Of a stretch of 64,000 nucleotides of DNA, positions 1 to 64,000 are shown one piece after another; positions within the stretch are counted from its first letter, which is position 1, and each line of letters opens with the position of its first letter. The stretch is from Thermodesulfobacteriota bacterium (GTDB taxonomy: Bacteria > Desulfobacterota_D > UBA1144 > Nemesobacterales > UBA2774). The translations under genes and the position numbers were made by a program. The notes under the pieces were generated by a model. It was not told the origin of the DNA. It ran no database searches and saw only the letters and a program-made list of their open reading frames with translations. Where the stretch lies: assembly GCA_021604765.1 (NCBI GenBank), contig BQJP01000004.1:62001-126000 (forward strand). The letters are read 5' to 3'.

Positions 1-2
1 CT

Positions 3-866
3 CTGATTCTAGGTTATACACTTTCCCTTTTTACTTGGAACAACAACAGATCTTATTTAAAAAACATTACATCATCAGATAATTTCTCAAAGCAGGTCCT
101 TCTCTTATTTATTTTAGGCCTAATGTTTTTAGCGTTAATCTTTTCATTATCAAGAATGGGCATAATAGCAGCCTTCTTATCATTAATATTCTTTTGGCTA
201 GTTCATTCAAGCATTACTAAACAAAAAAAGGGTAATTTATGGATTATCTTCTTTATAATTGGAATTGTTTTATTATACGGTCTAGCAATAGGCCTATATC
301 CGGCTTTTGAAAGATTTGTCTCTCTTAAAGACGACACTCCTGACAGAGTCATTGTTTGGGCTGATATGTTAAGTGCAGTGCGCGATTTTCCGGTATTCGG
401 GACAGGTTTAGGAACCTTCAGCTATATATATTTGCTCTACAACAAATCAATTGAAAACCCTGTAGAATTTGTCTATGCACACAATGATTACCTTCAAATG
501 ATTATTGAAACCGGAATACCAGCAACACTTTTTCTATTAACATCATTACTGCTATTTTTCAGGTCCTCATACAATAGAATCAAGGAACTATATATATCAG
601 GTGAAAATCTAAGATTTTATATGGGCCTTGGAGCAATGGCCGGAGTAGTGGCAATACTTATTCATAGTTTGACTGATTTCAACCTTCACATACCTTCAAA
701 TGCTGCATATTTTGCTTTATTATTGGGAATTATGGGCGCAGTAGGTAATGTAGATAAATCAAAAAGAGATAATTCTGACAAACTTTCAGATGTGACATTA
801 GAAACTAATTTGACAAAACCCAGAATACGGAAAAAATTAAGGAAAAAAATTATATCGGAGGATTAA
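3..866 (+). CDS. O-antigen ligase/polymerase family membrane protein, 5' truncated
   Basis: The frame is open from the window edge, so the N-terminus lies outside; the first internal ATG is at 123. The visible part has several hydrophobic helices and the periplasmic-loop signature of the Wzy_C family (PF04932): a GTGLGTF turn, then [13 protein letters not shown], in which the His is conserved in WaaL/Wzy-type enzymes. Such proteins join or polymerise undecaprenol-linked glycans at the outer face of the inner membrane. The C-terminal tail is strongly basic and probably cytoplasmic. It ends 2 nt before ndk, so the two are probably co-transcribed. Which glycan is used cannot be told. Confidence 0.8.
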
Positions 867-868
867 AA

Positions 869-1285
869 TTGGAACGCACATTATCTATTATTAAACCCGA
901 CGGAGTTGAAAAGAACGTTATCGGGGAAGTTATTTCTAGATTTGAGAAAAACGGATTAAGAGTTGTTGCGCTCAAAAGAATACATCTTACTAAATCTGGT
1001 GCTGAGGGGTTTTACTCAGTTCACAAGGAAAGGCCATTCTTTGGATCGCTTACAGATTTTATGTCTAGAGGACCAGTAGTAATTCTTGTTCTTGAAGGTG
1101 AGAACGCTATCGCTAAAAATCGGGAGATTATGGGAGCAACTAATCCTGAAGAAGCTGCAGAGGGAACCATCAGGAAAGATTTTGCTACAAATATTGAAGA
1201 AAACACCGTACATGGATCTGATTCTCCTGAATCAGCCGACACTGAGATAAATTACTTCTTCAATGCTTTAGAAATAGCATCTTAG
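869..1285 (+). CDS. ndk: Nucleoside diphosphate kinase
   Basis: 138 residues, the usual length for bacterial Ndk. It transfers the gamma phosphate from ATP to NDPs through a phospho-histidine. The active-site block [12 protein letters not shown] is intact with the catalytic His at residue 115, and the N-terminal IIKPDG motif (Lys9) is present. The start is TTG at 869, supported by a well-placed CGGAGG 8-13 nt upstream and by the family N-terminus. It begins 2 nt after the glycan ligase gene and is followed by a hairpin terminator. Confidence 0.97.
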
Positions 1286-1312
1286 GTTTTATAAATTTTT
1301 ATAAAATATGGG

Positions 1313-1351
1313 CGGTCTGTGTTAGGCAACTCCTACATGGACCGTTTTTTT
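1313..1351 (+). terminator. Rho-independent terminator after ndk
   Basis: The inverted repeat CGGTC (1313-1317) / GACCG (1340-1344), with further imperfect pairing inside, is followed directly by seven T. It lies just after ndk and overlaps the last codons of the convergent lipB. Confidence 0.75.
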
Positions 1352-2015
1352 ATATTATTACCGTATTAAAAATCTCGCCGAATTGATTGATAAAACTTTT
1401 AGACACATCTTGCATACTTACTTTTGCACCTAGGGTCTTTTCCATAGAAGTCACCTGGACATCAGAGATACCACAAGGAACGATCATTGAGAAAGCATCC
1501 AGATCCGTACTCACATTAAGAGCAGAACCATGCATAGTTATGCCACTTTTAACCGCAACTCCAATTGATGCTATTTTTTGCTCATTTGTCCATACTCCCG
1601 GATATTCGTCTCTTCTATAGGCAACAATCTCAAAATCGGCTAAAAGGTTGATAATGACTTGTTCTAAGGAATTTATATATGCTTTAACTCCAAGATTAAA
1701 TGTTCTAAGATCTATGATAGGATATGAAACAAGCTGACCTGGTCCATGGTAGGTTAGATCCCCTCCCCTGTCTGTATTAAAGACTTCAACCCCCATTTCC
1801 TCGATCTTACTCACTGGCAAGACATAGTTATCATCTTTTCCGAACCTGCCATTAGTTATTACCGGGTAGTGTTCTAAAAGATATAAGTACCCTGAGGTTC
1901 TTGAGTTAGATTCTCTCACTCTTTGAAAAGCACCTTCTTGAACCTCAAGCGCTTCCCTGTACCCTATTTGGCTTAAGTTTATATAAAGAACTGATTTTTT
2001 AATTGTATCGCTCAT
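1350..2015 (-). CDS. lipB: Octanoyltransferase (lipoate biosynthesis)
   Basis: 221 residues. LipB moves octanoyl from acyl-ACP to lipoyl domains of 2-oxoacid dehydrogenases and the glycine cleavage H protein. The signature RGGDLTYHGPGQ is at about residues 83-94. The conserved Lys (QKIASIGV, Lys147) and the catalytic Cys (PCGISD, Cys181) of the Cys/Lys dyad are present. It is a stand-alone gene convergent with ndk and divergent from holA. No lipA is in the window. Confidence 0.95.
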   Translation of the reverse strand: MSDTIKKSVLYINLSQIGYREALEVQEGAFQRVRESNSRTSGYLYLLEHYPVITNGRFGKDDNYVLPVSKIEEMGVEVFNTDRGGDLTYHGPGQLVSYPIIDLRTFNLGVKAYINSLEQVIINLLADFEIVAYRRDEYPGVWTNEQKIASIGVAVKSGITMHGSALNVSTDLDAFSMIVPCGISDVQVTSMEKTLGAKVSMQDVSKSFINQFGEIFNTVII

Positions 2016-2136
2016 TTTATTTATATACTAGTCAATTTCAAGATGTATTCCTAAATTTTGTTTGCTTAATTTAAACTACCTGAATATAATTTTCATAGTT
2101 AGAATTTTTATTCAAGACACTCCTAGAACAGAAAAA

Positions 2137-3141
2137 ATGAATCGAAAGAACTCACCGAAATCAGGATATGACAAATTTGTTGAGAATATTAGAAGTGAAA
2201 AGATATCTCCTGTTTATATATTTACAGGAGATCAATCTCATCTTATCGACAAAGCGCTGAGTGAGTTAAAAACCAACTTGCTTGGAACTCAAGATGAGAT
2301 GAACTATATAGTTTTCCATGGAGAAGCTGTAACTGGCGAAGAAATACTGGAAAATGCTTCTACCATGCCGATGTTTAGCAGCAAAAAAGTAGTTATTGTT
2401 AGAAATGCACATAAATTAAAAGCCAAAGAACTAGCTATACTGGAACCATATTTTGAATCACCATCCCCTTGTGCATCAATAGTATTGATTTTTTCAGAAG
2501 GAAAAGCGCCCAAGATTAAATCAAAGAAAGTACAAAAGTTTAATTTTACTGTTGGCAAAGACAATACGATCTCACTGGTAAGGGATGAGGCACAAAAACT
2601 AGGTCTCACAATATCAATTAAAGCAACTCAGACATTAATATCTCTAGTTGGAGAAGACTTAAAAGAACTTCACAACGAACTTGTAAAACTTTCACTTTAC
2701 CGCTCAGAGGGCACCACTATTGAAATAGAAGACATTGAGAAACATACAAGAAAAGCTCAATTTGGAGATGTATTTGCTTTAATCAATGCAATATCCAAGA
2801 AAAATAAAAGAGAAGCCCAGAAAGCGCTTTTAGATCTCGAAGAGCAAGGTGAAGAACCTCTATCGGTACTCAGTAGGCTAATTTGGCGGTTTAGGCTCAT
2901 ATGGAAAGCAAAAGAACTGGCAGACAATAAAACTCCAAAGGAAGAGATCATAAAAGAATTAAAGATGTCACCCGGCGCATACTACTATCTCAGCCAGGAC
3001 TTAAAAAAGTATAGCTATCAAAACATTTCCAAAATAATGAAGTTATTATTGGAGTGTGATAAGAAGTTAAAGATGAGTTATGTCCCTCGAAATTTCCATC
3101 TAACGAAGCTCATGACAGAACTCTGCAACCAAGGCAAATAA
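2137..3141 (+). CDS. holA: DNA polymerase III subunit delta
   Basis: About 334 residues from the ATG at 2137 (MNRKNSPKSG). The frame is open 25 codons further upstream, but that stretch resembles intergenic DNA. The protein starts PVYIFTGDQSHLIDKAL, the typical HolA beginning, and keeps the degenerate AAA+-like core and helical collar domain (RLIWRFRLIWKAKEL near the C-terminus). Delta opens the beta sliding clamp in the clamp-loader complex. It is convergent with rpsT, a pairing often seen in bacteria. Confidence 0.9.
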   Translation: MNRKNSPKSGYDKFVENIRSEKISPVYIFTGDQSHLIDKALSELKTNLLGTQDEMNYIVFHGEAVTGEEILENASTMPMFSSKKVVIVRNAHKLKAKELAILEPYFESPSPCASIVLIFSEGKAPKIKSKKVQKFNFTVGKDNTISLVRDEAQKLGLTISIKATQTLISLVGEDLKELHNELVKLSLYRSEGTTIEIEDIEKHTRKAQFGDVFALINAISKKNKREAQKALLDLEEQGEEPLSVLSRLIWRFRLIWKAKELADNKTPKEEIIKELKMSPGAYYYLSQDLKKYSYQNISKIMKLLLECDKKLKMSYVPRNFHLTKLMTELCNQGK

Positions 3142-3162
3142 AAACTATATAGGGATTATCTC

Positions 3163-3432
3163 TTAAGATGAAAGAGCAGCTACTCTTTTAGAAATCCTTG
3201 AAACTTTTCTTGAGGCGGTTTCTTTCTTAATTGCGCCCTTTGATGCTGCTTTTCTTAATTTAGCTTCAGTATCTCTAAGTACCTGCTGCGCTGAGTTTGC
3301 GTCTTTACTCTCAAGCACTTCTTCAAACTTTTTAAGTTGCGTCTTAAGATCAGATTTAATTACAGTATTTCTCTCTCTTTTCTTAAGACTCTGACGATGT
3401 CTTTTAATTCCAGATTTAATTCTTTCGGCCAT
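3163..3432 (-). CDS. rpsT: 30S ribosomal protein S20
   Basis: 89 residues, very basic and helical, the usual S20 length. It begins MAERIKSGIKRHRQSLKKRER and has the Ala/Lys-rich C-terminal half (KAASKGAIKKETASRKVSRISKRV) typical of S20, which binds the 5' domain of 16S rRNA. A GGAGG-type ribosome binding site lies just upstream of the start (CCGGAGGAAT on the minus strand). Confidence 0.96.
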   Translation of the reverse strand: MAERIKSGIKRHRQSLKKRERNTVIKSDLKTQLKKFEEVLESKDANSAQQVLRDTEAKLRKAASKGAIKKETASRKVSRISKRVAALSS

Positions 3433-3510
3433 TAATTAATATTCCTCCGGGGAAATAATTTGCTATAGTTTGCAGGGAATTAGGGGTTTGTCAAATGATA
3501 TGCAGGCAAT

Positions 3511-4257
3511 TTAATCCTTAGTTGCTGCAATTAAAAACTCCTTATTACCTTCTGCTCCAAGAATTGGTGAGGGTATTATCCCTTTTATTTTGAAACCTAA
3601 TTTTTCCAAATGTTGATTTATCTTTTGAACAACCTCTTTGTGCTTATTTTCATCTCTCACAATACCTCCCTTTCCAACCTCACCTTTGCCGACTTCAAAC
3701 TGAGGTTTTATTAACGCTATCAATAAACCACCGGATTTTAAGAAGAGAATAGAGGGAGCAATGATCTTAGTAAGTGATATAAAGGAAGCATCCATTACAA
3801 CGATATCCACTTTCTCCGGAATATCACCTTCTACTAGATGCCGAGCATTTATTTTTTCCATAACTATAACTCTAGAATCATTTCTTAACTTCCAATCCAG
3901 CTGACCGTACCCCACATCGACCGCATAAACTTTAGATGCTCCACTTTGCAAAAGGCAGTCAGTAAAACCACCTGTAGAGGCCCCTATATCGAGTGCTACA
4001 TAACCATTAACATCAACTTCAAAATTCTCGAGCGCACTTTCAAGTTTTAAACCTCCCCTACCTACATACTTTAAAGATGAACTCTTAACTAAGATTTCTA
4101 TGTCGGTTTTTAAAAGTGTTCCTGCTTTATCTACTTTTTGTCCATTAGCAAAAACCACTCCCTCCATGATGAGAGCTTGCGCCTGGCTCCTGGATGTTGC
4201 CAAGTTTCGCTCTACCAATAAAAGATCCAGTCTTTGTTTGTTTGTGGATTTTCCCAT
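3511..4257 (-). CDS. tlyA: TlyA family rRNA methyltransferase / S4 domain protein
   Basis: 248 residues. An N-terminal S4 RNA-binding domain (about 1-60, RLDLLLVERNLATSRSQAQ) is followed by RGGLKLESAL and an FtsJ-like methyltransferase fold with the SAM loop LDIGASTGGFTDC (about 89-101). Characterised TlyA proteins 2'-O-methylate cytidines in 16S and 23S rRNA. It is the last gene of an xseB-ispA-tlyA unit (26 nt after ispA). In many bacteria dxs sits between ispA and tlyA; here it is absent. Confidence 0.9.
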   Translation of the reverse strand: MGKSTNKQRLDLLLVERNLATSRSQAQALIMEGVVFANGQKVDKAGTLLKTDIEILVKSSSLKYVGRGGLKLESALENFEVDVNGYVALDIGASTGGFTDCLLQSGASKVYAVDVGYGQLDWKLRNDSRVIVMEKINARHLVEGDIPEKVDIVVMDASFISLTKIIAPSILFLKSGGLLIALIKPQFEVGKGEVGKGGIVRDENKHKEVVQKINQHLEKLGFKIKGIIPSPILGAEGNKEFLIAATKD

Positions 4258-4283
4258 AGTAACATTCTAGAAATTGTTTGAGA

Positions 4284-5180
4284 TTAGAAATTTCTATTTG
4301 CTAGGTAGAGAGCTATTTCTCTAAGCGGAGTTGCTTTATCATCAAAATCTTTAAGAGACTTCAATGCTTTTTTTGTAAGGTCTTCCGCTCTCTTTTTTGA
4401 TTTCTTAGAACCTACAAGCTCAGGATAGGTGGTTTTTTTGTTCCTTGCGTCTGCCCCAACTTCTTTTCCTAACTGCTTTCCTCCCTCAATGTCTAAGATA
4501 TCGTCAACTATTTGAAACGCGAGTCCCAGAGCTTTTGCATAAGTTGATAATTTCTTAATCTCCTTATCGTTTGCCCCACCAATCTTAGCTCCTATCGTGA
4601 TTGCAACCTCTATTAAAGCTCCTGTTTTGAGTGAATGCATTTTATCTACCTGGTCTATCAAGACATCAGTTATGCCTTCCAAAGCCAAGTCAATTGCTTG
4701 TCCTCTTATCATGCCACTTGAACCAGCAGCTTGAGATATGTCAGCAATTATCTCTACAAGAACTTTAGGGCGTAGTCCACAGTTTAAGCCTTCTGTAACC
4801 ATAATGTTAAATGCATCAGTTAATAGTGCGTCACCTGTTAAAACCGCTACTGCTTCGCCATACACATTATGGTTAGTTGGAACACCTCTTCTCAGTGAGT
4901 CATCATCCATACAAGGAAGATCATCGTGAATTAGAGAGTACGTGTGGATCATCTCCAGTGCACATGCTATGGGGAGCACGGTCTCTTCATTACCGCCAAA
5001 AGCTTCATTAGAAGCAATCATCAATATAGGTCTTAGTCTTTTACCGCCGGATAGTGAGCTATATCTAATAGATTCATCAAGAGTTGTCAGGGATTTTGGG
5101 GAGTACTTAAGAAGAGAGTCTAATTTCCTATCAATCAGTTCCCTTTTTGCGGCCAGATAGCTCTTAATATTAAATCCCAT
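4284..5180 (-). CDS. ispA: Short-chain polyprenyl diphosphate synthase (farnesyl diphosphate synthase type)
   Basis: 298 residues, matching IspA-type enzymes. The first Asp-rich motif is DDLPCMDDD (about 86-94), with the two extra residues usual in bacterial FPP/GGPP synthases, and the second is DDILD (about 226-230). GGKRLRP is near residue 45. It condenses IPP with allylic diphosphates for quinone, undecaprenol and carotenoid precursors. It starts 5 nt after xseB. The sequence cannot separate a C15 from a C20 product. Confidence 0.92.
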   Translation of the reverse strand: MGFNIKSYLAAKRELIDRKLDSLLKYSPKSLTTLDESIRYSSLSGGKRLRPILMIASNEAFGGNEETVLPIACALEMIHTYSLIHDDLPCMDDDSLRRGVPTNHNVYGEAVAVLTGDALLTDAFNIMVTEGLNCGLRPKVLVEIIADISQAAGSSGMIRGQAIDLALEGITDVLIDQVDKMHSLKTGALIEVAITIGAKIGGANDKEIKKLSTYAKALGLAFQIVDDILDIEGGKQLGKEVGADARNKKTTYPELVGSKKSKKRAEDLTKKALKSLKDFDDKATPLREIALYLANRNF

Positions 5181-5185
5181 AATGA

Positions 5186-5407
5186 TTAATCTTCAGTATC
5201 AAAGTCTTTAGTTGTGAGTTTCCCATTTTCATCTTCTACAAGAATCTTTACTTTTTTCTGTATCTCATCGAGTTTTTTATGAGAAAAAGCTATTAATTTA
5301 GTACCTTCTTGAAAAAGCTTTATGGATTCTTCCAAAGGAAGGTTTCCGCTTTGGAGTTTATCCACAATCTCTCTTAATTCCTTCATAGAATCTTCAAATG
5401 ATTTCAT
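5186..5407 (-). CDS. xseB: Exodeoxyribonuclease VII small subunit
   Basis: 73 residues, normal for XseB. The core FEDSMKELREIVDKLQSGNLPLEESIKLFQEG is the family signature. It pairs with XseA, not in this window, to degrade single-stranded DNA. It is the first gene of the unit running into ispA and tlyA. Confidence 0.93.
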   Translation of the reverse strand: MKSFEDSMKELREIVDKLQSGNLPLEESIKLFQEGTKLIAFSHKKLDEIQKKVKILVEDENGKLTTKDFDTED

Positions 5408-5637
5408 AAGATATTATTGTATCTTCGATAGAAAGTGGATACAAGAATGAATTTGTTCTCTTCTATGATTTATAGATTATTTTTGTGAATAGATATGTGC
5501 TTATAGTAGTTAATGATTAAAGGAGAGCATACTAGATACATAGCACGACAAGCATATGTAAATAAGATAGAAATAACTTTGTGTTCCGTTCCAAATTTTA
5601 AATATTCCGGGTGCCGCAATTTAAATAATTACAAAAT

Positions 5638-5662
5638 AAGGGGGATAATACGCATCCCCCTT
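5638..5662 (-). terminator. Hairpin terminator of the repeat lipoprotein gene
   Basis: A perfect 9-bp stem AAGGGGGAT / ATCCCCCTT with a 7-nt loop, followed on the minus strand by ATTTTG. It sits 26 nt past the stop codon of the gene at 5689-5988. The rest of the 5408-5637 gap holds nothing I can recognise. Confidence 0.8.
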
Positions 5663-5688
5663 CCCTTGTCAATTATAATCTTTTTTAC

Positions 5689-5988
5689 TTAATAGTTAGT
5701 ACTATCTTTTGCTTTATCCATAGCGTCATCTGCAGCGTCTGAAGCGGAATCAGCAGCATCACTTGCAGCGTCTGAAGCAGAATCAGCAGCGTCACTTGCA
5801 GCGTCTGAAGCGGAATCAGCAGCGTCACTTGCAGCATCTGAAGCATCGCTTGCTGTATCATCTACAGATTCTACAACCTCTTCTTCAACAACATCAACTT
5901 CAGCACCAGGGTCATCTGCCTGCTGAGGACATCCTGCTAAACCTAGAGCTAGAACTAGTCCAGCAAATAATATGAAGCTTCTAAACAT
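5689..5988 (-). CDS. Small Ala/Asp/Ser-rich repeat lipoprotein
   Basis: 99 residues. The signal peptide ends in a lipobox (LAGC, Cys20), so it should be lipidated. The mature part begins with an acidic segment and then repeats an 11-residue unit (SASDAASDAAD) about four times, encoded by a 33-bp tandem repeat. An 11-residue period with Ala at fixed positions suggests a helical, hendecad-type coiled coil, perhaps an Lpp-like or stress-related lipoprotein. The ribosome binding site AAGGAGG is strong. No named family was recognised; repeat number may vary between strains. Confidence 0.8.
   Translation of the reverse strand: MFRSFILFAGLVLALGLAGCPQQADDPGAEVDVVEEEVVESVDDTASDASDAASDAADSASDAASDAADSASDAASDAADSASDAADDAMDKAKDSTNY
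5731..5850 (-). repeat. 33-bp tandem repeat coding for 11-residue units
   Basis: Units at 5731-5760 (partial), 5761-5793, 5794-5826 and 5827-5850 (partial) differ at only a few positions. All are in frame within the lipoprotein gene. Confidence 0.9.
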
Positions 5989-6124
5989 ATAACCAATACC
6001 TCCTTAAAGTTTTTCATACTAGAACTTAATACATCCAACCGGGTCATATAAACCACCCATAATGAATCTACAATATTTATTGACTGAATTCTATAACAAT
6101 TTCAAATTAGTTCAAGCAAATTAA

Positions 6125-6418
6125 TCAGTAATTATTTTCATTCAGTTCTGTAACGTCGTCAGACTGATCGTATTCTCCAGGCTCCACTTCCTCCATAAAC
6201 TCAGGATCGGGGTTTTGATCTTCGTTATCGGGGAAATCTTGATAGCTATCTGGGTCCTCGTAATCTGGAAGATTAGTGTTCTCTTCTACATCTTCGTAAT
6301 ATTGATCATCTTGGGCAAATGTTGAGAAGCTAATCAAGGGTGAAAGACTAAAGGTGTATGCAAAAAACAAGACCAATGATAAAACAAAAACAGTTAACAG
6401 ATTTTGTATCCTTGCCAT
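6125..6418 (-). CDS. Hypothetical small secreted acidic protein
   Basis: 97 residues. A signal peptide of about 36 residues (hydrophobic LFFAYTFSLSPL, likely cut after STFA) precedes a very acidic mature part rich in Asp, Glu, Asn, Pro and Tyr. There is no lipobox and no recognised domain. The mature chain looks disordered and could bind cations. It stands alone, with a GGAGA-type ribosome binding site. Confidence 0.6.
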   Translation of the reverse strand: MARIQNLLTVFVLSLVLFFAYTFSLSPLISFSTFAQDDQYYEDVEENTNLPDYEDPDSYQDFPDNEDQNPDPEFMEEVEPGEYDQSDDVTELNENNY

Positions 6419-6654
6419 TATAGTTATTCTCCTTTATATGACAATTTAATTCATGACAAATCCACTCTATAATACTTTTTTATTAATTACTACTGCTTTT
6501 TTTAATTTATAGAAAATATTTAATTTCGGGTTTGAATCTAATCTAATATTCAGCACCTATGACAAAGAATTTGAATACTACAAATTCTACTTTTATAGTT
6601 CCCTACAAACAGGATAATAACTATAAACATAATAATAAGAACAGAATTCTAATA

Positions 6655-8202
6655 ATGAAAGCACATTTCGAGCTAAAAAACATATTACAAGACATTAATG
6701 GAGAGAGTTATGAGTCCTATAAGTCAATTAAAGGGGAATTTCTTTTTAATGATTACATATTATATGTAGATCATGTGCAAGAAGACGCGTTTTCATCTCC
6801 GAGTAACATGCGAGTTAAAATTGCTCAAAGTGTAGCGTTATTTCCAGACGATACTTATTCTAATAGATCTCGAGAGGTAGCTCTCAGAGATTTTATAACA
6901 CGAAAGTTCTATGAATCAATACAAACCTATTGCGAAGCTGATATAGACTTAAAAGAAAGTGGGCCCATTTCTATTGAAAATCCTGGACAGGAAATTTTAG
7001 AACGTTCTACAGCCTTTATTGACCAATCTTATGTAGAAATTAGATTCACTCTGAGGCTTCCATGCTCAGGTAATAATGTCGAAGGAGACTTAGCAGAAGA
7101 TATTATTTTTAACAAACTCCGCAAGATAATTAGTAACTCGCTACTTTTTGAAAACTTAGACAAAGAAGCGCTGTACCAGCATATTAAAACTTATGAAGAT
7201 GCCGATTTCTTAAGAAATGAACTCGAGAATCTCCGTCTTATCGCTTTTGTTGCAGAAGGTAGCATACTGCCTAGAAGATCAGACAACAGTTCACTTCCTA
7301 TGGAAAGTGATAGAGCTATACCGTTTATCTCTCCCAATAATCTCAAAATGGATGTAGAGCTTCCAAATATGGGTCAAATCACAGGACTCGGTATTCCAAG
7401 AGGAATTACTTTTATCCTGGGATCTGATTCTAATGCTAGATCAACTCTTCTAAATGCTATTGCAGAGGGCATATATAATCATATCCCGGGGGATGGAAGA
7501 GAGTATGTTGTCAGCAATCCAAATTCTGTAAAAATAGGAGCAGAGATTGGAAGAAATGTTAAGAGCGTAAATATCTCGGCATTTTGCAGTAATATCGAAG
7601 ACAGCATATCTTTTTCTACCGAAAATGCAGATTTTGCCACTTCAAGGGCAGCAAATATAGTTGAAGCAGTAGAGGTGGGAGCCGATGTTCTACTACTTGA
7701 TGATAACACTGATACATATATTGAGAAAGCTGCAGGACTTTTCAATGAATATATGGTCTCAAGCATTATAGCTGCAGTAGAATTGGACAAATACTATGAT
7801 ATTGCAAACTATGTTATCCAAATCAATCATAACAAAGCATTAGATATGGCTTTGGAAGCTAAAGACAGATCAATAAATAATTTATTTGATAGCGCAATTG
7901 GACCGATAGCCGAGAGGATCCCACTTGAAGAGAGTATAGACTCTTCTGAGATAGATCTATCCTCAATTGAACATATAGTTTCTGATAGTCAGAAACATGC
8001 TATTTCTGAGGCAGTAGAGTATGCAAAAAAATACATGGACGGTAAAAAATCTTTCAGACAAGTATGCAGCCTCGTGATGCTGGACATAGGACGCGTCGGG
8101 CTGGACGTTTTAAACCCGAAGTTATCAGGCAACTATGCAGAGTTTAGAAAGCTTGAGCTAGCAGCGGCAATCAATCGTCTAAAAACACTCAAGGTTGAAT
8201 AA
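6655..8202 (+). CDS. COG3044-like ABC-class ATPase homolog with degenerate P-loop
   Basis: About 515 residues from the ATG at 6655 (MKAHFELKNIL), where similarity to the family begins; the frame is open 32 codons upstream. The order GYxxYKSIKGEF, LYVDHVQEDAFSSPSNMRV, then YNHIPGDGREYVV and ANIVEAVEVGADVLLLDD matches the predicted ABC-class ATPases of COG3044. The expected P-loop reads GSDSNARST: the second Gly and the Lys are replaced by Ala and Arg. The Walker B region reads LLLDDNTDTY where the family usually has Glu after the first Asp, and the stretch after it looks shortened. It is therefore probably not an active ATPase. Its role is unknown. Confidence 0.8.
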   Translation: MKAHFELKNILQDINGESYESYKSIKGEFLFNDYILYVDHVQEDAFSSPSNMRVKIAQSVALFPDDTYSNRSREVALRDFITRKFYESIQTYCEADIDLKESGPISIENPGQEILERSTAFIDQSYVEIRFTLRLPCSGNNVEGDLAEDIIFNKLRKIISNSLLFENLDKEALYQHIKTYEDADFLRNELENLRLIAFVAEGSILPRRSDNSSLPMESDRAIPFISPNNLKMDVELPNMGQITGLGIPRGITFILGSDSNARSTLLNAIAEGIYNHIPGDGREYVVSNPNSVKIGAEIGRNVKSVNISAFCSNIEDSISFSTENADFATSRAANIVEAVEVGADVLLLDDNTDTYIEKAAGLFNEYMVSSIIAAVELDKYYDIANYVIQINHNKALDMALEAKDRSINNLFDSAIGPIAERIPLEESIDSSEIDLSSIEHIVSDSQKHAISEAVEYAKKYMDGKKSFRQVCSLVMLDIGRVGLDVLNPKLSGNYAEFRKLELAAAINRLKTLKVE

Positions 8203-8305
8203 CAAAGAATACAAGTTAGTAAAAGTAAAAAATCTAATTATTGCATAACTATCAATATAATTAGATGAAAAACCAGTTCTATGTTCTAATGGAATTTATA
8301 GAGCA

Positions 8306-9727
8306 TTAGGCAGGTGAAATATTCTGGTTAAGGCGGAAAAGGTTCCCCGGATCATATTTTTTCTTTATTTGCCTGAGACGCTCGTAGTTAACTCCATAGG
8401 CGCGTTTTACTAGTTCCTCTCCTTCTTCATTTAACCCCGAGTGGTTAAGATAAGTTCTGCCTGACGAGAAAGATTTAAACTTATCCATATTTTCCCTAGT
8501 CCATACAATATTAGAATCTGATTCCTTAGGATCAAGCCATGCGGAGTTGAGCTCTACCCTATAGGGCGCGCTCCTGTCGCCAAAAGCCGTTTTATCCGCC
8601 GGAACCCTCATACTGGCGCCCCTTAGATCCTCGACTAAAAAGGGGATAAGTTTGGCAGGACGCTCATCAAAGGACTTAATTAACGTGTCTACCGCTTCAT
8701 CGTTAAAAGTTTCTAAATATAGTGATGTGAAATAGCAGATCATAGACCCCTGAGGTAGAGGTGAGTCGAACATGCTCTGTATTTCGGTGTATTTTTTAGG
8801 CCCGCTCAAATCGAAAAGAAGTTCCCCCATTTCCCTAAGCGGTTTTATGAAACGCCCCCCTTCCTCAACAGTTCCGCAGTGAACACCAGCCAACATAATT
8901 GCGTCCTTGCCTTGTATCTCTTCGGGGAAGATATCAAACTCAGGCACCGTCATCATTATAAGCAAGCTTGAAAATTCATCAGGTGCTTGAGTCACAAAAT
9001 CCCGCCATTGGGCAATAATACTCTTCGCATTCTCAGCCGGGTACATAGGGCCACAGAACATAAGCTCAGGACCTACCGGATGAAGACGAAATTCAAATGT
9101 AGTCACGACGCCGAAATTTCCGCTCCCTCCTCGTACAGCCCAAAACAGATCCTCATTCTCACTTACACTAGCATGACGAAATTGTCCATCAGCGGTAACT
9201 ATATCCACAGAAAGAAGGTTATCTATGCTAAAGCCGTATTTACCTCTTAGCCATCCAAAACCGGCGCCGAGTGTAAGGCCGGCGACACCAGTGTCTGATA
9301 CAATCCCTCCAGGAGCCGCCAATCCATATTCCTGAGTGGCTTTATCCATCTCTCCCAAAAGAGTGCCTCCTCCTACACGCGCTGTTCTAGCTTCCGGATC
9401 AACTTGAACATCATTCATAGGTCTTAAGTCAATTGTAATGCCGCCCTCGGAAAGGCATTTGCCGGCAACACTGTGACCTCCTCCTTTTACAGCCAGGAGG
9501 ATGTTATTATCGCGTGCGAAATTCACGGTTTTTACTACATCATCCACTGTGATCGTGCGCACTATTAAGGCAGGCTTTATATTGAACATCCCGTTATAAA
9601 TTACTCTAGCCTCATCGTAATCGGATTCACCCTCGCTTAGAACTTCGCACTGAATACTATTTTTAAATGCTTTGATCAAAGCATCATCTATAGTTTTTCG
9701 AGATCCTTCAAGAGTCGCCATCTTCAT
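8306..9727 (-). CDS. FAD-linked oxidase, berberine-bridge (BBE) type
   Basis: 473 residues. An FAD_binding_4 (PCMH) domain with KGGGHSVAGK is followed by a C-terminal BBE segment (YDPGNLFRLNQNI). His85 in GGGH is the position used for covalent FAD attachment in 6-hydroxynicotine oxidase-like enzymes. The second, cysteinyl site of plant BBEs is not evident. Members oxidise alcohols, amines or sugars with O2; the substrate here is unknown. The codons are more G+C-rich than in neighbouring housekeeping genes. Confidence 0.9.
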   Translation of the reverse strand: MKMATLEGSRKTIDDALIKAFKNSIQCEVLSEGESDYDEARVIYNGMFNIKPALIVRTITVDDVVKTVNFARDNNILLAVKGGGHSVAGKCLSEGGITIDLRPMNDVQVDPEARTARVGGGTLLGEMDKATQEYGLAAPGGIVSDTGVAGLTLGAGFGWLRGKYGFSIDNLLSVDIVTADGQFRHASVSENEDLFWAVRGGSGNFGVVTTFEFRLHPVGPELMFCGPMYPAENAKSIIAQWRDFVTQAPDEFSSLLIMMTVPEFDIFPEEIQGKDAIMLAGVHCGTVEEGGRFIKPLREMGELLFDLSGPKKYTEIQSMFDSPLPQGSMICYFTSLYLETFNDEAVDTLIKSFDERPAKLIPFLVEDLRGASMRVPADKTAFGDRSAPYRVELNSAWLDPKESDSNIVWTRENMDKFKSFSSGRTYLNHSGLNEEGEELVKRAYGVNYERLRQIKKKYDPGNLFRLNQNISPA

Positions 9728-9777
9728 AGGAATATATCCCTCCGATATGAGATGTTTATAACATAACAGAAAAAGAA

Positions 9778-9817
9778 AACCCGCTCTACCTTATTTGTGC
9801 ATAAGTTAGAACGGGTT
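9778..9817 (-). terminator. Terminator after the LLM oxidoreductase gene
   Basis: A long stem, AACCCG...CGGGTT with inner CTTAT/ATAAG pairing, is followed on the minus strand by TTTTCTTTTT. It separates the LLM gene from the FAD oxidase gene downstream. Confidence 0.8.
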
Positions 9818-9848
9818 GTTTATATTTTAAGTTTTATTTCTTTAAAGA

Positions 9849-10787
9849 TTATCCCGAATAAGCAGCTACTGTGTGTTCCATAACTTCTACATTACTCTGC
9901 TTTCCTGCGGCTCCGGGAACAATAATCGGGAGATCAACACCTGCGTCTCTGAACTCATCAAGCTTGGCGCGGCAGCGGTCTGCTGGCCCTACAAGCGCAA
10001 CAGCATCCAGCATCTCCGGTGTAAATACATCGGCAGGCTTCTCCCCTGCCCTTACCTTATCAATTGCTTCTTCGTATCCATTATTAATCATAAGCCTCTG
10101 ATAGAACGGGAAGTTTAAATATGGAGAGAACCCTCTTATTCCTGCTTTCTGAGCAAGCTCAAGATCGTCTGATACGATTGAAGGAATGCCGAGGGTAATA
10201 TCTACCTCAGACGGATCACGCCCAGCGGCTTTTGCGCCTTCTTCAACATATCCTCTTAATTCGGTCACGTATTCAACCGTTGCCATATAGGGCATAAGTC
10301 CATCAGCTACTTCTCCCGCAAGATTAGCGGCTCCTTTCGTTAAACCCGCAATATATACGGGTACTTTAGGAAGATCACGCTTTAGTGTTAACTGTGGGGC
10401 TGTACCATCCATAAAAGCTTTTACCTGCCCGACATAATCCCTCATAGTATCAACGGGGTCACCCATTTCAATTTCATAACGCGCGTTTACCGGCTTGTGA
10501 CTAACTCCAAGCCCAAGCATCATCTTGCCGCCAGTGATTTCCTGGATTGTAAGGGCTTCAGCTGCTGCCATGACGGCTTGGCGCATATAAATATTAGTAA
10601 TCCACGTTCCTACTTTAATATTTGAAGTAGCTTCGGCAAAAACCTGTGCATTTGTTAGTGCGCTAAACGGTGGAACCTCAGGTGAAAGGATAGCTTCAAA
10701 CCCTGCCCCTTCGGCTAACCTCGCAAGCGCTCGTAAATCGTCAACACTGCATCCCCAAACTGGTGAAATAGTTGCTATTCTAGACAT
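9849..10787 (-). CDS. LLM-class flavin-dependent oxidoreductase
   Basis: 312 residues, a bacterial luciferase-like TIM barrel. Recognisable segments are the N-terminal SPVWG...LARLAEGAGFEAILSPE, GTWITNIYMRQAVMAAAEALT, GGKMMLGLGVSHKPVN and VYIAGLTKGAANLAGEVADGLMP, typical of F420/FMN-dependent family members. Whether it uses F420 or FMN cannot be settled. It starts 23 nt after the radical SAM gene, so the two are probably co-transcribed. It shares the raised G+C of this block. Confidence 0.88.
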   Translation of the reverse strand: MSRIATISPVWGCSVDDLRALARLAEGAGFEAILSPEVPPFSALTNAQVFAEATSNIKVGTWITNIYMRQAVMAAAEALTIQEITGGKMMLGLGVSHKPVNARYEIEMGDPVDTMRDYVGQVKAFMDGTAPQLTLKRDLPKVPVYIAGLTKGAANLAGEVADGLMPYMATVEYVTELRGYVEEGAKAAGRDPSEVDITLGIPSIVSDDLELAQKAGIRGFSPYLNFPFYQRLMINNGYEEAIDKVRAGEKPADVFTPEMLDAVALVGPADRCRAKLDEFRDAGVDLPIIVPGAAGKQSNVEVMEHTVAAYSG

Positions 10788-10810
10788 TTAACCACTCCTT
10801 TAATGAATTT

Positions 10811-11707
10811 TTAATATTGATTTATAACGTCTCTATAATAATCAGGTCTAAGCAATGATTCATCTCCACTATTTAGAACGGCCCTAATTTGTGAAAGAAC
10901 TTCCTCTTTGTCCTCTGGAAATTTAGCTTTAATCGGCAGATAGTTTGAAATGTGATTGGAGAAGAAATGTCCGTCTGTGAGTTCAGTATTATCTACTAGA
11001 ACTTCAAGCTCTTTTATGATCTGAAATTTGTTCGGAAGCTCAAATTCGCCGCGCTGCATCTCCTCATATAGCGGAGCGCCCGGTCGTACCTGAAGGGAAA
11101 GCGCGCCTACGTATTCAGGATCAGCTCCGGTTAGCAATTTGCCTGTGGCCTCTGCATGCTCAAGGCTCCTGTCAGTTCCGCCCATGCCGAGCAGCACCAT
11201 TGCTGAGTTCATAATCCCTGCTTCCTTTAGCATTTTAGACGCTCTAACAGTTTCTTCATGATTTGCGCCCTTCTTAATTCTTTCGAGCACTATGTCATCA
11301 CCACTTTCAAAGCCTATATACACCATATCTAGACCATGGTCTTTTAATTCTTTTAAGTTTGGAACTCCCTGTCGCAATATGTCACCGACATTTGCGTACA
11401 TCCGAATCCTTTCAATGCCTGGGTTCTTATCCTTTAGGTAATCCAATATCTCAATTAACTTGCTCTTAGATAAAACCAGCGCATTTCCGTCAGCGATGAA
11501 CACTCTGTCATCTATTAGCGCTGCTTCAGTCGCTGTATCTATTATTGATTTGATCTCATCCATCGGGCGGACGCGGAACTTCTGCTCTTCCTTACGGTAC
11601 ATAGCGCAATATGTACAGCTGTTATGTGAGCATCCGATTGTTGCCTGAAGAATAAAACTTTTGGCCTCGCTTGGGGGCCTGAAGAATGGATTTATGTACT
11701 CAATCAC
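10811..11707 (-). CDS. Radical SAM protein (COG1032 type)
   Basis: 298 residues. The cluster-binding motif GCSHNSCTYCAMY gives Cys26, Cys31 and Cys34, the C-x4-C-x2-C spacing of this subgroup. The motif VYIGFESGDD follows the barrel strands. The protein ends with a short helical tail and has no extra Cys-rich domain. The substrate is unknown. It leads the LLM gene in a probable two-gene unit, so the two may act in one pathway. G+C content is raised compared with flanks. Confidence 0.88.
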   Translation of the reverse strand: MIEYINPFFRPPSEAKSFILQATIGCSHNSCTYCAMYRKEEQKFRVRPMDEIKSIIDTATEAALIDDRVFIADGNALVLSKSKLIEILDYLKDKNPGIERIRMYANVGDILRQGVPNLKELKDHGLDMVYIGFESGDDIVLERIKKGANHEETVRASKMLKEAGIMNSAMVLLGMGGTDRSLEHAEATGKLLTGADPEYVGALSLQVRPGAPLYEEMQRGEFELPNKFQIIKELEVLVDNTELTDGHFFSNHISNYLPIKAKFPEDKEEVLSQIRAVLNSGDESLLRPDYYRDVINQY

Positions 11708-11758
11708 ACCATATAAAGTAACAAATACAGGGATATTTGCAAATTTACCACAAAATCC

Positions 11759-11786
11759 TTTACAAAATATGATGAGTTGTTATAAT
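11759..11786 (+). promoter_or_regulatory. Sigma-70 promoter giving a near-leaderless mRNA
   Basis: TTTACA (11759-11764), a 16-bp spacer and a perfect TATAAT (11781-11786). The expected transcription start is around 11793, only about 4 nt before the ATG at 11797. No Shine-Dalgarno sequence precedes that ATG, as expected for a leaderless transcript. Confidence 0.65.
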
Positions 11787-11796
11787 TTCTGCCACT

Positions 11797-11949
11797 ATGA
11801 GCGAAGAACAGAAAAAATCACCGCTAGAGCTAGAACCACACGAGAAAGAAGCATTCTGGTATATACTAGGTGTGCCTATTTTAATAGCATCAATCGTAAT
11901 ACTTGCGTTGCTTACCCACTTAGTGCTATCACCTGGAAATGCTGGTTAG
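11797..11949 (+). CDS. Small single-span membrane protein (50 aa)
   Basis: 50 residues. The N-terminus is hydrophilic (MSEEQKKSPLELEPHEKEAF) and is followed by one hydrophobic helix (WYILGVPILIASIVILALLTHLVL) and a short SPGNAG tail. There is no ribosome binding site, but an excellent promoter places the transcription start a few bases from the ATG. It lies between divergently placed genes and overlaps the 3' end of the convergent 11946-12440 gene by 4 bp. No family is recognised. A longer frame here (11661-11996) has no comparable support. Confidence 0.6.
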   Translation: MSEEQKKSPLELEPHEKEAFWYILGVPILIASIVILALLTHLVLSPGNAG

Positions 11950-12440
11950 CTAACAACCCACTTAATCAGGAGTGCTACTATATCGTAAGGGTCTAACACA
12001 CCCCCGGCATTGTCTTTATATTGATATTCTTGGTCTTTTTTAGAAAAAGAAACCTTCAATAACTGATTTACCTTAGAGGAACTATTATTGTTCCTATCAA
12101 AACTTCTAGTTTTACCAATTACCGTAATAATTCGCGGGTCCTCATCAAAAAATATAACTAGCTTAGTTGGGGAAATAATACAAAAGCCCGCTCTCCTTCC
12201 CGGAATCTCCAAAAACATTTCCAGAAATTCTTTAGGAAGTTTATAAACATTAAGTATGTCGGTCGTAGAATTTGCGTTATAGATATCGACAGCTTCTTTG
12301 GATATTGAAAAGAAATGTTCTATTACTTCTATATATTCTTTGTCTTCCGAGCTATGTTGAAACGTCTGAGGCTTATAATTATCTTGGTCCTGACGATTTT
12401 TGGCAATCTGTATTATCTCATTTTTAAAATCTTTATTCAT
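11946..12440 (-). CDS. Hypothetical protein
   Basis: 164 residues, no signal peptide or membrane segment. It has an N-terminal charged helix and a mixed alpha/beta body (GRRAGFCIISPTKLVIFFDEDPRIITVIGKTRSF) that looks like a small soluble domain. It starts 5 nt after the FAD oxidoreductase gene, so the two are very likely co-transcribed and possibly linked in function. No family recognised. Confidence 0.7.
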   Translation of the reverse strand: MNKDFKNEIIQIAKNRQDQDNYKPQTFQHSSEDKEYIEVIEHFFSISKEAVDIYNANSTTDILNVYKLPKEFLEMFLEIPGRRAGFCIISPTKLVIFFDEDPRIITVIGKTRSFDRNNNSSSKVNQLLKVSFSKKDQEYQYKDNAGGVLDPYDIVALLIKWVVS

Positions 12441-12445
12441 ATTCT

Positions 12446-13699
12446 TTAGTAATCTGGGTTCTTAAGTTCTTTGAGTAGGCTCATTAAGTCTCCCCTGGAA
12501 TCGCTAAAAACATCTTTATAATATACCAATGAACTCTCACCCAATTCTATTAGCTCCCTAACAGCTCTGATGTCTTTACCACCGGGTTTTATTAATGATG
12601 CTCCGACAAGTTTGCCGTCTTTAAAGGAAAAAGAGCCTTCTGGTTCATCGGTGTCACCTCTGATTATGTGCTCGTCACCATATTGCAAGCCTCCAACAAA
12701 CATTAACATGTTTCCGAAAATCTCTGTGTCGTAAGCCGTTACTTGTGAAAATGCTTCATGCGTTCCTGCCATGTTTCTGCCAGCAGTGCGCCCTTGAAAT
12801 TGAGCGCTTTCAATATGACCAGTTAGGTGCGTAATCCCCAAAATGAGGTCATTAAACTCCGCCACATCACCTGCTGCATAAATATCTGGAATATTAGTTT
12901 CCAAATATTCATTTACGAGTAAACCTTCTCTAATATTAAGACCTGAGTTTTGCAAAAAATCCGTATTTAATCTGATACCAATTCCAACGCCGAACAAATC
13001 TCCTTCTAACACTTCTCCACTTTCAGTTCTTACTGAACTTGTCAGGCTCTTTTCTCCTACAAATTCAACCACTTTCTGCTCAGGGTAAATAGATACTCCA
13101 TTCTCTTCTAATAGCTTGCTAAAATAATTGCCAATTTCCTCTGGAATAAGATTTTGCCAAGGGTATTTTTCCATCATCAGCAACTTGACTGATAGACCCA
13201 GCTCTCTTAACGCTGCGGCAAGCTCAATACCTATAAAACTGCCCCCTATTACAACAGCCTCTTTTGCGCTTTCTGCAGCAGCCTTTATTTTCTTTGCGTC
13301 ATCAAGCGTTCTTAGATAATAAATTCTTCTTAGATCACTACCAGGGATGTTAAATTTGAGTGGAGATCCTCCTGTGCAAATTAAGAGTTTCTCATATAAA
13401 ATCTCATCCCCATTTTCAAGTTTTACTGTTTTGTTTTCTGTATTAAGACAAGAAGCGACATTGTCATTAATAAAAGTAACTCCGTTACTTTCGTAAAAAT
13501 CCTCTTTTACTGTAAAGATTTTATCTTTCGGATAACGGCCCTGGATAAAACCTTTGGATAAAAGCGGGAGAGAGTATGTTCTGTAAGGCTCTTTGCCGAC
13601 AATTGTGATATCCCCTTCTTTATCTTCCTGCCTTATACCACGCACAGCCCAGCTAGATGCAGCACCTGTGCCAAGAACTAAATATTTAGTTTTAGTCAT
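12446..13699 (-). CDS. FAD-dependent NAD(P) oxidoreductase (pyridine nucleotide-disulfide family)
   Basis: 417 residues. The first Rossmann motif is VLGTGAASSWAVRGI (about 8-22) and the second VVIGGSFIGIELAAALRELG (about 147-166). The FAD-closing motif is IPDIYAAGDVAEF. The layout resembles rubredoxin/ferredoxin reductases and NADH oxidases. A C-terminal domain contains DTEIFGNMLMFVGG. No redox-active CxxxxC is seen, so it is probably an electron-transfer reductase. It is first in a two-gene unit with the hypothetical protein at 11946-12440. Confidence 0.88.
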   Translation of the reverse strand: MTKTKYLVLGTGAASSWAVRGIRQEDKEGDITIVGKEPYRTYSLPLLSKGFIQGRYPKDKIFTVKEDFYESNGVTFINDNVASCLNTENKTVKLENGDEILYEKLLICTGGSPLKFNIPGSDLRRIYYLRTLDDAKKIKAAAESAKEAVVIGGSFIGIELAAALRELGLSVKLLMMEKYPWQNLIPEEIGNYFSKLLEENGVSIYPEQKVVEFVGEKSLTSSVRTESGEVLEGDLFGVGIGIRLNTDFLQNSGLNIREGLLVNEYLETNIPDIYAAGDVAEFNDLILGITHLTGHIESAQFQGRTAGRNMAGTHEAFSQVTAYDTEIFGNMLMFVGGLQYGDEHIIRGDTDEPEGSFSFKDGKLVGASLIKPGGKDIRAVRELIELGESSLVYYKDVFSDSRGDLMSLLKELKNPDY

Positions 13700-13754
13700 C
13701 GAGCTTATTATAATCGCTCAATAGAGCAGGTAAAGAAGCTATACATGAGAAAGA

Positions 13755-13792
13755 AAAGGGACATAGATCAATTAGTTGACCAATGCCCCTTT
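13755..13792 (-). terminator. Strong hairpin terminator after the large lipoprotein gene
   Basis: On the minus strand AAAGGGG...CCCTTT pair, with inner GGTCAA/TTGATC and a CTAA loop. It starts 23 nt after the stop of 13815-15110. A-rich and T-rich tracts on both sides would let it work in either direction. Confidence 0.8.
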
Positions 13793-13814
13793 TTAAACAT
13801 TTTCAGTATCATAA

Positions 13815-15110
13815 TTATTTACATTTCAATTGTGTTGTTATTCTCTGTCCAACTGCAGATTGCCCTTTGCTTTCACAATTTTTTTGGTCATAGGAAAAAC
13901 CCAATAACCATTCGGAGTCGGATTGAGCATTCTTCATATCATTTGAGTCTGCATCGCGTCCTCTTTCCCCATTCGGATTTACGGTTACTGACCACTCAAA
14001 TTCGCCATTCTCTTCATCCGGATTGGCAAGATGTGTAACACATTCCACAGATACATTGCCATCAGGACTGGTAACAGGAGCACATTCCTTCCAATCAGAG
14101 TCATCGTCACCCACATTTCCTACAGAACAGACTTCCTGCATTTTTGTACCTTGAATATCCTGTACACCATCACACTCTTCCCATTCTTCGGAATCCTTGA
14201 TATCTTCACTTTGTTCATCGCCTTTTGCCAAATCGTTTTTTGATATCAAGGTAACATCAGGTTCACAAAGACCTCTGAATTTGTCGCACATAAGTTTTTC
14301 TTTTATAACCGGGCTCAGGTCCTCCGGATCATCAGGACTTGGGTCTATTGGGTCCGTCGGGTTACCCGGATCAGGAGTGCCCAGGACTATCTCAAAAGGA
14401 CAGAAGTCTTCTATACAAGAAGCCAGATTAGCAACTACCGCTTCTACCTGATCAGGTGCTGGATATACCAGTCTTGGATCAACACCAGGCTGGGCGCCTA
14501 CCGCAGGAGTGCATAATATCTCTGTAAGTGAGTCTACTGTAGCTGATCCACTGCCCGAATCATCTCCGCCCTGCCCTCCGCCTGAATCACCTTCAGGTCC
14601 TCCACTGGGATCTCCACCAGGTCCGCTTGAGCCAGGCCCTGAATCGGCCTTTTTACATAAAACCCATGAATCAATGTCATCAATAGGCGACGGGTCTGTA
14701 TGAGACGGTCCTCCTTGAGGCACACTTGCACATTCCATATCAACCTTGTAATCAATATCCAGCGCTTCAGGCTCCGTCTGGGCGATTTTCCCCAGTTTTA
14801 TACACGCCTGGTTAATGTTCTCACGTTTCTCCTTCGCGAGAATCTTTTTAACCTCTTCCATCCAGTCATAGAAACTGGCTGAACCAATTACTATAGTTTG
14901 AGAACCATCAGTATCACTAGGAACCAATACTTGAGTAGCACTACCTTCTAGACTACCGGAGCTAGGACTTTGAAAAACAACAACGCCCTTTCTTGGCTTT
15001 AGAGTCTGTTTTTCCCGCTCTTGATCAGGCGCCGGTTTCATAGCACACGATATAAGGATCATAGGCACAACTAAAAGAAATAAAGAAAGATATGAACATC
15101 TACTTTGCAT
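13815..15110 (-). CDS. Large lipoprotein of unknown function
   Basis: 431 residues. The signal peptide ends in a lipobox (LISC, Cys22). A basic N-terminal stretch is followed by a predicted helical segment with an EEVKKILAKEKRENINQACIK core, then a Gly/Ser/Pro/Asp-rich linker (around 155-195), a Pro/Asp-rich linker (around 250-275) and an acidic, Cys-containing C-terminal part. The composition suggests an extended, disulfide-containing surface or periplasmic protein. No known domain was recognised. It is flanked by its own terminator and a long upstream gap. Confidence 0.75.
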   Translation of the reverse strand: MQSRCSYLSLFLLVVPMILISCAMKPAPDQEREKQTLKPRKGVVVFQSPSSGSLEGSATQVLVPSDTDGSQTIVIGSASFYDWMEEVKKILAKEKRENINQACIKLGKIAQTEPEALDIDYKVDMECASVPQGGPSHTDPSPIDDIDSWVLCKKADSGPGSSGPGGDPSGGPEGDSGGGQGGDDSGSGSATVDSLTEILCTPAVGAQPGVDPRLVYPAPDQVEAVVANLASCIEDFCPFEIVLGTPDPGNPTDPIDPSPDDPEDLSPVIKEKLMCDKFRGLCEPDVTLISKNDLAKGDEQSEDIKDSEEWEECDGVQDIQGTKMQEVCSVGNVGDDDSDWKECAPVTSPDGNVSVECVTHLANPDEENGEFEWSVTVNPNGERGRDADSNDMKNAQSDSEWLLGFSYDQKNCESKGQSAVGQRITTQLKCK

Positions 15111-15494
15111 AACAACCCTCCTTTAATAATTTTTGAATACTATCAATAACAGCGGAGTTTTGCCGGTAGTTGATTAATAAAATTATAAAAAGAAGAAGCG
15201 TAAACTCTCTTCGTTGTAACCAGCTATTCCAGGTCTACTTGCCGCCATTTAGACCTATAATTTGTAGTCCCATCTCTAAGTTGAACTATCTTCTCTCACA
15301 AGATAGTTATTTCCCATACTAACATATATATAAACAACCAAGAAGCTCCATTTAATCTATAAGAATTAGGATATCTTTTAGAAATTAAAGATGCAGGAAA
15401 CAACTCACTATTAAGATTGTATTAATTCCCTTGACTGATTAATTATAGTTGATATCTTAATTATATAATCTAAATCGTCTAAGGAGGCGTAAAC
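15111..15494. other. Intergenic gap with an unexplained hairpin
   Basis: A 384-bp gap between divergent genes. It holds a perfect 9-bp inverted repeat AACTATCTT / AAGATAGTT with a 7-nt loop (15284-15308) and a weaker AGGTCT/AGACCT pair upstream. Near the right end, TTGACT (15431-15436) with TATCTT 16 bp later, and TATAAT at 15464, are candidate promoter elements for hflX. No convincing small gene was found. Confidence 0.4.
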
Positions 15495-17174
15495 ATACCA
15501 AAAATCTACGGAAAGACATCAGGTCTAACCAGAAGTGAAATAAGTAATCTTGAAAGGCTCTACAGAAGAAAAATCCCTCCCAAAGAAATTATTACCCTCG
15601 AATTAGCCAGAACACTTACGAATTTTTCACACGAAATAAAAAAAGGGATATCCCTGCTTATAGATAGAAAGGGAAAAGTAAGAGTTATATTTCTGGGAGA
15701 CTGCCACGAGTTTCCGTTTGACGAATTATTAGGAAGATCCAGAGAAGCCAAGTTCAGACTCAGAGGATATAGACTAATTCATACTCATCTTAAAAATCCT
15801 GAGTTTTCACAACCCGACTTAGTAACACTTCTTAATGAAAGACTGGACATGATAGGTCTTCTAGAAGTAAAGAATGAAGGAGCGCCTGGAAAATTCCAGC
15901 TTGCATACATTCTCCCTCCTAACCCACAGGAGAAAAAATGGGAAATCACAAACTACCATGATTTGGGACAAGTTGATCTATACTGTGATGAGCTCATAGA
16001 AGATATAGAAAACGAACTTCGTAGAGGCTACTATGAGCACGGAGGAGAACGAGATAAAGAAGGGGTGCTATTAGTAGGGTTCTCTACAACATATAGATCA
16101 GAGGCAGAGGAATCCATAAAAGAGCTTAAATCGCTTGCAATATCCGCAAATAAAGCAGTGCTCGACAGCACAGTTCAGACAAGAAAGAAAATAGACCCTA
16201 GATACTTAATAGGAAAGGGAAAAATTAACGAAGTTATTCTAACAGCGAAGCATGTTGGGGCTGAGAAGATTATTTTTGATGTGGAGCTTAGCCCAGCCCA
16301 AGTTAAAGCCATATCTGATGAGACGAATTTAGAAGTTCAAGACCGAACCCAACTCATACTTGAGATATTCGCTAAACACGCAATTACGAGCGAAGGAAAA
16401 CTGCAGGTTAAACTTGCTCAGCTCAAATACAACTTACCTCGACTTGTTGGTCAAGGAGTGGACCTCTCTCAGCTAGGAGGAGGAATTGGGACAAGAGGTC
16501 CTGGTGAAATGAAGCTCGAAGAACAAAGAAGAACTTTTAGAAAACAGATAGATCTATTAGAGAAGCAAATTGACAACATTAGCAAGCGAAGAGAGCATAC
16601 GCGGAAGAAAAGATATGATACAGGAATTCCAACCGTAACGTTCATAGGCTATACAAATGTTGGCAAATCGACATTGTTTAACGCTCTTACAAAGAGTGGT
16701 GTGATAGTAAAGAACAAACTCTTTTCAACACTTAACCCTACTACGAGAAAGATGAGGCTGCCAAATGGAAGACAAATATTAGTAACTGACACGGTAGGAT
16801 TTATCAGTGAGCTCCCAAAAGAGCTTGTAAGCGCATTTAGAGCAACACTCGAAGAGTTAGGAGGATCATCACTTCTCATTCATGTTGCTGACGCAAGCGA
16901 CCCGATGGTTGAAGACCGTATAGAATCTGTTGAAAAAATACTCGAAGCAACAGGTTATGAATCCATACCGAGGCAAATAATTTTTAATAAATCAGATAAA
17001 GCAACACTCCCTGTTTCTAACAAACTTAGCAGAGTTTACAATGCTCCAGTTGTTTCTGCCTTGGATAAAACAAATCTTGAGGATGTACTTTCTGTATTAG
17101 AAAATCTATTAGATAAATTAGTAGAGCCGAGACTAGACGAATCAAAGGTTGAGCTTCTGCTTAACCCTGTATAA
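15495..17174 (+). CDS. hflX: GTPase HflX with apparent AUA start codon
   Basis: About 559 residues. The N-terminal region (GLTRSEISNLERLYRRKIPP, RGYRLIHTHL) is typical of longer HflX proteins and is followed by the glycine-rich GGGIGTRGPGE segment, coiled coil and G domain: GYTNVGKSTLF (G1), DTVGFI (G3), NKSD (G4). HflX splits stalled or idle ribosomes. From the in-frame stop at 15480 to the first ATG at 15849 there is no ATG, GTG or TTG. AAGGAGG (15481-15487) stands 7 nt before an ATA at 15495, exactly where family similarity begins. The start is therefore either AUA or a mutated AUG. Confidence 0.9.
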   Translation: MPKIYGKTSGLTRSEISNLERLYRRKIPPKEIITLELARTLTNFSHEIKKGISLLIDRKGKVRVIFLGDCHEFPFDELLGRSREAKFRLRGYRLIHTHLKNPEFSQPDLVTLLNERLDMIGLLEVKNEGAPGKFQLAYILPPNPQEKKWEITNYHDLGQVDLYCDELIEDIENELRRGYYEHGGERDKEGVLLVGFSTTYRSEAEESIKELKSLAISANKAVLDSTVQTRKKIDPRYLIGKGKINEVILTAKHVGAEKIIFDVELSPAQVKAISDETNLEVQDRTQLILEIFAKHAITSEGKLQVKLAQLKYNLPRLVGQGVDLSQLGGGIGTRGPGEMKLEEQRRTFRKQIDLLEKQIDNISKRREHTRKKRYDTGIPTVTFIGYTNVGKSTLFNALTKSGVIVKNKLFSTLNPTTRKMRLPNGRQILVTDTVGFISELPKELVSAFRATLEELGGSSLLIHVADASDPMVEDRIESVEKILEATGYESIPRQIIFNKSDKATLPVSNKLSRVYNAPVVSALDKTNLEDVLSVLENLLDKLVEPRLDESKVELLLNPV

Positions 17175-17180
17175 TTAAAC

Positions 17181-18035
17181 CTAAACTCTTTGTTCTACAA
17201 TTCCGTCTCTAATAACCCTTACACCATCATCTTTTCTTAAAACGTGAAAAGCAAGTTTGTTTTCTTCCGCAATTTGCCATCCTTCAATCTCCAGTTCATC
17301 TCCAGGAAAGACAGGCGCTGAAAAACGCACGCCCATAGAGAGTAAATTAGATGAATCACTGTCTAAATAATCCATGATAATTCCTTGTGCAGTCATCGCC
17401 ATTGTACACATACCATGAACTACTATTCCAGGAAGCCCTGCCCTCTTTGCTGTTTCTTCGTCCAAGTGGATAGGGTTCATATCATTTGAAGCTTTCGAGT
17501 ATGTTCTTGTGATGTCTTCAGGAATATTAATAGTTTTTCTAAGTATAATATTACTAGAGTCTATAGGGAATTGCGCTTTAGGCTTTCTACTTTCGGGTCT
17601 TTTACCGCTGCCTATCCCTCTTAAAAATAGTCCCCACTCAGATTCAACAACTTTATCATTATCTTTGTTTGTTGAGAGCATGTTAAATTTTATAACCTCT
17701 CCGCTACCCTTATCCTCTATATCCGAGATTCTAGCTCTGCAAGTAATCTTATCTCCTGGAACTATGGGTTTGTAAAATTTGATTTGCTGATCACCATGGA
17801 CTAGCATTAGCATATTTTTCTTAGCCTGCTCTTGACTACCGTGAAGATTTGAATCTTCTAAAATCTTATAAATCAGAGGAAGTTCATAGGTAACAGAAAA
17901 GCACGGAGAAGCATTAGAGTCATTGCTCCTTATACTTTTAAAACCTATAGCTGACGAGTATGCAGCGATGTCATCAATACCAATAGAAACACTAGATGTA
18001 TACTCTCGACCGATATAGTCTCTATTTAATCCCAT
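17181..18035 (-). CDS. MaoC-like double hot-dog hydratase
   Basis: 284 residues. An N-terminal hot-dog half (FAS1-like dehydratase region, GLNRDYIGREY) is joined to a C-terminal MaoC half with SNDMNPIHLDEETAKRAG and VVHGMCTM. The Asp and His of that block are the R-hydratase catalytic pair. Such enzymes hydrate or dehydrate acyl-CoA thioesters in fatty-acid or related metabolism. It is convergent with hflX (6 nt apart). Confidence 0.88.
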   Translation of the reverse strand: MGLNRDYIGREYTSSVSIGIDDIAAYSSAIGFKSIRSNDSNASPCFSVTYELPLIYKILEDSNLHGSQEQAKKNMLMLVHGDQQIKFYKPIVPGDKITCRARISDIEDKGSGEVIKFNMLSTNKDNDKVVESEWGLFLRGIGSGKRPESRKPKAQFPIDSSNIILRKTINIPEDITRTYSKASNDMNPIHLDEETAKRAGLPGIVVHGMCTMAMTAQGIIMDYLDSDSSNLLSMGVRFSAPVFPGDELEIEGWQIAEENKLAFHVLRKDDGVRVIRDGIVEQRV

Positions 18036-18184
18036 TTACTTTCCTAATTGTGTTCGATGCAAAACAGTCTAACTTAGAATGAAAGGTAAAAAAATGCTTA
18101 TAATAAAAATCCCGAATCATCTAATTTAGATAACCCGAGATTTCGTATATAAATTTGAAGTGCACTTAAATTTTCATACTAATA

Positions 18185-19585
18185 TTAATTTTCAGTTGCT
18201 GAGCCTCTCTTGCCTCTAAGATAATAAAGGGATAACAGAAGCACGAATGCTGAAAGTGTAATGAGTCCCCATTCATTTAATGTAGGTACCTGTGCAGGTT
18301 CCTCAGGAACAGTAGGATCACCGTCTTCATCTACACCAAGAATTGGGTAGTCAAAAAAGAACAAGTTTACATTATACATATCAAGACCAACTGTTTTGAC
18401 CTGCCACATACCTTCTGGAAGATCAGCCACAAGAAGATCGTCTACGAAAATATTTAATGGGGGAACATCGGTTAGACTAAATAGCTCCCACTCCGCATTT
18501 CCAGATGGATTAACATTATTATGCACTACACCGTTTGGATCTATAAAACTGTATTGCGCGCTAGGACTCCTTGGAGCAAAACCATTACATAAATCATCCT
18601 GCGGATCTGTAGGAATGCTCACACCCTGGGGAACAGACTCCGTACCCACAGCGAAACTCGGAATAATGGGTCCAGTGTTAGGATCGTCAGTATCTAAAGC
18701 AGGACCGCCAATTATACAAGTGTTGTTGTTAGGATCATTGGGGTCTAGCACAGAACTACCGTAGTCAAAATCCCCATCCCAGATAGGCAGTCTATCCAAA
18801 TCCGGGGGTGCCATAAAGAAAAATGTCCACATGCCGTCATATGTTGAATTAAATAAGCAGCAAGAAGGTAACGTCGCGTTGCAGAAGGCCTGAAACGGTA
18901 TCAGTGGGTCCTGACAAGAAGGATCGTTCATATCAAAATCAGGAAATACAATATTAACATCACTTGTACCCGTTCCAATCTGAGAAAATTGAGTTACCAT
19001 AGAATTGAAACTAAACATCTGGAGCGGAAACAGGAGGAGGAGACCATCTGTCCTTATCTTAAAGGAGTTTCGATCATTGACAGAAGACACATTAACCTCA
19101 ACAAAAAGATTGTATTTGTAATCACCGTTTTCAGATACTGCCTGCCCCACATTTTGCACCATTCTCGTAAACCAAGCATTATTAGGCATAGCATCACCAA
19201 TATTATCCCCAGCTGAGCCGTCTGTACTCCACTGGGCAACGGCAAAAGTACCCGTACCGTCTCCAACCGGATCGGCAAACAACGTAAAGAGCATATTGAT
19301 ACCAGCCCCAGATACTAAATCCCAGTCTGAATCGGCAGAGTCTCCGTCAAATATGCCTATTTCGACGGTATTGGCATTAGCAGGTGATGTAATACCAAAA
19401 TTCATTGTAGTATTTTGAATACCGTTTGGATTATCTCCAATGAAAACAAACATCTTAGAATCGATCTCGCTGCAGGTTGGCAAACATGAATAAGGCTGTG
19501 CAAAACTAATTTGTGAAATGAAAAATAAAGAAAAAAAGGCAAAAGAAAGAATAAAGATTGGAATCCTAAATATTGTCTTATACAT
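18185..19585 (-). CDS. IPTL-CTERM array protein, copy 8 (last in transcription order)
   Basis: 466 residues from the ATG at 19585, chosen because GAGGAGG lies just upstream; an open frame extends 11 codons further. Signal peptide, then CLPTC, EIGIFDGD, a SCC pair, WDGDFDYGS, DTDDPNTG, NVNPSGNAEWELF and a GMWQVKTVGLDM block. The C-terminus is QVPTLNEWG, a hydrophobic helix and basic RGKRGS, the tripartite IPTL-CTERM sorting signal. Known IPTL-CTERM proteins are thought to be handled by exosortase H. The function of the mature domain is unknown. Confidence 0.9.
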   Translation of the reverse strand: MYKTIFRIPIFILSFAFFSLFFISQISFAQPYSCLPTCSEIDSKMFVFIGDNPNGIQNTTMNFGITSPANANTVEIGIFDGDSADSDWDLVSGAGINMLFTLFADPVGDGTGTFAVAQWSTDGSAGDNIGDAMPNNAWFTRMVQNVGQAVSENGDYKYNLFVEVNVSSVNDRNSFKIRTDGLLLLFPLQMFSFNSMVTQFSQIGTGTSDVNIVFPDFDMNDPSCQDPLIPFQAFCNATLPSCCLFNSTYDGMWTFFFMAPPDLDRLPIWDGDFDYGSSVLDPNDPNNNTCIIGGPALDTDDPNTGPIIPSFAVGTESVPQGVSIPTDPQDDLCNGFAPRSPSAQYSFIDPNGVVHNNVNPSGNAEWELFSLTDVPPLNIFVDDLLVADLPEGMWQVKTVGLDMYNVNLFFFDYPILGVDEDGDPTVPEEPAQVPTLNEWGLITLSAFVLLLSLYYLRGKRGSATEN

Positions 19586-19695
19586 TAGTCTCCTCCTCAA
19601 AAAAAAAACTAAGGTCATGATAACAGAAATTTAAAAAAATATCTACATTTAATAACAATTACAGGATAAATATCTAATATTATGAATATAAGGGT

Positions 19696-19733
19696 TGCAG
19701 GAGATGAACCTTGATTCGGGTTTATCTCCTGCA
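19696..19733 (-). terminator. Hairpin between array copies 7 and 8
   Basis: TGCAGGAGAT / ATCTCCTGCA is a perfect 10-bp stem with additional AACC/GGTT pairing inside, 17 nt after the stop of copy 7. No clear U-tract follows on the minus strand, so it may be a processing or pausing hairpin. Confidence 0.5.
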
Positions 19734-19749
19734 GTTATCTTAGTTGAGT

Positions 19750-21105
19750 TTATGAACTGGCTTTTGCTTTTCTAATTCTTAAATAATAGACAGATATCAG
19801 AAGTGCGAAAGCTGAAAGGGTTATGAGTCCCCACTCGTTAAGTGTCGGTATAGGTCGAGTCCCATCTGATTCCTCTGGATTTACACTATGCAACGCAAAT
19901 GGCCAACGTAATGAGTTTAAATTGCTAAGATCTAGCCCTATAATCTCAAGTCTCCAGACACCTGCTGGAAGATCAGACACTAAAAGATCATCGACAGCTG
20001 GATCAAGCGGCGCTATCGTGGTCAAACTAAACTTCTCCCATTCTTCATCACCAGAAGGGTTGGAGTTTTCGTATACAACTCCGAATGGATCAATAATTCT
20101 GTAAGTGGCGCTAGGTGATCTTTGTTGTAGGTTGTTGCAAATATCATCAAAAGGAGATGCGGGTAGTCCCACACCTTCAAATACAGCAGTAGTACCTATA
20201 GCCCATGTAGGAAGAAACGGATCACCAGGTGTATTAGGATCATCGGTGTCGGCATCTATACCATCAGGCTGACAATCGAACGGTCCGGCTAAAAAACTCG
20301 ACTGGTAGTCAAAATCGCCATCCCACATCTCTAATTCTGTCGTACCTTCCGGAACTTCAAAGAAAAACGTATATGTGCCGTCATAGGTACTATCAGACAA
20401 ACAGCACATAGGATCCGCAGGATCACAGAATTCAGTAGTCATCGGATCGAAGCATGCAGGATCCCCAGGACCAGTGAAATTTGGATATAGGATAGGATTA
20501 GAAAAGAATCCCGCAGGAGTCAGAACATTAAAAGCAGTCTGTTCGAATATAAAGAATGCAGAAGGGTCAAGAGTTCTGACTTTAAAAAGATTAAACGCTT
20601 CAATATTCGGGGTAAGATTCCTAATCATAAAAACGTATGAAAAATTACCATCTGCGTTCATTGCAGCTGATGAATTTGGCAAGGTTATATTGTACCAATC
20701 GTTGTCTACCATCGGATCGCCGATATTGTCTCCAAAGCTACCGTCGCTTGAGTAAGTCGCAAGAACTGTCAGACCTGTCCCGTCACCTAAAGGATCAGCC
20801 ATTAAAGTAGCTTCAAACTGAGTAGGAGGACCAATATCATCCCAGGTTGTAGATGCGTCTCCATCAAAAATACCGATTTCAATCATTGCTTCAGAACCTG
20901 GAGTTACAATACCTAATATAGTGTCTTGGTTATTTATAGTAGAAGCACCTACCCCTGCCATTATGAATAAGCGTCCGTCTGTTACATCACAAGTAGGCAA
21001 GCATTGAAACTGTGAATAAGCAGATTTAACAGGAAAAGCGCTAAAAGCTATTAACGCAATTAGTAAAAATATAGATTTAGAAATAACATTTGGAATCTTA
21101 TACAT
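19750..21105 (-). CDS. IPTL-CTERM array protein, copy 7
   Basis: 451 residues from the ATG at 21105 (MYKIPNVISKSIF), preceded by GAGGAGG; the 14 extra codons of the longer frame would overlap copy 6. Signal peptide, CLPTC, IEIGIFDGD, DPMCCL, MWDGDFDYQSS, DTDDPNTPG, a SATYRIIDPFGVVY block and NSNPSGDEEWEKF. It ends PIPTLNEWG, helix, RIRKAKASS. It resembles copy 4 around the N-terminus (FPVKSAYSQF in both), suggesting exchange between copies. Confidence 0.9.
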   Translation of the reverse strand: MYKIPNVISKSIFLLIALIAFSAFPVKSAYSQFQCLPTCDVTDGRLFIMAGVGASTINNQDTILGIVTPGSEAMIEIGIFDGDASTTWDDIGPPTQFEATLMADPLGDGTGLTVLATYSSDGSFGDNIGDPMVDNDWYNITLPNSSAAMNADGNFSYVFMIRNLTPNIEAFNLFKVRTLDPSAFFIFEQTAFNVLTPAGFFSNPILYPNFTGPGDPACFDPMTTEFCDPADPMCCLSDSTYDGTYTFFFEVPEGTTELEMWDGDFDYQSSFLAGPFDCQPDGIDADTDDPNTPGDPFLPTWAIGTTAVFEGVGLPASPFDDICNNLQQRSPSATYRIIDPFGVVYENSNPSGDEEWEKFSLTTIAPLDPAVDDLLVSDLPAGVWRLEIIGLDLSNLNSLRWPFALHSVNPEESDGTRPIPTLNEWGLITLSAFALLISVYYLRIRKAKASS

Positions 21106-21136
21106 AACATCCTCCTCTACAAAAAACAAAATAAGA

Positions 21137-22516
21137 TTATTTTTCAAAATATGTTTTTTTTCTAAATCTCAAATAGTAAACTGATATAAATAAAATAAAT
21201 GAAGCAAAAGCTAAAAGTCCCCATTCATTTAATGTAGGTATAGGTGCAGGAGGCTCAGGAACTAACGGTACTGGATCACCCATTTCATTAACAGCAATAA
21301 CAGGGTGATCGAAACGGAGACCGTTTAGATTTGCAAGATCAGTACCCATAACCATCATGGTCCAGATACCGCCTGGCACTAATTCTAACGGGAAGTCCAC
21401 ATCGCCAACATTACCCATATTAAACAGCTCCCATTCCTCGCTACCTGAGGGGTTATTGTTGATAAATGATTGACCAGTAGGAGTAATGATGCTGTAAAAA
21501 ACACTTGGAGGAAACTGAAAATCTAGACGACAAATATCATCGTTAGGAAACGCTGGGCTTACCCCTTCAGGAATAGCACCAGTACCTTCAGCAAAATCAG
21601 GCACCGTATTAGGAGTATTGGGATCGTCAGTATCAACATCAACTCCGTCCGTTACACACAAGAAAAAAGTATCTGGATCTTGCGAACTAGAGCCAAAATC
21701 AAAATCTCCGTCCCACGCATTAAAAACTCCTTCGCCTTCAGGCACATCAATATAGAATTTCCATGTGCCGTCATAAGGCCCTCCGCCTATACAACAGTCG
21801 GGATCTAGCATTCCGCATACAAAGAGAAAACCATTGTCTTGATCTACACAAGCAGGATCTGTAAAATCGGCGTCAGTAAGATTAGGCCATAGAACAAAGG
21901 TATCAGCTTCAGAAGCAATATTTGTAAAGAAGGCAAATTCTTGAAAAGGAAGTATTACCATGGTCCCGTCAGTTCTTATTTTATATTGGTTAATAGATTC
22001 GTTCTCCGGAGCTGCAGATTCCATAACAAGTGTGTATCTGAAAGCGCCATCCGGGGTCATTGCAGCTGGTGAGTTGGGGATGGTTATATTAAACCAATCA
22101 TTGTTAAGCATAGGACTGCCCGTATTATCACCAAAAGAGCCGTCTCCTGACAATTGGGCTATTTGTATTATTTGAGCACCTTCCCCCGTAGGATCAGCAT
22201 ATAAAGTTGCGGTTAGATTTGATGCTCCTCCAAAATCCCAATCGCTGAAAGGACCTCCCTGGCTATCAGCATCGTCACCGTCAAATATGCCTATCTCAAC
22301 GGTTGGCGAATCACCGGGAGAGCGAACACCAAAAACATAATTGGTCTCAATGAAGCTGTTCAGATTAGCACCAGCAAATACAAAGAAACGCATGTCACCC
22401 CCGTCGCAAGTCGGAAAACAAGCGTAGGGTTGCGCAAAACTAACCTGTGAAATGAAAAATATAGAAAGAAAGGTAATTGCAATACTGAGTCCGTAGACTT
22501 TCATCCTGTGTAACAT
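21137..22516 (-). CDS. IPTL-CTERM array protein, copy 6
   Basis: 459 residues. Signal peptide (ISQVSFAQP), CFPTC, VEIGIFDGD, DPDCCIG, AWDGDFDFGSS, VDTDDPNTPN, a PSVFYSIITPTGQSF block and NNNPSGSEEWELF. It ends PIPTLNEWG, helix, RFRKKTYFEK. The first ~25 codons are nearly identical at DNA level to copy 5, including a 22-bp block differing at one base. The gap to copy 7 is 31 bp, so they are probably co-transcribed. Confidence 0.9.
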   Translation of the reverse strand: MLHRMKVYGLSIAITFLSIFFISQVSFAQPYACFPTCDGGDMRFFVFAGANLNSFIETNYVFGVRSPGDSPTVEIGIFDGDDADSQGGPFSDWDFGGASNLTATLYADPTGEGAQIIQIAQLSGDGSFGDNTGSPMLNNDWFNITIPNSPAAMTPDGAFRYTLVMESAAPENESINQYKIRTDGTMVILPFQEFAFFTNIASEADTFVLWPNLTDADFTDPACVDQDNGFLFVCGMLDPDCCIGGGPYDGTWKFYIDVPEGEGVFNAWDGDFDFGSSSQDPDTFFLCVTDGVDVDTDDPNTPNTVPDFAEGTGAIPEGVSPAFPNDDICRLDFQFPPSVFYSIITPTGQSFINNNPSGSEEWELFNMGNVGDVDFPLELVPGGIWTMMVMGTDLANLNGLRFDHPVIAVNEMGDPVPLVPEPPAPIPTLNEWGLLAFASFILFISVYYLRFRKKTYFEK

Positions 22517-22593
22517 TCTCTTGTATCCCCCTCAAATATTATCTTAAAAAGTGTTTAAGCTACACTACTATTATAACCTTATTATTTAATTTT

Positions 22594-23940
22594 TCATTTT
22601 CTGACATAAATCTTTTTACTAAACCTTAAATAGTAAGCTGAGATAAGAAGAACAAAAACTGAAAGTGAAATCAATCCCCACTCATTAAGAGTAGGTACAG
22701 ATGCAGGATCAGGAGGATCAAAGGGAACAGGGTCATCCTCTTCATCAAGACCTAGGACTGGAACATCAAAGCGTATGGCGTTTAGGTTCAACATATCTAG
22801 TCCACTTATGTCCATACACCAAATGCCACTCTCAAGCTCGCTAACCTCAATATCGTATAGAGCAGGATCAAAAGGAAGAGTGCTAAGATTAAAAAGCTCC
22901 CATTCCTTGTTACCCGAAGGATTTACATTTTGATAAGACTGACCGCTGGGACTGGTTAGGGCATATGTAATAGACGGGCGCCTTAGAACTGTATTAAAAC
23001 ATTCATTATCATCCGGTGGGAGTGTTGGCACACTTACACCCTGGGGAACTGCCTCTGTGCCTATTGCAAAGCTAGGAATTCCTGGAGGTGTATTTGGATC
23101 ATCTGTATCAAGAGCAATACCATCAGGTGCCTGACAAATTCCCTGATTGTCAAAAGAAGCTGATCCAAAATCAAAATCACCATCCCAAACGTTTAAAACA
23201 TCTTCATCCCCTTCGAAATTAAAACAGAACTTCCAGTTACCATCATATGTCGAAGGATTTAGACAACATCCCGGATCTCCAAATGCACAAGTAGTATCAT
23301 TGGCAATTGGATCAAAGCATGATGGATCATTAAAATTAGCATTTGGGTATAAGAGCTCAAAATTTCCCTGTGTTCCTGCTCTTACGATTATGCTAAAAGC
23401 CTGTGTTTCAGGAAATAACGCCAAAGAACCATCGACTCTAACTTTATAAGAATTTAGACTTTGATTAGCTTCATTATTTGCCTCAACCCGGAGTATGTAT
23501 CTGAAATCCCCATCTTCTGTTTCTGCATTCTGAGAATTGGGAACGGTTATTGCAAACCAATCATTATCTGGCATATCATCGCCCTCCCATTGACCAATCT
23601 CGATTTCCCCTACTCCGTCACCATTTGAATCTGTAAATAGGGTTGCAGTAATAGGAGAAGTAAAAAGATCCCAGAAACTATTAGGATCAGTGCCATCATC
23701 ACCGTCAAAAATTCCAAATTCCATAGTTGGAGATCCAGCAGATGATCTTATTAAAAAAGTAGTTTCATTATTAGTGAGACTTGCATTACCAGTGCCAGCA
23801 AAAACTAAATTCTTTCCGTCGTTACCATCGCATGTTGGAATACATGAATAAGGCTGAGCAGAACTAACTTGTGAAATGAATATTATAGAAAAAAAAGCAA
23901 TTACAATACTGAGTCCGTAGACTTTTATCCTGTTTAACAT
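22594..23940 (-). CDS. IPTL-CTERM array protein, copy 5
   Basis: 448 residues. Signal peptide (ISQVSSAQP), CIPTC, MEFGIFDGD, DPGCCLN, VWDGDFDFGSA, LDTDDPNTPP, a PSITYALTSPSGQSY block and NVNPSGNKEWELF. It ends SVPTLNEWG, helix, RFSKKIYVRK. The DNA around its stop codon is closely matched by the deleted copy at 24016-24123. An AAGGGGG ribosome binding site lies upstream of the start. Confidence 0.9.
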   Translation of the reverse strand: MLNRIKVYGLSIVIAFFSIIFISQVSSAQPYSCIPTCDGNDGKNLVFAGTGNASLTNNETTFLIRSSAGSPTMEFGIFDGDDGTDPNSFWDLFTSPITATLFTDSNGDGVGEIEIGQWEGDDMPDNDWFAITVPNSQNAETEDGDFRYILRVEANNEANQSLNSYKVRVDGSLALFPETQAFSIIVRAGTQGNFELLYPNANFNDPSCFDPIANDTTCAFGDPGCCLNPSTYDGNWKFCFNFEGDEDVLNVWDGDFDFGSASFDNQGICQAPDGIALDTDDPNTPPGIPSFAIGTEAVPQGVSVPTLPPDDNECFNTVLRRPSITYALTSPSGQSYQNVNPSGNKEWELFNLSTLPFDPALYDIEVSELESGIWCMDISGLDMLNLNAIRFDVPVLGLDEEDDPVPFDPPDPASVPTLNEWGLISLSVFVLLISAYYLRFSKKIYVRK

Positions 23941-24015
23941 CTATTTGTATCCCCCTTTAATGCAATTAAAACATATTTACGCTATAATAAGATTATAACC
24001 TTATTATTTAATTCT

Positions 24016-24123
24016 TCAGTTTATGACATAAACCTCTTTTCTAAACCTTAAATAGTAAAGTGAAGCAAATAGTCCAATTATAGAAAGAGAACAGGTCCCC
24101 CGCTACAGGCATATTTTATTCAT
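24016..24123 (-). pseudogene. Internally deleted ninth IPTL-CTERM copy
   Basis: Read on the minus strand, a start region (AGGAGAAG, then ATG at 24121 and five codons, then TAG) runs in the same frame into GLFASLYYLRFRKEVYVIN and a stop at 24016. That is the hydrophobic anchor and basic tail of an array protein, most like copies 5 and 6. Similarity continues past the stop (ATAAACCTC..., TTATTATTTAATT) as in copy 5. The whole mature domain and the PTLNEWG box are gone. The rest of 23941-24330 holds only this relic, AT-rich spacer and a hairpin. Confidence 0.8.
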
Positions 24124-24279
24124 CACTTTTCTTATTCTTCTCCTGAAAGAATAAAATACAAGATTATAATAACAGAAAATTAAATATATAGCTACTTGTG
24201 ATAGAAATTATATGACCATGTCCATTATTTCTATTCTATGAATGTAATATGATGTTTTTAATACATTTTGAGGGAATGG

Positions 24280-24317
24280 CTGCTGGGGAAAACCTTTAAT
24301 CTAGGCTTTCCCCGCAG
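24280..24317. terminator. Hairpin downstream of array copy 4
   Basis: CTGC-GGGGAAA-CCT pairs with AGG-TTTCCCC-GCAG around a 7-nt loop, 13 nt past the stop of copy 4. The T-run (TTTTTT) is on the plus-strand side, so as an intrinsic terminator it would best stop plus-strand transcription; a bidirectional role is possible. Confidence 0.55.
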
Positions 24318-24330
24318 TTTTTTATTAAGT

Positions 24331-25710
24331 TTACGAAATAGCTTTTCTTCTAAGTCTTATATAATAAACTGAGATGAGTAGAACCAAAGCAGAAAGCCCT
24401 AAAAGTCCCCACTCATTTAATGTTGGAACCTCAACTGTCCGTCCATCACAACCAACAGGATTTCCTGAGATATCAACAGCACATAAGTCATATGGAAGGG
24501 TAAACGCATTTAGGTTGGTTAAATCATTCCCCATAACTTCAACTGTCCATACTCCTGGGGGTATTTCTGACACTGAAAAGTCATATAAAGTAGGATCCGG
24601 GGGGTTTGTGCTTATACTAAAGAGTTCCCATTCTCGATCACCTGATGGGTTGGTATTATCATATCTGGCCCCATTTGGGCTTACTAAGGAATAAACTACA
24701 CTTGGAGGCCTACTGATAACTCGAGAACATGCACCATCATCACTAGGATTAGTTGGACTAACCATTCCTTCAAAATTGACAGATGTTCCTACGGCCCATG
24801 GTGGGATTGTATTATTAGGCGTATTTGGGTCGTCACTATCCACATCAACTCCATCAGCGAAGTTGCATAGACCCTGGGGATCAAGAGAAGATGATCCAAA
24901 ATCTAAGTCCCCATCCCATATCTCGAGTGTTTCAACTCCTGGAGGAACTAAGAAACTAAAGTCCCAGCCACCATCATAGTTAGTGTTGTTTATGCAACAA
25001 TTTGGATCTGCGGGATCACAATAGAAATAGGGCAAAAATGCAGTAAAATCAGTACAAAGGGGATCAAAGAAGTCTATATCAGGGTAAATAATTTCAAAAG
25101 CCAGCTCGGTTGTAATAAGAACCAGATAGGAAAATGGTTGTCCAGCTACAGCAAATAGCCCTCCGTCAGCTCTTACCTTAAAAGTATTCGCTGAAGAAAT
25201 ACCATTATTAAGATTAGTTATAGTTACTTTATATACATAATCTGTTCCATCTGGACTTAATGCTCCCGGATTATTATTTAATACAGCCTGAAACCAATCA
25301 TTATCAGGCATAGGATTGCCGGTGTTATCACCAAAAGAACCATCACTTGAATATCTGCCTATAGAAGTAGTCCCGCTCCCATCTCCGTTAGGATCAAGAA
25401 ATACTTCAACATCCAGCAAAGCAGGCAGGCCGGCAACTGTGTCCCAAGTATTATCTGCGTCTCCATCAAAGATGCCAATTTCAAATTGTGGATTGTCTAC
25501 TGGAGATGTAACCCTTAGTTCTAAAACATCTTCATTTGTAGTTGCCAATCCCACACCGCTGAAGGCAAACATCTTCCCATCATTCACGTTACAATTAGGC
25601 AAGCATACAAATTGGGAATACGCTGACTTTATTGGGAATACAAACAGAAACAAAAAGATTGGCATAAAGAATACAAATCTTCTATGTGTCGTTACAATAT
25701 GTTTCATCAT
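24331..25710 (-). CDS. IPTL-CTERM array protein, copy 4
   Basis: 459 residues. Signal peptide (FPIKSAYSQF), CLPNC, FEIGIFDGD, DPNCCIN, IWDGDLDFGSS, VDSDDPNTPN, a PSVVYSLVSPNGARY block and NTNPSGDREWELF. It ends EVPTLNEWG, helix, RLRRKAIS. GAGGAGAGGA precedes the start. The paired Cys motifs and Asp-rich turns suggest a disulfide-stabilised, cation-binding extracellular fold; this is inference. Confidence 0.9.
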   Translation of the reverse strand: MMKHIVTTHRRFVFFMPIFLFLFVFPIKSAYSQFVCLPNCNVNDGKMFAFSGVGLATTNEDVLELRVTSPVDNPQFEIGIFDGDADNTWDTVAGLPALLDVEVFLDPNGDGSGTTSIGRYSSDGSFGDNTGNPMPDNDWFQAVLNNNPGALSPDGTDYVYKVTITNLNNGISSANTFKVRADGGLFAVAGQPFSYLVLITTELAFEIIYPDIDFFDPLCTDFTAFLPYFYCDPADPNCCINNTNYDGGWDFSFLVPPGVETLEIWDGDLDFGSSSLDPQGLCNFADGVDVDSDDPNTPNNTIPPWAVGTSVNFEGMVSPTNPSDDGACSRVISRPPSVVYSLVSPNGARYDNTNPSGDREWELFSISTNPPDPTLYDFSVSEIPPGVWTVEVMGNDLTNLNAFTLPYDLCAVDISGNPVGCDGRTVEVPTLNEWGLLGLSALVLLISVYYIRLRRKAIS

Positions 25711-25856
25711 TCCTCTCCTCTAAGGCAATAATAAATTAATCATAACCGTATATTAGCAATATTGCGATTTCTATATTTATTTATATGAGAATCCTTTAAC
25801 ACTTAGCCATCTTAATGATTCAGGATAAAGCATATGAGAAAATTACTAAAAAAATT

Positions 25857-25884
25857 CCCGGTTAGTTGTACTTAACTAACCGGG
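25857..25884 (-). terminator. Terminator of array copy 3
   Basis: A perfect 11-bp stem CCCGGTTAGTT / AACTAACCGGG with a 6-nt loop, followed on the minus strand by GAATTTTTTTTAG. It is a classic intrinsic terminator, 42 nt past the stop of copy 3. Confidence 0.92.
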
Positions 25885-25926
25885 ATATAACAGTTTAGAT
25901 TTTGCTGCTAATTTTGGGAAATACTG

Positions 25927-27258
25927 TTATGTAAGCAATGTTCTTTGTCTTCTAATATACATAATTGAAGCAATAAGAATTAACGCAGAAAGCCCTAAAA
26001 GCCCCCATTCATTTAATGTAGGCACTTGTGCTGGCGGCGGTTCTGGAACGACTTCTCCTCTAAGATCAAAAGGAAGCAGGATTGAATTCAGGTTAGACAT
26101 ATCTACACCAACTAACCGCACTTCCCACCTTCCAGGCTCTATGCTATCAACCCTATACTCAGCAATCCTAGGATCATCAGTTGTAGTATCTAGCCTAAAC
26201 AGTTCCCATTCCCTGTCTCCGGAAGGATTAAAATTTTGATATGAATTACCCAAAGGATCTATAACAAAATATTGAATACTTGGGTCCCGAACAAAGATAA
26301 ACTCACTTGAACTGCCATTGTTATCGTGAGGATTTGCAGGTCTTGCAGTTTGAAATACAACATCAGTGCCTTCTGACCAAGGCGGCAAAAATGGATCGCC
26401 GGGAGTATTAGGGTCATCCGTGTCAAAAACAGTACCGGCAAAATCCCCATAGTCTAAATCTCCGTCCCAAACATTAAGTCCCGTCTCCCCTCCGGGAACA
26501 TTCATAAAGAAATTCCAATCGCCGTTATAATTCGTTTCAAAGAGGCAACAGCTCGGGTCATTGGGATCACAGGTTTCACCCGGTGGAAGCCCACATATGG
26601 ACATAGTATCAATATCCAATGTAGCATTGGGATAAAGTGTCATAATATCCTCTCTAAAAAACGCGAGATCCTCCTGTGCACCGAAAGGAGTAATAAAAGT
26701 CACGGGAAACATAGCAGGAACGTATAGCTCATTCGTCGTTCTTATTTTAAAAACATTTTGCGCGTTACCAGGTATATCTGGATCTATTGGGGTAACTCGC
26801 ATCGTATAAACATAATCCCCACCAGGCGAGAGTGCTTGAGGCACATTAGGGAAAGAGAAATTCGACCAGCCGTTATTAGCCATAGGTGTACCACTATTTA
26901 ATCCAGACGACCCGTTACCTGTCCATGTTGCTATTACCGACCCATTTAAACCTGAGGCATCCCCTGCCGGATCTGCATACAGCTGATACATAACGTGAAA
27001 TCTAGAGTCTAGGTTTGGAGCCGCATCCCAGTTCTCACCAGCTTCACCATCAAAAACGCTAAACTCCAGGTTCTCGCCAGTTGAGACCAAGTTTAATACA
27101 ACTTCTTGGTCAACTATCGTACTGAGATTAGTACCGGCGATTGCAAGAAACTTACCGTCTACAGAACTACAACTAGGCATACACTCTAAAGCACTAGTTG
27201 GTTTTACAAAATTAAAACAAACTAAAAGTACAGCTATGAATACAATTAAAGATCTCAT
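25927..27258 (-). CDS. IPTL-CTERM array protein, copy 3
   Basis: 443 residues. Signal peptide (VKPTSALE), CMPSC, LEFSVFDGE, DPSCCLF, VWDGDLDYGDF, FDTDDPNTPG, a PSIQYFVIDPLGNSY block and NFNPSGDREWELF. It ends QVPTLNEWG, helix, RRQRTLLT. It is the most diverged full-length member before copies 1 and 2. A CGGAGGA ribosome binding site lies upstream. It is followed by a strong terminator, so copies 1-3 and 4-8 need separate promoters. Confidence 0.9.
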   Translation of the reverse strand: MRSLIVFIAVLLVCFNFVKPTSALECMPSCSSVDGKFLAIAGTNLSTIVDQEVVLNLVSTGENLEFSVFDGEAGENWDAAPNLDSRFHVMYQLYADPAGDASGLNGSVIATWTGNGSSGLNSGTPMANNGWSNFSFPNVPQALSPGGDYVYTMRVTPIDPDIPGNAQNVFKIRTTNELYVPAMFPVTFITPFGAQEDLAFFREDIMTLYPNATLDIDTMSICGLPPGETCDPNDPSCCLFETNYNGDWNFFMNVPGGETGLNVWDGDLDYGDFAGTVFDTDDPNTPGDPFLPPWSEGTDVVFQTARPANPHDNNGSSSEFIFVRDPSIQYFVIDPLGNSYQNFNPSGDREWELFRLDTTTDDPRIAEYRVDSIEPGRWEVRLVGVDMSNLNSILLPFDLRGEVVPEPPPAQVPTLNEWGLLGLSALILIASIMYIRRQRTLLT

Positions 27259-27331
27259 TATTGTCCTCCGCTCTGTATTCCCTAAACTTTCTCTTCTTTG
27301 TTTTAAAACAGCCGCTACTTATTTTATTTTT

Positions 27332-28687
27332 CTAACTAAATATCTTCTTTTTTCTAATCGAATATACTGCTGCACCTGTTATTAAAGCTACTAGTAAAAA
27401 TAGTCCCCAAGCATTGAAAACTGGAATTGGGGAAGGCGGAGTAGGTCCCAATACGGGCTCACCCGTGTCATCTACACCAAACACTGTGAACGGCAGCCTG
27501 AAAGAATTAAGGTTCTGCATATCGTTACCAAACGTTTCTACACACCAAAGCCCACCAGGAATGCTATCCACTTCAATGTCATAAAGACTGGGATTAAAAG
27601 GATTTGTACTTATATTAAACAACTCCCATTCGATATTCCCCGAGGGATTTACATTTGTGTATGACACTCCGCCAGGGCCCACTAAATTGTAGTTCACACT
27701 GGGTGGAAGATTACTTAGTGGATTACAACCGTTATCATCAGCAGGCTCAGTTGGCACACTTGCTGATTGTGTTATGGCATCTGTATTAAGAGCCCATTCA
27801 GGAAGTGGAACTGGTGTATTTGGATCATCAGTATCAAGCGCAACATTATCCGGTTTTATGCAATTAAAATCTGCATCGAAAGAAGCGGAACCATAGTCAA
27901 AATCGCCGTCCCAAATATTTAATGTATTTAAACCCTCTGGGGCAACAAAACAGAATCTCCACATTCCGGTATAAAAAGAAGGATTGAGACAACAGCTCGG
28001 ATCTGTGAGTGGATCACAGAAAATACCTGGCCTGTTTATATCTGCACAGGCCGGGTCTGTGATATCAACATTGGGAAAAAGTGTCTCGAAATCTTCTGGA
28101 GCTCTGGGTGTCGCGGAGTAGTTAAATGCTGCTCCTGCAGGAATTGCCATTACACCGTCCGACCTGACTTTAAATCCATTTAGCCCTAATGCGCCCGGGT
28201 TAGTGTTAATCATTACAAGTCTGTAGGAGAAAGTTCCGTCTTCTGTCCTAGCCAGTTCTGAATTGGGTAGTGTTCTAATAAACCAGTCGTCATTGGGCAT
28301 AGGATCGCCTATATTGCTCCCAAAAGTACCATTACTCGACCAGCGAGCAATTAGTTCTGAATTTCCAGTGCCGTTACCTTCTGGATCTGCGAACAATAGA
28401 ACATCTAGCACAACAAAAGTAGGAGCATTGTTTATATCCCAGTTTGTAAACGTGCCGTCGCCGTCAAAAATGCCTAGTTCAAAAAATTCACTTTCCGCTC
28501 CTGAAACAATCTGAAACTCCGCATCTCGGTTGTTGCTTGTGGAAAGACCAATCCCGGCAAGAACCAGAAACTGTCCATCATCTGTATCACAAGTGGGAAT
28601 ACAAGCATACTGAGAAAAAGCTGATTGTACCGGAACTAGCAATAACAAAAATAAAAAGAATACAAAAATAGATTTAATTTTAAACAT
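27332..28687 (-). CDS. IPTL-CTERM array protein, copy 2 (variant signal)
   Basis: 451 residues. Signal peptide (VPVQSAFSQY), CIPTC, FELGIFDGD, DPSCCLN, IWDGDFDYGSA, LDTDDPNTPV, a PSVNYNLVGPGGVSY block and NVNPSGNIEWELF. The sorting box reads PIPVFNAWG instead of PTLNEWG but keeps Pro, Trp and Gly, followed by a helix and IRKKKIFS. AGGAGGA precedes the start. A weak promoter candidate is at 28760-28789. Confidence 0.88.
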   Translation of the reverse strand: MFKIKSIFVFFLFLLLLVPVQSAFSQYACIPTCDTDDGQFLVLAGIGLSTSNNRDAEFQIVSGAESEFFELGIFDGDGTFTNWDINNAPTFVVLDVLLFADPEGNGTGNSELIARWSSNGTFGSNIGDPMPNDDWFIRTLPNSELARTEDGTFSYRLVMINTNPGALGLNGFKVRSDGVMAIPAGAAFNYSATPRAPEDFETLFPNVDITDPACADINRPGIFCDPLTDPSCCLNPSFYTGMWRFCFVAPEGLNTLNIWDGDFDYGSASFDADFNCIKPDNVALDTDDPNTPVPLPEWALNTDAITQSASVPTEPADDNGCNPLSNLPPSVNYNLVGPGGVSYTNVNPSGNIEWELFNISTNPFNPSLYDIEVDSIPGGLWCVETFGNDMQNLNSFRLPFTVFGVDDTGEPVLGPTPPSPIPVFNAWGLFLLVALITGAAVYSIRKKKIFS

Positions 28688-29132
28688 TCATTCCTCCTCT
28701 ACTCCCTTCTCAAATCTTGCTCTATTCAATTCGCTACTCAATTCACTACGAGCTGCATTAATATATCATGCAAGTACTCTTAAAAGCAAGAGAAATCATA
28801 AAATAAAGATATAGATTGCATAACAAAAATTAATACGCAATAATTATTTTTTCTTTATTTATATATATATTTAAGTCAAAAGGCTTCGCAATAAATTAGA
28901 GGCTTTTAACGTCTTAGTATTAAACGCTTTTTATTATTATACATTTAGGACAAATATTTTAAACTAAACAGGAATAAAGATATCTTATAGCAGTTTCTTA
29001 TTAAAGAGTGAGCCGTATGATTGGAAAAACTCTATAAACATAAAAAGTATCCGGGTGGAACCTTTCAAATAGTCTGTAGCAGGACTATTCTCCCCACCCG
29101 GAGTTCCGTTGAGGAGGGAACATTTAATATTC
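28688..29132. other. Long AT-rich gap between array copies 1 and 2
   Basis: 445 bp without a convincing gene. It contains the terminator of copy 1 at its right end and, on the minus strand near copy 2, a possible promoter (TTGCTT, 18 bp, TATATT; 28789-28760). The remainder is AT-rich and featureless to me. Confidence 0.4.
29050..29102 (-). terminator. Terminator of array copy 1
   Basis: TCCGGGTG / CACCCGGA enclose a second stem, AATAGTC / GACTATT. On the minus strand the hairpin is followed by TACTTTTTATG. It lies 31 nt past the stop of copy 1. Confidence 0.8.
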
Positions 29133-30500
29133 TTATTTGAAATAATTACAGGAATACTTTTTCTTTCTTATACTTAGATAATAAATAGAAACAATGATTG
29201 TAAGAATTGAAAGTAAAACAAGCCCTGTTCCACTCAAGCTAGGTATTGGGTTCGGAGGATCCGGTGGAAGAGGCGGAACCGGGTCCCCCTTATCATCAAC
29301 CCCGATAATCTTCTCAAAGCCTCGAATAAAATTCAGGTTAGACATATCGAGACCTTTTATACGCAGTTCCCAAATTCCTGCTGGGATACTGTCAACCTGT
29401 ACATCGCATATATCAGGTTCACATCCCGACTGCGTGTTAATCTGAAACAGTTCCCATTCGTTTGTTCCAGAAGGGTTTAAATTACTATAAAGATTTCCAT
29501 CAGGAGATATAATCTCATAAAAAATGTTCGGCATTCTTCTGAATGCACCTAAAGAATTATCGTCAGGAGGAAGGGCACCTACCGAAGCCTGGGGATTGGT
29601 ATTAGGAATGTCAGCAAAAAGAGGCAAACCGGGAGGGGTATTAGGATCGTTCGTATCTTCAAACGGCGCCCCTTCACCGGGAGTCTTCATTCCAAAATCA
29701 AAATCACCGTCCCAGAAATTCAAGATATCTTGAGCGTTTTCTAAGATAAAGAAAAAACTAAAGGTCCCGTCATACGGTGTCCCGAACAAACAACATCCTG
29801 GCTCATTGGGATCGCAAAAATTCCCCATATTAATACAAAAAGGATCATCCAGATCAATATTTGGATAGATTATATTTGCAACTAATCCTATAAAATCTGC
29901 ATCTAGTCCTCTTAAACCTGCTTCATAAGCAAGGGGCTGATCTGTAGGAAAAATGAATATAGTACCGTCTGTTCGTATTTTGTAATTATTTAGCGCTGAC
30001 TGTGTTGTATCAAGATTTCTTATACGCATTATATATAAGTAGTTCCCACTTTCTGCTATAGCATCAGGGACATTATTAATAATAATATCAAACCAGTCAT
30101 TATCTAGCATTGGATTACCAATGTTCATACCGTCAGAACCATCACTGAGCCATTTACCAACTTCCAGAGTTCCGGACAGATCGCCCTTTGGATCAGCAAT
30201 TAATGTAAACTCAAGAGTAGCTGCCTGCTCAGCAGCTCCAAAATCCCAGTGACCGGTATTCTCACCGTCGAATATACTAATTTTGATTGTCTGGGATCCA
30301 GCCGGCGAAGCAATTCCCAAAGTCATAGACTCATATACAAATGTAGCAATGTCTTGACCTCCAAAAGCTAGAAATCGTGCATCATTAGAACTACACGTAG
30401 GTAAACAACTCATGGCATGAGCTGATTTCAAAACAAACAAATTTGTTATTATAAAAATTGGACAAACTAACAAAAACATGACTAATTGTTGTCTTCTCAT
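29133..30500 (-). CDS. IPTL-CTERM array protein, copy 1 (degenerate signal)
   Basis: 455 residues, first in transcription order. Signal peptide (KSAHAM), CLPTC, IKISIFDGE, EPGCCLF, FWDGDFDFGMK, EDTNDPNTPP, a PNIFYEIISPDGNLY block and NLNPSGTNEWELF. The sorting box is IPSLSGTGLVLL: Pro is kept but Asn, Glu and the normally invariant Trp are lost. A hydrophobic helix and a basic tail with an extra Cys (IRKKKYSCNYFK) remain. The protein may escape normal sorting and stay membrane-anchored. Confidence 0.88.
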   Translation of the reverse strand: MRRQQLVMFLLVCPIFIITNLFVLKSAHAMSCLPTCSSNDARFLAFGGQDIATFVYESMTLGIASPAGSQTIKISIFDGENTGHWDFGAAEQAATLEFTLIADPKGDLSGTLEVGKWLSDGSDGMNIGNPMLDNDWFDIIINNVPDAIAESGNYLYIMRIRNLDTTQSALNNYKIRTDGTIFIFPTDQPLAYEAGLRGLDADFIGLVANIIYPNIDLDDPFCINMGNFCDPNEPGCCLFGTPYDGTFSFFFILENAQDILNFWDGDFDFGMKTPGEGAPFEDTNDPNTPPGLPLFADIPNTNPQASVGALPPDDNSLGAFRRMPNIFYEIISPDGNLYSNLNPSGTNEWELFQINTQSGCEPDICDVQVDSIPAGIWELRIKGLDMSNLNFIRGFEKIIGVDDKGDPVPPLPPDPPNPIPSLSGTGLVLLSILTIIVSIYYLSIRKKKYSCNYFK

Positions 30501-30748
30501 TTTTTATCTCTCCTCATTTATACAAAATTTACAAAAAGCTCTGACTTAATCAGAAGTCTATCTACTAATTAATTAGACGTAATAGCAAAATAAAACTGCC
30601 AAGATGCTGTAATTATTGGGGATTTTAGAACTTGAAGTAGAATAATAAATATTGATTGGCTATTTTTTTAAAACTTTGTGATTCATATGAAAATGAGAAG
30701 AAGATTGTTTATGTGGAAGGAGGAAAGCAGATTAAAATAAAACAACCT

Positions 30749-31711
30749 CTATTCATTTTTTATAACTACAGCTAACAACTTATCAATATCACCCTTTTTA
30801 TTGTTTTCCTGTAGTTTCTCAATTATTTCTGAAAGTCCCTCAGAATTTTTTATTTTTATCCTTAACTCAAGCTCATTAGTTTCAAAATAGGGGTGATGAA
30901 TAATATTAATATTATCTGGAAGGCTAAGTTGTTTTAACAGTTTGTCAAACTTTTGCTGTACATTAGAAAGCTCAGGAAACCTTCTTATTCTGGCATATTT
31001 TCTAAGTTCATTCTTTCCTGAATTTTTATAATTATTTTGATTAAAATCAGACTCAATACTATCAATTACTTTATTTACTGAGCATTTCTCCCTTAAAGCA
31101 ATCTCGGAGATATCACCTATGACCTGCTTTGATTCGTTGTTATTAAGATTGTACTTTAAAAGTAAACTTTCTAAGACTGGAACCTGATTAGAGGGAGTTA
31201 ACTCGCTTAGCATCTGACACTGCTCAATTGTGATTTTATCTTTATAAAAAGCATTCTTAATTGTTTCATCCAGAGATGCTAAGCTGAGATATTTATCGAG
31301 ATGCTTTCTTGTAGGCGGTATTTCTAAAAAAGGAAGGATATTATTAATAATGTCCTTATCATCTGCAGGTTGTATTTTTCTATAGAGTAAAATTAGCTCT
31401 GAGAGCTCCAAGTCAGAGATTCTCTCCTTATTATCAATAAATACAATCTTAAGACAATCGTTATCACTTAATTCTGAATATTCATATACCTTACATAGAA
31501 CTTCAGTATGATCTATCTGCTGACATGAAAGTAATCTCTTCCATCCGGTAACAACTTGATATTTATCATCGATTTTTCTTAGTATTGGAGGGTTCAAGAC
31601 TCCTATTTCTAAAATAGAGTGGTAAATTGCGGACAAATTGTCTTTGTTTCCAACTAAAAAGAATTTATCTTGGAAATCAATTAAGGAACAGTCTATTGGT
31701 AAGACTTTCAT
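30749..31711 (-). CDS. ParB-like N-terminal domain protein
   Basis: 320 residues. The N-terminal ~100 residues match a ParB/Spo0J-type domain: NLSAIYHSILEIGVLNPPILRKIDDKYQVVTGWKRLLSCQQ, then a helical region with possible HTH character. The family's basic box is reduced (GWKRLLS), and the Arg of the usual GERR is absent. No parA is nearby. It starts 4 nt after mlaD, so it is translated with the lipid-transport genes. Its role there is unknown; DNA binding or CTP binding is possible. Confidence 0.72.
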   Translation of the reverse strand: MKVLPIDCSLIDFQDKFFLVGNKDNLSAIYHSILEIGVLNPPILRKIDDKYQVVTGWKRLLSCQQIDHTEVLCKVYEYSELSDNDCLKIVFIDNKERISDLELSELILLYRKIQPADDKDIINNILPFLEIPPTRKHLDKYLSLASLDETIKNAFYKDKITIEQCQMLSELTPSNQVPVLESLLLKYNLNNNESKQVIGDISEIALREKCSVNKVIDSIESDFNQNNYKNSGKNELRKYARIRRFPELSNVQQKFDKLLKQLSLPDNINIIHHPYFETNELELRIKIKNSEGLSEIIEKLQENNKKGDIDKLLAVVIKNE

Positions 31712-31715
31712 CTAA

Positions 31716-32708
31716 CTAAAAGAGTGTAACTACCCCAAGTGCCGTACCCAAAACTCCGAGAGGAGCAAGGTCGTCAAGAGTGTCTATACTTTTATCTACT
31801 TTTAATAGTGTGTCCTGCGCGTCTTTGTATAACTTATCGTCATTAACCAATTGACCTAAAGTACCTTGGCCTGAATTAATTTTTTCAAGAATGTCATTTA
31901 GATTAGTGGCAGCTCCGGTCGCTTCATTATATAGAGTATCATCATTTATAAGTTTGCCGATTGTGCCATCTGAGTTGTTTAATTTTTTACTCAACTGCCC
32001 TAAGTTGGTAAGAGCGACTTTGGCATCGTTATATAAAGACTCGTCGTTAAGCATTTTGCCAAGCGTCCCTTTCCCTTCTTTTATTGATGTAGTAATTTCA
32101 TTTACATTAGAGAAAGTGCTCTCAGCTTCATTGTATAGAGAATCATCTTTAAAAAGTTTACCTATCGTACCTTTCCCTTCTTTTACATCTTCAAGCACAA
32201 TATCTATATTATTTACAATGTTTGATAGCTGTTCCTTATTTGACCCAAATACATCAAGGCCACTAAGTGCACCATCAATTGAACCAACAGCCGAGTCTAC
32301 TTTTGCGAGGATTTCGTTTATATTCGCAGGGTTTTCGCTTGGCAACACATCTCCAGCCACCGCAACTGGGCTCTCTGGGCTTCCAAAGGTTAGATTAATA
32401 TAGCTTGTACCTAACAAACTTGTGAGATTTATACTGGCTACTGAGTCTTTGCGTATGCCTATCCCTTCCTTTACGTTAAACTGAACCTCTATTCTCCTGT
32501 CATCTACACTTATCTTAGATACCTTACCTACATCATATCCCTCAAGTTTTACCGGATTACCCTCTCTGAGTTCACCAATAGAATCGAAATAAGTAGTGAG
32601 TTTATATTCGTTTCTGAAAAAAGATATATCGCCCACAAAATCAAAAACTGCAAGCAATATTATGAGCCCTACGACAAAGAATATTCCGACTTTAACCTGA
32701 GTATTCAT
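31716..32708 (-). CDS. mlaD: MlaD-family (MCE domain) lipid transport protein with C-terminal repeats
   Basis: 330 residues. One N-terminal membrane helix (KVGIFFVVGLIILLAVF), one MCE domain (GNPVKLEGYDVGKVSKISV...SLLGTSYINL) and four 34-residue repeats (about 172-307) of the form GTLGKLxNDxxLYNxA. The MCE hexamer forms the periplasmic lipid channel; repeats of this kind are known in MCE proteins of other Gram-negatives and probably extend it. It follows mlaF by 18 nt. The C-terminus is a short hydrophobic segment. Confidence 0.9.
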   Translation of the reverse strand: MNTQVKVGIFFVVGLIILLAVFDFVGDISFFRNEYKLTTYFDSIGELREGNPVKLEGYDVGKVSKISVDDRRIEVQFNVKEGIGIRKDSVASINLTSLLGTSYINLTFGSPESPVAVAGDVLPSENPANINEILAKVDSAVGSIDGALSGLDVFGSNKEQLSNIVNNIDIVLEDVKEGKGTIGKLFKDDSLYNEAESTFSNVNEITTSIKEGKGTLGKMLNDESLYNDAKVALTNLGQLSKKLNNSDGTIGKLINDDTLYNEATGAATNLNDILEKINSGQGTLGQLVNDDKLYKDAQDTLLKVDKSIDTLDDLAPLGVLGTALGVVTLF

Positions 32709-32726
32709 AATGATTGTTCTCCTCGA

Positions 32727-33563
32727 TTACTCGAACTGTGGTTTAATAAAATCAATCACACCAGAATTTGTTGAACTCCTTATCTGATCCGGTGTTCCGA
32801 CTTCCAATATTTGTCCTTCACTAAGAATCGCTATTCTATCAGCTACATAAAAAGCTAAATCTATATCGTGCGTCACAACTATCTGTGTAATTTCTACCTT
32901 GTCATTCAGACCGCGAATAAGATCACCCATTGTGCGGGTCATCATGGGGTCAAGCCCGGCGGTCGGCTCATCAAAAAGAATTATATCAGGGTTCATAACG
33001 AGCGCTCTTGCGGCGGCAACCCTTCTTTTCATACCCCCAGAGATCTGTGAAGGCATAACGTCTTCCTTTCCTTGAAGCCCTACAATGTCTAAAGCGCTTG
33101 AGACAATTTCTTTTATCCTGGATTCTTCTGCAAAAATCTTATGCTCCCTTAAATAAAGAGCTACATTCTCCGCAACACTAAGAGAATTAAAAAGAGCTGA
33201 GGACTGGAAGACCATAGCAAGCACATGATTCTTCTTAAAATCCGGGTCGTTAATATCCTCACCTGCAACGAATATATGCCCTGAATCAGGGCATTCAAGA
33301 CCAATAATATGGCGCATTAGAACACTCTTTCCAGATCCGCTTTTTCCTAGGATGACAACGGTTTCTCTCGGTTCTATATCAAGAGTCACTCCCCTTAATA
33401 CATAGTTATCGCCAAATGAGCGCTGTATATTTTCAATGCTTACGCCCACTGCAGCGCACTTTAAATAATCGAGCAAAACTCTCCCGGAACCGTTTTGCTG
33501 AGTAGACGACATTGTGCCGGATAGATTGTTGTTAGTATTTTGCTCTTGAATTTTTCTTTCCAT
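32727..33563 (-). CDS. mlaF: ABC transporter ATPase of the Mla system
   Basis: 278 residues. Walker A GKSGSGKS, signature ISGGMKRRVAAARAL, Walker B DIILFDEPTAGLDP and the H-loop THD are all intact. A ~35-residue polar N-terminal extension rich in Asn, Gln and Ser precedes the ATPase fold. It drives phospholipid movement with MlaE and MlaD. It sits 13 nt downstream of mlaE. Confidence 0.93.
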   Translation of the reverse strand: MERKIQEQNTNNNLSGTMSSTQQNGSGRVLLDYLKCAAVGVSIENIQRSFGDNYVLRGVTLDIEPRETVVILGKSGSGKSVLMRHIIGLECPDSGHIFVAGEDINDPDFKKNHVLAMVFQSSALFNSLSVAENVALYLREHKIFAEESRIKEIVSSALDIVGLQGKEDVMPSQISGGMKRRVAAARALVMNPDIILFDEPTAGLDPMMTRTMGDLIRGLNDKVEITQIVVTHDIDLAFYVADRIAILSEGQILEVGTPDQIRSSTNSGVIDFIKPQFE

Positions 33564-33576
33564 TTTCTCTTTAATT

Positions 33577-34344
33577 TTAATCTAAATTGAGGAATAACAA
33601 AATCCTCGTTATATAATAATCAGAGACCAAAACCAACACAAAAGACATTACAACAGCTTTGGTAACAGAGTACCCTATCTCTCTAGGTCCCCCCTTGGTC
33701 TTAAGCCCAACATAGCAGCAAACAATCGAGATTATAATACCGAAAAACATTGATTTAATTAGTCCGTTCATAACTGCGGTAAAATCCACTAGCTCAGACA
33801 GGTTTCTATAATAAACATCAAATGAGAGATGAATTTCAGGGTTAACCACAGATACGAGTGCTCCTCCGAACCAGCCTATTACATCCATATAAATAACCAG
33901 CACTGGCAGCGCTATAACCGTAGCAATAAATCTAGGCATTACGAGATAACGAATAGGGTTAATATCCATCGTCTTAAGAGCATCTATTTCCTCATATACA
34001 CTCATAGACGCAAGCTCAGCAGTCATGGCTGATCCTACTCGACCAGCAATAAGGATAGACGCCATGATAGGTCCGATTTCCTTTACTAGTGAGAGCCCAA
34101 CAAGCCCTCCTACATTCTCTTCTAACCCGAACTGTGCAAGCGTTGGTCCCGCTTGTAGCGCAAGAACACCACCTGAGAATAAAGCAATCAGTGCGCCTAC
34201 CGGAAGAGTTTGGTTACCAATGATATAAAGTTGAGCAAACACCTTATCACTATTTCTAATAGCAGACTTACACCAATAAAGTGTTTCCATGAACAGCCCT
34301 AGCAACCCACCTGTTGTTCTGAAAAACTCCATCACACTGTTCAA
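33577..34344 (-). CDS. mlaE: MlaE-family permease
   Basis: 255 residues with about five membrane helices. Family blocks are SLVKEIGPIMASILIAGRVGSAMTAELASM and EIDALKTMDINPIRYLVMPR. It is the inner-membrane subunit of the MlaFED lipid transporter. It is preceded by the WPL-repeat envelope protein gene and followed closely by mlaF and mlaD. No mlaB or mlaC is seen here. Confidence 0.93.
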   Translation of the reverse strand: MNSVMEFFRTTGGLLGLFMETLYWCKSAIRNSDKVFAQLYIIGNQTLPVGALIALFSGGVLALQAGPTLAQFGLEENVGGLVGLSLVKEIGPIMASILIAGRVGSAMTAELASMSVYEEIDALKTMDINPIRYLVMPRFIATVIALPVLVIYMDVIGWFGGALVSVVNPEIHLSFDVYYRNLSELVDFTAVMNGLIKSMFFGIIISIVCCYVGLKTKGGPREIGYSVTKAVVMSFVLVLVSDYYITRILLFLNLD

Positions 34345-34381
34345 AGGTTTTACTCCTCGTTAGATAATAATTACTGACCCA

Positions 34382-35839
34382 TCAGGAAATATTAACAGGT
34401 ATAAATAGAAATTTTAGTGTTTTTTTATTATTTTCTTTATCTTTACTATATCCAAACAAGCCGCCCAGTATATGAAATTTGTCTTTCTCTTCAGTGTTCT
34501 CATATGAAATCACTGGAATAATCGGTCTTAAATCAACTTTAACACCCTTTTTAGTGCTCTCAGTTCTAAAAGTATTCCAGAGAAAAGATGAGACATGATT
34601 ACCCTCTTCATCTCTATCCCATCTAAAGAGAGTCCAAAGTGGGCGCCAGTTTCTTTCTCTTGGTGCATTATCCTGAAGGAAGGTTTCAAGTGGAGAGATA
34701 AAATTAAAATATGCTCTTCCATCCGGTAACCTTCTATAAGTAAAAAGTGGCCACAAGTTAATTGCTCTGCTATCCCTGCCTCCTTCTACCCTTGGAATAT
34801 TCTGGACATCTTTATACAAAAAGTATGCAATTGCTCTTTTCTTAATTTCATAGTCATCAAGCTTATGGCTACGCCAGCTGTAAAGGGGCCATAGCGCATA
34901 GCCCGACTCAAAATCTTCTTCTTTCTTAACTGAGAATAAAGGGAAGATTCTATTTGTATTTACATCCCCTCTTGAAAATGTAACAATTGGCCAAGGCATG
35001 TCATATCTTTTGAAATTCCTGTTTGTATTTTCAATGTATGTAAAGAAAGGCCAGCCGTAAGTTCTTTGTTTTCTTCCCGGCATATCAAGCCCATAATAAA
35101 AAGGTAATATCGCAAGCGAATTTATTTCTGAACCATAGAATTCTCTATATCGTTTCATATATATGGGCCATAAAGCAAACTCATCCTTTACTGAATCACC
35201 TACAGTTTTCTGCCCATAGACAGGCCATAACCTACCCCCACTTGCACCGTTGCCCGAGTAATAACCTATAAACGGCCATATAAAATTACTGTTTTTAACT
35301 CCGTAGTTTTCAGTCTGAAGAAATAATGGAAAAAGGAAGAACTTTATCCTGTCTTTTCCGTATTTATTTTTCATATTTCCATAAACGGGAAATACTGCAA
35401 AAAAACTTCTATCAGGGTCCTCAGCATGTCTGGCAAAAACAAATGGAAAAAGCGTATACTCACGCTCTCTATAGCCGTTTTCCTGGAGGTCAGATTTGTA
35501 GTAAAAGATATACATTAAAGCCTGAAATTTGGTATCTCCCTCAAATGTTCGATAAGTGGATAATGGATATATGAAATCAAAGGAATTTCGGTCTTTTCTA
35601 ATGTCTTCATATTTATAGAATATAGGTCTTAGCCCATAACCTCTTTCCTGAGCTTTTTTATCATACGAAATGAAAGGACCTAGAGCATCGATTCTTTTCT
35701 CTCCAGTTTCCTCATCTTTTTCCATATAAAAAAGTGGCCCAAGGTTAATTGTATCCAGAGCAAGGGCTGAAAATAGCGGGGCACTTGTGAGAAATAATAA
35801 TAAAAGTGGGAAGAACAGAGGTGATTTCCACAAATTCAT
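34382..35839 (-). CDS. Envelope protein of unknown function with repeated WP-L/F motifs
   Basis: 485 residues with an N-terminal signal peptide. About eight short repeats of strand-like segments contain FPL, WPL/WPI or WPF followed by Tyr/Arg (FLFPLFLQT, NFIWPFIGYY, RLWPVYGQ, ALWPIYMKRY, ALWPLYSWR, NLWPLFTYRR). The regular alternation of aromatic and polar residues suggests an outer-membrane beta-barrel or beta-propeller. It lies 37 nt before mlaE and 77 nt after alr, so a link to lipid transport is plausible. No family recognised. Confidence 0.75.
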   Translation of the reverse strand: MNLWKSPLFFPLLLLFLTSAPLFSALALDTINLGPLFYMEKDEETGEKRIDALGPFISYDKKAQERGYGLRPIFYKYEDIRKDRNSFDFIYPLSTYRTFEGDTKFQALMYIFYYKSDLQENGYREREYTLFPFVFARHAEDPDRSFFAVFPVYGNMKNKYGKDRIKFFLFPLFLQTENYGVKNSNFIWPFIGYYSGNGASGGRLWPVYGQKTVGDSVKDEFALWPIYMKRYREFYGSEINSLAILPFYYGLDMPGRKQRTYGWPFFTYIENTNRNFKRYDMPWPIVTFSRGDVNTNRIFPLFSVKKEEDFESGYALWPLYSWRSHKLDDYEIKKRAIAYFLYKDVQNIPRVEGGRDSRAINLWPLFTYRRLPDGRAYFNFISPLETFLQDNAPRERNWRPLWTLFRWDRDEEGNHVSSFLWNTFRTESTKKGVKVDLRPIIPVISYENTEEKDKFHILGGLFGYSKDKENNKKTLKFLFIPVNIS

Positions 35840-35915
35840 GCCATTAAATGTAACCTAATTAACTGTAAATTCTATAAAAAATTTTAATTGCGGGAAAGAA
35901 ACAATTAGAAGAGTT

Positions 35916-37004
35916 CTAGAGGTATTTTCTTGGAACTCTTTTGCCTATATTGGATAAAAGTTCGTACGAGATGGTATTAGCCATTTGAGCAAGATCAATT
36001 ACAGAGATTAGATCGTCTCCAAAAAGAACAACTTCATCACCGACATTTATATCCTCTATGTTAGAGACGTCGACCATAATAAAATCCATACATACATCTC
36101 CAACTACAGGAGCAAGCGTTCCTTTTATAGACACAACGCCTTTACTGGATAACATTCGCGTATAACCGTCGGCATAACCTACAGGAATAGTGGCGATAAT
36201 TGAAGGTTGTGTGGTAACGAATTTACCACCGTAACTAACTGGCGTTCCCGAAGGTACTCGGCTTAACTGTATTATGCGTGACTTGAGCTTCATTACAGGC
36301 TTAAGGTCAAGGCCTGAGTAATTACCGGACCCGTATAGCACTATTCCAGGTCTGACCAAGTTATAACGGCTTTCAGGATATTTTTGGATCGCGGCAGAGT
36401 TTGCAGCATGTATATATGAGGGCTCAAAACCTTTGCTCCTTACAAGCTCGACAAGATCATTCAAGGCCTTAATTTGATTATATGTATTTTCATCCAAATC
36501 TGTAAACGCTGTCGATAAATGCGTGACCACACCCTGCATCACAATATTTTTAAATTTGGTAAGTTCATCCAGGAACGGCGCGCTATCTTCAGGCCTCACC
36601 CCAAGCCTAGTCATACCCGTGTCAAATTTTATGTGATAAGAGGTCTTCTTCTGAGCTTTTTCAGACTCGGATTCTAGAGCCCTAGCAACATCAATTGAAA
36701 ACACAAAAGGTGTAAGATCGTATTCGACTGCTAGATGAGCTTCATCAGATCTTATGCCGCCCAGTAGAATTATCGGAACTTCAATACCGTAATCTCTGAG
36801 TTCAAGGGCTTCTTCAACTATTGCGACCCCCAGCATGTCGGTGCCAGCCTCAATGAGCGCTTTGCTCACCTCGACCGCACCATGCCCGTATGCATCTGCT
36901 TTTACTACCGAGAGGACAGACACATTCGCGCCTACAATCTCTTTTGTATGCATGAAATTATGTTTTACAGCATCTAGATCTATTTCTGCCCAGGTAGGTC
37001 TCAT
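35916..37004 (-). CDS. alr: Alanine racemase
   Basis: 362 residues, normal length. The PLP lysine is in SVVKADAYGHGA near the N-terminus; the catalytic Tyr block is PVSYGGKF in the C-terminal domain, and VGDVCMDFIMVDV closes the active site. It makes D-alanine for peptidoglycan. It is the first gene of the probable alr-(34382)-mlaEFD-parB-like unit. Confidence 0.95.
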   Translation of the reverse strand: MRPTWAEIDLDAVKHNFMHTKEIVGANVSVLSVVKADAYGHGAVEVSKALIEAGTDMLGVAIVEEALELRDYGIEVPIILLGGIRSDEAHLAVEYDLTPFVFSIDVARALESESEKAQKKTSYHIKFDTGMTRLGVRPEDSAPFLDELTKFKNIVMQGVVTHLSTAFTDLDENTYNQIKALNDLVELVRSKGFEPSYIHAANSAAIQKYPESRYNLVRPGIVLYGSGNYSGLDLKPVMKLKSRIIQLSRVPSGTPVSYGGKFVTTQPSIIATIPVGYADGYTRMLSSKGVVSIKGTLAPVVGDVCMDFIMVDVSNIEDINVGDEVVLFGDDLISVIDLAQMANTISYELLSNIGKRVPRKYL

Positions 37005-37130
37005 TAGGAATATTTATATAACCTTATAAAACTATGGGGGTCAATCAATATATTAAATACTGATTATTATTCAAAGAGGATCTTAATTATGTTAATTTAT
37101 GAACATTAATATTCTTGGGGGGATTATCAG

Positions 37131-37463
37131 ATGATCAATAGATATATTGTAACAAGTTTGTTCTTATTACTTTTAGTTACAGTTTCGTTATCCTTAGCTA
37201 CTTCTGTGAGATCAGAAGATTTATCTAGCTGTGGGTCTGCTCAAGTGAAATTAAAGTTAGATACGACAGTTGAGAACAATTTCAACTTTGGGAAAACAAA
37301 TGAATTAGTTTTACTCGAAGGGACATGTTCACAGTTAAAATCCGGAGCTTGTGGAACTGGCACATGTGAGAAAGGAGGAAATGTATGGACACAGGCATCC
37401 AGTGTGTCTGTTCACCACCACAGTAGCCTAAGATGTTTGCCCAGCTATCTGCTGGATATGTAA
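37131..37463 (+). CDS. Small secreted Cys-containing protein, possibly truncated
   Basis: 110 residues. A good signal peptide (FLLLLVTVSLSLATSVRSE) and a GGGGGG ribosome binding site support it. Four Cys are clustered (GTCSQLKSGACGTGTCEKGG), which could form disulfides or bind a metal. The last ~12 codons overlap the 3' end of the convergent tail-sheath gene, and this tail has no domain character, so the original C-terminus may have been lost. No family recognised. Confidence 0.5.
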   Translation: MINRYIVTSLFLLLLVTVSLSLATSVRSEDLSSCGSAQVKLKLDTTVENNFNFGKTNELVLLEGTCSQLKSGACGTGTCEKGGNVWTQASSVSVHHHSSLRCLPSYLLDM

Positions 37464-39113
37464 GATAATAAACTCGGCTGGTTTAACTGGAGCAAAACCT
37501 ACTTCTATATTGACTATGTCCCGATCGATATCACTCTGGGTTGTTGTAGTTGAGTCTACTTTAACAAAGAAAGCATCTTGCGCTGAGCTGCCTGCGAAAG
37601 CTCCATCAGCATATAAACCATTAAGAAAGTTGCTGATAGATGATCTAAGCTTGTTCCAAAGAGGTTCATCATTTAGCTCAAAGACTGTCCATTTCGTGCT
37701 CATTTCGAGTGATTGCTGAATATATAAAGCAAGCCGTCTAACATTTACATACTTCCACTCAGATTGCAAAATGTCGGCGCCTTGCAAAGTCCGAGCACCC
37801 CAAACTATATTACCGTATACAGGAAATGACCTCAGGCAATTAATACCTATGGGGTTTAATTCCCCGTTGTCATCATCAGTAAGTCGTATTGTTGGTTCAA
37901 CCCCCTGTAAAACTGCCTCTACACCTGCAGGGGCTTTCCATATGCCCTTAGTTTCATCTGTTCTTGCAATAACTCCAGCTATTACACCCGATGGAGCAAA
38001 CTCTTTAGGCTGATAATTATCCAGTGGATCGGGTCCTGTTACTCTTGGAAAATATAAAGCAGCATTGGCGCTGTCCGTGGCGATTTTACTCAAACCGTTT
38101 ATAGCATCGTCTTTATTCTCCCAGGAGCTTGGAGGATCAACGATCAGAAATGCCCTTTTCTTCTCACAATATTCAGCAGCTTTTGTTATTACCTCAGTAT
38201 CAACATTATCATCACTGTTATAGGGCGGTATGCACATCAGGTTAAAAACTTGAGGCTCAATATCTTCAAGAGCATAAATACCCTCATCGCTATCTTCTTT
38301 TTCAGGACCTATAAAACAACCAGCATCCAGAGACTCACCATCTGAAAACTTAAGAGTGTTTAATTGTTTTTCAAGCTTCTCTTTTTCTTCTTTTTTGTCT
38401 TTTGTTAATTTATCGATCTCCTCTTTTAACTCAGCAATGGATTCCTTTACGGAATATTGCACTACTCCATCATTAGCCAAAAATTTGATCGAATTTAAAT
38501 CTTTAGGAAGCGCCACACCTTCTTTATGCCTAAGAAGCATTGACTGATTCTTTAGCACCAAATCAAACCTATGCAAGTTGCGGTATTTTCCAGTATCTTT
38601 GTCCTCAATTGTTAAGTCTTGATATCTTTCACTTCTCTCTCCCCTGCCTTTTTCGTCATATTTCAATATGGTCAAATTAAACATCTTATCTTTGTCTAAC
38701 TCATATTTGTCTGCCATTTGCGGCGACACATTGAAATCAATCTCTATTAATAAATCCTCTCCCCACAAACCAGGATTAGCAGCTTCGAATTTAAAGTCGC
38801 CAATAGCTAACTGGGCTTTTGAGGATGGAGAATCTTCTGCTGTAGATTCTTTAAAAAGCCTTACGATAACTGCTTGCGAGCCACCGTTTTGAAAGAAATT
38901 TGAGACCGAGTATCCAAGATTGCTCTCTTTACACAAACCACCAAATAAACTCTGAAAATCACCAAAATTGTTTATGATTGTTGGCTCGTTTACAGGGCCC
39001 CATTTCGCTCGTCCTATAAAAGCTGTTAAGGATGTGGAAGCACCTATTATAGTATTAACACCCGACGGGATTTCTTCTACATAAACCCCTGGATAAGTAA
39101 CATCAATAGGCAT
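37428..39113 (-). CDS. Phage-type contractile tail sheath protein
   Basis: 561 residues. The N-terminus TYPGVYVEEIPSGVNTIIGASTSLTAFIGRA and the C-terminal region (NVRRLALYIQQSLEMSTKW, FEPL-type ELNDEPLWNKL, NGLYADGAFAG, IEVGFAPVKPAEFI) are typical of sheath proteins of Myoviridae tails and extracellular contractile injection systems. A strongly charged coiled coil (ELKEEIDKLTKDKKEEKEKL) is inserted about residues 225-260. No tube, baseplate or ATPase gene is adjacent. It is therefore either a lone relic or one part of a split injection system. Confidence 0.85.
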   Translation of the reverse strand: MPIDVTYPGVYVEEIPSGVNTIIGASTSLTAFIGRAKWGPVNEPTIINNFGDFQSLFGGLCKESNLGYSVSNFFQNGGSQAVIVRLFKESTAEDSPSSKAQLAIGDFKFEAANPGLWGEDLLIEIDFNVSPQMADKYELDKDKMFNLTILKYDEKGRGERSERYQDLTIEDKDTGKYRNLHRFDLVLKNQSMLLRHKEGVALPKDLNSIKFLANDGVVQYSVKESIAELKEEIDKLTKDKKEEKEKLEKQLNTLKFSDGESLDAGCFIGPEKEDSDEGIYALEDIEPQVFNLMCIPPYNSDDNVDTEVITKAAEYCEKKRAFLIVDPPSSWENKDDAINGLSKIATDSANAALYFPRVTGPDPLDNYQPKEFAPSGVIAGVIARTDETKGIWKAPAGVEAVLQGVEPTIRLTDDDNGELNPIGINCLRSFPVYGNIVWGARTLQGADILQSEWKYVNVRRLALYIQQSLEMSTKWTVFELNDEPLWNKLRSSISNFLNGLYADGAFAGSSAQDAFFVKVDSTTTTQSDIDRDIVNIEVGFAPVKPAEFIILHIQQIAGQTS

Positions 39114-39151
39114 TGCTTGCTCCTCTGAATATAATTTCCACTATAGAATTA

Positions 39152-40321
39152 TTAAGGAAGTTCTGTCCAAACGCCGCCGTCACAGAACACTTCAATAGTC
39201 CCAGTTTCAAATCTTTCAAGCTCTTCCTGATTTACATATGAAATACAGGAGTTAACAGTCCTGCTCATTCCAATATAAGAAGGGTCTGTCCAGAGCTGCT
39301 GGCTTTCGTTATTAAGACCGCCGCTCTGATCCGGGCCGTGACCAGCGCAGGCATTATCTGCACCGTTATAAACGTCCGGGGTTCCAATTGTACAGTCTAC
39401 AAACTCAAATCCAGCGTCTTCGCATATAAACATCTCAGGTTTTGCTATATAGTAAGCAGCATTGATATCAAACGTATCCATCCCATCTAGATTTAACCCT
39501 TCTTCCAATTCATTTATTCTTTGCTGCGAAGCGCGGGATAGAAGCATTGCCCTTTCGCTGCACCCAAGGTCCATAAGAGAGTCAATCTGCGCCCTGGTAT
39601 AGAGAGTACTTGAGGACAGGGAGAAAGTGATTAAAGTGATGGGGATATCAGAATCCTCGAAAACTATATTAGCTGCTCGTACGTCCTGTGCGACATTAAA
39701 GTCCGTAAAGACCACGTCTGAGAAGGGATACTTGAGCACTTGATCCGGAGCTCGTCCGCCTAGGAATACGAGTTCTTTGATATTGTCCAAAACTTCGGGG
39801 AAATTCTGCACCAGACATGCAATATCGGTAAGAGGTCCAATCGCCATTATTGTAATCGGCTCCTCACTATCTGCTAACAAAGATGCAAGCTCTATTACGC
39901 CTTCGTTTATACACGTTTCCGGCAGATTTTCGTCACCATCAGTGCCGCCTGTCCATATCACATCATCGGGTACCGAAATTGGTATTATACCTCCACCAAA
40001 TATAGGACCGTTCCAAAAGCCGGGCGTTTCGATAAAAGTCTGATTAGCAGCAAAGACTTCAGCAGGCTGAATATCGTTTCCTCTCACGACTACAGCACCT
40101 AACATTATGGTATCCACATATGAACTTATCAGCTCTACAGCATAGGAATCGTCCGTATCCGCTGCTCCACTGCGAGTACCGTTTGTCAGACCGGCGGCAA
40201 TATCTGTTGAGGCAATTACTCTCTTTTTAACGTCATTGCCCTTTGAATCGTTTGAGCAGGAATACAGATTGAATAAGAAAGGAAGAATTAATACCACCAA
40301 TAAAAACCTATACTCTCCCAT
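39152..40321 (-). CDS. Lipoprotein with inosine-uridine nucleoside hydrolase fold
   Basis: 389 residues. A lipobox (LYSC) follows the signal peptide. The Asp-rich Ca-binding start reads ASTDIAAGLTNGTRSGAADTDDSYAVEL, with a ~10-residue insertion relative to the usual DTDxGxDDA. EPITIMAIGPLTDIA and VVFTDFNVAQDVRAANIVF match later IUNH motifs. It would cleave ribonucleosides outside the cytoplasm for base scavenging. The substrate is unknown. Several Cys in the C-terminal part may form disulfides. Confidence 0.75.
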   Translation of the reverse strand: MGEYRFLLVVLILPFLFNLYSCSNDSKGNDVKKRVIASTDIAAGLTNGTRSGAADTDDSYAVELISSYVDTIMLGAVVVRGNDIQPAEVFAANQTFIETPGFWNGPIFGGGIIPISVPDDVIWTGGTDGDENLPETCINEGVIELASLLADSEEPITIMAIGPLTDIACLVQNFPEVLDNIKELVFLGGRAPDQVLKYPFSDVVFTDFNVAQDVRAANIVFEDSDIPITLITFSLSSSTLYTRAQIDSLMDLGCSERAMLLSRASQQRINELEEGLNLDGMDTFDINAAYYIAKPEMFICEDAGFEFVDCTIGTPDVYNGADNACAGHGPDQSGGLNNESQQLWTDPSYIGMSRTVNSCISYVNQEELERFETGTIEVFCDGGVWTELP

Positions 40322-40459
40322 AGTCTAAACCCTCCATTTTAGTTGAAATTAGACTATATCACCTATGGATAATTAAACCAAGCAAATAAAAAATCTAAAA
40401 GGACTCAAAATCTTCTTTTCTGATGAGATTCTGTATAATAATTGCCCTGAGAAGAAACA

Positions 40460-41245
40460 ATGACAAAAATAGACATTATTAAACACAACACAACAGCATG
40501 GGACGAGGAATCCATAGAACAAAGCCCGTGGTGCACTCCAGTGTCTGAAGAGGTTATAGAGGCTGCTAAAAAGGGAGACATTCAACTCAGACTCACTCCT
40601 AATAAATTTGTGCCCAAATCGTGGCTTGACGGGATTGAGGGGAAAGAGGTTTTATGTGTAGGCTCTGGTGGGGGGCAGCAGGCACCTATAGTTGCAGCTG
40701 CCGGGGCGAATGTAGTTAGTGTTGATATATCTCAGGAACAGCTTAATAAAGATTTAGAGGTTGCTTATCGAGACGGTCTTAAACTTATGACTATAAAAGC
40801 AGATATGTCAGACCTGTCCGATTTCGTAGACAGCACATTTGATCTCGTTATTAATGCAGCATCAACAGTATTTGTTCCTGATGTTGAGAAAGTTTGGAAA
40901 GAATTTTACCGCGTATTAAAGCCGGGAGGAGAGCTATTTGCTGGGATGATGAATCCATCCTTTTTTATGTTTGATCACGCAGAGGCTGAGGAATCAGGCG
41001 TTTTAGAAGTAAAACACAAACTGCCTTACTCTGATGTGGATAGTCTTGATAAAAAAGAACTTAAACGAATAATAGATGACGAAGTGCCACTGGTCTGGAG
41101 TCATAGCCTCGAAACGCTTATTGGTGGTCAGACAAAAGCGGGATTTTCGATAATAGACCTGTATGAAGACTGGTGGGCAGGAGATGAAACTTTACTCAAC
41201 GAATTCTCTCCCACAACTTTTGTTACTAGAGCAAAGAAAGAATAA
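40460..41245 (+). CDS. Class I SAM-dependent methyltransferase
   Basis: 261 residues. Motif I is VLCVGSGGGQQAPIVAAAGANVVSVDIS, followed by LVINAASTVFVPDVEKVWKEFYRVLKPGG, a standard small-molecule methyltransferase fold. The substrate is unknown. A TATAAT at 40434-40439 places transcription about 13 nt before the start codon; the -35 region is weak. The ribosome binding site is GAGAAGA-like. Confidence 0.85.
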   Translation: MTKIDIIKHNTTAWDEESIEQSPWCTPVSEEVIEAAKKGDIQLRLTPNKFVPKSWLDGIEGKEVLCVGSGGGQQAPIVAAAGANVVSVDISQEQLNKDLEVAYRDGLKLMTIKADMSDLSDFVDSTFDLVINAASTVFVPDVEKVWKEFYRVLKPGGELFAGMMNPSFFMFDHAEAEESGVLEVKHKLPYSDVDSLDKKELKRIIDDEVPLVWSHSLETLIGGQTKAGFSIIDLYEDWWAGDETLLNEFSPTTFVTRAKKE

Positions 41246-41259
41246 TCACTGAATTTTAT

Positions 41260-42207
41260 TCATGTACAGCTGTCGCAGCAGACCCAGCCGAGTGTGGTGT
41301 TGCAAGTCCAAACCTCGCCATCCGGACATGTTTCTTCCCACACAGTCCAGCATTCTTCATGATCCGGCGAGCACTGCGATGTCCGAGGCATTGTTGTCCG
41401 ACATCCCGGATCGTTCCTACAACCTAATTTCTTATCACCACAGGGGCATCCTCCCGGGGCGTATGTACAGCCCGCTGAGCATGCGATTGAGATCTGCCAG
41501 TGATGATCGTGAATCGGGCTCCAGTTAGTTATGAGAAAAGAGTCGCCTCTGCCGTCAAAACGCAACTTAGATGCAGGGTTTTCCGTAACACTAACAAGAA
41601 CACTGGATGTTGTATCGTTATATGCGGCATACCACGGATGGGTATTGGGACACTCAAGATCATCCTTATGGGTTTTCAAATGACCAATCTTGTGGAGCTT
41701 AGAAAGAACATCCATACAATTTGGGATTTCACTACTGCACGCCACAGGAGTTCTGAAATTAGCTTCGGTTGGCACCTCTGAGGGATCATCTGGAAGTCCA
41801 TCAGGAATTGAAGTTCTGCCTCTGAATCGCTCACCTCCTACGAATGTCTCTGTAGAACAGCCCAGGAAAGGCTGATAGAGAGCAGACATCTCAGCTACCT
41901 GCTTGCGGAAAGAAACGGTAACCGCGTTTTCGGACCAATCCAATACTTCAACAATAATATTATCGTTCTGATCTACATCCATGTTATGGATGTTCGGAGC
42001 CTGGTCTGGACAAATAAAATGAAGTACGTGGTGACCGTCGCCGTCTATAGATGTAAGCTCACTTGCTTCGACAGAGGTGCAATCCGGAACACCGTCACAC
42101 TCCTCGCGCGATGTGGTAATAGAATCATTTGAAGAAACATTATCGCAGGCTGATATAAAGATCAGTGTAAAAAGGAAAGGAATTAATACAACTTTAGCTT
42201 GTCTCAT
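41260..42207 (-). CDS. Hypothetical lipoprotein with Cys-rich C-terminus
   Basis: 315 residues. The lipobox is FISAC. The N-terminal half has a CTSVEASELTSIDG start and shows no recognised domain. The last ~70 residues are Cys-rich (CSAGCTYAPGGCPCGDKKLGC, then CCDSCT) and probably disulfide-linked or metal-binding. It is convergent with the methyltransferase. Confidence 0.7.
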   Translation of the reverse strand: MRQAKVVLIPFLFTLIFISACDNVSSNDSITTSREECDGVPDCTSVEASELTSIDGDGHHVLHFICPDQAPNIHNMDVDQNDNIIVEVLDWSENAVTVSFRKQVAEMSALYQPFLGCSTETFVGGERFRGRTSIPDGLPDDPSEVPTEANFRTPVACSSEIPNCMDVLSKLHKIGHLKTHKDDLECPNTHPWYAAYNDTTSSVLVSVTENPASKLRFDGRGDSFLITNWSPIHDHHWQISIACSAGCTYAPGGCPCGDKKLGCRNDPGCRTTMPRTSQCSPDHEECWTVWEETCPDGEVWTCNTTLGWVCCDSCT

Positions 42208-42338
42208 GATACCCCCTAGCCACTATATTACATATATAATTAAGTATGCAGCAGGTTAATATAGAGAGCAAGTCTGTATATATTTTATAAACTCGAAAAT
42301 ACTGCTGAGCTATTTGAAATATCAAGTTAAAATTACGA

Positions 42339-42803
42339 CTATTTATCTTCAGAGCCGTTATTGGAGTCCCCTAGCTTTGTATCCAGAAACAAACCGCCTG
42401 CTTCAAAATTGGAAGTTGGTTTGCCGTGCACTCGCTCGACATCAAATATGATGGCAGTTCCTTCAACCTTTGGATTGGACAATATAAAGACACTATTGGT
42501 CTCTACTTCGTCCTTAATAATCGATAAGGTTGAATTAGGAGGGATTGTGTTAAAATTCTGCTCCCCTTCTCCCCAGATTGTTACGAACTTTTTAATACCC
42601 ATATGACCTGACTCAACTTGAGGTTTGTCTGAGAAATAGATCACATTACTCTGACCGTTCCCATTTAAGGTCAATTTTCCGTCTGCATATGTACCGTTAT
42701 CAAAGTTGATTACAAACAAATAATTCGGCCCTGTGGAATCTACAGCATATGCGAAACCCGTTATCACCAATAAAACCGCAATACTAAATATGAACTTTGT
42801 CAT
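42339..42803 (-). CDS. Hypothetical secreted protein
   Basis: 154 residues. A signal peptide (FIFSIAVLLVITGFAYA) leads a beta-rich mature domain (NYLFVINFDNGTYADGKLTLNG...VIYFSDKP). It resembles small periplasmic proteins of unknown function. A GGAGG-type ribosome binding site is present. It follows the Na/Pi symporter on the same DNA strand order but is separated by its own spacer. Confidence 0.65.
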   Translation of the reverse strand: MTKFIFSIAVLLVITGFAYAVDSTGPNYLFVINFDNGTYADGKLTLNGNGQSNVIYFSDKPQVESGHMGIKKFVTIWGEGEQNFNTIPPNSTLSIIKDEVETNSVFILSNPKVEGTAIIFDVERVHGKPTSNFEAGGLFLDTKLGDSNNGSEDK

Positions 42804-42845
42804 TTTTCCCTCCTATGTAATATGAAAAGATTATACATGTAATAG

Positions 42846-44459
42846 TTAGATGATTTCTTTCTCTTTCTTATCTACGACTACTAAGGAAGAGTATGTGTGT
42901 TGGGTAATCCTAGTTATATGACGGCTGACTCTCCTCAGCCACCTAACTGCTTCGAGATTACTTGTTCCTATATCTGGATCAATTTCATCACCCGCTATTC
43001 GCCTCATCACACTAGCTCTGAATGGACTAACCTTTTGATGAATTAAAGTGCCTGCATTTTGTGCGGCCTCGTGTGCGTGGAGCCAGTCATCTTTCTCAAT
43101 ATCTGAAATTATTTCCTTTATTGCTCCAGTTAACAGCCTGCATTCCGGTTGTAATTCATTTGTATCCCTTGCTGTAACTGCCCTATCCTCATCTTGCTCA
43201 CATCTTTCATGAAGTCTCTGCAAATGGTCAATTGTATGAATGGTGTTAACAACTCTCTCCCACTTTGAATCCTGGGTGTTATCAATTTTTATATTATCCA
43301 AAAAAGAATATGTAGTATTTAGCGCTGACTGCAGCTCTTGAAGATCAGCTTTTTTACCTGTCTCACTGTCTCCCAGTATTGCGCTTACATGGCGGAACAA
43401 AGCAATAGATTGCGTTTTAATAGCAATATATACAGCGCCAAGAGCTAGCTCTGAGTCACCAAGCAATGATTTATCCAGCACATCTATGTAGTTTGAACTT
43501 TTATCAGGAATAATGCGCTCCATCAACCTAGCGAACTGATTAGTAAAAGGAAGTACGACGATAACGCCTAAAGTGTTAAAGAAAGTATGAAACCCTACAA
43601 GAGCAATCTCCGCATTTTTAACAATCTGTCCTGGCGCAAAGTATTCCCATGCTTGGGAATAGGGTGTTAATAAAATTAGAGCTCCTGTCGCAGTCAGCAG
43701 GTTGTATATTACGTGGGAAAAACCTGTTCTTTTTACCCCAACAGAGCCACCAAGAGTTGCAAGTGCTGCAGTTAAGGTGGTCCCTATATCCATTCCAATT
43801 ACCAAAGCTGCTGCCTGGTCAAAATTAATTAATCCGGCATATAAGGCTGTTAAAGCGGCCACAACTCCAGCGCTTGAAGACTGTGTTATGGCAGTGAAGA
43901 CTACTCCTATAAGTACTAGTAATAGCCTGCTTGATATGCTGTCAGCGGGGAGATTTTCAAAAGAGATAAAACTGTGCATCTCCGACATTGAGGACTGCAT
44001 ATAGGTGATGCCAACAAAAATTAATCCAAATCCGGCAATTGTATAACCGATGGTTGCTAGACGCCCTTTACTAAAAAGTCGAAGAATTGCGCCTAAAAAG
44101 ACAAGTGGGAGAAAAACATTCTCGAGACTGTATTTAAAACCCAAAAGCGCAATAACCCAGCCTTTAAATGTTGTGCCGATATTGGCGCCGAAGATGATGC
44201 CTAGAGCATCGGGGAAAGTTATGAGCCCTGCCCCAACAAAGCCGACTGCAGCTACAGTAGTAAGACTAGAGGATTGAAGAATGGCTGTGCTGGTAGCTCC
44301 GGTCAGAGCCCCGGTAACAGGACTTTTTGTAAAACGCATCAATACTGAGCGCATGGCGCTTCCAGCAAGTTCCCTTAGCCCATCGGTCATAACAATCATT
44401 CCCAAGAGAAAAAGACCAATCCCGCCTGCTACCTGAACAATAACCAAAGCTTCTGACAT
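42846..44459 (-). CDS. Na/Pi cotransporter family protein (NptA/YjbB type)
   Basis: 537 residues. Two inverted Na_Pi_cotrans repeats, each with a QSSS motif (TAILQSSSLTT and TAITQSSSAGV), are followed by a C-terminal PhoU-like helical domain. These proteins move phosphate with sodium across the inner membrane. No pst or pho genes are close by. Confidence 0.9.
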   Translation of the reverse strand: MSEALVIVQVAGGIGLFLLGMIVMTDGLRELAGSAMRSVLMRFTKSPVTGALTGATSTAILQSSSLTTVAAVGFVGAGLITFPDALGIIFGANIGTTFKGWVIALLGFKYSLENVFLPLVFLGAILRLFSKGRLATIGYTIAGFGLIFVGITYMQSSMSEMHSFISFENLPADSISSRLLLVLIGVVFTAITQSSSAGVVAALTALYAGLINFDQAAALVIGMDIGTTLTAALATLGGSVGVKRTGFSHVIYNLLTATGALILLTPYSQAWEYFAPGQIVKNAEIALVGFHTFFNTLGVIVVLPFTNQFARLMERIIPDKSSNYIDVLDKSLLGDSELALGAVYIAIKTQSIALFRHVSAILGDSETGKKADLQELQSALNTTYSFLDNIKIDNTQDSKWERVVNTIHTIDHLQRLHERCEQDEDRAVTARDTNELQPECRLLTGAIKEIISDIEKDDWLHAHEAAQNAGTLIHQKVSPFRASVMRRIAGDEIDPDIGTSNLEAVRWLRRVSRHITRITQHTYSSLVVVDKKEKEII

Positions 44460-44551
44460 AATGGATATTCCTAAGTCTATCTATTTAAGATACACCTATC
44501 TAGATTATATCAGAATCAGAAATAAACGCTTGTATATCTGAGCAGTTATTA

Positions 44552-45082
44552 CTACTGATTGCTAAAGACTACTTTAATAGGTGGTGAAGAAGTTGTATTG
44601 CTACGGCCTTCAAGTCCACCAAGATCGTTAGCTGACACATTGACTATAACTTCATTGCTGCCATTTGGTGTTACAGTAACCACATGTTCAAGTGGAGTTT
44701 GAGCATAAAGCGGATCTCCGCTAATAGTTACTATGCTGGTATTTCCTTCTTGAGTAGTCTCAATTGGCCTGGTTCCAATGTAAGGCGCGGGCACTAATTT
44801 TCCGTTCTCAGCTGAAATGACAATGTTTTTTACACCGCCAAAATCAGCAGCATGAGCACGAATGTTTGCAGAACCGTCCGTGGTAACAAAACCAGCTTCC
44901 TCCCTGGGACCATGTGATTGATAAAGCATATAAGAATATGCATTATTAGCGCTGTATCCAGAATCGCTTATCATAACTGACAACTGCGGGCTTGTTTTAT
45001 CTATAACAGGAGCCTTCTGATAGCAAGCGCTCACTGCTATTAATAAAACTCCTCCAAACAATAAAGTGAAAAATTTAGACAT
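44552..45082 (-). CDS. Hypothetical lipoprotein
   Basis: 176 residues. The lipobox is VSAC. The mature part is beta-rich with no recognised domain (ISAENGKLVPAPYIGTRPIE, EHVVTVTPNGSNEVIVNVSANDLGGLEG), perhaps an Ig-like sandwich. CGGAGGA precedes the start. Confidence 0.65.
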   Translation of the reverse strand: MSKFFTLLFGGVLLIAVSACYQKAPVIDKTSPQLSVMISDSGYSANNAYSYMLYQSHGPREEAGFVTTDGSANIRAHAADFGGVKNIVISAENGKLVPAPYIGTRPIETTQEGNTSIVTISGDPLYAQTPLEHVVTVTPNGSNEVIVNVSANDLGGLEGRSNTTSSPPIKVVFSNQ

Positions 45083-45523
45083 ACCATCCTCCGTGCAAGA
45101 TTTTTCTTTTGCTTTCTATAAAACATTTTAAAATAAAAATAATAGAAAATCTAGATAGTCTATTTAGTATTGTAGATTCAAAAGAGTATTTACTGGTAGC
45201 AATAAACATTATACCAACTTAATTTATACCCAAATACTTGGAGCTCTCAGAGCTAGTAAATGGTATAGAAAGATAGTGTTATTTAGTCTTTTTTGAATAT
45301 GTAGATTTATGTTTCAATCTAAAGCGAATTGCAATCTACGTATACTATATATTTATTTTTGGCTAAATATATAATGATCTATTGCTATTGATTTCAAGTG
45401 GTGATATGATGAAATTAGGTAGAAGATGGCGAACACGGATCTGGTTGTTATTGGTAGGTAATAATCAGTTCTGACACACTTCTAACCAATAAGCTTTATA
45501 GGGAAAACATGGAGGTAGAACCT
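45083..45523. other. AT-rich gap upstream of the 35-residue gene
   Basis: About 440 bp with no supported gene. A TATAAT at 45370-45375 may belong to a promoter for the small gene at 45524, but no good -35 is visible. A 22-codon frame at 45406 (ending at about 45477) was considered as a leader peptide and is not supported. Confidence 0.35.
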
Positions 45524-45631
45524 ATGAGGACTATTGAAACAAAGTCCGCTTATTCAAGACGGGCTATTTATGTTGGAGCAGGCATAGTGGCTTTATTGTT
45601 ATCATTAGTGTTCGCAAGTTTTATCACATAA
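45524..45631 (+). CDS. Very small membrane protein (35 aa)
   Basis: 35 residues: a polar basic N-terminus (MRTIETKSAYSRRAIY) followed by a single hydrophobic helix to the end (VGAGIVALLLSLVFASFIT). GGAGG at 45511-45515 is ideally placed before the ATG at 45524. An in-frame ATG at 45509 would add five residues but has a poorer ribosome binding site. No family recognised. Confidence 0.55.
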   Translation: MRTIETKSAYSRRAIYVGAGIVALLLSLVFASFIT

Positions 45632-45684
45632 GAATTCAAGCGAATACAATTCTTGTTAAGAATACGATTTTTTAATATTCAGCT

Positions 45685-46218
45685 CTATTCGTACATCGGA
45701 TAGGGAGACCTAAGGCCTTTTTTATATCTATCTTTTGATTCCTGAATAGTTACCAGCGTCTCATCGATTCCGCGCCAGCCATCAACTTCTACATCTTTAT
45801 GTTCCAATTTCTTATAAATTGAAAAGAAGTGCTCAATTTCTTTTAATAAATGTGGAGGAACTTCGCTTAATTGCTGAATATGGTTCCAGAGAGGATCCGC
45901 TACAGGAACGCATAATATTTTTTCGTCAGGTCCTTTCTCGTCACTCATTACGAACATGCCCAAAGGTTTAGACTCTATTATACATCCAGGAAAAGTAGGC
46001 TCCCATAGAAGCACCAACGCATCTAAAGCATCACCATCGAGCGCTAGGCTATCCTCTACAAAACCGTAATCACATGGATAATGAACTGAGGAGAAAAGCA
46101 TTCTGTCCAATTTTATTCTTCTTCTGATCTTGTCATATTCGTATTTATTTCTCGAGCCTTTTGGTACTTCCACCATAACGCTAACAGTTTCATTATTATC
46201 AATTTCACCTTTAGCCAC
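45685..46218 (-). CDS. ppa: Inorganic pyrophosphatase, family I
   Basis: 177 residues, the usual length. The family active-site block ALDGDALDALVLLW carries the metal-binding Asp residues, with Ala replacing the more common Pro. NKYEYDKIRRRIKLDR and HYPCDYGFVEDSL match the N-terminal half. It hydrolyses pyrophosphate in the cytoplasm. Confidence 0.93.
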   Translation of the reverse strand: MAKGEIDNNETVSVMVEVPKGSRNKYEYDKIRRRIKLDRMLFSSVHYPCDYGFVEDSLALDGDALDALVLLWEPTFPGCIIESKPLGMFVMSDEKGPDEKILCVPVADPLWNHIQQLSEVPPHLLKEIEHFFSIYKKLEHKDVEVDGWRGIDETLVTIQESKDRYKKGLRSPYPMYE

Positions 46219-46257
46219 AATTTTACTCCCTTATGAGTTTATAATTTTAGGATGTGC

Positions 46258-47814
46258 TTATAAATCTAGAAAAAGTCCTTTAGCTTCTTTTGAAGTGAGT
46301 TTGGATACAGAGGTTACCTTATCACTGAACCTTGACAATGTCCCCCATGATTCTCTCTCAGATAGGTCGATTAAAACGGAATAGACTTTAAAGCGGAGCT
46401 TATCCTGGGTTTCCTTAAAAGTTTTCAAAAACATATCACCAACGTTAGATTCTCCGTCAGTAATAAAGACAATATCCCCGCCTTTAAACTTAGATTCTTC
46501 TAAGAGCTCAAGCGCTTTTGTAAGAGGCTCTTCAAAATTAGTACCGCCTCCAGGGAAGTACTCTGCAAGCTCTATAATATCTGACTCCTTCATTCCCCAT
46601 CCAGATAGTCCCTCTTTACCTATGGACTCAAAAATTTTAAGAGGTGCGCCACCAGAAGAAAATACTACAACATTAAATTTGCGCCTTTCCCTTTTTGCAA
46701 TATCAAGAAGTGTCAAACAAACGCCTTTGGACCATAACTCCTTATTCCCGTCCATAGAAGAGCTGCCGTCAAGGCATATGACCATAGGTCCCCTGCCTCT
46801 TTCTTCTTTTAGGTAATACTGAAATAGCCTGCCCTCAACGTAGCGTTTCTTAAAGTCATGTTTTAGCAATTTATGCCTGAGAGATACAAGCTCCGTGGGT
46901 ATCATTCGGCCAATATCATCGCCAATTGATACATCAAACACTTCTGACCCTCTTTTAGACCAAACCTTACGTCTAGCAGATAACATTTCATCTTTTAAAC
47001 TTCCTACAAGCAGTGAAAGCTTTTTGAGTTTGTCGTTCTTTGAAAGCTTGGCGGCGAGATCCAGTTTTTCACCAGCTCCTTTGCCTCCTTCAGGATTACC
47101 CATTGAAGAATCCCACGACTGTATTTGATCCTCTGTCTCCTCAATATTCTGATTGGCTTGCTCTAAAGAGGTTTTAACCATCTTGTCCATATCAAAATCC
47201 ATGTTCTCGTGATTGTCTTCTTGATTTTGTATCAATTGATCGAGGTTTGCTTCTTCCTCATCTAATTCGGACTGTTTTTCTTCTTTCGCTTGATTAAACG
47301 CTTCAGCCATCTCATCATTTTCTTGCTCGACTTCATCCCATGTTTCCATTTCCTCTTTAAGTTCTGCGACTCTATCTTCTGCTTCGTCGACTTCCCATTC
47401 TTTTAGAAGCTTTCTCTCTCCCGGGCCATCATCGGACCTCAACCAACTAAGTAGCTGATTTCCCATATCTTCAGTCGCTAGGGCAGATTTAAACCCCTCA
47501 AGCACAGTTTCTTCCCTTAATTCTTTATAATGAGAGTCGTGAAATATCTTATTAAGAAGTTTTCTGGCGAGTGAAGAGCCTTTTTTGGTATGATCCTCGG
47601 GTAGAAACAAGACATTATGTTTGTAGAAAGCACAAAAAAGATCTAGTATCAGAGAATCGAAGTGGGGCAATAAATTAGACCCACTTTTTATTAGTTCGGT
47701 GAGCGCTTGCGATTCCAAAGAAAGTGAGTCGAAAAGCTCTCTATCAAATGCGTCGGATTCGATATTTTGAGCAGATTTAATATCAGACATATATTTGTAA
47801 AAGCTAACACGCAT
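46258..47814 (-). CDS. VWA-domain protein of the ViaA/CoxE type
   Basis: About 518 residues from the ATG at 47814; starts at 47832 (TTG) or 47790 are also possible and none has a clear ribosome binding site. The N-terminal half is charged and helical, with a long acidic coiled coil (about 155-230). The C-terminal von Willebrand A domain has the MIDAS motif CLDGSSSMDG, a later Thr and FITDGESN. ViaA proteins work with the MoxR ATPase RavA; no MoxR ATPase gene is in this window. Confidence 0.85.
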   Translation of the reverse strand: MRVSFYKYMSDIKSAQNIESDAFDRELFDSLSLESQALTELIKSGSNLLPHFDSLILDLFCAFYKHNVLFLPEDHTKKGSSLARKLLNKIFHDSHYKELREETVLEGFKSALATEDMGNQLLSWLRSDDGPGERKLLKEWEVDEAEDRVAELKEEMETWDEVEQENDEMAEAFNQAKEEKQSELDEEEANLDQLIQNQEDNHENMDFDMDKMVKTSLEQANQNIEETEDQIQSWDSSMGNPEGGKGAGEKLDLAAKLSKNDKLKKLSLLVGSLKDEMLSARRKVWSKRGSEVFDVSIGDDIGRMIPTELVSLRHKLLKHDFKKRYVEGRLFQYYLKEERGRGPMVICLDGSSSMDGNKELWSKGVCLTLLDIAKRERRKFNVVVFSSGGAPLKIFESIGKEGLSGWGMKESDIIELAEYFPGGGTNFEEPLTKALELLEESKFKGGDIVFITDGESNVGDMFLKTFKETQDKLRFKVYSVLIDLSERESWGTLSRFSDKVTSVSKLTSKEAKGLFLDL

Positions 47815-47903
47815 ATGAAATAGTTCAATCAACTTATATTATTTCTGACTAAGCGTGTTAGAATTAAAAACCTTTTATTAATAGACACATAATCGCTATT
47901 CAT

Positions 47904-49070
47904 ATGAAACTTAACAAAACAGAGATCAAAGCAATTGCTGCCGTGGGACTAATTATGGCTATCAGACTGCTTGGAATTTTTTTGATTCTTCCTGTATTCA
48001 GCGTCTATGCAGAGAAATATCCCGGGGCTGACTTGGCTCTTGCAGGCGTAGCATTCGGGGTATATGCGCTAGTGCAGAGCATCTTGCAGATACCTTTTGG
48101 ATGGTTAAGTGATAGGATAGGAAGAAAACCAGTTTTAATCATTGGTCTTACCATATTTGCTATTGGAAGCCTTATTTGCGGCCTTGCAGATAATATAAAT
48201 GAGCTCATAATTGCTCGAATAATTCAGGGAGCAGGCGCGGTAAGCTCTGTTGCCGTAGCTTCTCTTGGAGATGCAACTCGACCGGGAGTGAGAGCTCAGT
48301 CTTTCACGATTGTCGGAATTACTATCGGTGCTGGGTTTCTTATTGCAATAATATTAGGTCCATTACTAGCCGCTGAGATCGGATTTTCAGGATTATTCTA
48401 CATACTTACAGCTCTAGGCGTTTTAGCAATACTGATTACGTTGTTCTTCTTCCCTCGAATAGAGAAGAAAGAACTCATTCACGAAGAATCAGCAATACTA
48501 AGCTATTTGAAGAATCCCGAGATTAAAAAATTGTTAGCATCAGCAGCAGTAATATCATCAACAGTCAATATGTTTGTATTTATCTACCCTCTTAGCTGGA
48601 CAGAAATTGGCGTAAGTGAGGCTGATTTATGGAAGGTTTACCTTATAGCGCTTATCCCTACAGCACTTTTTGCATATCCATATGTAAGATATTCGGAAAA
48701 AAGAGGAAAATTAAAACTAGCTATAACAAGCGCTTGGGCTTTAATTGCAATAAGCTTCCTTGTCTACCCCGCAAGCTCAATATTACCATTGGTTCTATAC
48801 TTGGCGGGAATGGCTTATTTCATGGGACACACCGTGCTTCAATCTGTTTTCCCAGCCTTTTTAACCCAGAGAGTAGGACAAGAAAAGCGCGGTATAACTA
48901 CTGGTGTTTATAACCTTTCCAGTTTTTTAGGAGCTTCAATAGGTGGCATGAGCGCGGGTTATTTATATCAAGTTAGCCCACATTTGCCGCTTCTAATAGC
49001 ACTATTATTAGTTATTACATGGGGGCTAATAGGTCTTCCTAACACTCCAGAAAAAAGCTCATCTAAATAA
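47904..49070 (+). CDS. MFS transporter, YajR-like
   Basis: 388 residues with 12 predicted helices. The A-like motif GWLSDRIGRKPVLIIGL lies between helices 2 and 3, and IARIIQGAGAVSSVAVASLGDATRPG fits the YajR group of drug/proton antiporter-like proteins. It lacks the C-terminal YAM domain of E. coli YajR. The substrate is unknown. Confidence 0.88.
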   Translation: MKLNKTEIKAIAAVGLIMAIRLLGIFLILPVFSVYAEKYPGADLALAGVAFGVYALVQSILQIPFGWLSDRIGRKPVLIIGLTIFAIGSLICGLADNINELIIARIIQGAGAVSSVAVASLGDATRPGVRAQSFTIVGITIGAGFLIAIILGPLLAAEIGFSGLFYILTALGVLAILITLFFFPRIEKKELIHEESAILSYLKNPEIKKLLASAAVISSTVNMFVFIYPLSWTEIGVSEADLWKVYLIALIPTALFAYPYVRYSEKRGKLKLAITSAWALIAISFLVYPASSILPLVLYLAGMAYFMGHTVLQSVFPAFLTQRVGQEKRGITTGVYNLSSFLGASIGGMSAGYLYQVSPHLPLLIALLLVITWGLIGLPNTPEKSSSK

Positions 49071-49171
49071 AACAGATACATACACAAATAGATATATTCA
49101 TATAATTTATTTTTTATCCTTCATATTAATTCTATTATGTGCTATTTTACTTAATTAATGGAGGTGGAGAA

Positions 49172-50110
49172 ATGCATAGAATATTGTTATTTGTTTCAAT
49201 AGTCCTGATAGCCATAATTCTTAACACAGAAACATCTAAATCAGATGTTTTAATTGAGAACGGTGGTATTAATTCTTTTATAGCCGCTTTTATTCCTGGC
49301 GTTATGGAACTTGATGTTGCTACCGGTTCTGGCCAGGCAGGTGATTACATAGTACTAACCTGCGGAGCCTTTAGTAATAGCTCAGCTAACTCGTTTAATG
49401 CTCCGGGGCCTGCTATATTTACAGAGCTAGACACTGAAAACTGCGGGAATAACAATAATTGTATAGAAGGGATATGGGGTGGTTTTACTAATAACGCTGC
49501 TTCAGAAGATCTTACCTGTAATACAACTGGCACGTCTATAATATTCACTGCGGCCACTCTTCGTTATTCAAACGTAAATACGATGAACCCGGTAATTGGT
49601 ATTATGTGCAGTGAGGGTAATGGACTGCTTGCAACAGCTCCTTCTATAATGACAGAAGCCGGCTCTCAAGTGGTCAGGATTTTTACGTCCTTCGCATTTG
49701 CTGAAGAAGAAGTAAACAATGTTATGGTAACCCCACAAACGGCAAGCTTTAGCTCACAAGCAAGTCTAGAAGGAAGCCAGGTTACTTCGGTAGGATCAAG
49801 CGCTTTTTTTAATTCAGCAGGCGCTACGGGAACAGCTGATCAGTCATATACTGGGTCACCGAGAGACTGGAGAGCTTGCACATTAGCGCTTAGAATGGAA
49901 CCGCCTCCGCCAACTCCGACCCCAGTTCCTCCTACACCGACACCTACTACGACAATAGTTCCACCGACAGGAACACCTACTCCGACAATTATTCCTCCCC
50001 CAGATGTTACTAGCGTTCCAACCCTTGGTGAATGGGGACATTTGAGTATCGCTATATTAGCAGCATTGCTTGGTGTTTGGTTTTTAAGAAGACATAGAGT
50101 TAAAACCTAA
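49172..50110 (+). CDS. IPTL-CTERM secreted protein, second family, copy A
   Basis: 312 residues from the ATG at 49172, which follows GGAGGTGGAG; the frame opens 11 codons earlier. Signal peptide, TGSGQAGDYIVLTCG, CIEGIWGGFTNNAASEDLTC, TEAGSQVVRIF and WRACTLALRME define the family. A Pro/Thr-rich linker of ~40 residues (unique to this copy) precedes the sorting signal SVPTLGEWG, helix, RRHRVKT. The mature domain is probably a beta-sandwich; function unknown. Confidence 0.88.
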   Translation: MHRILLFVSIVLIAIILNTETSKSDVLIENGGINSFIAAFIPGVMELDVATGSGQAGDYIVLTCGAFSNSSANSFNAPGPAIFTELDTENCGNNNNCIEGIWGGFTNNAASEDLTCNTTGTSIIFTAATLRYSNVNTMNPVIGIMCSEGNGLLATAPSIMTEAGSQVVRIFTSFAFAEEEVNNVMVTPQTASFSSQASLEGSQVTSVGSSAFFNSAGATGTADQSYTGSPRDWRACTLALRMEPPPPTPTPVPPTPTPTTTIVPPTGTPTPTIIPPPDVTSVPTLGEWGHLSIAILAALLGVWFLRRHRVKT

Positions 50111-50121
50111 ATAGATATTAA

Positions 50122-50151
50122 ATCCGGCGTTTCTTAACAGAGGCGCCGGAT
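50122..50151 (+). terminator. Hairpin after copy A, repeated after copy B
   Basis: ATCCGGCG / CGCCGGAT form a perfect 8-bp stem around a 14-nt loop, 11 nt after the stop. The 30-bp sequence is identical to 51164-51193. No T-run follows, so it may be a processing or stabilising hairpin. Confidence 0.65.
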
Positions 50152-50294
50152 GACTCTGCCAAGCTAGTTCTCATTTACCTTAATTCAAATAACAAAATTG
50201 CTATTTTACATTTCGATTTTTTATAACTATAAAAAGTTGTTCATTTTGATTTATTTATATGTTACGATTGTAAAAAATCCCATGGAGGAATAAG

Positions 50295-51140
50295 ATGGCG
50301 AAAAAACTTTTATTCTTACCCATTATTGTTTTATTTTTACTCATTATTTCTTTTGAAACCCAGGCAGATGTGCTAGTAGATGATGCGGATTCAACAAATG
50401 TATTAGGTCAAGGTTTTACTCTTGAGACTGTACCTACTGGTTCGGGACAAGAGGGAGACTATGTGATCTTTGCATGCGGTGTGACCACAGATAATGGAAA
50501 CTCTTTTGATGCACCTTTCCCGGGCACTTGGACAGAGTTCGATGACGGGATCTGTGATAGTCCCGATGGAAACTGCTTTCAGGGCATTTGGGGCAGTTTT
50601 GTAGATAACCCTGCATCTGCAGACATCACATGTGAATGGAATATCCCTACAAGCGTGTTTGTAGGAGGGTCCTTTAGATACAACCAAGTAGATCCTGATG
50701 ATCCAATTATCGATTCTGCTTGTGACAGTGGTGCGGATTTTGGCCCTAACATAATGGCAACAGCTCCATCAATTGTAACAGAAGCAGGATCTCAGGTTGT
50801 CAGAATATATACCTATAGAAACTTCGATTCCGCAGGAAGTGGAAACACAAATGCAAATAACGACACAAGCGGTTCTTTTTCTGCTGATTCAACTCAAGAT
50901 ACTTTCTCAAATGTGCATATGAGAGGCACAACCGATCTTGTGCCCGTAGATGGACCAACGGGGACTGCATCAGTTGACGCTGGTTTTGATGCGGAATGGA
51001 GAGCATGCACTATTGCCCTTAGGATGGTGCCTGATCCAAGAATGGTACCTACTATGAGTGAGTGGGGAATGCTGGCTTTCGCAACGTTTGCAGGTATTGC
51101 CGGATTCTGGTTTATCAGAAGACGTCAGCTTGCAGCTTAA
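50295..51140 (+). CDS. IPTL-CTERM secreted protein, second family, copy B
   Basis: 281 residues. Signal peptide (LLIISFETQA), DVLVDDADS, TGSGQEGDYVIFACG, CFQGIWGSFVDNPASADITC, APSIVTEAGSQVVRIYTY and WRACTIALRM. The sorting signal is MVPTMSEWG, helix, RRRQLAA, identical in its tail to copy C. GGAGGAATAAG precedes the start. Lacks the Pro/Thr linker of copy A. Confidence 0.9.
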   Translation: MAKKLLFLPIIVLFLLIISFETQADVLVDDADSTNVLGQGFTLETVPTGSGQEGDYVIFACGVTTDNGNSFDAPFPGTWTEFDDGICDSPDGNCFQGIWGSFVDNPASADITCEWNIPTSVFVGGSFRYNQVDPDDPIIDSACDSGADFGPNIMATAPSIVTEAGSQVVRIYTYRNFDSAGSGNTNANNDTSGSFSADSTQDTFSNVHMRGTTDLVPVDGPTGTASVDAGFDAEWRACTIALRMVPDPRMVPTMSEWGMLAFATFAGIAGFWFIRRRQLAA

Positions 51141-51163
51141 AATTTAATACAACTTCAAACAAA

Positions 51164-51193
51164 ATCCGGCGTTTCTTAACAGAGGCGCCGGAT
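51164..51193 (+). terminator. Hairpin after copy B
   Basis: Identical 30-bp element to 50122-50151, 24 nt past the stop of copy B. Confidence 0.65.
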
Positions 51194-51321
51194 TACCAAC
51201 TAATTATTTCAAACCAACAACAATGACAGCTAATCCTGATAGTACAATATAGGCTAAAATGCTATCTTTTCATAACCATATATGGTAAAATCGCATTAAT
51301 TTCCATATATAGGAGGATAAA

Positions 51322-52161
51322 ATGGTAAAAAGACTTCTAATATTACCTGTATTAGTTTTATCATTACTCATTATCTCCTTTGAAGCTAATGCAGATGTGA
51401 TTGTGGATGACGCTGATTCAGACACTGAAGTGGATATGAACAGCTCTTTTAACTCTGCAGATGTACCTACAGGTTCGGGGCAAATAGGTGACTACGTTTT
51501 AATAGTATGTTCAATATCCCCGTTTTTCCAGGACCCTCCAGTTTTTTCTGCTCCCACGCCGGGAACCTGGACACAACTTGATACAGGCCAATGCGGAAGC
51601 GGTAATGATTGCTCGCATGGAATCTGGGGCAGATTTACCGATAATCCAGCATCAGAAGATATAACTTGTAGCTGGGACGACCCTGGTTTTGTTTTTGCCG
51701 CTGGGTCTTTCAGATACAATAACGTTGATGTAAATGATCCAATTGTTGATGTGGGATGCAATTCTGGCACAGGTAATGATGCAATCGCTCCTTCAATAGA
51801 AACTGTTGCAGGCTCTCAGGTAGTCAGAGTATTCACCTACACAAATTTGGATTTCCCATTAACTAGTGATACTAATTCGAATACTGATACAGAAGGACAG
51901 TTTTCTTCTTTTGCATCTACTACTTTTCAAACAGTTAGTCTAAGAGCTACAACAGACCTCTTTATATCAGACGGCCCAACTGGAACTGCGAATAACTTCT
52001 CGGGTACTGAGCCCAGCTGGAGAGCCTGTACAATAGCTCTAAGGATGGCTCCTGTTCAGAGAAATGTTCCTACAATGAGTGAATGGGGACTTATCTCTTT
52101 CGCAGCTTTTGCTGGTATTACAGGACTTTGGTTTATCAGAAGACGCCAGCTTGCAGCTTAA
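51322..52161 (+). CDS. IPTL-CTERM secreted protein, second family, copy C
   Basis: 279 residues. Signal peptide (LLIISFEANA), DVIVDDADS, TGSGQIGDYVLIVCS, CSHGIWGRFTDNPASEDITC, APSIETVAGSQVVRVFTY and WRACTIALRM. The sorting signal NVPTMSEWG, helix, RRRQLAA closely matches copy B. AGGAGGATAAA precedes the start. B and C look like the most recent duplication of the three. Confidence 0.9.
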   Translation: MVKRLLILPVLVLSLLIISFEANADVIVDDADSDTEVDMNSSFNSADVPTGSGQIGDYVLIVCSISPFFQDPPVFSAPTPGTWTQLDTGQCGSGNDCSHGIWGRFTDNPASEDITCSWDDPGFVFAAGSFRYNNVDVNDPIVDVGCNSGTGNDAIAPSIETVAGSQVVRVFTYTNLDFPLTSDTNSNTDTEGQFSSFASTTFQTVSLRATTDLFISDGPTGTANNFSGTEPSWRACTIALRMAPVQRNVPTMSEWGLISFAAFAGITGLWFIRRRQLAA

Positions 52162-52182
52162 ATTTACAACTTAAAATAAAAA

Positions 52183-52212
52183 CCGGCGTTATGGATAAAA
52201 CCACAGCGCCGG
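52183..52212 (+). terminator. Hairpin between copy C and the light-sensor gene
   Basis: CCGGCG / CGCCGG with inner TGG/CCA pairing, 21 nt past the stop of copy C. It is a diverged relative of the hairpins after copies A and B and lies in the convergent gap with the CarH-type gene. Confidence 0.65.
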
Positions 52213-52247
52213 CATACTCCTTTTATTAGCCTTCTGATTATAAAAAA

Positions 52248-53216
52248 CTACTTTTTTGATCTAAGAGATTCTAGTGAGGTTCGGATTTCATAGAGACTGT
52301 CGACTCTTAAAGCGTCTATTTCATCAAGAACTGCTTTGTAACTAGTGCTAGCCCTGCCTCCAACTATAATAGTTACATTATCGGGAAGAGTCCGCCTTAG
52401 CTTTCTAATTTCTTGAACCAATACCGGATCATCCTCAGGATAAACTATGCTTAGTATTACAGCTTTGCAGTTATTCTGTTTCACAGCGCCAGCGATTTCC
52501 TGAGAAGGGAGATTCGCTCCTAAATATGTAACATTCCATCCTTCACTAGCAGCGGTTACTGCAATCATGAGAGCGCCTATGTCGTGCCATTGATCAGCAG
52601 GTGTAGTTACTAGAACATTCGGGGCGGAGGGAGAAGTTTTATGACTTGCTAATATACCCCCAAGAAAAGTTCTAATCACATGGGAAGCCAGATGCTCATG
52701 AGAAATTCTGAGATTTCCCTTTCGCCACCCCTCTCCGACCTCTTCCATAATAGGAACCAGTACATTTTCGATGACGCCATTGAGACCATAATCTGTTTCG
52801 GCCTGGATCAGTATATTCTCGAGTGCTTTGGAATTCATCTGCTCAAGAGCATTCATAAAACTCTCTACATAGTTTTCAAAGCTATTTTCATTAGCTACGG
52901 TTCTAGTTTTCTGATCAAGATCTTGTTTTATCGGAAGATCTATAACATTCATGGTATCTAGTAAGTTTTTGAGTTCTTCTTCACTAGAGTTTACTACCTG
53001 ACTAATGCCAAACCCAGCATCAGTGACCCTTTTAAGTAAGAGAAGTCTATCTATATCCTCTTCGGTGTAATATCTTCTATTATTAGAATCTCTCTTGGGT
53101 GATACTGCGTTGTAACGCCTTTCCCAGGCTCTTATTGCATGAGCGCTAAGGCCTGTTCTCATGGAAACAACTTTCATTGAATATTTTTTATCCATATTAA
53201 GCTCTGTGTTATTCAT
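52248..53216 (-). CDS. CarH/LitR-type MerR regulator with B12-binding light-sensor domain
   Basis: 322 residues. A MerR-type winged helix (about 12-80, MRTGLSAHAIRAWERRY) is followed by a four-helix B12-cap domain with the W-x9-EH motif (Trp164, Glu174, His175) and a Rossmann cobalamin domain with the D-x-x-HDIG lower-ligand motif (His211). CarH proteins bind adenosylcobalamin, repress DNA as tetramers in the dark and release it when light breaks the Co-C bond. The residue after Trp164 is Arg; Thermus CarH has His (His132) there. The gene is divergent from the fasciclin/sigma/photolyase operon, and its own promoter carries three operator-like repeats. Confidence 0.92.
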   Translation of the reverse strand: MNNTELNMDKKYSMKVVSMRTGLSAHAIRAWERRYNAVSPKRDSNNRRYYTEEDIDRLLLLKRVTDAGFGISQVVNSSEEELKNLLDTMNVIDLPIKQDLDQKTRTVANENSFENYVESFMNALEQMNSKALENILIQAETDYGLNGVIENVLVPIMEEVGEGWRKGNLRISHEHLASHVIRTFLGGILASHKTSPSAPNVLVTTPADQWHDIGALMIAVTAASEGWNVTYLGANLPSQEIAGAVKQNNCKAVILSIVYPEDDPVLVQEIRKLRRTLPDNVTIIVGGRASTSYKAVLDEIDALRVDSLYEIRTSLESLRSKK

Positions 53217-53219
53217 AGC

Positions 53220-53252
53220 TTTATGTTAAACAATTGTCTAACTGTTGTCAAC
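53220..53252 (-). promoter_or_regulatory. CarH-type operator: three 11-bp direct repeats over the regulator's promoter
   Basis: On the minus strand three abutting 11-mers read GTTGACAACAG, TTAGACAATTG and TTTAACATAAA. All fit nTnnACAn, the repeat form recalled for Thermus CarH. They cover the -35 TTGACA (53251-53246), the 17-bp spacer and the -10 TAACAT (53228-53223) of the regulator gene. The predicted start of transcription is at about the ATG at 53216, so this mRNA may be leaderless. Confidence 0.75.
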
Positions 53253-53374
53253 CCTTCGGTTTCATCGCTTAAAATTACTAAAAGTTGTATATCGAAGAAA
53301 ATATAATCATAAAACATTACATAACTGTTATTAAATAGCAGAATCTGATTATTTTATAAAGACGAAAAATAATG

Positions 53375-53427
53375 CTTGACATATGCTATACAGTTGTTTA
53401 TCTTATTAGACAACCAATAGACATATG
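53375..53427 (+). promoter_or_regulatory. CarH-type operator and promoter of the light operon
   Basis: Two abutting 11-mers CTTGACATATG and CTATACAGTTG (53375-53396) and, 9 bp further, TTAGACAACCA and ATAGACATATG (53406-53427) all fit nTnnACAn. The -35 TTGACA (53376-53381) lies in the first repeat; 17 bp later is TATCTT (53399-53404). Binding would block RNA polymerase. The leader to the fasciclin gene is about 110 nt. Confidence 0.75.
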
Positions 53428-53524
53428 CTAGATGACCTAGCGTGAAGGGAAGAAAAGTTTTTGTGATGGGGTTATCGGAAATGTCGGTTGGTGGACCAAA
53501 CAAAACACTTTAGGAGGTGTTAAC

Positions 53525-54025
53525 ATGAGTAGATTTAAATCTTTGATGTTAGTAGCAGTGGCTTTAATGGTATTCGGGTCTGTGCAGGCTTTCTCAGGCA
53601 GTGATAAAAACAAAGACATAGTAGACACTGCAGTTGGTGCAGGTTCATTTAATACCTTAGTAGCAGCAGTCCAGGCAGCGGGGCTTGAAGAGACTCTAAG
53701 AGGAGAAGGACCATTCACAGTCTTTGCTCCCACCGATGAAGCATTTGCAGCTCTTCCTGATGGCACAGTAGAAATGTTACTACTACCGGAAAACAAAGAA
53801 AAGCTAGTAGCAATTCTTACATACCACGTAGTTCCAGGAAAAGTGACATCAGCAGATGTTGTGAAAGTAAAAGAAGCCAAGTCTGTAAACGGCAAAGGAA
53901 TACCAATTGCAGTTAAGGACGGAAAAGTACATGTAGACAACGCTACTGTCGTAACGCCCGATGTAATGGCCAGTAACGGTGTGATTCATGTAATAGATGC
54001 CGTTATCATCCCTGATGACAATTAG
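53525..54025 (+). CDS. Secreted fasciclin (FAS1) domain protein
   Basis: 166 residues. A signal peptide ([16 protein letters not shown]) and one FAS1 domain: [43 protein letters not shown] and [16 protein letters not shown]1 proteins act in adhesion or bind small ligands. It is the first gene of the light-controlled operon and has an excellent AGGAGG ribosome binding site, so it should be the most abundant product. An extracellular FAS1 protein at the head of a photoprotection operon is unexpected. Confidence 0.92.
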
Positions 54026-54034
54026 TTTTTACTA

Positions 54035-54063
54035 TGCCCGGGTCGCATAACTCGGCCCGGGCA
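54035..54063 (+). terminator. GC-rich hairpin between fasciclin and sigma genes
   Basis: TGCCCGGG / CCCGGGCA, 8-bp stem and 13-nt loop, 9 nt after the fasciclin stop. No T-run follows, so read-through is likely. It may stabilise the upstream message or attenuate expression of the sigma factor. Confidence 0.6.
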
Positions 54064-54090
54064 AATATAAAAAGTAAAGGGAGAATGAAA

Positions 54091-55251
54091 ATGGATTATA
54101 CAAATACAAACTATGACAACAATTTTGAAGATAGCACTAATATACATTCTGACAACAATGCGCTTTTTGAAACATTTGAAACAGAAGAATATAACAATAT
54201 TGAACTAGATATTGATACAGAAACTTATGAAGAACAGCCGGAGCACTCACAAGATGATACTAATAAAGTAGAAGTAAAAGATTCGCCTTCAGAAAACAAC
54301 AATTACAAATGGACGAAGTTTGAGGAAGAAAGAGTACTATATGTTTATTTTAAGGACTTATTGCATGAACCGCTTCTAACAGGCGATCAAGAAAAAGAGA
54401 TCGCGGCACAGATGAAGGAATGTAACAATCGAGTAAGCAAAATTGAGAAAGAGCTTAACAAAGCTAAAGATATGGATGTTAAGCAAAGAAATAAGCTATT
54501 AGCTTATAAAAACAGATATTCTAAAAAAGCCAAGGAGCTTAAATCTAGGTTTATCAAAGCTAACCTAAGGCTGGTTATCAATATCGCCAAGAGACATCTT
54601 GGAAAAGGGCTCGCATTAACAGATTTAGTACAGGAAGGAAACCTCGGATTAATTAGAGCAGTAGAGAAGTTTGATCATACAAAAGGTTTTAAATTCTCTA
54701 CGTACGGCGCATGGTGGATACATCAGGCAGTGACAAGAGCGCTAGCTGAAAAAACCAGGACTATTAAAGTTCCGGTTTACGTGCTTGAGCAGTCTAGTAA
54801 AGTATTTAAGGCAAAATACATGCTTCAGGAAGAGTTAGACAGAAAACCGCTGCCCAAAGAGATAGCTGAGAGAACAAAGCTTAGCCTTGATATTGTAGAG
54901 GCGGTACTAGACGGCTCAGACAAAGCGCTGTCACTCGATAACCCAATAAAGGACGATTTGTCGAGAACATATATGGATTTTCTTCCTGATCATAATCCCT
55001 TAGAACAGGAATACAGTGTAGACAATAAAAACATGAAGGGACTGTTGAGTGAGCTTTTAAATACTCTATCAGAAAAGGAAGAGGAAATTGTTAGAATGCG
55101 CTATGGATTTGGAAATAGCACCGTGCACACACTTGATGAGATCGGAAACAAGTTTGGTGTTACTAGAGAGCGTATTAGGCAAATTGAGAAATCGGCACTT
55201 AAAAAAATAGCAATGTCTGAAAAAAGCGATAAGCTAAAAGGATATCTATAA
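54091..55251 (+). CDS. RpoD-like group 2 sigma factor
   Basis: About 386 residues from the ATG at 54091, with AAGGGAG at optimal distance; an ATG at 54085 and an upstream open frame exist. The first ~70 residues are very acidic and Asn-rich with no region 1.1. Regions 2 ([40 protein letters not shown]), 3 and 4 ([20 protein letters not shown]) are complete. As a group 2 factor it should read -10/-35 promoters similar to sigma-70. Its place in the CarH-controlled operon suggests it spreads the light response to other genes. Confidence 0.92.
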
Positions 55252-55267
55252 AGATAAGGCGAAAACA

Positions 55268-56725
55268 ATGAAAGTATTGGTAACGGGAGCAACTGGATAT
55301 ATAGGAGGGAGGTTAATAACTGACCTTCTGGACAAAGGTGTCAATGTTAGAGTACTTGTCAGGGATCCTTCCAGAATTGAAGGGAGGCTGTGGAAAGATA
55401 ATGTTGAAGTATTTGTTGGTGATCTATTAAATCCCGACTCACTTAAAGCTGCGCTGAAAGATATAGATGTAGCCTACTACCTTGTTCATTCAATGTACGG
55501 CGGCAAGGACTATGCAGAAAAAGATCGACAAGCAGCTAACAACTTCGTAAATGCTGGGCAGCATCTTAAGAAAGTCATATATCTTGGTGGACTTTTGCCC
55601 AATACCGAGAAGGTATCAACACACCTAAAAAGCAGATCTGAAGTAGGTGAGATTCTAAGAAAAGGACTGCCTACACTTGAATTTCGGGCTGGTCCTATTA
55701 TAGGGTCTGGATCTGCATCATTTGAGATGGTCCGATACTTAACAGAAAGACTGCCTGTGATGGTTGCCCCCAAGTGGATCCATCATCAAGTACAGCCAAT
55801 AGCTGTCAGAGACGTTATGCGATACCTAGTCCTTGCATTAGACAAAGAGTACAAAGGCGTACTGGATATAGGAGCTGATGTTTTAACATTCAAACAAATG
55901 ATGGACGGTTATGCTAAAGTAAGGGGTTTTACTCGTACTATAATAACAGTCCCGGTTCTCGCTCCAAAGTTAGCGGCAATTTGGGTAGGGCTTGTTACTC
56001 CCATATCCAATTCCTTAGCCGTGCCTTTAATTGAGGGAGTTATACATCCAATTGTGGGACATACATCTAAGGCGCTAGAAGCTTTCCCAGAAATACGCCC
56101 CCTACCCTATGTAGATTCAGTTGAACGCGCTCTAAATCATGTTAACAAAGGAGATATAGAAACAAGGTGGAGTGGAGCACTAGGATCTGAATCCACATAC
56201 AGCGTCTCCGAGTGGCGTGGACTAGTGACAGAAAGAAGATCCATACATATTGATGATATAAAACCTGAAACAGTATTTAACTCGTTTACAAGCTTAGGCG
56301 GTGAGAAAGGCTGGCTCGTGTGGGAATGGGCTTGGGAAATAAGAGGATTAATAGACAGGCTAATGGGAGGCCCTGGGCTAAGGCGCGGAAGAAGGCACCC
56401 TGTCCAATTACTTCCAGGAGAAGCTCTTGATTTCTGGAGAGTAGAAGAAGTTGAAAGACCTGAGATTCTGAGGTTAAGAGCTGAAATGAAGGTTCCGGGA
56501 AGAGCTTGGCTAGAGTGGCAAGCTATGCCCGAGGGCAATGGAACAAGGTTAGTGCAAACTGCTCTTTTTGAACCCTCAGGTCTTTGGGGAGTACTTTACT
56601 GGCGCTGTCTTTATCCTATTCACCGATTCATATTCGATGATATGATAAGCGCTATAGCAGAAGATTCTAAAAATATGAACTCCGCCAAATCAAATCTTAA
56701 CGCTATTATTCAAGATAAAATTTAA
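55268..56725 (+). CDS. SDR-family NAD(P)-binding protein with DUF2867 domain
   Basis: 485 residues. The N-terminal Rossmann motif VTGATGYIGGRLITDLL and the extended-SDR NmrA-like body (about 1-290) are joined to a C-terminal DUF2867 domain (about 320-470, VWEWAWEIRGLIDRLMGGPGLRRGRRHP and LEWQAMPEGNGTRLVQTALFEP). This architecture often occurs beside photolyase genes in light-induced clusters. Reaction unknown. It starts 16 nt after the sigma gene. Confidence 0.88.
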   Translation: MKVLVTGATGYIGGRLITDLLDKGVNVRVLVRDPSRIEGRLWKDNVEVFVGDLLNPDSLKAALKDIDVAYYLVHSMYGGKDYAEKDRQAANNFVNAGQHLKKVIYLGGLLPNTEKVSTHLKSRSEVGEILRKGLPTLEFRAGPIIGSGSASFEMVRYLTERLPVMVAPKWIHHQVQPIAVRDVMRYLVLALDKEYKGVLDIGADVLTFKQMMDGYAKVRGFTRTIITVPVLAPKLAAIWVGLVTPISNSLAVPLIEGVIHPIVGHTSKALEAFPEIRPLPYVDSVERALNHVNKGDIETRWSGALGSESTYSVSEWRGLVTERRSIHIDDIKPETVFNSFTSLGGEKGWLVWEWAWEIRGLIDRLMGGPGLRRGRRHPVQLLPGEALDFWRVEEVERPEILRLRAEMKVPGRAWLEWQAMPEGNGTRLVQTALFEPSGLWGVLYWRCLYPIHRFIFDDMISAIAEDSKNMNSAKSNLNAIIQDKI

Positions 56726-56744
56726 CCTATTACAAAATTTCCCT

Positions 56745-56772
56745 TTGAATCATTTAATCTAACGCTTATAAT
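56745..56772 (+). promoter_or_regulatory. Internal promoter before the outer-membrane protein gene
   Basis: TTGAAT (56745-56750), 16-bp spacer and TATAAT (56767-56772). It would start transcription near 56779, 23 nt before the ATG at 56802. No CarH-type repeats overlap it, so the distal genes could be expressed without light release. Confidence 0.6.
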
Positions 56773-56801
56773 AGCTGTTGAGAATGTTCATTGGAGGATA
56801 C

Positions 56802-57779
56802 ATGTCAAACATTTTGCAATTCAAGAAAATTAGATTTATTGCCTTATCTTTAACTATTATAATTTTAGCAGCGCTTGTGAATACAGCGCCTTCCCATGCT
56901 CAACCCGAGAGTGTTGAGAGATTGCAAAAACAAAAACTAAACTTTTTTCAGAGGTGGGCGATACGAGCCAACGGAAACGTAGAGCATGTGTTTAATACTG
57001 ATATTGATGGCGGAGGAAAATTCAACATAACCAGGCTTGGCTTTAGTCACGACGCCACTTTCACAGCCACCGATAAACTAAAAATAACATTTGGTTCTAG
57101 CTATAACTTCTATCATTTCGATTTTTCAGGATCCCAGGGTTTTGCAGGTCTAAGACCATGGAGAAATGTCAGTATCTCCAATAACAGTATGAGAGTAACC
57201 TATGCGGTTACACAAAAATGGGGAGTATTTGCTATGCCGGTTATTTCTTACGGCGCAGAATCAGGTGCTCCATTCTTTGATTCATTCACAATTGGAGGTA
57301 TGGCTGGAGTAAGTTACAGGTTTGGAGATAACCTAACTGTTGGCATAGGAGGATTTGTAGGTAGCAGATTAGAAGACAGCGTAATTGGATATCCAATTGG
57401 TTTTCTTGACTGGAAAATCACAGAACGCCTCAGATTATCAACGCTTGCAGCAGGAGCTAGAAACGATTTTGGTCCCAAAGCAGAATTATCTTACGACGTT
57501 GGTAGCGGTTTTAAAGTAGCGACATCAGTAGGATACGAATTTACTAGATTTAGACTTGAGAAGAAGGGTAATTTCCCAAGAGGTATTGGGGATTTCAAAG
57601 CATTACCACTCGTGGGAAGAGTGTCTTACGATGTAAATAAATATCTCACACTAAATAGCTATGGTGGTTTTCTATTTCTAGGATCATTGGAAGTAGAGGA
57701 CAGCGATGGGGATAGAATTAGGAAAGAAGACTATGACCCAGCACCATTCTTAGGTGGGAGTATAACGATAAGATTATGA
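56802..57779 (+). CDS. Predicted outer-membrane beta-barrel protein
   Basis: 325 residues from the ATG at 56802, preceded by TTGGAGGATAC; eight extra codons are open upstream. A signal peptide (ALVNTAPSHAQ) is followed by alternating amphipathic strands and a C-terminal ITIRL end, as in barrels recognised by the Bam machinery. It resembles DUF6268-type proteins, though I am not sure. Its stop overlaps the photolyase start (ATGA), so the two are translationally coupled. Confidence 0.75.
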   Translation: MSNILQFKKIRFIALSLTIIILAALVNTAPSHAQPESVERLQKQKLNFFQRWAIRANGNVEHVFNTDIDGGGKFNITRLGFSHDATFTATDKLKITFGSSYNFYHFDFSGSQGFAGLRPWRNVSISNNSMRVTYAVTQKWGVFAMPVISYGAESGAPFFDSFTIGGMAGVSYRFGDNLTVGIGGFVGSRLEDSVIGYPIGFLDWKITERLRLSTLAAGARNDFGPKAELSYDVGSGFKVATSVGYEFTRFRLEKKGNFPRGIGDFKALPLVGRVSYDVNKYLTLNSYGGFLFLGSLEVEDSDGDRIRKEDYDPAPFLGGSITIRL

Positions 57780-59158
57780 AGAAAGAAAGAACCATATTTT
57801 GGTTCAAGAGAGACTTAAGAACCGAGGACAATACTGGGCTACTTCATGCTATTAATGAAAGCCGAGAAGTTATACCTATATACATTCTCGATGATGAAAT
57901 CTTAAAGGGCTATCCAAAAGACAGTAAACGACTAGGTTTTTTCTTTGACGCTCTTAAGAAACTGGACAAGGAACTTAGAGAACTTGGTTCTTATCTATTT
58001 GTAGAGAGGGGAAAAGCTGAAGAAGTCATACCAAGAATAGTCAGAACATATAATGCGGATTCTATATACTGCAACAGAGCTTACGGTTTTTCCGGTATAA
58101 GCAGGGACTTAAAAATAGAGCACTTTTGCAAATCAAGCGAAATTACGTTTAAGAAATTCGACGACACCTTCCTTGTACCCCCAGAAAACATTGAACAGCG
58201 TAAAGTTTTCACTCCATTTTACAGACTGTGGCAGGGGAAACAAAAAGGAGAGGAACTACCGCGTCCTGATAAAATAAATTCTCCTGAAATCCTAATAAAT
58301 TCCCTCCAAAATATGATTCAAGGAATAAGCCACTCTGAAAATACTCTTTGGCCAATTAATTATCCTGATCAGAGACTTTGGAGCTTTAATTTTAAAGAAT
58401 ACAATGAACGACGAGACTTCCCATACATTGAGGGCACGTCTAGACTTTCTCCTTATTTAAGATTCGGGACAGTATCTGTAAGAAAGGTTTATAATGCAGC
58501 AATGAGCGCTACGCCTGAGCCAAGTCAATTCGTGGCAGAGCTTGCATGGAGGGAGTTCTGGTATCACATTATGCATTATTTCCCTGAGACTAAAAATGTC
58601 GAATTTCAGGAAAAGAGAAGAAATATTAAGTGGATAAATAACGAAAGCTGGTACAACTCCTGGAAAATGGGACGCACAGGGTATCCAATAGTAGATGCTG
58701 CAATGATCCAGCTTAAAGAAGAAGGCTGGATGCACGGAAGAGCGCGCATGATAGTTGCTTCATTTCTTACAAAGGACCTGTTAACCGACTGGAGATGGGG
58801 CGATAAACACTTTAGAGAACATTTGATTGATTACGATGAAACAGTAGACATTGGAAATTGGCAGTGGTCGGCTTCATGCGGGGCTGACCCTAAACCACTC
58901 AGAATCTTTAATCCAATATTGCAATCTCAGAAATTTGACCCCAAATGCACATATATTAAAACCTATATCCCAGAGCTCAAAGGCTTGGAGCCAGAGAAAA
59001 TCCATAATCCACTTACCTACAAACTACCTTATCATGAACCTATAGTTAACCACTATGAGATGAGAAACCTCGCTCATGAAGCCTATTCCGGCGGAAGAAT
59101 AGACGACGACTATATCTCTAAGATAAAGAAGGATGAAGTTTTCACCAAAGCAGAGTAG
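57776..59158 (+). CDS. phr: Deoxyribodipyrimidine photolyase (class I type)
   Basis: 460 residues. An N-terminal photolyase domain (IFWFKRDLRTEDNTGLLHA) and a C-terminal FAD-binding domain: TSRLSPYLRFGTVSVRKV, ELAWREFWYHIMHYFPE, GRTGYPIVDAAMIQLKEEGWMHGRARMIVASFLTKDLL and DIGNWQWSASCGADP, then RIFNPILQSQKFDP. It repairs cyclobutane pyrimidine dimers using blue light. It overlaps the upstream gene by 4 bp. Confidence 0.95.
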   Translation: MKKERTIFWFKRDLRTEDNTGLLHAINESREVIPIYILDDEILKGYPKDSKRLGFFFDALKKLDKELRELGSYLFVERGKAEEVIPRIVRTYNADSIYCNRAYGFSGISRDLKIEHFCKSSEITFKKFDDTFLVPPENIEQRKVFTPFYRLWQGKQKGEELPRPDKINSPEILINSLQNMIQGISHSENTLWPINYPDQRLWSFNFKEYNERRDFPYIEGTSRLSPYLRFGTVSVRKVYNAAMSATPEPSQFVAELAWREFWYHIMHYFPETKNVEFQEKRRNIKWINNESWYNSWKMGRTGYPIVDAAMIQLKEEGWMHGRARMIVASFLTKDLLTDWRWGDKHFREHLIDYDETVDIGNWQWSASCGADPKPLRIFNPILQSQKFDPKCTYIKTYIPELKGLEPEKIHNPLTYKLPYHEPIVNHYEMRNLAHEAYSGGRIDDDYISKIKKDEVFTKAE

Positions 59159-59292
59159 ATTTTACATATCCAAAGCTCTTCATCATTAGAACATGAATGT
59201 AGTATTTCAAAATTAGGAGTTTTTCAGCATTTTTGCTAAACTAATTAATATCTCTAACTAGGAATACTCATATCAGAATTTCGAGGTCAAAA

Positions 59293-60078
59293 ATGGCAAT
59301 AAGCGTACTGATGGTATATCAACCGATTGGGTCCACGAGGGAAAAAGAAAGTTACTGGAGAAGCTATGTTTCTTATTATGAGGAGTATTGGGATGGACCT
59401 GCCACACCTCAGTCCTCATGGTTTGGAACAGAGTACAACGATTTTAGAAAATCACTTTCAAATCATCTGGGGCTTAACAAAGATGAGATACATGACTGTT
59501 TTTTTCAAAAAGATGATGAAGGAAACTACTTCATAGTCCCGGTAGGTGAAGAGATAAATATCAACATCTTCAGCGCAGAGAATTTTATACCCTATGAGTG
59601 GTTCCTAATGTTTTCAAAAGAAGAAAAACATTATTTCTACACACATACAGGTTTTGGCGCCATACAAACAGATGCTATCTACTACCATGCGAGGGTTGAA
59701 GACACTACAGAGAGACTAAAAAAATCAAAAGAAGGGATCGAATCAGCATTAAACAATATTGAAGCGTGCTCCTCCCAGCTTCTGGCAGAAAGCCTAAAAG
59801 AACTCCACGACAATATTGAAAACCTCCAAAACTGGCTCGCAGGATTTGATCCTAAGAGTTTTATAGTTCTAAATTATGCGGAAATCTGCTCTCATATTCA
59901 GCAGGATTCCATGAAAAATGAGGACTCCGTATCAGAAATACATAATGTCCTTTCCTTAGCTGCAGAAGGAAATTTTGACGAGGCAATGTCTGCTCTTACT
60001 TACCTTACAAGCAAATGGCAGGAGATAAGGTCGGCAATCACCGGAGAAGGCTTGGAGTCAACTAACACCGTGCAATAA
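59293..60078 (+). CDS. Hypothetical protein in the photolyase cluster
   Basis: 261 residues, soluble. The N-terminal half (ISVLMVYQPIGSTREKESYWRSYVSYYEEYW, FIPYEWFLMFSKEEKHYFYTHTGFGAIQTDAIYYHARVED) is aromatic-rich and the C-terminal half is helical (TTERLKKSKEGIESALNNIEACSSQL). No family recognised. It lies between phr and the DUF523-DUF1722 gene (8 nt before the latter), implying a shared role in light or DNA damage response. Confidence 0.75.
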   Translation: MAISVLMVYQPIGSTREKESYWRSYVSYYEEYWDGPATPQSSWFGTEYNDFRKSLSNHLGLNKDEIHDCFFQKDDEGNYFIVPVGEEININIFSAENFIPYEWFLMFSKEEKHYFYTHTGFGAIQTDAIYYHARVEDTTERLKKSKEGIESALNNIEACSSQLLAESLKELHDNIENLQNWLAGFDPKSFIVLNYAEICSHIQQDSMKNEDSVSEIHNVLSLAAEGNFDEAMSALTYLTSKWQEIRSAITGEGLESTNTVQ

Positions 60079-60086
60079 TCTGTATC

Positions 60087-61052
60087 ATGAAGAAATTCCC
60101 AAAACCTGTAGTAGTTACAAGTAAGTGCTTTGAGTTTGACGCATGCCGTTATAACGGCGTCATGATTCCGAACAATTTTGTACAAAAGCTAGAGCCATTC
60201 GTAAAATTTATCCCCGTCTGTCCAGAAGTAGAAATAGGTCTCGGAATCCCTAGAGACATTATCCGGGTAGTTGAAAAAAAAGGAAAGAAACTGCTTGTAC
60301 AACCCACAACAGGCAAAGAAGTTTCAAAGCCGATGTATAAATTTGCTAAGAGCTTCTTAAATTCATTAGATGCGGTGGATGGTTTTATACTAAAGAGCCG
60401 CTCTCCTTCCTGCGGCATAAAAGACGCCAAATATTATAGTGACAGTGAGAATCCATCCCCAATTGGTCGCGGTTCAGGTCTGTTTGCTGAAAAAGTTCTG
60501 GAGAGATATCCGGGCACAGCGATTGAAGATGAAGGAAGGCTCATGAACTTTACAATAAGGGAGCACTTTCTTACTAAACTGTATACCCTTGCCCGGTTTA
60601 GAGAAGTAAAAAAGAAAAACAAGATAAAAGCTCTTGTGGAGTTTCAATCAGACAATAAATTTATTTTTATGTCCTATAATCAAAGGGAAATGAGAATTTT
60701 GGGGAGATTGGTAGGAAATGAAAACAGAGAGTCTATCGAGAATATAATCTCACAGTATGAAACTCACCTTCATCATGCCCTTTCTAAGACCCCCAGAAGA
60801 TCTTCGCATATTAATACTCTTATGCATGGACTAGGGTATTTCTCAAAAAAACTCACATCTAAAGAGAAAGCCTATTTTCTCGACCTGCTTGAGAACTACC
60901 GTAATCACAAGATACCGCTTAGTGCAATCCTCACTGTACTGGAGTCCTGGATCATTAAGTACGAGGAAGAGTATTTAGCACGCCAGACCTTCTTTGAGCC
61001 CTACCCTAAGGAGCTCGTAGAAATTTCAGATTCCGGGAAGGGTCGAACCTAA
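60087..61052 (+). CDS. DUF523-DUF1722 (YbgA-like) fusion protein
   Basis: 321 residues. An N-terminal DUF523 domain (SKCFEFDACRYNG, FIPVCPEVEIGLGIPRD, SRSPSCGIKDAKYY) with conserved Cys residues is joined to a C-terminal DUF1722 domain (HLHHALSKTPRRSSHINTLMHGLGYFSKKL, IPLSAILTVLESW). E. coli ybgA (DUF1722) sits directly beside phr, and the same pair occurs here. The domain's exact role is not established. Confidence 0.9.
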   Translation: MKKFPKPVVVTSKCFEFDACRYNGVMIPNNFVQKLEPFVKFIPVCPEVEIGLGIPRDIIRVVEKKGKKLLVQPTTGKEVSKPMYKFAKSFLNSLDAVDGFILKSRSPSCGIKDAKYYSDSENPSPIGRGSGLFAEKVLERYPGTAIEDEGRLMNFTIREHFLTKLYTLARFREVKKKNKIKALVEFQSDNKFIFMSYNQREMRILGRLVGNENRESIENIISQYETHLHHALSKTPRRSSHINTLMHGLGYFSKKLTSKEKAYFLDLLENYRNHKIPLSAILTVLESWIIKYEEEYLARQTFFEPYPKELVEISDSGKGRT

Positions 61053-61132
61053 ATTATAATCTGTAGTACATATTGATTTTAATTTCTCTACATACTAAAG
61101 TATAGATAATCTAGTCTTAAGAGAGGAAATAT

Positions 61133-61669
61133 ATGAGAAAAGAATTGATGGCGGCTTTTGTCTTAATATTTATTTCAATGACTGTTATTAGCTGTAGTAC
61201 GGTTAGGGTTCCTGATTCTGATCCAACATTGCCCGAAGCTACTATCGTTATGAGTAGGCTATCTGAAATTAATGAAGTGGCTCTGGAAGAAGTAGTTATT
61301 AATGATGACTCCAATATTGTAATAATTGCTCATGGGCACGACCCGGATGGAGGCATCAAAAACATCAGCCTTGTTGGAGATATTGCTATACGATGCGACA
61401 ATCCTGATAATGGTTTTTTTGAAGCTGCCGCTGAAACATTTTTCACACAAAATCTCGACCCCAATTTTCCCCCTGTACCTGAAAGAGCAAAAAAACTACG
61501 TACAGTTATATTCAACGTAACCCCAGAAGTAATTGCTCAATGGAAATCCAGTTGTACAGAAGATTTTGTTTTTACACGTCTAATAGCACAATTTTTTGCA
61601 GTAGCAGTCAATTTTGATGGAGGTGTACACGACACCGATTTTGTAAAAATTCATATGCCTGCGCCTTAG
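61133..61669 (+). CDS. Hypothetical lipoprotein
   Basis: 178 residues. The lipobox is VISC (SMTVISCSTVRV). The mature domain is beta-rich (IVIIAHGHDPDGGIKNISLVGDIAIRC, RTVIFNVTPEVIAQWKSSC) with two Cys that may pair. GAGAGGA precedes the start. It is convergent with the beta-helix protein gene. No family recognised. Confidence 0.65.
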   Translation: MRKELMAAFVLIFISMTVISCSTVRVPDSDPTLPEATIVMSRLSEINEVALEEVVINDDSNIVIIAHGHDPDGGIKNISLVGDIAIRCDNPDNGFFEAAAETFFTQNLDPNFPPVPERAKKLRTVIFNVTPEVIAQWKSSCTEDFVFTRLIAQFFAVAVNFDGGVHDTDFVKIHMPAP

Positions 61670-61700
61670 TGCTCATCATGATAAAGACTTAAGAGTACTA

Positions 61701-63071
61701 TCAACACACTAACTTTATTTTCTTCTTGTTGCAGAAGGCAAGAGCCGTAATTCCCAAAAGGATTGCCATCAGGAGAATTCCCCACTGAGACATTGTCGGA
61801 ACATTCCTCGTTAAAAGAGGTCTTGCTCCAAACTCAAACGCTCCTGCATCACAATCTGTTTCTGGTCTAAAGAAACCTCTTTGATCCTCAAGCACTGGCA
61901 CACCGCTAATAAACGTGCAGTCTGTTAGAACATCAATTGCAGCGCTTGGAGGAATTAAAGCTCGAGTATCCGTCGGACCACCATTATTTTGAAGAGGGCC
62001 TAAATTCAATTGTAATGAGCTTACTGTTGTAAATCCTGTACAAGTTCCGTCGGTGTTAAAATTCACACCCAACGGCGTAAAAACACCGTCTGCGATACCG
62101 CAGTCTTCCCCTGCATTGTCAGCAATTATAGAGTTTTTAACTTCGGTAAGAGGACCTGCTCCAAAATTTATTACTCCGGTAAAAGCGTTTTCAGTTATTG
62201 TCGAACTGCTTACCTTTGTAGTACCTCCAGTCCCTCCATTGGTGCCACCATTGGTTTGTATCCCGTCCCCGCTATTATTTGATATAGTAGAGTTTGAAAC
62301 CTCTAGGGTTCCGCCAACCGCACCTGCGGCTCCTGCGCCTTCGTTTACGATTCCCTGAGTATTTCCCGTAACTGTAGATTTATTCACTAGAACCTTAGAG
62401 CCGACTACAGATTGCATAAGCGAACCAAAAAGTACAATGCCAGGACCGCCGTTGTTAGATATGGTGGTTTGATTTATAGTAACTACTCCGCCAGGCGATA
62501 ATAGTGATTGACCGGAAAGCGAGAACAAACCAATACCACTATTTCCAATTATTAATGAGTTATTAAGCCTTAAAATACTAGTTTCATCTTCATTGGATGA
62601 TGGCCCAAAGTTAACTACAGCGCTTCCATATCCAGTAATAACAACATTATTTAAAGTAAGATCTTCTCCATTTAATATTCCTCCAAAAGTCGTAATGCCT
62701 CCGTCTAATGTAATACCGGAGATGACAACTTTGGAACTTGTATCCAGACCATCTGCAACTTGAATTCCTCTAAAGGCCCCACCTGCTCCATTTATTGTTA
62801 AGAAATTCTGACCCGGACCTGTGATTGTTAATGATTTATCAATGTCCAATGTGTCGGTGATTAAAATCGTGTGTGGCCCTGGGCCTGGTAGGTTAAAAAC
62901 AATCTCGCCTCCAGTATTAACATCAGTTATTGCCTGTCTTAATGATCCGGCACCTGCGTCATTTGTATTGGTTACGGTTTCTATTGGTGCTGCAAAAAGC
63001 AAGGATGGAAATACAAGTAAGAACATTAACAAAATTATATATTTGAAGTTATACCTATTGGTTACAAACAT
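61701..63071 (-). CDS. IPTL-CTERM parallel beta-helix protein
   Basis: 456 residues. A signal peptide, then TVTNTNDAGAGSLRQAITD, the typical opening of choice-of-anchor Q/CSLREA-like beta-helix proteins. Repeated strands rich in Asn, Gly, Ser and Thr follow (LTLNNVVITGYGS, STISNNSGDGIQTNGGTNGG, STITENAFTGVINFGAG) and then a conserved DQRGFFRPETDCDAGAFEFG ending. The C-terminus NVPTMSQWG, helix, NKKKIKLVC is an IPTL-CTERM signal. It is probably a surface-exposed adhesin or polysaccharide-interacting protein. Confidence 0.88.
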   Translation of the reverse strand: MFVTNRYNFKYIILLMFLLVFPSLLFAAPIETVTNTNDAGAGSLRQAITDVNTGGEIVFNLPGPGPHTILITDTLDIDKSLTITGPGQNFLTINGAGGAFRGIQVADGLDTSSKVVISGITLDGGITTFGGILNGEDLTLNNVVITGYGSAVVNFGPSSNEDETSILRLNNSLIIGNSGIGLFSLSGQSLLSPGGVVTINQTTISNNGGPGIVLFGSLMQSVVGSKVLVNKSTVTGNTQGIVNEGAGAAGAVGGTLEVSNSTISNNSGDGIQTNGGTNGGTGGTTKVSSSTITENAFTGVINFGAGPLTEVKNSIIADNAGEDCGIADGVFTPLGVNFNTDGTCTGFTTVSSLQLNLGPLQNNGGPTDTRALIPPSAAIDVLTDCTFISGVPVLEDQRGFFRPETDCDAGAFEFGARPLLTRNVPTMSQWGILLMAILLGITALAFCNKKKIKLVC

Positions 63072-63186
63072 GCATTATCCTCCTAAGAACAAGCAATTTG
63101 ATAGGAGTACACAAGAGACCTCCCTTTCAAGTACAGAGTACTATAATTAGTAATTTAATGCAATTACTTAGAAGATTAGTAAGAGA

Positions 63187-63945
63187 CTATTTAGATTGAA
63201 TTGATCCACTATTTAAAGAATCAAGGAAAGTAAGCACTTCATTTGAAAATTCTTTATTTCTAAGGACAGTAACGTGGCTTCCTCTGAGTGAAACTCCACG
63301 CGCATCTGGAAAATGCGAGGCAGCTTTTTCGGCATCATACTCTCTTGTGCCATTAATTATTAATATGGGTAGATGTAGTTTTTTTAATTGCCAGTGATTA
63401 AATTCAGGATAGATATTGCCTTCTAAACGAGCGGCGAAAGCTTTCCTGTCTCCACCTGTTTTTGTTGCATATTTCCAATACTCATCTTGTCCTTCAGGAT
63501 TATCGCTCAGCATATTCTTTACGCGTCTTTTGCGTTCTTTATCACTTAGCGTCCAGTCTTTATCATATATCTCAAGTCCCGCAAGAACCATGCTCCTCAT
63601 TCTGCCAAACATTAGCTCTGTTTCTATTGCGACCTTTGCACCCATGGAATATCCAAGCACGTCATAATCGTAGAGCATCAGATATTCTACAAGCCCACCT
63701 ACATCCTTAGCCATTGCTCTGTTCCAGTAGCTATAAGATGCATGCGGTTTATCAGACTCCCCGTGCCCCCTGGCATCCATCATGATTACCCTTCTTCCGC
63801 TTTTGAGAAGTTCATCAGCTATGCCGGACAATTCCCAATTAATATGACTGTTGGCAGTAAACCCGTGAAGAAGGAGTATAGGCTCCCCTTCGCCCTGGTC
63901 CCAATAAGCAATTTCGACGTCATCGAAACTTTGAAAAGTATCCAT
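63187..63945 (-). CDS. Alpha/beta hydrolase
   Basis: 252 residues. The oxyanion region LLLHGFTANSHINW, the nucleophile elbow GYSMGAK and the final His (GSHVTV) fit an alpha/beta hydrolase fold of the esterase/epoxide-hydrolase-like type. The catalytic Ser is in GYSMG and the acid is probably in the NGTREYD segment. Substrate unknown. Confidence 0.88.
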   Translation of the reverse strand: MDTFQSFDDVEIAYWDQGEGEPILLLHGFTANSHINWELSGIADELLKSGRRVIMMDARGHGESDKPHASYSYWNRAMAKDVGGLVEYLMLYDYDVLGYSMGAKVAIETELMFGRMRSMVLAGLEIYDKDWTLSDKERKRRVKNMLSDNPEGQDEYWKYATKTGGDRKAFAARLEGNIYPEFNHWQLKKLHLPILIINGTREYDAEKAASHFPDARGVSLRGSHVTVLRNKEFSNEVLTFLDSLNSGSIQSK

Positions 63946-64000
63946 AGTTTAATATTGTAGCACACACTAAGACCTTCGGTAGTCTTTATGGAAAATACCG

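Follow-up and report, generated by a model that had tools for sequence, protein, structure and literature searches.

A predicted CarH light switch in Candidatus Dadabacterium with an operon-side operator split around the -10 element

Introduction

CarH proteins bind 11-bp direct repeats in the dark in an AdoCbl-dependent manner, block RNA polymerase and are released by UV, blue or green light (PMC8156234, PMC9304148), and both the operator consensus nnnnTnnACAn and the dark-repressor mode were derived from experiments (PMC9304148; PMC8156234). In Thermus thermophilus CarH (5C8D/5C8E), MerR and AdoCbl-binding domains with W, EH and an axial His are combined with an operator of three tandem nnnnTnnACAn repeats that include the -35 element. 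Its residues W131, E141, H142 and H177 are reported to be key for AdoCbl, and GxxW, EH, GxxH and GxxxP make up the light-responsive signature (PMC11796333); H132 is the upper ligand in the light state (bis-His), while the R176-D201 dimer salt bridge, G160 and G192 belong to the oligomer interfaces (PMC10442372). The Bacillus megaterium operators carry four contiguous tandem repeats, or three and a pseudorepeat, overlapping promoter elements (PMC9304148). In the Myxococcales, contiguous full and degenerate 11-bp units (DRs and drs) with the -35 within a repeat control carotenoid genes, from two divergent operators in some species (PMC9304148). The class II LitR proteins of Pseudomonas (PmlR2/PplR) lack the B12 Rossmann domain, receive light via a LOV protein and act at TGTACA-N12-TGTACA sites, one on the -35 and one past the start site, in light operons with photolyase and RudS. 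The RudS family erases tRNA 4-thiouridine, and its genes are reported to accompany photolyase and LitR in light-responsive operons (PMC11417400).

Here we analysed a 64,000-nucleotide stretch of DNA (the window) from Candidatus Dadabacterium, for which CarH-type repeats had been proposed on both sides of a divergent promoter region next to a CarH-like gene (the original prediction). The nearest named relatives of the host are MAGs of Candidatus Dadabacteria, together with MAGs classified as Deltaproteobacteria or Thermodesulfobacteriales. The literature searched contained no account of a CarH switch in Dadabacteria, and none of its experimentally mapped CarH operators had a 20-bp split.

Results

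The regulator belongs to the CarH family

The gene carH (52248..53216, - strand) encodes a protein of 322 aa, in which Pfam places a MerR-type DNA-binding domain (MerR_1, 5e-17), a B12-binding four-helix bundle (B12-binding_2, 1.6e-10) and a Rossmann domain (B12-binding, 9e-15), and the recognition helix motif RxWERRY is present as RAWERRY. Its closest solved structures are those of Thermus CarH, 5c8d/3whp (1.8e-29), and the first PDB matches of its AlphaFold model (mean pLDDT 82) were 5c8d/5c8e. In Foldseek, the B12-binding domain alone gave a TM (target) of 0.83-0.88 against most Thermus CarH entries; the modest TM of the whole modelled chain is attributed to a different inter-domain angle. 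The best NCBIfam model was the CarH equivalog NF052513 (2e-39, 135.5 bits, below its cut-off of 400), a score that marks a family relative and not an equivalog of the modelled group, the cut-off being a naming threshold and not a defining one.

The four key Thermus residues W131, E141, H142 and H177 correspond to W164, E174, H175 and H211, and the light-responsive signature reads GEGW, EH, DQWH and GANLP, three of its four parts being full and the fourth partial, with the axial His kept and Gly replaced by Asp. Thermus H132, R176, D201 and G160 are replaced by R165, W210, N235 and T194, and G192 is kept as G226. The Thermus-type interface residues vary in many CarH homologues and do not define the family, and since H132, R176, D201 and G160 are not conserved, details of the oligomer and of the photochemistry may differ and cannot be carried over from Thermus. 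Cobalamin adenosyltransferase (PF01923, 2.6e-58) is encoded in the same genome (G000), so AdoCbl should be available. Judged by its sequence, the regulator is a new member of the known CarH / class I LitR family, and its original assignment as CarH-type is borne out by the domains, the closest solved structures and the signature residues. Identity as a class II LitR was rejected, given the Rossmann B12 domain and 11-bp TnnACA sites in place of TGTACA-N12-TGTACA.

Seven repeats are arranged around two divergent promoters

Direct reading and a TnnACA scan on both strands of the region between carH and the operon (53217-53524) recovered all seven 11-mers of the original prediction, three on the - strand and four on the + strand. 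On the carH side, three abutting units with TnnACA spacings of 11 and 11 cover the promoter from -35 to -10, just as had been proposed. DR1 (TTGACA, 53251-53246, - strand) is the -35 element itself and is present in all 11 readable relatives; DR2 (TAGACA, 53240-53235, - strand), 11 bp past DR1, reads TAGACG in G009, TATACA in G021 and TAGACA in the other relatives; and DR3 (TTAACA, 53229-53224, - strand), exact in the window's genus and in G009 and degenerate in others (ATAACA, ATAATT, TAAATT), overlaps the -10 element (TAACAT, 53228-53223, - strand), which follows a 17-bp spacer. The carH start codon is found 6 nt past this -10 (TAACAT-AAAGCT-ATG, 53214-53228, - strand; 6-7 nt in most relatives), and because of this short distance the carH mRNA is probably leaderless.

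On the operon side, two 11-bp pairs including the -35 had been described, which holds for the first pair, consisting of DR1 (TTGACA, 53376-53381, + strand), which is the -35 element and identical in 10/10 genomes, and DR2 (TATACA, 53387-53392, + strand), which lies inside the promoter spacer and reads TATACA or TAGACA in 10/10 genomes. The second pair, however, is located past the -10, over the predicted transcription start site (~53411) and the first transcribed bases, with DR3 (TAGACA, 53407-53412, + strand) 20 bp past DR2 and DR4 (TAGACA, 53418-53423, + strand) 11 bp past DR3; the latter showed one deviation, TAGACG in G011. What the original prediction had missed is the 20-bp split, in which the -10 element (TATCTT, 53399-53404, + strand) sits after a 17-bp spacer, TANNNT being found at the exact offset in 10/10 genomes. 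The operon-side spacing is thus 11-20-11, the pairs being 20 bp apart, neither 11 nor 22. The unit offsets are 11, 31 and 42 bp, the last equal to 4.0 turns at 10.5 bp, and all four units would be near one helix face. A degenerate fifth repeat (TAGATG, 53429-53434, + strand) lies in phase 11 bp past DR4; its TnGAT is kept in five aligned genomes of the window's genus and G009, and is readable in G010 too.

The fuller consensus nAnnTnnACAn has an A as its second base, which only one of the seven units, the carH-side DR2, shares. MerR promoters usually have spacers of 19-20 bp, and with the 17-bp spacer of both promoters here there is no need for activation of the MerR type through untwisting of DNA. 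A search of the leader of the first operon gene against Rfam gave no RNA-element match at E up to 1.

The arrangement exceeds chance expectation

As a null model, 40,000 order-1 (first-order Markov) simulations of the same 308 bp were used. A tandem triple appeared in 0.02% of them; the 11-20-11 pattern, and likewise a set of at least four 11-bp pairs, occurred in none of the 40,000. Across the 3.42-Mb genome, the 11-20-11 pattern has a single occurrence, at the carH locus, and the tandem triple has two, here and beside a tRNA-like stretch (C75); the latter was rejected as a CarH target, as it adjoins that stretch and is not promoter-like. A wider CarH regulon was likewise rejected, other TTGACAn5TAnACA pairs numbering ~1-2 per genome, about the rate of the reversed-pattern control, and not being common between genomes. 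Single pairs of this kind were seen upstream of a 79-aa membrane-like ORF (L157:1517(-), G004), upstream of a 469-aa secreted protein (L170:1501(+), G002) and between a paralogue of the 261-aa protein described below and a MerR-like ORF (L158:1501(+), G009); lying near plausible promoters, they are possibly species-specific CarH targets or products of chance.

The repeats are conserved with an intact CarH and lost with carH

Conservation in relatives, whose absence the original prediction had named among the observations that would overturn it, was found with base-pair precision wherever a cobalamin-competent CarH and enough flanking sequence were present. The TTGACA-anchored 11-20-11 pattern was found in 9/58 genomes of the class, one copy each and always adjoining carH, and its reversed-pattern controls gave 0 matches among the same 58. 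It tracks the intact regulator, occurring in nine of the 11 genomes with a full-length CarH and intact cobalamin ligands vs 0/47 of the others (Fisher 5e-9); of the two lacking the exact pattern, G011 is one base off and the contig of G014 stops before the operon side. Across 10 genomes, the 16 defining operon-side bases hold in 159/160 cells, and modal identity in the flanking columns is 5.0-5.7 of 10. The split arrangement persists in the order-level relative G021, whose CarH has 42% identity. On the carH side, relatives generally have two exact units, the middle unit being degenerate in another genus and the third elsewhere.

Three draft genomes, from which carH is likely truly absent, show the reciprocal situation. 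In genus g3 (G008 and G012), where carH gave no match, the sigma factor and photolyase of the operon are still present, and G001, also lacking carH, still has the barrel protein, photolyase and RudS. In these three genomes no paired 11-bp repeats precede the remaining operon genes, except for one match within a coding stretch (L150). G006 is a similar case; its contig begins at the barrel gene, so the upstream region is unreadable.

The downstream pair appears peculiar to this lineage

To place the layout more widely, same-strand TnnACA pairs were collected within 450 bp upstream of carH at 80 CarH loci, a few of them Dadabacterial or close. Pair spacing peaks sharply at 11 bp, with 90 pairs vs 0 in equal coding DNA, and has smaller peaks at 22 and 31. 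Among the 24 TTGACA-anchored arrays from other phyla, 12 carry a second unit in the spacer together with a -10 at +23, and none has units at +31 and +42. These arrays indicate that the -35/DR2/-10 module is widespread and that, in this sample, the +31/+42 downstream pair appears peculiar to the present lineage. L086 (Verrucomicrobia) was rejected as a matching layout, since it shares the 11-20-11 spacing but has its -35 in the second unit. At L064 (Ignavibacteriae), a -10 separates two units from a further three, in phase at 22 bp. L086 and L064 raise the possibility that split CarH-type arrays arose on more than one occasion.

The divergent operon has the gene content of a light operon

The operon, all on the + strand, starts with a secreted fasciclin (FAS1) domain protein (53525..54025; Pfam Fasciclin, 1.4e-40) and continues with a sigma-70 family factor with regions 2, 3 and 4 (54091..55251; Pfam; NCBIfam RpoD-like, well below the RpoD cut-off), an SDR/NmrA-like protein with a C-terminal DUF2867 (55268..56725; Pfam), a predicted beta-barrel-like protein (56778..57779; a weak sub-cutoff DUF6268 match), a DNA photolyase (57776..59158; Pfam FAD_binding_7 4.8e-69 and DNA_photolyase 1.5e-39), a conserved 261-aa protein with no family match that is syntenic in relatives (59293..60078) and a RudS-type fusion of a TudS desulfidase with DUF1722 (60087..61052; Pfam), by family a tRNA 4-thiouridine eraser. 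The gene order is largely kept in relatives with carH. By its predicted products, photolyase and RudS, the operon content is of the light type, and with a sigma factor in second position the operon may relay the light signal to further promoters.

Several further features were observed in this neighbourhood. A strong GC hairpin (GCCCGGG...CCCGGGC, 54036-54062) lies between the FAS1 and sigma genes, has no T run on the + strand and may tune expression between the two. Adjoining carH, at 49139-52161, are three tandem paralogous secreted proteins with a sorting-signal-like tail (PTxxEWG...transmembrane...RRR), whose homologues also neighbour carH in most relatives. The genome G000 contains 14 matches to the sigma factor of the operon, which points to a large sigma-70 set.

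Discussion

Judged by the protein family, the cobalamin signature, the repeats with their spacing, the promoter elements, the conservation and the loss with carH, this locus of Candidatus Dadabacterium is very probably a light switch of the CarH (class I LitR) type, in which AdoCbl-CarH would repress both carH and the operon in the dark and light would release both. These features support the original prediction in substance, and from them we infer binding, repression, an oligomer, release by light and, through the sigma factor, a broader response. In the dark, AdoCbl-loaded CarH would bind the TnnACA direct repeats at both ends of the intergenic region. Autorepression would act through the three tandem repeats that cover the carH -35, spacer and -10, and repression of the operon through a split operator, with one pair on the -35 and spacer, one pair over the start site and the -10 free in the 20-bp gap. 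Units close to one helix face would enable a pair of CarH dimers, or a single tetramer, to grip the promoter on either side of the -10. Light would break the Co-C bond of AdoCbl, CarH would let go, and photolyase, the tRNA s4U eraser and the sigma factor would be made.

Three other explanations bear on this reading. The two operon-side pairs could be independent sites for separate CarH dimers with no tetramer across the -10, the -35 pair repressing initiation and the downstream pair serving as a second operator or a roadblock. This is a substantial possibility, if short of an even chance: the Thermus dimer/tetramer interface residues are not conserved here, Cystobacter CarH binds as dimers that require two tandem repeats, and Pseudomonas class II LitR uses two separate sites, on the -35 and between start site and start codon. 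The 20-bp gap, exact in 10/10 genomes down to 42% CarH identity, argues instead for geometric coupling, although the promoter itself also fixes some of the distances. We consider it improbable that the regulator is a B12-level sensor or a B12-independent (CarA-like) repressor whose physiological signal is not light. The H132 equivalent is absent, the cobalamin ligands are lost altogether in small-genome relatives, and M. xanthus CarA is an apo-repressor; against this, the window's family retains all of W, EH and the axial His, photolyase and RudS are among the genes of the operon, and the bis-His is dispensable in some light-responsive members.

It is barely credible that the words are merely ordinary sigma-70 -35 boxes and AT-rich chance repeats with no operator at all. 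DR1 on either side does double as a perfect -35 TTGACA, and TnnACA is a loose 4-base motif, but the simulations and the genome-wide uniqueness speak against such an origin, exact conservation already contradicts it, the repeats are lost with carH, and the 11-bp periodicity recurs at CarH loci of many phyla.

Compared with the known systems, the predicted light switch shares with Thermus the domains, W, EH and axial His, at ~26% identity. The original likening of the repeats to the Thermus tetramer operator stands for the three carH-side repeats, in the window's genus only, but not for the operon side, which is split 11-20-11 around the -10 and differently arranged. As in B. megaterium, four repeats overlap promoter elements, there contiguous and here as two pairs with a 20-bp gap holding the -10. 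Full and degenerate units, a -35 within a repeat and two divergent operators are shared with the Myxococcales, for which no 11-20-11 is described (PMC9304148). With Pseudomonas class II LitR the locus shares the photolyase and RudS operon content and sites on the -35 and past the start site, but its regulator has the full B12 domain and its sites are 11-bp direct repeats. The CarH family is known; what is new is the design of the putative operator, an exactly conserved 11-20-11 variant with a free -10 in its gap.

The predicted switch would drive DNA repair, a tRNA s4U eraser and a sigma factor, not carotenoid genes, and extends the view that B12 photoreceptors widely govern light-damage responses. 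The conserved 11-20-11 putative operator allows the flexibility of CarH-DNA geometry to be tested cleanly, and the region could serve optogenetics as a new compact two-way light-controlled promoter.

The lineage also provides a natural contrast between intact ligands with 11-bp repeats, lost ligands with re-spaced repeats, and lost carH with lost repeats. In class-level relatives with ~1 Mb genomes (L012-L023), 12/12 CarH homologues keep W and have EH changed to ER, and the axial His is gone (GQKA or GQRA) in all 11 with the Rossmann motif read (L016 left out). In their carH-sigma intergenic regions, TnnACA-like words are re-spaced to ~21 or 12 bp, with 11 in a few. These homologues are likely a B12-independent, CarA-like offshoot. 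The combined proposal, that a second CarH operator architecture became fixed in Dadabacteria, with repeat pairs in helical phase flanking a free -10 that a tetramer or two dimers would bridge, and that in small-genome members a light repressor became B12-independent together with its re-spaced operator, is tentative and somewhat doubtful. The small-genome members are probably a marine pelagic clade.
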